This document shows, piece by piece, positions 1 to 22,913 of a stretch of DNA of 22,913 nt. The notes under the pieces are model-generated. The model saw nothing but the letters and a program-made list of their open reading frames with translations. It had not been told where the DNA came from and searched no databases. The stretch comes from a virus, in the IMG/VR virus record IMGVR_UViG_3300048686_000413, positions 1-22,913 of that record; one strand, 5' to 3'. How positions within the stretch are numbered: the stretch's first letter is position 1; each line of letters opens with the position of its first letter. The translations under genes were made by a program, and so were the position numbers.

Positions 1-266
1 CATTTTCTGGCAAAATGAAAAGAATTTATGCTGGATATTCTAGTATTGCGGCTACGCCAGATCACAAATTTCTAACATCAATTAACAATTACTTATTTGA
101 ACAATGTGGCGGTCTACTGAACAAACCAATATTTTTGTTTGATAATGGACTGTCTGACGCAACTGTATATGATATTTCTGAAGAAAAGCCCGAAAGAGAT
201 AGGGTATATTGTATTGAGGTAGAGGATGATCATTCATTCATTTGTGATGGTTTTGCAGTACATAAT
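1..266 (+). other. Intein, C-terminal part (5' truncated by window)
   Basis: Splicing blocks are recognisable. Block B is ATPDHKFLT (about 51-77), with the conserved Thr and His. Block F is VYCIEVEDDHSFICDG (about 207-252), and block G is FAVHN followed by Cys (252-269). Only about 45 residues separate blocks B and F, so no LAGLIDADG endonuclease fits between them: this is a mini-intein, at least in the visible part. Block A, with its Cys1, lies upstream of the window. The frame continues through FSGK before the first Met, matching the usual block A-B linker, so it looks contiguous rather than a separately started split C-intein, although this cannot be settled here. Confidence 0.85.
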
Positions 267-980
267 TGTGTTTCTCATGCCTTTGCCAGAGGTCTCATGC
301 TATTAATGGCCACTGAGATTGTTCATGGCGAAAAAGAGATATATGCAGGGGATGTGTCATCAGAGGATATCTACGGAGGGGCACGAGTATATGAGGGCCG
401 AAATTCTTTAGGGTCGCAAGATGGTTGTGTTGGAGTCTGGGGTGCTTCCTATATTCAAAAATACGGCTCTTTATTGCGCAAGGTATATGGAAGCATTGAT
501 CTAACACAATATAGCGGAAAACGTGCAAAAGATTGGGGAATGAGGGGTCCACCAAGAGAACTTGAAGAATACTCAAGAGATCACACAATACAATCTTACA
601 ACCTCTGTGATTCAGCAGAAGAAGCAAGATCGGCAATTGCAAATGGATACCCAGTCATTGTTTGTAGTGATGTCGGATTCAAAGATTATCGTGACCGGAC
701 GGGGTTTGCGATAAGAGGCCCTAGCTGGGCACATGCAATGTTACTAGTTGGTTGTGATGACTACTCCAAAAGAAAGTCGTTCATAGTAGACAATACATCT
801 TGGGGCCCAAATTGGATCAGCGGAAACGTGCCCGAATTTTGCCCGGATTTACCAGGTGGTATGATGCCAGTTGACTGGGAAATAGTTGATAGAATGTTGA
901 GACAGGGAGATTCCTACTCGATAAGTTCTTTCAATGGATATAAAAAACGAAAGGTTCAGTTCGAAAATTTACTATTATGA
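1..980 (+). CDS. Papain-like (C1 family) cysteine protease with intein at the catalytic Cys; 5' partial
   Basis: The frame is open to the left window edge (first full codon at 3), so the ATG at 15 is internal and the start lies upstream. The first 88 codons are the C-terminal part of an intein ending in His-Asn at 261-266. The protease resumes with CVSHAFARG; the Cys at 267-269 is both the intein +1 residue and the expected papain nucleophile. The catalytic His lies in WAHAMLLVG (732-734) and the Asn in DNTSWGPNW (792-794), the usual order and context for C1 peptidases. The Gln-Gly of the oxyanion hole must lie upstream of the intein, outside the window. I see no C-terminal membrane segment. 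Its phage role (virion maturation, host protein cleavage or lysis) cannot be read from the sequence. The stop overlaps the next start as ATGA. The protease assignment is firm; substrate and timing are unknown. Confidence 0.88.
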   Translation, partial: FSGKMKRIYAGYSSIAATPDHKFLTSINNYLFEQCGGLLNKPIFLFDNGLSDATVYDISEEKPERDRVYCIEVEDDHSFICDGFAVHNCVSHAFARGLMLLMATEIVHGEKEIYAGDVSSEDIYGGARVYEGRNSLGSQDGCVGVWGASYIQKYGSLLRKVYGSIDLTQYSGKRAKDWGMRGPPRELEEYSRDHTIQSYNLCDSAEEARSAIANGYPVIVCSDVGFKDYRDRTGFAIRGPSWAHAMLLVGCDDYSKRKSFIVDNTSWGPNWISGNVPEFCPDLPGGMMPVDWEIVDRMLRQGDSYSISSFNGYKKRKVQFENLLL

Positions 981-1996
981 GAAGAAAGTGGACAGAAGAA
1001 GAGTGCAATTTCATAAAAGAAAATTTTTGTACAATGTCATATTCTGAAATATCAATAAAATTGAATAGAACAATTGCTGCAATAGCTTGTAAAATTGATC
1101 ATCTAAAATTAGAACGACCTCTAATATTTACAGAATATGAAGATAAATACATTATTAAAAATCATGGTGTGATTACTAACAAAGAAATAGCTACAAATTT
1201 ACAAATAACAATTTCATCACTTGAACGTAGAATAGCCCATCTGAATTTAAGTAGAGATAATAAATATTCTAAGGAAGAAGACGCCTTCATAAGAGCAAAT
1301 TACACTTCCATGTCTTATGCCGATATTGCCAAGTGCATTGGAAGAACTTCTAGAGCTATAGATTCAAGGTGTAATGTACTAGGTTTAACTAAACGACCAC
1401 GCAAGTGTTACACAAAAGAAGATATACAACGAATAATTGATGCTAAATCTATATCTGAAAGATTATCATTAGCAAAAGAGTTCGATGTGTCATACAAGTC
1501 CATATGCTTGACAAGAAGAAGACGTACTGGAGAAAATTGTAAACTGTGTAATAAATTTGGATCAATGTTTAATAGATGTTTCAATCAAAATAATAAGGAT
1601 TATAAAAGCTATGGCGGCAGAGGAATAGCTATATGCAAAGAATGGCTAAATGACGATAGAAAATTTGTTGAATGGGCTATAAATAATGGATACGAAGAAC
1701 ATTTAACAATAGAGAGGATTGACGTAAACGGCAATTACTGTCCACAAAATTGCACGTGGATAACTATGAATGAGCAGGCAAATAATAAACGAAATAGTGT
1801 ATTTATCACAGCTTTTGAAGAAACAAAAACTATTGCACAATGGTCTGAAGATCCGAGATGCACAGTTTCACGAAGCTCATTAAAATCAAGATTTAAATCA
1901 GAATTTCTTCAATCTTTTACTCCAGAAGAAATATTAACATTAAGCAGAAGCGAATTATCGCAACGAAAGAAACAAAATGTCCAACTTCAACCATAA
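977..1996 (+). CDS. Free-standing putative homing endonuclease, HNH-like, with three Myb/SANT-like repeats
   Basis: The 339-residue basic protein starts with three tandem repeats of exactly 46 residues (aromatic anchors at W5, F51 and Y97). The pattern is Ser/Thr-x-Glu-Glu-Asp-x-Phe-Ile, then an Ile-Ala helix and a Leu-x-Leu end: a SANT/HTH-like DNA-binding module. A further helix-turn-helix-like segment (about 145-180) leads to a nuclease-like domain at 188-274. That domain has CKLC (188-191), YGGRGI (212-217), IERID (245-249) and NGNYCPQNCTW (251-261), the signature of phage mobile HNH-type endonucleases. It starts within the protease stop (ATGA) and overlaps the next gene by 20 bp. It is more A/T-rich than flanking phage genes and lacks GGCC, consistent with acquisition. 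It may mobilise itself or the adjacent intein. The nuclease class is inferred from motifs; cleavage site unknown. Confidence 0.77.
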   Translation: MRRKWTEEECNFIKENFCTMSYSEISIKLNRTIAAIACKIDHLKLERPLIFTEYEDKYIIKNHGVITNKEIATNLQITISSLERRIAHLNLSRDNKYSKEEDAFIRANYTSMSYADIAKCIGRTSRAIDSRCNVLGLTKRPRKCYTKEDIQRIIDAKSISERLSLAKEFDVSYKSICLTRRRRTGENCKLCNKFGSMFNRCFNQNNKDYKSYGGRGIAICKEWLNDDRKFVEWAINNGYEEHLTIERIDVNGNYCPQNCTWITMNEQANNKRNSVFITAFEETKTIAQWSEDPRCTVSRSSLKSRFKSEFLQSFTPEEILTLSRSELSQRKKQNVQLQP

Positions 1997-2354
1997 AGAA
2001 TTTAAGCTCAAAGCCCTAGAACAAATTGGGCCAACAACTAGAGTATATTCTTTTGATCCGATGATTATAATTTCTATTTTGAGTGCCCTTGGACCTATTT
2101 TATCTGGCTGTCTAAACAAGGTCACTCCCCAACAAGCCGCCCAACGAATCAAATCCGGCGACATGAACACCAAGATGGCCCTCACCAAAGCCATCAAGGA
2201 AACCCTTAAAAATAGGGGTGAAAAGTCAAATCCTGAAAGCCGTGAGGCTCTCCGAGAAAGTTTTACCAAATTCCTTTGCAATTGTGATGATGAGGAAATT
2301 GAGGGGCTCTGTAATCAGGCCACCAAGCCAAATTTTGACAAACTAGCACTCTAG
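1977..2354 (+). CDS. Hypothetical protein with a short hydrophobic segment
   Basis: The 125-residue protein has no family I recognise. The ATG at 1977 lies inside the 3' end of the endonuclease gene. A second in-frame Met at 2058, just before a hydrophobic stretch (IIISILSALGPIL, then a Cys), is a possible alternative start. The rest is charged and helical, ending in an acidic Cys-containing region (CNCDDEEIEGLC). The hydrophobic piece could be a membrane anchor or a buried helix; no lipobox is convincing. Base use changes within the gene: from about 2100 onward it resembles the GGCC-rich phage genes downstream, whereas the first part resembles the endonuclease. That may mark the boundary of the inserted endonuclease. 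Confidence 0.6.
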   Translation: MSNFNHKEFKLKALEQIGPTTRVYSFDPMIIISILSALGPILSGCLNKVTPQQAAQRIKSGDMNTKMALTKAIKETLKNRGEKSNPESREALRESFTKFLCNCDDEEIEGLCNQATKPNFDKLAL

Positions 2355-2362
2355 GAAATAAT

Positions 2363-2809
2363 ATGTGGCGAATTATGATTAACTTCTTTTTAGCCATAAC
2401 TATTATAACTGGACAGTGTTTGGCCGGTAAATTTGACGGACTAGATATATCGGGCCCCAAAAAACGAATAAGTGCGGCCTTTTCCAAATTTTCTGAACTC
2501 ACCGAAATGGTTGAAAAAAAGAAAGAGGAGAGAACACACATTCTAGTATTTGGGGCAACTTGGTGCGGTCCATGCGTAAATATCAAGGGGCAGCAACAAT
2601 GGGCCGAACAATCCGGCTGGAAATTTGGTAAAGATGCCCATATAGAATTTGTGGATATTGATATTGACCCAGAGAGGTTTGCGGCCTATAATACGGGCAC
2701 CAATTCAGTTCCACTTGTGGTTGACGATCAAACTAAAGAAAAATTGACACCAAACTCAATGCTTGATGTCCTGAACTTTTATACGTCTCAAAGGAAAAAG
2801 CGTGAATAA
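2363..2809 (+). CDS. Exported thioredoxin-like protein
   Basis: The 148-residue protein has an N-terminal signal peptide (hydrophobic core about residues 5-21, likely signal peptidase I site after CLA). A thioredoxin domain follows, with the redox motif ATWCGPC (Cys68 and Cys71) and a conserved cis-Pro in NSVPLVV (Pro117). Thioredoxin-fold proteins exchange disulfides; an exported one would act in the periplasm or outside the inner membrane. It therefore probably does not serve as the cytoplasmic reductant of the RNR encoded at 4601-8306. It is preceded by GGAAATA before the ATG and overlaps the SSB-like gene by 8 bp. An export signal on a phage thioredoxin is unusual. It could help fold or reduce envelope or virion proteins; that role is inference. 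Confidence 0.85.
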   Translation: MWRIMINFFLAITIITGQCLAGKFDGLDISGPKKRISAAFSKFSELTEMVEKKKEERTHILVFGATWCGPCVNIKGQQQWAEQSGWKFGKDAHIEFVDIDIDPERFAAYNTGTNSVPLVVDDQTKEKLTPNSMLDVLNFYTSQRKKRE

Positions 2810-3134
2810 AGTAATAGTCACGGGAAGAGTTACGCACGATCCAAAGAAAGTGGTTTATGACCGCCAAAAAGACCTCTCCTTTGTAAAATTAGGGGTGGCA
2901 GTACACGATAAGGGCAAAACCATCTATGTGGATTTCAAAATATTTGATCAGAAATTAGTAGATCAGGTGGCCACTTATATCACAAAAGGGCGTACAGTCG
3001 AGGTGGAGGGTCACATTGAAACCTATAAAGAGGCCCTAGAATTTGTGGCCGAAAACGTGATATTTGGGTCTGACAAGGCCGAGGAAATACTCAGGCATCA
3101 GGATAAGATTAATGACTTTGAAAACACCTTCTAA
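2802..3134 (+). CDS. ssb: Single-stranded DNA-binding protein, OB fold (SSB-like)
   Basis: The 110-residue protein starts at a GTG overlapping the thioredoxin stop. The N-terminus MNKVIVTGRVTHDP, the strand FVKLGVAVHD and the later KGRTVEVEGHIE follow the bacterial SSB/PriB OB-fold pattern. It would coat ssDNA in replication and recombination. It is much shorter than E. coli SSB (about 178 residues). It lacks the Gly/Pro-rich linker and ends in an acidic tail with terminal Phe (NDFENTF) that only loosely resembles the canonical DDDIPF tip. The last 23 bp overlap the dCMP deaminase start. The OB-fold SSB assignment is good; replication-protein status is inferred. Confidence 0.8.
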   Translation: MNKVIVTGRVTHDPKKVVYDRQKDLSFVKLGVAVHDKGKTIYVDFKIFDQKLVDQVATYITKGRTVEVEGHIETYKEALEFVAENVIFGSDKAEEILRHQDKINDFENTF

Positions 3135-3561
3135 GTGGGATAAGCGGTTTTTGGATTTGGCGGCCCATATAAGTACCTGGTCAAAGGATCCGTCCACAAA
3201 AGTTGGCTCAGTAATTTCAAGCGGCAATAATATCATATCACTGGGGTTTAACGGATTTCCGGCGGGAATTGAGGATAATGAGCGTCTAAATAATAGAGAA
3301 GACAAACTTTCCATAATCATACACGCAGAAATAAACGCCATACTTTTTGCAAAACGTGATTTACATAACTGCACGATATATACATATCCTTTTATGCCAT
3401 GTCATAACTGCTCTAATCTTATCATCCAATCTGGCATTAAGAGGGTAGTTTCCTACATCTCAGCAGAACCAAGATGGTTAGAGAGTTTTGAAATGAGCAA
3501 ACAAAAATTCCAAGAAGCAGGTATAGAGTTGGATCTCTACCAAAATTATGAGGGCAATTAG
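3112..3561 (+). CDS. dCMP deaminase (deoxycytidylate deaminase)
   Basis: The enzyme is a zinc-dependent deaminase converting dCMP to dUMP, the precursor of dTMP. The zinc site is complete: HAE (residues 71-73, His ligand and catalytic Glu) and PCHNC (96-100, two Cys ligands). The N-terminal KWDKRFLDLAAHIS and DPSTKVGSVI segments are typical of dCMP/ComEB-type deaminases, and 149 residues is a normal length. The frame is open from 3064, but the ATG at 3112, with AGGATAA upstream, gives the family-typical N-terminus. It works in one pathway with the dUTPase, RNR and dNMP kinase encoded here. No allosteric-insert features stand out. Confidence 0.9.
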   Translation: MTLKTPSKWDKRFLDLAAHISTWSKDPSTKVGSVISSGNNIISLGFNGFPAGIEDNERLNNREDKLSIIIHAEINAILFAKRDLHNCTIYTYPFMPCHNCSNLIIQSGIKRVVSYISAEPRWLESFEMSKQKFQEAGIELDLYQNYEGN

Positions 3562-3569
3562 GTAGAAAT

Positions 3570-3932
3570 ATGACAGAAGAAATTCGAATCTCATCACCAA
3601 CACTATTAGTTAATAATGACGGAACGATAATTGATGCCAACGAATTGGCTCAAGAAACATTTGGGTACAATCTTAACGAGTTGGTGGGGCAAAGTATTAA
3701 TCTGTTGATACCAGCCTCCCTAAGAGATAGGCACAATCTGGGATTTTTAAAATTCCGTAATGGTCGTGCTAATCATATCAATTGTTTTCGTGTTACTGGC
3801 ATTTCTAAAACCGGAAAAACCGTCTACCTGACTATTAGTGTGGTAAAACAGGGCCAATCTTTACTGGCCGTCATGAAAAACGCAACAAAAAAAGAAGAAA
3901 AAGAGAGAGCACTTCTTGCAAAGTTAGGGTAA
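3570..3932 (+). CDS. Stand-alone PAS-domain protein
   Basis: Nearly all 120 residues form one PAS domain. It begins with NNDGTIIDANELAQETFGY (a typical PAS start), continues with the ELVGQSINLLIP helix and the RDRHNLGFLKF segment, then closing strands ending in SLLAVMKNATKKEEKER. PAS domains sense small ligands, redox state or light, or mediate dimerisation, and normally sit next to kinase, cyclase or DNA-binding domains. No output domain is present; only a charged helix follows. It may act on a host PAS-containing regulator by forming heterodimers, but this is inference. No heme- or flavin-binding residue is obvious. Stand-alone PAS proteins are uncommon in phages. Confidence 0.85.
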   Translation: MTEEIRISSPTLLVNNDGTIIDANELAQETFGYNLNELVGQSINLLIPASLRDRHNLGFLKFRNGRANHINCFRVTGISKTGKTVYLTISVVKQGQSLLAVMKNATKKEEKERALLAKLG

Positions 3933-3934
3933 AA

Positions 3935-4297
3935 ATGAATGAAACAGTTGGCTTGGTAGGACTTGCTGTTATTCTAGCCAAGACACTGGAAAAACTGATC
4001 GACTTTGTCATAAATAAGGTAAAGGGCGATAGGAAGTCAAATGTGTCTGATCCTCTGAAGAACATGCAACAAGATATCGCAGAAATAAAATCAATATTGG
4101 CACGGGCTGACATTAACGGAGCCCCACTAATTTACTTTCCTAGAACCATTGAGGCCAGACAGGTTGAGGCAATTAATTTGCTGAATGATCAGGCCCACTC
4201 ACAAGAAAACAATGTTAAGATTCTGGATAAAATGGCCGACAAAATTATAGAGGTCGGAACGAGAACAGAACAGATTTTACACGAGGTGAGAAAATAA
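3935..4297 (+). CDS. Hypothetical protein with N-terminal hydrophobic helix and coiled coil
   Basis: The 120-residue protein is not assigned to a family. Residues 5-28 (VGLVGLAVILAKTLEKLIDFVI) are hydrophobic with a few charged positions, resembling a membrane-inserted or amphipathic helix. A Lys/Arg patch and heptad-like helical stretches follow (IAEIKSILAR; NNVKILDKMADKIIEVGTRTEQIL). This order (membrane helix, basic patch, coiled coil) resembles small holin or hemolysin-XhlA-type proteins, but no lysin gene is next to it. A structural or anchoring role is equally possible. Two bases separate it from the PAS gene. Its stop overlaps the putative AUA start of the next gene. Confidence 0.65.
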   Translation: MNETVGLVGLAVILAKTLEKLIDFVINKVKGDRKSNVSDPLKNMQQDIAEIKSILARADINGAPLIYFPRTIEARQVEAINLLNDQAHSQENNVKILDKMADKIIEVGTRTEQILHEVRK

Positions 4298-4572
4298 GCG
4301 ACTTTTTAATCAACCAAAACTGGAACCCGCAAAATAAACCAGTTCTCTGTACGAACTTTAAGTATAGCAGAGCGGGCTATATTGTTGTGGGCCCAGAATG
4401 TGAGGTTTCAACCGACTTGGACGGAATTACCCTAGTCAATATGTTGAAGCCACAATTATTCGTTTCCAATGTGGCAGATTCAGAACTTGAGGAGTTTTGC
4501 CGCAAAATTGGAATTCCATTTGAACGGGAACCATTTACACAAATTATCGAAATTCTTTCACGGCCCGCCTAA
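4294..4572 (+). CDS. Small hypothetical protein, probable AUA start (GTG 4387 alternative)
   Basis: The conventional start is GTG at 4387 (61 residues), but the frame is open from 4231 and reads as normal protein from 4294 on (ISDFLINQNWNPQNKPVL, then TNFKYSRAGYIVVG). No ATG, GTG or TTG occurs between 4231 and 4387. An AGGTGA Shine-Dalgarno-like run (4284-4289) lies 4 nt before ATA at 4294, and ATAA overlaps the previous gene's TAA, the coupling geometry used throughout this window. Starting there gives 92 residues. An ATC at 4309 is another non-standard option. Function unknown; the C-terminal part (LVNMLKPQLFVSNVADSELEEF) looks like a small globular fold. The stop codon lies in the loop of the downstream terminator. 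Confidence 0.6.
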   Translation: MSDFLINQNWNPQNKPVLCTNFKYSRAGYIVVGPECEVSTDLDGITLVNMLKPQLFVSNVADSELEEFCRKIGIPFEREPFTQIIEILSRPA

Positions 4573-4590
4573 ATAGTGGGCCTTTTGCTT
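4562..4590 (+). terminator. Intrinsic (rho-independent) terminator upstream of nrdA
   Basis: A 7-bp stem GGCCCGC / GTGGGCC (4562-4568 with 4576-4582, including one G-U pair) encloses a 7-nt loop. TTTTGCTTT follows (4583-4591). The preceding gene's TAA (4570-4572) lies in the loop. It separates the first metabolic block from the RNR genes and suggests that nrdA-nrdB has its own upstream control, although I see no strong promoter in the 28 bp that remain before nrdA. Confidence 0.72.
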
Positions 4591-4600
4591 TGGATAACAA

Positions 4601-7327
4601 ATGAATTATTGCGGAATAGACATTGACTACTCACGAGATCAACTTTTTGATTCTTTGGGTCTAAAAAGACTTAAAGAGTCGTATATGTTAGAAACAGAAA
4701 ATTCTCCACAAGAAAGATTTGCTTTTGTATCAAGTAAGTTTGGGTCAAATAAGGAACACGCACAAAGATTATACGAATATTCAAGTAAGCACTGGTTATC
4801 ATATTCTACGCCAATATTGTCATTTGGTAGAAATAAAAACGGTCTACCGATTTCTTGCTTTTTGCCGTATTTACATGATAGCTCAATTGGTCTAGTAGAA
4901 TGTTTGTCTGAGGTTAATTGGTTATCAATGCTTGGAGGTGGTGTTGGTATAGGAATTGGTATCAGATCCGCAGATGATAAGTCCACTGGTGTATTGCCAC
5001 ATTTAAAAACATATGACGCATCATCATTAGCCTATCGACAAGGACGCACAAGGAGAGGATCTTATGCCGCTTATTTAGATATATCTCATCCAGACATTCT
5101 AATGTTTATTGAACTAAGAAAGCCAACTGGAGATCCAAATTTACGGGCACCAAATCTACATCATGGCATAAATATAACCGATGATTTTATGCAGATTATA
5201 GAAAAGTGCATGGAAGACCCAAACTATGACGACTCATGGCACTTAAAAGACCCTCATTCTAATGAAATTAAGGAAACGGTCTCTGCGAAAGATCTATGGA
5301 GAAGAATTCTTGAAACCAGAATGATGACTGGGGAGCCATATATCCACTTCATAGATACATCGAATAATAAAATGCCAGACTTTCAAAAACGGCTAAATTT
5401 AAGTATAAAACAGTCAAATCTTTGTTGTGTAACAGGCGATACAAAAGTATTAACTGACCAGGGTTATCAGGAAATTGAAAAATTAGATGGTCTAGATGTA
5501 AACGTATGGAACGGAAAACAATTTACTGACAGCACAGTTGTTTACACAGGCGACTCAGATAGAATCTACAAAATAGAAACTACTAACGGAAATAGTTTAT
5601 TATGCACACACAATCATAAATTCTATATTCAAAACTCATATAATAAAAATGATATAAGTTGTATATTTGCAGAAGATCTAAAGCCTGGAATGAAGTTAGA
5701 AAAGTGGAGTCTTCCAACAATTGACAGTAAGTCTGAGTTTATTGATCTATATTCTCAAGGATTTTATTCTGGTGACGGAAACACTAATCTATGTCACTCA
5801 TGGATTTATTGGCCAAAATTCTGTTGTATAAATAGACTTTCGGGAAGAATATCCAATGGAGATGATAAAGTAAAAAGAACTTGGCATCACGGCCCAATGA
5901 AAGAAAAGTGTTGGGTTCCATGTGCTAGTTATTCTCTACTATCTAGATTATCATGGTTATCTGGTCTTCTAGATGCCGATGGAACGGTCACTTCTTGTGA
6001 TAAATCACATAGCATACAAATCTCATCTGTAGATAATAAGTTTTTGATTGATTTATCGCTAATGTTAGATGAAATTGGTGTATCGTCAAAAATAAATCTT
6101 GTCAGAAAATCAGGAAAGTATGATCTTCCAGATGGAAATGGCGGATTAAAGAAATATGATTGTCAAGCGGTTTATAGATTAGTTATAGCTGGTAAACAGG
6201 TCGAAAAACTTCTAACTCTGGGGCTGAATTGTGAAAGACTTAAATTTACAAACTCTGGAGGAAATAGAGACGCGACACATTTTATTAAAGTTAAATCGGT
6301 TTCTATAATTGATGGTATTCATAAAACATATTGTCTAAAAGAAAAACTTCGTGGACGAGTTATGTTTAATGGAATTATTACTGGAAATAGTGAGATTATA
6401 CTCCCTACATCTAAAGACAGAACAGCGGTTTGCTGTTTATCCAGTTTAAACATCGAATATTATGATGATTGGAAAAATAATGAACTGTTTATCTCTGACG
6501 TAGCGGAAATGTTAGACAATGTATTGACATATTTTATAGAGAATGCACCAGAACCAATACACCGTGCCAAATTTTCTGCCGCAAGAGAAAGAAGTATCGG
6601 TATAGGAGCACTTGGGTTTCATTCATATTTGCAGAAGAAAATGATTCCATTTGAAGGATTATCAGCGAAAATTCTTAATAAAGAAATATTCAAACATATC
6701 AGAACAAAACTGAATGACGCCAATGAAAGACTTGGTAACGAGCGAGGATCTTGTCCAGATTATAACGATGGATGTGAAAATAAATATATAAACAGAAGAT
6801 TTGCACATGTTATGGCCATTGCACCAAACGCCTCATCATCCATTATAATGGGGAATACAAGTCCATCAATAGAACCAATGAGAGCCAATGCTTATAGACA
6901 GGACACTATTTCTGGTGCGTTTCTTAATAAAAATAAGTTTTTGGATAAAATAATTTCAGAAAAATTCAAAGACTCGCAGGAAATATGGTCAAGTATAATA
7001 GCTAATGATGGATCTATTCAGCATTTAGATCTAGACGACAAAACAAAAGAAGTATTTAAAACAGCAATTGAGATAGATCAAAGATGGGTGATAGAACATG
7101 CTGCTGATAGACAGGAATTTATAGATCAAGCACAGTCACTCAACCTGTTTTTTCTACCAAATGTACAAATCAAATACCTGCACCAATGTCACTTCATGGC
7201 CTGGAAACGTGGTTTAAAAACACTTTATTATTGCCGCTCCGAAAAAATAGCAAAGTCAGATAGAATATCAGAACAAATTGAGAGAAAACTTCTAGGAAAT
7301 ACAGACTGTTTAATGTGTGAAGGATAA
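4601..7327 (+). CDS. nrdA: Ribonucleotide reductase large subunit, class Ia, interrupted by an intein
   Basis: The 908-residue precursor yields a 587-residue enzyme after removal of residues 276-596. The product reduces ribonucleoside diphosphates with NrdB. Visible catalytic residues, aligned from memory to E. coli NrdA: Cys86 in PISCFL (redox Cys225), Cys275 in QSNLC (thiyl-radical Cys439) with Glu598 just after the intein (Glu441), Cys611 in TAVCCLSSLN (Cys462), the Tyr pair in KTLYYC (730/731), and a C-terminal CLMCEG pair (Cys903, Cys906). The mature protein is much shorter than the 761-residue E. coli enzyme, and no ATP-cone is seen at the N-terminus, so dATP activity inhibition is probably absent. 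GGCC content is much lower than in the core genes, suggesting separate ancestry. It overlaps or abuts nrdB. Confidence 0.95.
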   Translation: MNYCGIDIDYSRDQLFDSLGLKRLKESYMLETENSPQERFAFVSSKFGSNKEHAQRLYEYSSKHWLSYSTPILSFGRNKNGLPISCFLPYLHDSSIGLVECLSEVNWLSMLGGGVGIGIGIRSADDKSTGVLPHLKTYDASSLAYRQGRTRRGSYAAYLDISHPDILMFIELRKPTGDPNLRAPNLHHGINITDDFMQIIEKCMEDPNYDDSWHLKDPHSNEIKETVSAKDLWRRILETRMMTGEPYIHFIDTSNNKMPDFQKRLNLSIKQSNLCCVTGDTKVLTDQGYQEIEKLDGLDVNVWNGKQFTDSTVVYTGDSDRIYKIETTNGNSLLCTHNHKFYIQNSYNKNDISCIFAEDLKPGMKLEKWSLPTIDSKSEFIDLYSQGFYSGDGNTNLCHSWIYWPKFCCINRLSGRISNGDDKVKRTWHHGPMKEKCWVPCASYSLLSRLSWLSGLLDADGTVTSCDKSHSIQISSVDNKFLIDLSLMLDEIGVSSKINLVRKSGKYDLPDGNGGLKKYDCQAVYRLVIAGKQVEKLLTLGLNCERLKFTNSGGNRDATHFIKVKSVSIIDGIHKTYCLKEKLRGRVMFNGIITGNSEIILPTSKDRTAVCCLSSLNIEYYDDWKNNELFISDVAEMLDNVLTYFIENAPEPIHRAKFSAARERSIGIGALGFHSYLQKKMIPFEGLSAKILNKEIFKHIRTKLNDANERLGNERGSCPDYNDGCENKYINRRFAHVMAIAPNASSSIIMGNTSPSIEPMRANAYRQDTISGAFLNKNKFLDKIISEKFKDSQEIWSSIIANDGSIQHLDLDDKTKEVFKTAIEIDQRWVIEHAADRQEFIDQAQSLNLFFLPNVQIKYLHQCHFMAWKRGLKTLYYCRSEKIAKSDRISEQIERKLLGNTDCLMCEG
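5426..6388 (+). other. LAGLIDADG-containing intein within NrdA (321 aa)
   Basis: Residues 276-596 form a complete intein. It has block A CVTGDTKVLTDQGY with Cys1, block B NGNSLLCTHNHKFYI with Thr-x-x-His, two endonuclease motifs, GFYSGDG (387-393) and LSGLLDADG (453-461), and block F HKTYCLKEKLRGRVMFNG. The end is IITGN followed by Ser+1. The penultimate residue is Gly rather than the usual His, a known but less common variant. Junctions are clear because SNLC/SEI rejoins to the standard NrdA SNLCxEI motif. The first LAGLIDADG motif is eroded in form (YSGDG), but both acidic residues remain, so endonuclease activity is possible. Insertion lies one residue after the radical cysteine. Confidence 0.95.
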
Positions 7328-7328
7328 A

Positions 7329-8306
7329 ATGAAGAAGAAAATTAAATTGACCGATGAACGTCCATATTTCAAACCGTTTTCATATCCTTGGGCATATGAT
7401 GCTTGGCTGAAACACGAACAAAGTCACTGGATGCACACAGAAGTCCCAATGGTTGACGATCTAAAGGATTGGCAAAAAAGACTATCTGACAAGGAAAAGT
7501 ATTTTCTTACAAACATATTTAGATTTTTCACTCAGGGCGATATAGATGTGGCTAGTGGGTATGTTAATAACTACCTTCCATTTTTCCCACAGCCAGAAGT
7601 TAGAATGATGCTATTGGGATTCGCGGCAAGAGAAGCTTTACACATTGCCGCATATTCGCATCTTATCGAAACATTAGGAATGCCTGAGTCAACATATAAT
7701 GAGTTTTTGTCTTATGCCGAAATGAGAGAAAAGCACGAGTATGTTACAGAAATTTCTAATTCTGGGAAAGAAAAGTCTGATATAGCCACACAAATTGCGA
7801 CATTTTCTGGGTTTACAGAGGGGATGCAGTTATTTTCATCATTTATTATGCTCTTGAACTTCCCAAGGCATGGTAAAATGAAGGGTATGGGGCAGATTGT
7901 TTCATGGAGCCAAATTGACGAGTCTCAACATTGTGAGGGAATGATCCATCTTTTTAGGACGTATATCAACGAAAATAAAGAAATCTGGGACGACGAACTA
8001 AAAAGTAGAATCTACACAATGGCTGAAAAAATGGTAGAGCTTGAAGATAAGTTCATTGATTTATCGTTTGGATTTGGCGAAATAGAGAATTTAACATCAG
8101 ACGAGGTTAAAAAGTATATTAGATACATTGCTGATAGGCGTCTAATTGGTTTGGGACTCAGAGGGATTTTTAAGGTTAAGAAAAATCCACTACCCTGGGT
8201 AGAAGAAATGATTAATGCTCCAATTCACACTAATTTTTTCGAAAATAGAGTTACGGATTATGCAAAGGGGGCCCTAAGTGGGTCGTGGGATGAGGTTTGG
8301 AAATGA
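7329..8306 (+). CDS. nrdB: Ribonucleotide reductase small subunit, class Ia
   Basis: The 325-residue R2 protein holds the diiron-tyrosyl radical cofactor that initiates catalysis in NrdA. All six metal ligands can be placed: Asp71, Glu102 and His105 (EALH), Glu164 (GFTEGMQ), and Glu198 and His201 (DESQH). Tyr109 lies four residues after His105, as Tyr122 does in E. coli, so this is a tyrosyl-radical enzyme and not a radical-less variant. The D71-E102 spacing of 31 equals that in E. coli. The frame opens at GTG 7317, but ATG 7329 has AAGGAT just upstream and starts the protein normally. The next gene starts inside its stop (ATGA). Confidence 0.95.
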   Translation: MKKKIKLTDERPYFKPFSYPWAYDAWLKHEQSHWMHTEVPMVDDLKDWQKRLSDKEKYFLTNIFRFFTQGDIDVASGYVNNYLPFFPQPEVRMMLLGFAAREALHIAAYSHLIETLGMPESTYNEFLSYAEMREKHEYVTEISNSGKEKSDIATQIATFSGFTEGMQLFSSFIMLLNFPRHGKMKGMGQIVSWSQIDESQHCEGMIHLFRTYINENKEIWDDELKSRIYTMAEKMVELEDKFIDLSFGFGEIENLTSDEVKKYIRYIADRRLIGLGLRGIFKVKKNPLPWVEEMINAPIHTNFFENRVTDYAKGALSGSWDEVWK

Positions 8307-8842
8307 TAGTCTTCCCAGATAAACAAATCCTGATCCTAACTCCTCCTCATACAGCCTCAGGATTTCTTCATCGTTTCTATTGTTCTCAAGGGGCTTACTT
8401 CTTAGTGGGCCCCAATTCTGAGGACGTTGTTAGTCATCACTATATGAGGCCGCACAATGCTTATGACCATTTTAAAAAGGTTTTAGTTGTTAGGCGGCCA
8501 TTTGAACGATATGTTGGACTTTTTGAGCACTATAATTGGTGGGGCCAACACACAAGGTCTTATGAGCCAGTTAGTTTTGAGTTTTTTGTTAAAGAGGCGG
8601 TCTTAAAGGATTCTTCAGGATTTCCAATTTTTTACCGCCAAACAATTCAAGAGGCACTGGACGAAGCTAAAATCAAACCAGATGTTATTTGGCGTTATGA
8701 AGACTTAAACAAGCCGCCCGTTGATATTCCAGCCCCAGAGTTTAATCCGCCCAAAAGAGACTATTCTCAATATGAGTGGGCCCGTTATATGATCGAGCAA
8801 ATAGGAAAAGAGGACACAAAACTCTATGAAAACGTACCCTAA
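8303..8842 (+). CDS. Sulfotransferase-like P-loop protein
   Basis: The 179-residue protein begins ILILTPPHTASGFLHRF (residues 9-25), resembling the 5'-phosphosulfate-binding loop of PAPS-dependent sulfotransferases. Residues 60-75 (VLVVRRPFERYVGLF) match the 3'-phosphate segment with its Arg-x-x-x-x-Arg/Ser logic. The terminal WRYEDL is also common in this fold. The likely reaction is transfer of sulfate from PAPS to an unknown acceptor, perhaps a glycan. It is shorter than typical family members (about 250 residues or more), so it may be a minimal or divergent form. The start is ATG 8303 within the nrdB stop; the frame's TTG at 8297 is disfavoured. A methyltransferase gene follows with 17 bp overlap, suggesting a coupled modification pair. 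Confidence 0.65.
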   Translation: MIVFPDKQILILTPPHTASGFLHRFYCSQGAYFLVGPNSEDVVSHHYMRPHNAYDHFKKVLVVRRPFERYVGLFEHYNWWGQHTRSYEPVSFEFFVKEAVLKDSSGFPIFYRQTIQEALDEAKIKPDVIWRYEDLNKPPVDIPAPEFNPPKRDYSQYEWARYMIEQIGKEDTKLYENVP

Positions 8843-9401
8843 TCGTCACGAAATGGTCTTAGACATAATTAAGCCGGGCTCTAGAATCGCCGAACTTGGC
8901 GTTTTAACTGGCATGTTCTCAAACATTCTTCTACAGACCTCCCCGAGTAAACTCTATCTTGTGGATAACTGGCAATACAAAATGTCAGACTTTGTGAAAG
9001 GCCAAACCATCTGGCAATATCCAGAGGCAAGTCTTTTACAGGTCTTTCAGAGATTTTCGGCCCAAATTAAATCACGAAATGTCGAAATTCATATCAGAAA
9101 TGTTTTGGATTTCCTTGACAATGCACCGCCTCTTGACTATATTTATCTGGACGATACTCATGAATATGTTCATCTGAAGACCGAGATTAGGAGTTGTCAG
9201 GCACCTTTCATATTTGTTCATGACTATTGTGAGGTGTTTCCACAAGTAAAAAAGGCGGTTGACGAATCAATTCAGGAGTTAGATCTGGAAATTATTGGGA
9301 TTACGGATGAACAGAAAATGCCGGTCTTCCCCAAAGAAGATTGGATGACAGACACAGTGGCCTATAACACAATTTGTTTAATGCGACAAGGAACTTTCTA
9401 A
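8826..9401 (+). CDS. Class I SAM-dependent methyltransferase
   Basis: The 191-residue protein shows a Rossmann-type methyltransferase core. Motif I is IAELGVLTGMFSNIL (residues 21-35), strand 2 ends in YLVDNW with acidic Asp47, and LDYIYLDDTHEY (103-114) fits the strand 4 region of Methyltransf_24-like enzymes. I see no DNA-methyltransferase DPPY/NPPY motif, so the substrate is probably not DNA bases. A sugar, small molecule or protein is more likely. It overlaps the sulfotransferase-like gene by 17 bp and is followed by dut after 9 bp. The pairing with that gene suggests glycan or small-molecule decoration, as inference. Confidence 0.75.
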   Translation: MKTYPNRHEMVLDIIKPGSRIAELGVLTGMFSNILLQTSPSKLYLVDNWQYKMSDFVKGQTIWQYPEASLLQVFQRFSAQIKSRNVEIHIRNVLDFLDNAPPLDYIYLDDTHEYVHLKTEIRSCQAPFIFVHDYCEVFPQVKKAVDESIQELDLEIIGITDEQKMPVFPKEDWMTDTVAYNTICLMRQGTF

Positions 9402-9410
9402 GGAAAAACG

Positions 9411-9899
9411 ATGAAATTGCTAGTAAAAAAACTAAATGATGACGCCTTTATTCCAACTAAGGCACATGATTCAGATGCGGGGTATGATCTTTATTCGCCG
9501 GTTGATATATCTCTACCAAGAGCAACCCCAACAAAGATTCCAACTGGAATTGCACTAAAACTTTCAGATAGGCTTTTTTCTAATCACGAACGATATATTT
9601 GCGGAGATTGTTACGAAGATATTCCAACATTTTGCCCAAACACTGTAGGTCTAATCTGTGACCGCTCCTCAATGGGGGCCAAAGGAATTAAGGTGATGGG
9701 CGGAGTCGTAGATTCTGGATACTTAGGAGATGTCACAGTTTGTCTAATTAATCTAACCGACGTAACCTATGAAATTAAACGCGGCGACAAAATTGCCCAG
9801 ATTCTGTTCATGCCCGTACTTAATCCAACCATCAAAGAGGTCAGCGAATTAGAGGAAACAGAGCGTGGAAACAAGGGATTTGGAAGCTCAGGACGATAG
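9411..9899 (+). CDS. dut: dUTPase with Cys-rich insert
   Basis: The trimeric-type dUTPase hydrolyses dUTP to dUMP, keeping uracil out of DNA and feeding dTMP synthesis. All five family motifs are present: DAGYDLY (22-28), DRSSMGAKG (84-92), GGVVDSGYLGDVTV (97-110), RGDKIAQILF (124-133) and RGNKGFGSSG (152-161). At 162 residues it is slightly longer than usual because of an insert at about 54-80. The insert has Cys64, Cys67 and Cys75 (ICGDCYEDIPTFC), with Cys83 close by, perhaps a zinc site. The P-loop-like motif 5 overlaps the next gene's GTG start. It acts with the dCMP deaminase and dNMP kinase of this window. Confidence 0.95.
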   Translation: MKLLVKKLNDDAFIPTKAHDSDAGYDLYSPVDISLPRATPTKIPTGIALKLSDRLFSNHERYICGDCYEDIPTFCPNTVGLICDRSSMGAKGIKVMGGVVDSGYLGDVTVCLINLTDVTYEIKRGDKIAQILFMPVLNPTIKEVSELEETERGNKGFGSSGR

Positions 9900-10137
9900 T
9901 CATTTTCCAGAAATAGACAGGCAGTTTGAAATAGACTCAAGGTGCGATTCAGGCAATGTTTATGCCAAGTCATGCCATGAACTGTTGAATATGGTAGAAC
10001 ACCTAATCTATTTTATCAATGCGGACAAGAAACAATTTAAAGATCATCATGCCGAATGGTTTGATTATCACAGGAAACGACTTAGACAAATCTTGCCGCT
10101 AAACTACTCTTCCAACTTTAAAGAGTTTAACCCATGA
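9865..10137 (+). CDS. Hypothetical protein, 90 aa
   Basis: I recognise no family. The start is GTG at 9865, inside the end of dut, with GAGGAAA about 7 nt upstream; TTG at 9880, after AAGGGA, is an alternative. The first 30 residues are acidic. The remainder (SCHELLNMVEHLIYFINADKKQ, then HHAEWFDYHRKRLRQIL) looks like two amphipathic helices rich in His and aromatic residues. The stop overlaps the phoH start as ATGA, so the two are probably translationally coupled. Confidence 0.6.
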   Translation: METRDLEAQDDSHFPEIDRQFEIDSRCDSGNVYAKSCHELLNMVEHLIYFINADKKQFKDHHAEWFDYHRKRLRQILPLNYSSNFKEFNP

Positions 10138-10796
10138 AAAAACGAGCCGTTAAAAAGACAGTAGATCAAGAACCACAACGTGAAGTTCAACACAAAATTT
10201 CTGCTAAAACGGAGAATCAAAAGCTATTTATTAGGTCGATTTGTGAGAATGATGTGACATTTGGATTGGGGGCGGCTGGAACGGGCAAGACCATCGTGAC
10301 TATAGGAATAGCCTGTGAACATCTATTGGCCGGAAAAATATCAAGAATAGTTGTCACAAGACCATTTGTTGAGGCAGGCCGTGGCCTCGGCTTCTTAAAA
10401 GGCGATCTAAGCGAAAAACTTATTCCTTGGTCTCGTATATTTGATCAATATTTTTCACACTTCTTGACAAAGGGTGTTTACGAGTCATACAAGGCACTTG
10501 GGGTTATTAGTTTTGAGCCATTGGAATATATGCGTGGGATGTCTTATTCCGGTTATGTAATTTTGGATGAGTCTCAAAATGCAACTTATGAACAACTAAA
10601 AATGCTTTTAACTAGGCTTAATGCAGATTCAAAGGCCATCATCATTGGGGATGAGAAACAAACCGACCTAAAACGCTCAGATGTTCTCACAGTGGCCCAA
10701 AAACTCCAGTCAATTGATGGTGTGGGTCTAGTTCAATTCACAGAAGACGATATTTGCCGCCATGATATTGTCGGAAAGATTTTGAGGGTTCTCTAA
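10134..10796 (+). CDS. phoH: PhoH-like ATPase
   Basis: The 220-residue protein is a PhoH-family P-loop ATPase. Walker A is GAAGTGKT (46-53), and VVTRPFVEAGRGLGFLKGDL (73-92) is the diagnostic PhoH segment. Walker B is VILDESQN (142-149), and IIGDEKQTDL serves as the sensor region. Family members relate to superfamily 1 helicases and are often linked to RNA metabolism and phosphate stress. PhoH is a common gene of large marine and other environmental phages. The first 25 residues are basic and lie outside the domain. No nuclease (PIN) domain is fused. Confidence 0.93.
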   Translation: MKKRAVKKTVDQEPQREVQHKISAKTENQKLFIRSICENDVTFGLGAAGTGKTIVTIGIACEHLLAGKISRIVVTRPFVEAGRGLGFLKGDLSEKLIPWSRIFDQYFSHFLTKGVYESYKALGVISFEPLEYMRGMSYSGYVILDESQNATYEQLKMLLTRLNADSKAIIIGDEKQTDLKRSDVLTVAQKLQSIDGVGLVQFTEDDICRHDIVGKILRVL

Positions 10797-11204
10797 ATGA
10801 AAACAGTTCTCTTTATTATTGCGGCCTTATTTGGGGCCAGTTGCTTCGCCCAGGAATTTATTCCAATTTCACGCCCCTACCCAATTTATCAGCCTATTTA
10901 TCCATGTCAGCCTTGTTATCCGGGCTATATCATAGTGAATCCTGGCCACCCACTTCATCCCTGGACCAGACAACTTTTAGCCCCAAATCCTCCAGGCACG
11001 CTAAACTCCTATGAACTTGAAATTGGGCACCACTACAGAAATGTTGGTAATATCAATGGACTGAACTACTATAGAGAAGTTCCACTGACATGGCAGAATG
11101 TGGATTCTCATGACGGGCGTGGATTCAGGCCACAACTTAGACCGTATGAAGGAAATCAGCCTTATTGGGGAAATAATTCGTCAATTCGTCTCTATCAAAG
11201 GTAA
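10797..11204 (+). CDS. Secreted Pro/Tyr-rich protein of unknown function
   Basis: The 135-residue protein opens with a textbook signal peptide (MKTVLFIIAALFGASCFAQ; likely cleavage after CFA). The next 35 residues are a low-complexity Pro/Tyr tract with a PIYxP-type repeat and a CQPC pair. The C-terminal half is Asn/Tyr/Arg-rich and polar with no known domain. It would leave the cytoplasm and could be a surface or cell-wall-associated protein. The gene directly precedes the DUF1501 gene (4 bp gap), and another exported protein (thioredoxin-like) is encoded at 2363-2809. No catalytic motif is visible. Confidence 0.75.
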   Translation: MKTVLFIIAALFGASCFAQEFIPISRPYPIYQPIYPCQPCYPGYIIVNPGHPLHPWTRQLLAPNPPGTLNSYELEIGHHYRNVGNINGLNYYREVPLTWQNVDSHDGRGFRPQLRPYEGNQPYWGNNSSIRLYQR

Positions 11205-11208
11205 GATC

Positions 11209-12408
11209 ATGAATAGAAGAGATTTTCTTGGACTGAGTGCGGGTTTAACCCTATCGCTCAACAATATGACGTTTAGTTTTGACGGAAAGGGAGAAGCCTC
11301 TGTTATATTTGTTTGGCTTGGAGGTGGAATTGCGGCACAGGAGTTTATTAATCCATTGCCCGATTCTTTGTCAGAATACAAGTCAAGTCGTGGAGACATA
11401 TTTACAAAGTCTGGATATCATCTTGGCGGTGATTTTGTAGAACTAGCAAAAATATCAGACAAAATAAGTGTTGTCCCATCATTTCACCACCGCGACGGAA
11501 ATCATGAAAGTGCGACTGCATGGGTCATGACATCACATTTTACTATTCCAAATCAATCTCCACAGGCCCCATCTTATGGTAGTCTAACCTCTGTAAAATT
11601 TGGAACGAATCACACAAATGGAATGCCCACATATGTGAAAATAAACCCAATATTTGGTGATGACGCTGCTTATATGGGTGCAAAATATATGGGGTATGAC
11701 GCGGATAAAGAGGGTGTTGCCAATTTGTATCCAAGAACTGAACAATCTCGATTTGATAGACGTATTGGTCTAATGAAAGAGGTAGACAAGGGCAAAATCA
11801 GTTCTTTGGGCCAAGAATGGAGTCAGGTTAAAGATCAGGCCGTCAATATTGTAAGAGGTGCTGCATCAAAGGCTTTTGATCTAAAAAATGAGCCAGAAAA
11901 GTCATACCAAGAATATGGTGGTGGCAAATCAAGATTTGGAACAGACTGCCTCTTAGCTAGACGACTTGTTGAGGGCGGTGCGAAATTTGTAACGCTTGTA
12001 AACAATGGTTGGGATATGCACACAGATATTTCTAATGGCTTTGCAAATAAAGGCCCGGAACTAGATAAATATTTGACCGTTTTAATTTCTGATGTAATTG
12101 ATAGGGGTTTAAATACTCTGGTTGTTGTCACATCTGAGTTCAGTCGCACCAAGAAAAATCAAACAGGGGGCAGGGATCACCAGCCAACTGCTGGAACTAT
12201 TTTGTTTGGTGGAGCTGGAAAACATGGAAGAAAGATAGGGTCAACTGATAAAACTGGCCTTGCTGTTCAAGATTCTCCATTTTTACCAACTGATCTGGCT
12301 TGGACAATTGGTTCGCATTTGGGAATTGACAAACAGATGATCCTGACCGATAATTCTGGGCGACCACGCCATATTTTCGAAACAAACGCAAAGAACATTC
12401 TCACATGA
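11209..12408 (+). CDS. DUF1501-family protein with Tat-like N-terminal signal
   Basis: The 399-residue protein starts MNRRDFLGLSAG, an Arg-Arg Tat-type signal followed by a short hydrophobic stretch. The open frame extends to 11098, but ATG 11209 gives this native start. Family marks of DUF1501, an alkaline-phosphatase/sulfatase-like fold, are clear: FVWLGGGIAAQEF early, FGTDCLLARRLVEGGAKFVTL, GWDMHTD, TSEFSRTKKNQTGGRDHQP, then GTILFGGAGKHG and the C-terminal PTDLAWTIGSHLGI with NSGRPRHIF. The family is especially abundant in Planctomycetota, usually beside DUF1549/DUF1553 genes, which are absent here. Catalytic activity in the family is not established. At about 400 residues it is slightly short. 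A phage copy suggests acquisition from such a host and action in the envelope; both are inferences. Confidence 0.85.
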   Translation: MNRRDFLGLSAGLTLSLNNMTFSFDGKGEASVIFVWLGGGIAAQEFINPLPDSLSEYKSSRGDIFTKSGYHLGGDFVELAKISDKISVVPSFHHRDGNHESATAWVMTSHFTIPNQSPQAPSYGSLTSVKFGTNHTNGMPTYVKINPIFGDDAAYMGAKYMGYDADKEGVANLYPRTEQSRFDRRIGLMKEVDKGKISSLGQEWSQVKDQAVNIVRGAASKAFDLKNEPEKSYQEYGGGKSRFGTDCLLARRLVEGGAKFVTLVNNGWDMHTDISNGFANKGPELDKYLTVLISDVIDRGLNTLVVVTSEFSRTKKNQTGGRDHQPTAGTILFGGAGKHGRKIGSTDKTGLAVQDSPFLPTDLAWTIGSHLGIDKQMILTDNSGRPRHIFETNAKNILT

Positions 12409-12415
12409 GGAAATA

Positions 12416-12607
12416 ATGCCCTGGCGTATCCAATATAGCAAAAAGTATTTAGACAACATCACCTATGAATATGAGGAAAGCTGGTCTGTCACAGATTCAG
12501 AGCCCGGAAAATATGATGCGGAATCTAAGTGGTTTTGTTGTTATAGTTTGGCTGAGGCAGAGTGGTTATTAGATGTCTTAACAAAGATGGAACCACATGA
12601 TTCTTAG
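12416..12607 (+). CDS. Small hypothetical protein, 63 aa
   Basis: ATG at 12416 follows GAGGAAATA 7 bp after the DUF1501 stop, a good ribosome binding site. The product is acidic and aromatic (KKYLDNITYEYEESWSVTD, then WFCCYSLAEAEWLLDVL), with a likely amphipathic C-terminal helix. I recognise no family. It overlaps the start of the small membrane protein at 12597. Confidence 0.6.
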   Translation: MPWRIQYSKKYLDNITYEYEESWSVTDSEPGKYDAESKWFCCYSLAEAEWLLDVLTKMEPHDS

Positions 12608-12713
12608 TTATTTCGATCCTGGGGCCGGTTCTCTACTCCTACAATTGTTTGTGGGAGGGATTTCTGGCCTTTATGTGGCGACAAAATACATCCTAAAAAG
12701 GATGGGACTTTAG
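12597..12713 (+). CDS. 38-aa small membrane protein with DPGAGS motif
   Basis: The ORF runs from ATG 12597 to TAG 12711-12713. It starts with SYFDPGAGSLLLQLF and continues through a hydrophobic Gly-rich helix (FVGGISGLYVA), ending in a basic tail (KYILKRMGL). One transmembrane helix with positive-inside C-terminus is likely. The FDPGAGSLLLQ opening recurs in small bacterial membrane proteins of unknown function, which supports a real gene rather than chance. It overlaps the previous gene by 11 bp in the style of this genome and is the third potentially envelope-directed product in the 10797-12713 group. Confidence 0.68.
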   Translation: MILSYFDPGAGSLLLQLFVGGISGLYVATKYILKRMGL

Positions 12714-12719
12714 TATAAT
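12714..12719 (+). promoter_or_regulatory. Possible -10 box (TATAAT)
   Basis: A perfect TATAAT lies in the only small non-coding gap here (12714-12743), 30 bp before the next ATG. No TTGACA-like -35 is visible about 17 bp upstream, where the sequence is coding. It could start transcription of the 12744-onward gene set, possibly with a phage activator, or be chance. Confidence 0.25.
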
Positions 12720-12743
12720 TGAACAAAATTTAAAAGGAAAAAA

Positions 12744-13184
12744 ATGAAGCTTGCAGTTTTTGGACAGCATGAGAAGTTTGATGGAGCCATTGAGGGGTTA
12801 AAGATTTCTCCAACGGAAATTCACCTGCCCTCAGAATTACCTCTTGAAGAGGCGTGTCAGAAGAAAAAATTGGTTGTAAAACGCTATGGAATTGATTGGG
12901 GCTCGATTGATGCTCCTGGGGCAGTTGTGGCCACCAATAAATTTGGCAAGGAGTATAATAAGCGTGCCCCAATGTATCGGCGAGAATTGATGTTAAACAA
13001 CATTGATGCCGTTCTCCTTTTGGGGGATGATACAAACAATCAGTATATTGAGAAGGATGTGAATTGGAAGATTAGACAAGGGGCAAAGATTGAGCTTTTG
13101 AAGTGGCCGTGTCAAACTAAGGTAACGAGGCCAGAACCACAACCAAGTTCAGATTTACCTCCAGATGAGGATATTCCGTTCTAA
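12744..13184 (+). CDS. SLOG/DUF2493-like Rossmann protein with SSB-type acidic C-terminal tail
   Basis: The 146-residue protein starts MKLAVFGQHEKFDGAIEGL, a first strand and turn resembling SLOG (DUF2493/YspA-like) nucleotide-binding folds. NNIDAVLLLGDDTNNQYIEKDVNW later resembles the distal strand and loop of that fold, and the RELM segment before it matches the conserved Arg-x-x-x-Met of DUF2493 proteins. SLOG proteins bind or process nucleotides or sense nucleic-acid damage. The last residues, SSDLPPDEDIPF, are a near-perfect copy of the SSB tip (DDDIPF) that recruits replication and repair partners. GGAAAAAA precedes the ATG. Fold assignment is moderate; the tail is clear. Confidence 0.6.
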   Translation: MKLAVFGQHEKFDGAIEGLKISPTEIHLPSELPLEEACQKKKLVVKRYGIDWGSIDAPGAVVATNKFGKEYNKRAPMYRRELMLNNIDAVLLLGDDTNNQYIEKDVNWKIRQGAKIELLKWPCQTKVTRPEPQPSSDLPPDEDIPF

Positions 13185-13192
13185 GGATTAAA

Positions 13193-13375
13193 ATGCCAAA
13201 AATTATAGCATATGTTATGACCAATCTAGCTGGTTCAAAATGCCAAGAAGAGTACGATCTTCCGGACGATTGGAACGAAATGAGTGAGGATGAGCAACAA
13301 AATTATCTAGATGATATTGCCACAGAACATATGGCGAATAATTCGGAGTATGGAGCTTATGTCAAAGAGGATTAA
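13193..13375 (+). CDS. Small acidic phage protein, 60 aa
   Basis: AAGGATTAAAATG gives a good ribosome binding site. The product (ELPDDW-like motif as DLPDDWNEMSEDEQQNYL, then EYGAYVKED) resembles a family of roughly 60-residue phage proteins with a WDEMSEEE-type core, function unknown. It is rich in Asp and Glu and may fold as beta hairpin plus helix. It overlaps the next gene by 17 bp. Confidence 0.65.
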   Translation: MPKIIAYVMTNLAGSKCQEEYDLPDDWNEMSEDEQQNYLDDIATEHMANNSEYGAYVKED

Positions 13376-13784
13376 GAAAACCGCCCAACAACTTAAAAAG
13401 GGCGAAAGTATAGATATCCACGATCTCAAGTTTAATCCGGTTGAGATAGACCGGTCCAGAGAGGTCGAGATTGATGATATCTGTATGTTTTGCAAAAAAG
13501 ATTTATGTGAGTGTGATAACACGGCGGCTTATGGATACGTTAAAAAGGAATTGTACGACTATAAAAAAGTTGGAGATTTTGCCTTGGCAAAACGTGACTC
13601 TTTTTCCAAGTGGGAGAAGGAGGCCAAAGACCAAGAATATGCAGATTCCTCCCGTTTGGCCGCCCACAAACTTGACATGGAAAAACGTGGGGCCAAGCAG
13701 TATGACATGAAGGATGAGGTTAGGCGAGAGGTTCTATCCAATCCGGATAAACGGCTTAAATATATAATGACTGGCGAGACATGA
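13359..13784 (+). CDS. Hypothetical protein with Cys cluster
   Basis: The 141-residue charged protein starts MSKRIKKTAQQLKKG. The frame opens at 13311, but ATG 13359 sits in the usual overlap position. Residues about 45-55 (CMFCKKDLCEC) form a CxxCx4CxC cluster that may bind zinc. The rest is helical and charged (SFSKWEKEAKDQEYADSSRLAAHKL). I recognise no family. Its stop overlaps the next start by 4 bp. Confidence 0.6.
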   Translation: MSKRIKKTAQQLKKGESIDIHDLKFNPVEIDRSREVEIDDICMFCKKDLCECDNTAAYGYVKKELYDYKKVGDFALAKRDSFSKWEKEAKDQEYADSSRLAAHKLDMEKRGAKQYDMKDEVRREVLSNPDKRLKYIMTGET

Positions 13785-14011
13785 CGGAAGACGATTTTCC
13801 AAGTCCTTACTGTGAAGATTGTGGAGCCTGTGGCGAGGAGTGGTGTTGTAAACCCACCAGATGTAAAGATGGCCTAAACTGTCTATATCCAGACTATTTG
13901 GCGACGCCGAGAGTGGCTTATATGAGATTAGACCAAATAATGGAAGTCCTTGACAAGAATCTCCCAACTGACATTTCCATAGAAAAAATCAAACGGATCT
14001 TAGATGCCTAA
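13781..14011 (+). CDS. Small Cys-rich protein, probable zinc-binding
   Basis: The 76-residue protein has seven Cys within residues 11-34: C-x2-C-x2-C-x4-CC, then two more. This is followed by a helical C-terminus (YMRLDQIMEVLDKNL). The first part has the same Cys spacing as the partial protein starting at 22782, so the two probably share a module. Start ATGA overlaps the previous stop. No known family recognised. Confidence 0.6.
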   Translation: MTEDDFPSPYCEDCGACGEEWCCKPTRCKDGLNCLYPDYLATPRVAYMRLDQIMEVLDKNLPTDISIEKIKRILDA

Positions 14012-14213
14012 CTACTTCGAAAAATTCGCCGTTTGTTCAGAGTGCGACATGAACATCATGGAAGTCTGTGGAACTGAGGGCGAAACTAAGACTAAAATTC
14101 GCTGTAAATGTGGAGGACTCTCTTGGCTCATTAAACATGATGAACTCAGAGTGGAACGGGCCGGAAAAATCCACGAGGAAAAAGGGGTTAGAATAATTGA
14201 ACGAAACGAATAA
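14004..14213 (+). CDS. Small zinc-ribbon-like protein, 69 aa
   Basis: Two Cys pairs, VCSECDMNI and IRCKCGGLSW, plus one intervening Cys, suggest a zinc ribbon. A basic and acidic tail follows. It overlaps both neighbours (8 bp upstream, 17 bp downstream). Possible nucleic-acid or transcription-machinery binding is only inferred from the fold. Confidence 0.6.
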   Translation: MPNYFEKFAVCSECDMNIMEVCGTEGETKTKIRCKCGGLSWLIKHDELRVERAGKIHEEKGVRIIERNE

Positions 14214-14427
14214 ACGCCTCTTTGAGGCCCTAAAACAAATTCTTGATCTTCCTGAAAACGTCACATATCTCTCACTAACTCTTGAGATGGATAGGCATCC
14301 AGAACTTATCATAAATCGGCTGGTTGACAATGTGACGATTGAAGAAGACTTTATTATCAGACTTCCTAAATTTGAGCGGCTAAAAATTGGGCTCGAAGAA
14401 GGAATTGAACATGCTAGGAACGCTTAA
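14197..14427 (+). CDS. Hypothetical protein, TTG start, 76 aa
   Basis: TTG at 14197 starts MNETNKRLFEALKQIL. AGGGG lies about 10 nt upstream, and no ATG gives a comparable N-terminus. It is an acidic, probably all-helical protein with no recognisable motif, coupled to the next gene by one shared base. Confidence 0.55.
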   Translation: MNETNKRLFEALKQILDLPENVTYLSLTLEMDRHPELIINRLVDNVTIEEDFIIRLPKFERLKIGLEEGIEHARNA

Positions 14428-14696
14428 TGCACGATAAAACAGAGTATAATGAATCTGGACAGGTTGGACCCGGCGAGGTCTGTGCCGTCCACACAAGTTC
14501 AAAAGATGGTGATGTTTACAAAATTCTATATGCAGGCCAAAATATCTATCATCCCACTGAACATAAAAGATTAAGGAGAGGCGAGGACAAAAAGTTCCGC
14601 TCAGTCTCCAAAGAGGTTTTTGAGGGCTATCTATCCTTTCTGGTTGGCAGAGAGGAACGTAAATATAGACAAATTTCGAGGATTTTTAATGGCTAA
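14427..14696 (+). CDS. Hypothetical protein, 89 aa
   Basis: ATG 14427 shares a base with the previous stop (TAATG). The sequence has a predicted beta-rich first half (EVCAVHTSSKDGDVYKILYAG) and a basic helical second half (KKFRSVSKEVFEGYLSFLVGREERKYRQISR). I recognise no family. Nucleic-acid binding is possible from charge, nothing more. Confidence 0.55.
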   Translation: MHDKTEYNESGQVGPGEVCAVHTSSKDGDVYKILYAGQNIYHPTEHKRLRRGEDKKFRSVSKEVFEGYLSFLVGREERKYRQISRIFNG

Positions 14697-15024
14697 AGAA
14701 GTCAAATATAAGAGCACGCTTAATGACATTGACAAGATGTGGATTGAGCGTAACTCCAGCATGACCCCACAACAGATCGTTAATAAGTTCATTCAGTGTT
14801 ATGGCGGCGACAAAGTTCCAAGTCTTGAAACTGTAACCTCTTACCGCGAAAAGTATCTTAGTTCTTCAGGTGTTACTACAACTAAGGCCAATTCTCCAAT
14901 TCTTGCAAAGAAGGGCACGGCCACTGTTATGACTCAGGGACACTCTGAATTGGACGACTCACACAATAAGAGCCGCATTAATAAACAGCCGCCCTGGGTT
15001 ACTAAGATTTTTCAGGATAACTAA
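14689..15024 (+). CDS. Hypothetical protein with possible HTH, 111 aa
   Basis: The frame is open from 14620, but ATG 14689 with GAGGA upstream gives a sensible start (MAKEVKYKSTLNDID). Residues about 14-50 (IDKMWIERNSSMTPQQIVNKF, then VPSLETVTSYREKYL) resemble a helix-turn-helix of the type seen in small DNA-binding or terminase-small-like proteins. A Ser/Thr/Lys-rich linker follows and a short conserved-looking end (PPWVTKIFQ). The DNA-binding role is tentative. Confidence 0.58.
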   Translation: MAKEVKYKSTLNDIDKMWIERNSSMTPQQIVNKFIQCYGGDKVPSLETVTSYREKYLSSSGVTTTKANSPILAKKGTATVMTQGHSELDDSHNKSRINKQPPWVTKIFQDN

Positions 15025-15474
15025 ATGTTAAAGCCAGACAACCTAGCAACTGACAATTCCTGGGGCGAAAACGAAGATAAAACGGTCTGGCAGGTCAAAT
15101 TGAGCAATGGTCTAAACATATTTTTGGATGATGAGAGGTCAGGCCCAGCATGGTTGCGTCTGGCCTCTTTTTGTCGGGCCACAGGAAATACAATTGACAA
15201 TATGTGGCTCAGGTTTAGATCTCATACAGAGACGATAGGACCGGCCTCAGGCTACTATTTTATTCGTTCAAGTCTCGGGACGCCAACTGATAAACGCACT
15301 TATAACCACTTTATTGTGGGCACCCTTCATGGAGACGTTATTAAGTGCAAAAGCTGGTTAATTCCAGAATTGACCGTTCAAGAGGAATTTGACAGGAGTT
15401 TAGATGATAGATTCTACGAATCGGACCAGAAATACGATCTTCTCATTCCGGGGTCTCAAAATGTACCCACTTAG
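15025..15474 (+). CDS. Hypothetical protein, 149 aa
   Basis: It starts directly after the previous stop. The protein has an IFLDDERSGPAWLRLASF segment that superficially recalls the LDDER motif of a small phage protein family (cyclic-phage-like proteins with LDDER..P), but the rest does not match. The C-terminal region is acidic. It overlaps the following gene by 14 bp. Function unknown. Confidence 0.58.
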   Translation: MLKPDNLATDNSWGENEDKTVWQVKLSNGLNIFLDDERSGPAWLRLASFCRATGNTIDNMWLRFRSHTETIGPASGYYFIRSSLGTPTDKRTYNHFIVGTLHGDVIKCKSWLIPELTVQEEFDRSLDDRFYESDQKYDLLIPGSQNVPT

Positions 15475-15871
15475 ATTTCATTCAGAAAAAGCAGGGGCGG
15501 CACACTATTTAGTTGAACTTGTGGCCGTAAGACAGGCCAAGAGAGACGGAATTCTTCTAACAATGGGCTTTTGGAGAGATCCGGTCTGGAAAATCTGGTA
15601 CGGCGGGCAAATTCAGGCCGCACAAAGACTGGTAAATTCTTTCAAAGAGGAAAATATCGACTGTATTGTTGAGGCCATTGGTGAATTAACATGGCTAACT
15701 TCTCTGCGGGCCAAACAACTCAGTGAACTAATCTATGATAAACTGGCCAAAAAAGAGGCCAAAAAGCAAAAAGAAAAAGATTTTGTGGCCCCAAAACAAG
15801 AAGTAGAAGTGGTGGCCAAAGAGGTCACTGGGGTCAGACGCAAAACCAAAATTGAAGAGGTTGATTTGTGA
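15461..15871 (+). CDS. Hypothetical protein with Lys-rich C-terminus
   Basis: ATG 15461 follows GGGGTCTCAAA; the frame opens at 15404, but the later start fits. Residues 1-90 form a mixed fold (AAHYLVELVAVRQAKRDGILL, then PVWKIWYGGQIQAAQRLV). Residues about 94-136 are Lys/Glu-rich (KKEAKKQKEKDF). Its stop overlaps the GTG start of the recombinase, so the two are probably co-translated, which hints at a recombination-linked role. No family recognised. Confidence 0.6.
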   Translation: MYPLRFHSEKAGAAHYLVELVAVRQAKRDGILLTMGFWRDPVWKIWYGGQIQAAQRLVNSFKEENIDCIVEAIGELTWLTSLRAKQLSELIYDKLAKKEAKKQKEKDFVAPKQEVEVVAKEVTGVRRKTKIEEVDL

Positions 15872-16974
15872 GTATTCTTGATTATAGGGAACAACTTGCC
15901 AAAACTCTGGGCAATGGATTTATTACGGCTGATGAGATTTCTAACTCTAAACGGGCGATTATTCCAATTTCTCCAGCCGTTGATATTGCCCTAAATGGTG
16001 GGCTTTTAACTGGAACAGTCAGTATTTTTGCCGGAAGTTATAAAACTGGCAAGAGTACAACAGCCTTCCAAGCCATGAAAAACGCCATTGACCTATATGA
16101 TTTTCCCTGTGCCTATATTGATATTGAGGGGCGAGGAGGAGATCGTATCTTCTCTGCCGTTAAGGGAATTGATAGATCAAAGATTCTGATTGTTAAAACC
16201 ACACGAGAAAAGATTTATAGTGCCGAAGATTTTCTTGCCGAAACTGAAAAACTCATTGAGACAGTGCCCAACATAGTAATTGTCATGGACTCAATTTCCA
16301 GACTTTATACTAGGGCGGCCAGGGATGATGAGGTTTCAGGAACTAAAAGATCTCCAACTAGTAAATTACTCTCAGACTTTATATCAAGGATTTCTGGCAT
16401 TGTTCCTGCCATGAATTCCACCTTAATTTGTATTGCTCAGACCTATGATAATATTTCTGGTTATGGGGCTAAAAAGTTAGTGAGTGGTGGAAACGCCGTA
16501 CAATTCCAAAACGATACCTCCATGATTGTAAAGTCTCGAAAGGACTATGAAGAGGGGGCTGGAGAAAAGCTCAAGAGGGTTGGCAACATTCTCGAATGGG
16601 ATGTTGAAAATGTGCCAATTGGAGCCGTCCCAACCCACCCCATCAAGTCATATATTAGATTTGGCTATGGCTGTGATAATATTCGTGAGGTTTTAGTCAT
16701 GGCCACAGATTTAGGGCTCATTAAGAAGTCTGGGGCATGGTATCAAGTTAATGGAGAGTCAGTACAAGGAGAGGACCGGGTCTATAAATATCTTGAGGAA
16801 AATCCAGAACAATACACCTTGCTCTGGAATACAATCAAAGACATGTGCCTTGATCCAGATCAACTATCAAGTGTTTGTAAAAACAAAGAGGAATTTGAGG
16901 CGGCCAACCAAGTTTCCTTTGATGATGAGCCAAAAAAGGCCAAAAAGAAGAAAAAGGAAGAAGATGAAGGCTAA
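15868..16974 (+). CDS. uvsX: UvsX/RecA-like recombinase
   Basis: The 368-residue protein forms ATP-dependent filaments on ssDNA for strand exchange. Walker A is GSYKTGKST (56-64), Walker B is IVIVMDS (136-142), and a central ISRISGIVPAMNSTLICIAQ segment plus SGGNAVQFQND fits the L1/L2 loop region of phage RecA-like proteins. It is a GTG start overlapping the previous stop. The C-terminus is a Lys-rich then acidic tail (KKAKKKKKEEDEG). The context (nuclease, possible UvsY-like protein, helicase, primase) supports the T4 UvsX role, although it could also be called RecA. The ATG of the next gene overlaps its 3' end. Confidence 0.88.
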   Translation: MSILDYREQLAKTLGNGFITADEISNSKRAIIPISPAVDIALNGGLLTGTVSIFAGSYKTGKSTTAFQAMKNAIDLYDFPCAYIDIEGRGGDRIFSAVKGIDRSKILIVKTTREKIYSAEDFLAETEKLIETVPNIVIVMDSISRLYTRAARDDEVSGTKRSPTSKLLSDFISRISGIVPAMNSTLICIAQTYDNISGYGAKKLVSGGNAVQFQNDTSMIVKSRKDYEEGAGEKLKRVGNILEWDVENVPIGAVPTHPIKSYIRFGYGCDNIREVLVMATDLGLIKKSGAWYQVNGESVQGEDRVYKYLEENPEQYTLLWNTIKDMCLDPDQLSSVCKNKEEFEAANQVSFDDEPKKAKKKKKEEDEG

Positions 16975-17371
16975 AGGATTTGATGGAAAAGAGCGGCAAA
17001 TCAAAGTAGACCGCAAAAAATCCAAAAATCCGTCTAGTTTACATCTTAGGGCTCGTAACCTTCTCGCCAAATTATATCCATTTTATACGTTTTATGAGGA
17101 AGTTACGTTGCCCGGATCTTCTACGGACGACAATAATACTTTGTATGCCGATTTTTTATGTTTAAGACCAAAGATCTGTGTGGAAACGCACGGAATACAA
17201 CATTATGAGTTTTCTAGCCGCTTTCATAAAGACAAACTCGATCTGGTTAAGGGCCAGAATAGGGATAATGTCAAGAGAGAGTGGTGTGAACTCAACGGAT
17301 TTCAGTTAATTGAATTACCTTACAATGAGGACGATAAAGAATGGAAGAAGAGAATAAAGGAAGCACTGTAG
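16964..17371 (+). CDS. Vsr-like PD-(D/E)XK endonuclease
   Basis: The 135-residue protein starts at ATG 16964 (MKAKGFDGKERQIKV). The frame is open upstream to 16751, but that part is a shadow of the recombinase gene. The core has YADFLCLRPKICVETHGIQHYEF (Asp63, Glu74, then Gln-His) and FHKDKLDLVKGQNRDNVKREWCELNGFQLIEL. This pattern belongs to Vsr/DUF559-like nucleases often found among phage recombination genes. It probably nicks or resolves DNA in recombination or repair. A free-standing mobile endonuclease is the alternative, but codon use matches its neighbours. It overlaps the recombinase by 11 bp. Confidence 0.75.
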   Translation: MKAKGFDGKERQIKVDRKKSKNPSSLHLRARNLLAKLYPFYTFYEEVTLPGSSTDDNNTLYADFLCLRPKICVETHGIQHYEFSSRFHKDKLDLVKGQNRDNVKREWCELNGFQLIELPYNEDDKEWKKRIKEAL

Positions 17372-17829
17372 AAACAATCAGTGAGTACATGGCCAGAATT
17401 GAGAAGGATTTGAATGTCATTAAGTTTGAGTTTGATCCAGAAGTTGAGTCTGTTCTCAGGGCCACTCAAAAGGAAAGATATGGCTGGGACGCCCAGAAAT
17501 GTCTTCAAAACGCCTATGATCTCAAGAAGTATGAGTCCTATTTAGGAAATCTGGTGGCGGATCTTAATAATCGTCTTGACTGGTTTGACCGCAATATGAG
17601 AATTCTTCAGGGTAAATATGCCAAGACCTATGGCGGCGACTTTGAAAAGTTTGAAAATCGCTGTGTTCAGATGGAGGCGGATAATGATAAGGCCATTTAT
17701 CTAGCCAAGAAAATTGGAGAGGTCAAGGCCCAAAAAACCATTCTCAACCAGCAGTATTATGCGGTAAGAGACTTTATCCGAATTCTGGAAGCTCTTGGAA
17801 AGGTTAAAAATGAGTCTCAAAGATCTTAA
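17341..17829 (+). CDS. Coiled-coil protein, possible UvsY-like recombination mediator
   Basis: The 162-residue helical protein has DLKKYESYLGNLVADLNNRLDWFDRNMRILQGKY in its middle and MEADNDKAIYLAKKIGEVKAQ, then YYAVRDFIRILEALGKVK, at the end. Organisation and rough motif order (Leu-Asp-aromatic, Gly-x-Gly-Asp-Phe, Asp-rich segment, C-terminal helix) resemble T4 UvsY, the mediator that loads UvsX. I see no strict match, so this is a hypothesis supported mostly by position between the recombinase and helicase. It starts in the 31-bp overlap with the Vsr-like gene. Confidence 0.55.
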   Translation: MEEENKGSTVETISEYMARIEKDLNVIKFEFDPEVESVLRATQKERYGWDAQKCLQNAYDLKKYESYLGNLVADLNNRLDWFDRNMRILQGKYAKTYGGDFEKFENRCVQMEADNDKAIYLAKKIGEVKAQKTILNQQYYAVRDFIRILEALGKVKNESQRS

Positions 17830-18268
17830 AAGTGGGATTATTAATCAGGACTGGGATGTTGTTAGGGCGGCCTATGAAAATATGACCGGAGAAACCATTA
17901 GCCCAATTTCCCCAGTTATTCCGGTTGGTCCGCAAAAACGCCCCACAAAGAAGGCGGCCAAGAAAACCACTAGTAAGGCCCCAAAACAAGATAAAAAGGG
18001 CTTCATCCTTCATGAAGACAACATTGAACGCACTAATAAGCCCAAATTCGTTAAGAATCTGTTTGAGGACTTTGGCGACGATCCAGTTCCAATGACCCGA
18101 GAAGAGGAGGCCACACTCCGAAAGATGAATGCTAATCGTGTGGTTAGGCCCTCTGATGAAGTTGAGGCCAGATGCTCAGTTTGTGGAGAAACCAAAAAGG
18201 TTCGTTCTATCTTGGTGGCCGGAAAAAATACGGGCTCAAAATTTAGGTGCGACAAATGTATAGGGTAA
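17810..18268 (+). CDS. Hypothetical protein with Lys-rich linker and C-terminal zinc ribbon
   Basis: ATG 17810 gives MSLKDLKSGIINQDWDVVRAAY, a short helical N-domain common in phage replication-region proteins. Then comes a Pro/Lys linker (about residues 41-62) and a C-terminal ribbon CSVCGETKKV plus FRCDKC. The basic linker and ribbon suggest nucleic-acid or protein binding. It lies between the possible UvsY-like gene and the helicase, and overlaps the former by 20 bp. A loader or accessory role for the helicase is plausible but unproven. Confidence 0.62.
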   Translation: MSLKDLKSGIINQDWDVVRAAYENMTGETISPISPVIPVGPQKRPTKKAAKKTTSKAPKQDKKGFILHEDNIERTNKPKFVKNLFEDFGDDPVPMTREEEATLRKMNANRVVRPSDEVEARCSVCGETKKVRSILVAGKNTGSKFRCDKCIG

Positions 18269-18271
18269 CAG

Positions 18272-19669
18272 ATGAAAGATGTGAATGCGGAATTTTCAGT
18301 CATTGCCGGAATCCTAAAGTTTGGTAATTCTGGAATGGCAGAGGTCAGAGATATTGTTACGCCCACCTCATTTACTGACCTAAAATCAAGAACGTTATTT
18401 GATATTTCGACCAAAATCCTAGAAACTCAGGATAAGATTGATGCGGCCACTCTCATCTCAAAAACATCGAGCATGAAGGTGGCCCATATTTTAGACGCCC
18501 AGACCATTCAAAACGTCTTTAATATTCATGTGGAATTTGACTCGGTCAGAAATTTGGCCAAGAAGATTAGGCGGCTTGAAATAATTAATGGGGCCAAAAA
18601 TGCCACAAAAACGGCCTTCCTAGAACTTGAAAAACTAACAGGCGAAGAGTCCCTCTCAAAGATTCTGGCCACACTAGAAGACCCAATATTGGCCTATTCT
18701 AACTGTTTGGGCGATGATGAGGGTGTAGTTCCATTGTTTAAGGATGTGGATAAATATGTCAAGGACTTGGAAGAAAACCCTTGTGATATAGTTGGTCTAT
18801 CCACCTCATTTCCAACTTTGGACGATGCAATGGGCGGAGGAATGAGAAGGGGCACAGTTTCACTATTTGGGGCCAGAAGTGGGGTTGGAAAGTCCATGCT
18901 GGGTGCCAATATGGCCAAGTTCAACTCAAAAAATGGTGTGCCAGTTCTAGTCCTAGACACGGAAATGTCAAGAGAGGACAATATTCAACGCTATTTGGCG
19001 GCCCACTCTAAGATAACACTGGACTCAATTGGAAAGGGTACTTTTGCGGCCAGTAAGGAACTTAGGCTTAAGATGTCTGAAACGGCGGAGCAATTAAGAA
19101 ATTTGCCCATCTACTATAAGAATATTGCAGGGCTTCAGTTTGAGGAAGTTCTATCTATTTGTAGACGATGGTTATTAATGCATGTAGGAGTAACCAATGG
19201 GAAAACTGATGATTGCCTTATTGTTTATGACTATTTTAAGCTAACTGACAGCCAACAACTAAAAAGTATGTCAGAGCACGAAGCGTTGGGCTACCAAATA
19301 ACAAATCTCACAGACTTCTGCCAGAAATATGGGGCAACAGCACTGACATTTGTTCAACTGAATAGACAAGGTATAACTATTGAAGACATGTCTGCAATAA
19401 GCCAGTCTGACCGCCTAAATTGGTTGGCCTCTAACGTGATACTCTTTAAAAACAAAGAATCTGAAGAAATTCAGGAGTGTGGAGAGAAATGGGGCAATTC
19501 TAAGCTCATTCCGGTTAAGACAAGATTTGGGCCCGGCCTAAATGATGGGGACTGTATTTATACTCAAAAATTTGGCCAGTATTCCCTAATCCAAGAAGTT
19601 GGAACACGCTCTCAATATATTCGAGAAAAACATGAACAGGAAAATGACGGAGAAGAAGATAGCGATTGA
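18272..19669 (+). CDS. DnaB-like replicative helicase
   Basis: The 465-residue protein unwinds DNA at the fork. A DnaB-type N-domain (about 1-100) precedes the RecA-like core. Walker A is GARSGVGKS (200-208), LDTEMS (228-233) carries the catalytic acid, Walker B lies in DDCLIVYDYFKL (about 316-327), and VQLNRQG follows as the H3-like element. An acidic C-terminal tail ends the protein. It resembles T4 gp41-type helicases. The 3' end overlaps the primase start, keeping the primosome partners coupled. Confidence 0.92.
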   Translation: MKDVNAEFSVIAGILKFGNSGMAEVRDIVTPTSFTDLKSRTLFDISTKILETQDKIDAATLISKTSSMKVAHILDAQTIQNVFNIHVEFDSVRNLAKKIRRLEIINGAKNATKTAFLELEKLTGEESLSKILATLEDPILAYSNCLGDDEGVVPLFKDVDKYVKDLEENPCDIVGLSTSFPTLDDAMGGGMRRGTVSLFGARSGVGKSMLGANMAKFNSKNGVPVLVLDTEMSREDNIQRYLAAHSKITLDSIGKGTFAASKELRLKMSETAEQLRNLPIYYKNIAGLQFEEVLSICRRWLLMHVGVTNGKTDDCLIVYDYFKLTDSQQLKSMSEHEALGYQITNLTDFCQKYGATALTFVQLNRQGITIEDMSAISQSDRLNWLASNVILFKNKESEEIQECGEKWGNSKLIPVKTRFGPGLNDGDCIYTQKFGQYSLIQEVGTRSQYIREKHEQENDGEEDSD

Positions 19670-20573
19670 AATACATCGTATTCTCAACTCTCTAGGAATC
19701 AAATTTTACTGTCAGGGTGATGAGCTTAGGTGTAGATGCCCACTTCACAAAGGTAAAAACCCTAGCTCATTTTGCATCAAACCACGAAATAATCAATGGG
19801 CCTGTTGGTCAAATCACTGTCATGAGGATCATGAATCTGGACTATTTGGAATGTTAAAAGCCCTGACCGGTAAATCCAATCAAGAAATAGAAGATTTGGT
19901 AAATGGGCTGGTCAATGTGGATGTACTGGACCTTCCTGAGTTTGAAGAGTTTGATAGCCGCGAAAATGTTGTACGACATATCAGTAAGGAAGAAATAAAG
20001 AGGCGACTAGTTGTCCCATCAGGCTATTATCTAAATAGGGGGTTTTCAGCCCAGGTTTTGGAAGAATTCTGTATTGGGGATTGTTTCTCTGATAAACGAA
20101 TGCGTAACAGGGCTGTAGTCCCAGTGTTCGATATAAATGGTGACTATATTGGTTGTAGTGGCCGTTCTCATTCAGATAAGCCCTATATTAATAAGTGGAT
20201 TCATTCTAAGGGCCTAGTTACATCAGCCACTTTTTATGGGATTGATAAAAATGCCGAGTCAGTTAAGTCTTCTAAAACGGTGATTCTGGTTGAGGGGCCG
20301 GGCGACCTAGTCAAACTCTACCAATATGGAATCACCATAGCACTATGTCCTTTTGGCACAAAATTAACGGCCAAACAATCCAAGTTATTGACAGGGCTCG
20401 GAGTTGAGACTATACTCATGGGGTTTGATAACGACGAGGCCGGTATAAAGGCCACCAAAAAAATAGTGGGTCGTTATTCAGACCGGTTCAAAATTGTTAA
20501 TCTTGATTTAAAGTCAGACCCGGACGAAATGAGTCAGGGCGACTGGAATAAAATTTTACAGGAATACATATGA
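19632..20573 (+). CDS. DnaG-like primase (zinc-binding plus TOPRIM)
   Basis: The 313-residue protein has an N-terminal CHC2-type zinc site, CRCPLH (34-39) with Cys58 and Cys63. A central catalytic core follows (RMRNRAVVPVFDINGDYIGCSGR). The TOPRIM acids are EGPGD (221-225) and GFDNDEAGIKA (264-274). It makes RNA primers with the helicase. It is short compared with bacterial DnaG (about 580 residues) because it lacks the C-terminal helicase-binding domain. ATG 19632 or ATG 19644 could be the start; the upstream TTG 19599 is unlikely. The stop overlaps the next ATGA. Confidence 0.9.
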   Translation: MNRKMTEKKIAIEIHRILNSLGIKFYCQGDELRCRCPLHKGKNPSSFCIKPRNNQWACWSNHCHEDHESGLFGMLKALTGKSNQEIEDLVNGLVNVDVLDLPEFEEFDSRENVVRHISKEEIKRRLVVPSGYYLNRGFSAQVLEEFCIGDCFSDKRMRNRAVVPVFDINGDYIGCSGRSHSDKPYINKWIHSKGLVTSATFYGIDKNAESVKSSKTVILVEGPGDLVKLYQYGITIALCPFGTKLTAKQSKLLTGLGVETILMGFDNDEAGIKATKKIVGRYSDRFKIVNLDLKSDPDEMSQGDWNKILQEYI

Positions 20574-21310
20574 AAATTCTAGGAATTGCAGGAACTTCTA
20601 GGGCCGGTAAAAGCACACTGGCAGACTTCGTTATAGGTTCGCAACTTTGTCTCATGGAGATGATAGATCAGTTCCATAATGGGGAAACTCTTGAGGTTTT
20701 AGGGGATGTTGTGGATGAGGCGGGCAATTATAAGGGGCAAGAAATGAGGCCCTTTGATCACCGCAATATCTATGAGGATAAGGAAAAGTCCAGATGGCTT
20801 GAAGAATTTGTTTGGCCCCATATTAAGGTCTACTCACTGGCCAAGCCCCTAAAGGATACCTGTATCTCATTATTTGGGCTAACTCACAACCAATGTTATT
20901 TTGAGAAGGACAGCCAGACTAATGTATCGAGGCAGAAAATGGCCCAATACTGTCAGGTTCCTGATGGTCCCGAGTTTCTAACGGCTCGTGAGGTTTTGGT
21001 CTATTTTGGCTCTGGTATTTGTAGGGGACTCATCAACACCTGTTTTATTGATAGTTTGGTAAGACAAATCCAAAGAGATCAGCCAGAAATTGCCATTATT
21101 GATGATGTGAGACAAGAATTTGAGGCGGCGGCCATTCATAAGTTGGGTGGTCAGGTCATTAAGCTAACTCGTGGAGAACCACTTGGACTGGCTGAGTCCT
21201 CATTTAATGATATTGAGGCCGACCTTGTGATTGATAATAAGGAAATGACCCTGTGGGAGAAGAATGAGGCGGCTATGGAGTTTGTAAAAGGATTTTTGGA
21301 AAATGCTTGA
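20570..21310 (+). CDS. Deoxynucleoside monophosphate kinase (T4 gp1-like)
   Basis: The 246-residue P-loop kinase begins MKILGIAGTSRAGKST (Walker A, residues 8-16). The VWPHIKVYSLAKPLKDTCISLFGL segment and LTAREVLVYFGSGICRGL fit phage dNMP kinases, and IAIIDDVRQEFEA is the Walker-B-like acid with the downstream lid Arg. It phosphorylates dNMPs to dNDPs, closing the nucleotide pathway with the dCMP deaminase, dUTPase and RNR. An insert at about residues 38-66 is longer than usual. Confidence 0.85.
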   Translation: MKILGIAGTSRAGKSTLADFVIGSQLCLMEMIDQFHNGETLEVLGDVVDEAGNYKGQEMRPFDHRNIYEDKEKSRWLEEFVWPHIKVYSLAKPLKDTCISLFGLTHNQCYFEKDSQTNVSRQKMAQYCQVPDGPEFLTAREVLVYFGSGICRGLINTCFIDSLVRQIQRDQPEIAIIDDVRQEFEAAAIHKLGGQVIKLTRGEPLGLAESSFNDIEADLVIDNKEMTLWEKNEAAMEFVKGFLENA

Positions 21311-21692
21311 TTTAAAAACAATTCTTTTGGACGCCATCCATAGAAATATTCTAGTGTACGATTCAGAAGATGAAAGAGGAATTTTCACACTAAGACTTGC
21401 ACGTTTGATGATAGACCATTGTATAAAAAACGCTATTTCCCCAGAAATTTTTGTTATTCCTTCGAACAATGAAGGATTTACTCTGTTCGAAACAATCGCC
21501 ACTCCAACAGAATATTCTTACCCACCTGGAGATGACTGGAAATTGTATGGCAAAACTGTACACTTCGTGCCAGAATCGGAATATCAAGATCTAATGAATA
21601 TTCACAAAAATCTCGATGGGCGATTTCCTTACAATGATAACCATTTATGTATGTGCGGCAATAAGAACACAATGTTATTAGGATCATTCTAG
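21303..21692 (+). CDS. Hypothetical protein, 129 aa
   Basis: ATG 21303 overlaps the kinase stop by 8 bp. The protein is acidic, with LDLKTILLDAIHRNILVYDSE, a DDWKLYGKTVHFVP segment and a final HLCMCGN. I recognise no family. Its base use is A/T-rich and lacks GGCC, unlike the genes on either side, which suggests later insertion into the module. Confidence 0.6.
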   Translation: MLDLKTILLDAIHRNILVYDSEDERGIFTLRLARLMIDHCIKNAISPEIFVIPSNNEGFTLFETIATPTEYSYPPGDDWKLYGKTVHFVPESEYQDLMNIHKNLDGRFPYNDNHLCMCGNKNTMLLGSF

Positions 21693-21702
21693 AAAAAACA
21701 CA

Positions 21703-22764
21703 ATGAAAATACGTCCCACCGTCTCCAAAAGCTCGATTGAAAACTTTGAATTATGCCCGATGCAGTATTTCTATGGATACAACTTGGGCTATAGAAGTGA
21801 AGCCGGACTCGCAACCGTCATTGGTTCAGCCGTTCATGGTGTTATGGAAGCCCTAGCCCTCATGAAAAAAGATATTCAAGAAGGGAAAACTGGCAAAATA
21901 ACCCATGAAGAAATGGGCGAATTAACCTATACTGAGGAGGAATTCTGGGCCAAACGCACCTTATCTGATGATGAGGTCGATGAAATCAATAAGAGCCGCA
22001 CCAATAAATCAGTTTACATTGATCAAAAGACACTGCCCTATAAAACCGTCAGAATGGGCGAAGAACTAGTTGCCCGACTAATTGATAGGGCCAGAGATGC
22101 CTACCTCTCTAAATTTGATATGAAGCCCGCCGATGTTAAGAAATATGTGAACTTTGTGTGGATGTTACTTGAGTCGTTTGATCTACGCGAATATAATGTG
22201 GTGGCCGTTGAATTTCCCTTTGACATTCCTATTACGGAAAAATGGGCCGAAATTGAAGACGGCTATGTCAGAATTAAGGGTTTTATTGATCTGATTGTGG
22301 AAATTGAGGGCGATTATTGGATTTACGACTATAAGAGTGGTCAGAGAAGTTGCTTCATTACTGGAGAAAAGAAAACACTGGCCAAGATCAGAAAAGATCT
22401 CCAATTGGCTATGTACACCTATGTTATTCGAAAACTTTTCCCTGACCGCAATGTCATTGCCAACCTCTTATTTATTCGAGATGGTGGTCTTTTCACTGTA
22501 ACATTTGACGATACGGTCTTAGATTTCGTAGAATCTGAAGTGGAACGCCATGTCAAGAATGTGGCCCAAACCAAGATCCCAGCAATGTTAGATCCAACCT
22601 GCCGCAATTTCAAATGCAAGAACTTTTGTGGGGCCGCCAAGAACCATACATTTTCGGACCATGTTTGTGACTGTCAGTTTTTGGCCTCTAAAATTCGGGA
22701 AATTGGAATTGATGAGGTTGAAAAGTTGTATCATAAGGACCGCTTTGAAAAATTTGAGGTTTAG
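21703..22764 (+). CDS. Cas4/RecB-like PD-(D/E)XK exonuclease with probable Fe-S cluster
   Basis: The 353-residue nuclease has SKSSIENFELCPMQYFYGY at the N-terminus (Cys18) and GSAVHGVMEAL (41-51). Its catalytic core is GFIDLIVEIEGDYWIYDYKSG (Asp196, Asp209, Lys211), then QLAMYTYV (Gln234). Four more Cys follow: 300, 305, 309 and 322 (with 324). Cys18 plus a C-terminal triplet is the Fe-S arrangement of Cas4/AddB-type nucleases. It probably resects DNA ends for recombination with UvsX. No CRISPR array or cas gene is nearby, so a CRISPR role is unlikely. Confidence 0.85.
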   Translation: MKIRPTVSKSSIENFELCPMQYFYGYNLGYRSEAGLATVIGSAVHGVMEALALMKKDIQEGKTGKITHEEMGELTYTEEEFWAKRTLSDDEVDEINKSRTNKSVYIDQKTLPYKTVRMGEELVARLIDRARDAYLSKFDMKPADVKKYVNFVWMLLESFDLREYNVVAVEFPFDIPITEKWAEIEDGYVRIKGFIDLIVEIEGDYWIYDYKSGQRSCFITGEKKTLAKIRKDLQLAMYTYVIRKLFPDRNVIANLLFIRDGGLFTVTFDDTVLDFVESEVERHVKNVAQTKIPAMLDPTCRNFKCKNFCGAAKNHTFSDHVCDCQFLASKIREIGIDEVEKLYHKDRFEKFEV

Positions 22765-22781
22765 CACTTCGTGGGATAATA

Positions 22782-22913
22782 ATGAAAAAAGAGTATTTTG
22801 ACGAAAGATTCTGCGACAATTGTGAAGAGTGTACACCACATATTTGTAAAGACGAGTTTCCTAGACATGAAAGAGACACTAGTTATGATGTCCAAAAGTG
22901 CCTAATTTGTAAA
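22782..22913 (+). CDS. Cys-rich protein, 3' partial
   Basis: ATG 22782 follows GGGATAATA; 44 codons are visible before the window ends. Cys at positions 11, 14, 17 and 22 (C-x2-C-x2-C-x4-C) repeat the spacing of the 13781-14011 protein, and two more Cys follow (LICK at the edge). It is probably a zinc-binding small protein of the same type. No further call is possible from the truncated sequence. Confidence 0.55.
   Translation, partial: MKKEYFDERFCDNCEECTPHICKDEFPRHERDTSYDVQKCLICK

Follow-up and report, generated by a model that had tools for sequence, protein, structure and literature searches.

We know of no DUF1501 (PF07394) protein with known activity. In two papers, the family is described as lacking biochemical characterization and as belonging to a module of PVC bacteria tied to compartmentalized cells (PMC4452313, PMC4960237). 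In this module, DUF1501 is accompanied by DUF1549 (PSCyt2) and DUF1553 (PSD1), and we found a DUF1549/DUF1553-like gene near DUF1501 in 60 of 78 cellular loci. DUF1501-DUF1800 pairs occurring with a bacterial chitin synthase likewise combine a twin-arginine signal, a polysaccharide locus, and horizontal transfer, but they are cellular, have a different partner, and lack phage genes (PMC5122149). Phages do carry host-derived, putatively exported phospho-ester hydrolases (phoA in cyanophages and phoD in soil phages), although these belong to another family and differ from the DUF1501 genes described here, which have tandem paralogs and small exported partners. The literature that we searched contained no paper treating DUF1501 as a phage gene; one phage paper names it, as a weak CDD match in Pseudomonas phage ZC03. 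One phage protein in BFVD is annotated as DUF1501; the family has thus already been named in a phage by automatic annotation.

The stretch of DNA analyzed here (the window) is an IMG/VR virus record of 22.9 kb. It carries, in this order, a dUTPase-like gene (9411..9899, + strand), a 90-aa gene, a PhoH-like ATPase gene (10134..10796, + strand; PF02562, E = 4.9e-55), a Pro/Tyr-rich protein gene, DUF1501, a block of small genes, and genes for a UvsX-like recombinase, a DnaB-like helicase, a Toprim primase, a deoxynucleoside monophosphate (dNMP) kinase, and a PD-(D/E)XK nuclease; a ribonucleotide reductase (RNR) is also encoded. The downstream block up to UvsX (phrog_97, 1.7e-39) spans 13311..16974 on the + strand. 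An earlier note on this DNA had singled out four consecutive + strand genes, all of which are present: the secreted Pro/Tyr-rich protein (10797..11204; 135 aa), whose start abuts the PhoH stop codon; the DUF1501 protein (11209..12408; 399 aa, class A); a soluble 63-aa protein (12416..12607); and a 38-aa DPGAGS protein with a single transmembrane (TM) segment (12597..12713). The last two genes overlap by 11 bases. The DUF1501 start needed correction from that of the mechanical open reading frame (11098) to 11209 (MNRRDFLG), since the latter lies 4 bases past the stop of the preceding gene. GC content and composition of this cassette are uniform with its flanks, and scans for promoters, terminators, and RNA structure around it yielded nothing notable compared to shuffled sequences. 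A scan with DnaB revealed no close phage.

Several other genes of the window are described here in their own right. The large subunit of RNR (4601-7327; 908 aa) is split by an intein that carries a LAGLIDADG domain. At the contig edge (15-980), a cysteine-peptidase-like protein follows the C-terminal part of an intein (Intein_splicing 56-84), the N-extein lying beyond the contig; the peptidase has relatives near DUF1501 arrays in five other loci (L123, L137, L140, L145, and L153). The adjacent low-GC gene (977-1996; ~31%), with a helix-turn-helix-like N terminus and an HNH-looking C terminus, is possibly a recent mobile insertion. The window also encodes a stand-alone PAS domain protein in a phage context (3570-3932; 120 aa, PF13426, 2.6e-9) and a thioredoxin-like protein with a signal-like N terminus (2363-2809). 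An exported thioredoxin-like protein is encoded immediately upstream of DUF1501 in loci L081 and L082.

The family assignment made in the earlier note is borne out by a PF07394 match of 222 bits (cutoff of 27; E = 1.5e-65) over profile positions 3 to 386 of 390. The N terminus, MNRRDFLGLSAGLTLSL, has a Tat-like RRxFL start, as a sequence match only and with a short hydrophobic stretch, and twin arginines occur within the N-terminal 60 residues of 301 of 310 DUF1501 homologs. The protein is thus putatively exported via a predicted twin-arginine signal. PHROGs contained no family for the window protein or for that of L012, NCBIfam had no family matching the window protein, and no relative of the window or L110 protein was found among GenBank phages.

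The earlier note suggested seeking DUF1501 beside phage genes in viral metagenomes, and IMG/VR scans revealed it in hundreds of contigs. An alignment of cellular DUF1501 proteins plus the window protein recovered 72 confirmed loci. Four window-like sequences recovered 287, a figure that is not a number of virus species because there is some redundancy among these contigs; the best 80 of these 287 show 37 to 47% identity. Single-protein scans of IMG/VR and of genomes gave no match, probably because their 8-mer seeds are too specific; the loci came from sub-alignment queries. DUF1501 was present in 50 of 50 whole virus records, with one to four copies per record. These viruses fall into a window-like group (group 2) and another group (group 1) whose DUF1501 is of class M. 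Terminase was found in 29 of 49 group 1 records and, as a clear match (>50 bits, open reading frame of >600 aa), in 7 of 31 group 2 records. Weak phrog_2 (terminase) matches of ~220 aa in group 2 were discounted as probable cross-hits to the P-loop of PhoH, which left these seven strong ones. In L010, terminase and portal-like genes directly follow DUF1501.

Close relatives of the window DUF1501 (37 to 47% identity) are located in the same dUTPase-PhoH-UvsX-DnaB-primase-kinase-PD-(D/E)XK block. In L136, dUTPase and PhoH are followed by four small genes, three DUF1501 genes, and then the small-gene block of the window leading into UvsX; in L141, a DUF1501 array precedes the downstream block with its genes in the same order as in the window. 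PhoH is a conserved neighbor in L127, L133, L110, and L136, and dUTPase relatives adjoin PhoH or DUF1501 in L007, L110, L127, and L136. In many other loci, the array is preceded by other genes of this kind, by a PD-(D/E)XK nuclease in L110, L127, L133, L139, and L152 and by RNR genes in L100, L109, and L124. Residence in phages and conservation of the gene are therefore shown at the sequence level.

In window-like loci, DUF1501 frequently occurs as an array of different classes. Class A alone was the most common state (40 loci), followed by A-B-C (14), A-B (11), A-C (7), A-B-D-C (7), A-D (2), A-B-D (1), and A-C-B (1). Of the 43 loci that have more than one class, 42 follow the order A-B-(D)-C, and A-C-B is the sole exception. 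The classes form separate clades in the tree and are therefore not fresh tandem duplicates. Within the sequence available, class A is the only one present in the window and in its sister L079. Two contigs of 221 and 206 kb (L035/L039 and L042/L052) each have two near-identical DUF1501 regions ~150 kb apart, and these assemblies are possibly concatenated or overcircularized. In L118 (3652-4896), the PF07394 match of the class A gene contains one in-frame TAA, which may be explained by a frameshift, an edge effect, or decay.

The earlier note had also remarked that the usual DUF1549/DUF1553 partners were missing. This is true of the window, where we looked for such a gene and found none, and of the window-like phages, all of which lack it, but it does not extend to group 1, which has the partner directly upstream of DUF1501. 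A protein combining DUF1549 and DUF1553, with a signal-like N terminus, is encoded in 34 group 1 loci and lies at most 50 bases upstream of DUF1501 in 22 of them; PF07583 was found in 26 of 49 whole group 1 records. Group 1 phages thus have the same pair as the PVC module, usually placed directly upstream of DUF1501, whereas window-like phages have DUF1501 without the pair and often multiplied instead. The structure of the partner was poorly predicted (pLDDT of 66), and a fold search with the model returned no significant match.

What accompanies DUF1501 in window-like phages is a variable set of small exported proteins, in agreement with the earlier view of this neighborhood. Among small proteins (≤200 aa), a signal- or TM-like N terminus was found in 42% (80/191) of those within two genes of DUF1501 versus 17% (136/812) of those farther away (Fisher P = 9e-13, overstated because the loci are related). 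Pro/aromatic-rich secreted proteins are ~8-fold enriched within 500 bases of DUF1501 (11/282 versus 10/1,968; P = 1e-5, again overstated by the relatedness of the loci), and many of them touch a DUF1501 gene in related phages. The window protein of this type has a signal peptide, 17 Pro and 12 Tyr residues, 14% Pro, and 15% aromatic residues. It resembles its counterparts beside DUF1501 in composition and place, and BLAST against them detected no homology. Further exported neighbors are Cys-rich proteins and weak EF-hand proteins. The four genes singled out earlier do not hold together as a conserved unit, since only DUF1501 is demonstrably conserved. For the 63-aa protein, neither Pfam nor PHROGs gave a significant match (one PHROG reached E = 0.097), and no relative was found in any of the loci compared. 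The 38-aa protein likewise had no relative: the DPGAGS motif was absent from all other viral loci compared, and the YFDPGAGS pattern had no other exact match in IMG/VR.

Envelope-type genes also occur near DUF1501, namely, those for PAP2, a sulfotransferase, mannose-6-phosphate isomerase, and an exported trypsin-like protein. In the window, a weak sulfotransferase-like gene (8297..8842, + strand; PF03567, E = 0.0056, below the cutoff) is possibly linked functionally to DUF1501; a clearer one lies near the array of L136 (27.6 bits; cutoff of 22). A PAP2 phosphatase-superfamily membrane protein is encoded beside DUF1501 in L137 (9038-9760) and 13 other loci, and an IscA-type iron-sulfur protein (PF01521) is encoded a few hundred bases from DUF1501 in 20 virus loci (e.g., L099, 12021-12338).

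A maximum likelihood tree of 53 representatives bears on the donor clade, for which the earlier note had proposed a phylogeny. The window and L079 form a pair (100/99) inside a virus-only clade of 15 (100/99). L160 and L161, two contigs from Planctomycetota whose remaining genes look cellular, are the sisters of this clade (100/99). A planctomycete-like donor lineage is thus supported by the tree, in which the cellular sample was chosen by similarity to class A and L160 and L161 are contigs of metagenome-assembled genomes (MAGs). L161, from a Pirellulales MAG, has two class A genes and, within 10 kb, a gene that shares 50% identity with phage class D and is the closest cellular relative of that class among the sequences compared. 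The virus label requires at least five changes on the starred branches, indicating that several transfers happened. Records L189, L190, L220, and L225 contain DUF1501 of a planctomycete/verrucomicrobial type under the titles Klebsiella pneumoniae or Akkermansia muciniphila MAG; these titles are probably wrong.

This gene ancestry favors a planctomycete-like host for the phages, with SAR202 (Chloroflexota) as the other candidate. In the cellular genome set, phage-like contigs of the clade occurred only in one SAR202 MAG, with a terminase and a DUF1501 array resembling that of L152; among five genomes of that SAR202 family, one other has a distant DUF1501. These contigs may represent a true host link or co-binning. 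The two contigs (L158 and L159; MAG OSU_TB57), of 64 and 152 kb, are phage contigs of the window-like lineage, and L159 and L152 encode Pro/Tyr-rich proteins that match exactly across the residues compared.

An AlphaFold model of the window DUF1501, made with 38 related sequences, had a pLDDT of 80 and a pTM of 0.82. Its top Foldseek matches in PDB were LtaS (best), sulfatases, and alkaline phosphatase (E = 5.4e-7; probability of 1.00; TM score of ~0.4). A profile of the sequence gave sulfatases, LtaS-type proteins, and ENPP4 as top matches over D286 to R313, each nonsignificant. The predicted fold is therefore alkaline-phosphatase/sulfatase-like at the superfamily level. DUF1501 resembles LtaS and sulfatases in this fold and in its predicted export but differs from them in the low TM score, in having "EF" where the profile alignment places the sulfatase metal pair "DH," and in lacking the formylglycine signature C/S-x-P-S/A-R (the stretch reads NHESATAWVMTS). 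A Pfam search returned neither a Sulfatase match nor a known phosphatase family. Nine residues are near-invariant in 310 proteins (E/D45, H99, D269, H271, D286, E310, R313, D323, and H324), and the window retains all nine. H99 and T108 are 9 residues apart, which resembles the spacing of nucleophile and conserved Thr in alkaline phosphatases and sulfatases; judging from this spacing, His99 may lie near the expected nucleophile position. Planctomycetota and Verrucomicrobiota members, among them the Pirellulales-type class A contigs L160 and L161, are 34 to 48% identical to phage class A and share the Tat-like start, the full-length domain, and the near-invariant residues, but they usually lie near DUF1549/DUF1553-like genes and have Ser/Thr46 (nearly all cellular members) and Asp48 (most of them). 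The window has neither feature, with Phe46 and Asn48 (both common to L079), and its activity could therefore be altered or weak.

We propose that DUF1501 is a planctomycete-derived exported module that is made during replication and modifies the host envelope, a reading that we consider about evenly balanced between right and wrong. An uncultured tailed phage lineage would have taken DUF1501 genes from Planctomycetota and retained them within its nucleotide-metabolism and replication block, so that the protein would be produced in the replication phase. The host Tat system would export DUF1501, with the small partner proteins going out via Sec, and the folded protein would be a metal-dependent enzyme of the alkaline phosphatase superfamily, a hydrolase or transferase of phospho- or sulfo-esters, that works in the periplasm or at the surface of the host and alters an envelope polymer. 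Activity, substrate, timing, host, and benefit are what we infer here; the most likely benefit would be a modified host surface that blocks other phages or stabilizes the infected cell. Envelope modification is favored over lysis by the combination of an exported enzyme-like protein, the replication block, the envelope-type neighbors, and the ordered paralogs. Counting against an envelope enzyme are the TM score of only ~0.4, the alignment of "DH" with "EF," Phe46 and Asn48, and the lack of homology between the partners of different phages; a planctomycete host is put in doubt by the phage-like contigs of this clade in the SAR202 MAG.

Nutrient scavenging would also be compatible with a place in the replication block: exported DUF1501 would free phosphate (or sulfate) from organic esters for phage nucleotide synthesis. 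This is the best rival because of PhoH and the phage precedents, which include phoA and pstS (PMC5083919) and the biochemically active phoD (PMC10987575), and it draws as well on the alkaline-phosphatase-like predicted fold and the PhoH, dUTPase, RNR, and dNMP kinase genes around DUF1501. A scavenging phosphatase would nevertheless hardly need three to four paralogs of ancient divergence, kept in near-fixed order, with variable small exported proteins. Pfam matched DUF1501 to no known phosphatase family, and canonical catalytic residues were not recognized in it; we regard this explanation as possible but doubtful. A catalytically inert exported scaffold, with the paralogs coating the host envelope or membranes as structural proteins, would suit the fixed paralog set, the Pro/aromatic-, Cys-, and EF-hand-type exported partners, the altered residues 46 and 48, and the preferential occurrence of the module in compartmentalized PVC bacteria, as cited in PMC4452313 and PMC4960237. 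The nine near-invariant, polar, active-site-like residues, all retained in the window, argue for chemistry, and we consider a mere coat unlikely. Planctomycete envelopes are unusual, and a lysis or release factor that weakens them late in infection would likewise be exported, as DUF1501 is predicted to be, among membrane and secreted neighbors. Nearly all loci, however, lie in the replication and nucleotide block, away from recognized lysis and structural genes (L010 is the exception); being in the wrong gene block, a role in lysis is quite improbable. Host DNA or misassembly, which can occur in IMG/VR contigs and might be suspected from the two sister contigs in the SAR202 MAG, is an extremely improbable source of these genes given the same synteny in dozens of contigs, the virus-only clade (100/99), and the GC content uniform with the flanks, so the chance misassembly raised as a danger in the earlier note does not account for them, short of a single assembly error common to all these contigs.

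Envelope modification by exported DUF1501 could also take a more elaborate form, which we offer as speculation that is rather unlikely to be correct in full. Up to four planctomycete-derived paralogs in fixed order, together with Pro/aromatic-rich, Cys-rich, or EF-hand-type exported proteins, would assemble in the host envelope in the replication phase and remodel the planctomycete surface through a noncanonical, His-centered active site of alkaline phosphatase fold, giving a new type of superinfection exclusion or host takeover.

The occurrence of DUF1501 in hundreds of viral contigs, often as ordered arrays beside small secreted proteins, indicates that this phage gene module is real; it has apparently not been described before, and it probably acts on the host cell envelope during infection. 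The literature searched contains no description of an ordered, multiparalog phage DUF1501; the carriage of host-derived exported modules by phages is known. The DUF1501 family is large, lacks a known function, and serves as a marker of planctomycetes and their relatives. Viruses keep only genes that help infection, so an ordered phage array offers a compact and tractable set for finding the function of the family. DUF1501 also marks a phage lineage that is probably tied to planctomycete-like bacteria, whose phages are hardly known, and its presence in phages predicts an exported host modification step in infection.
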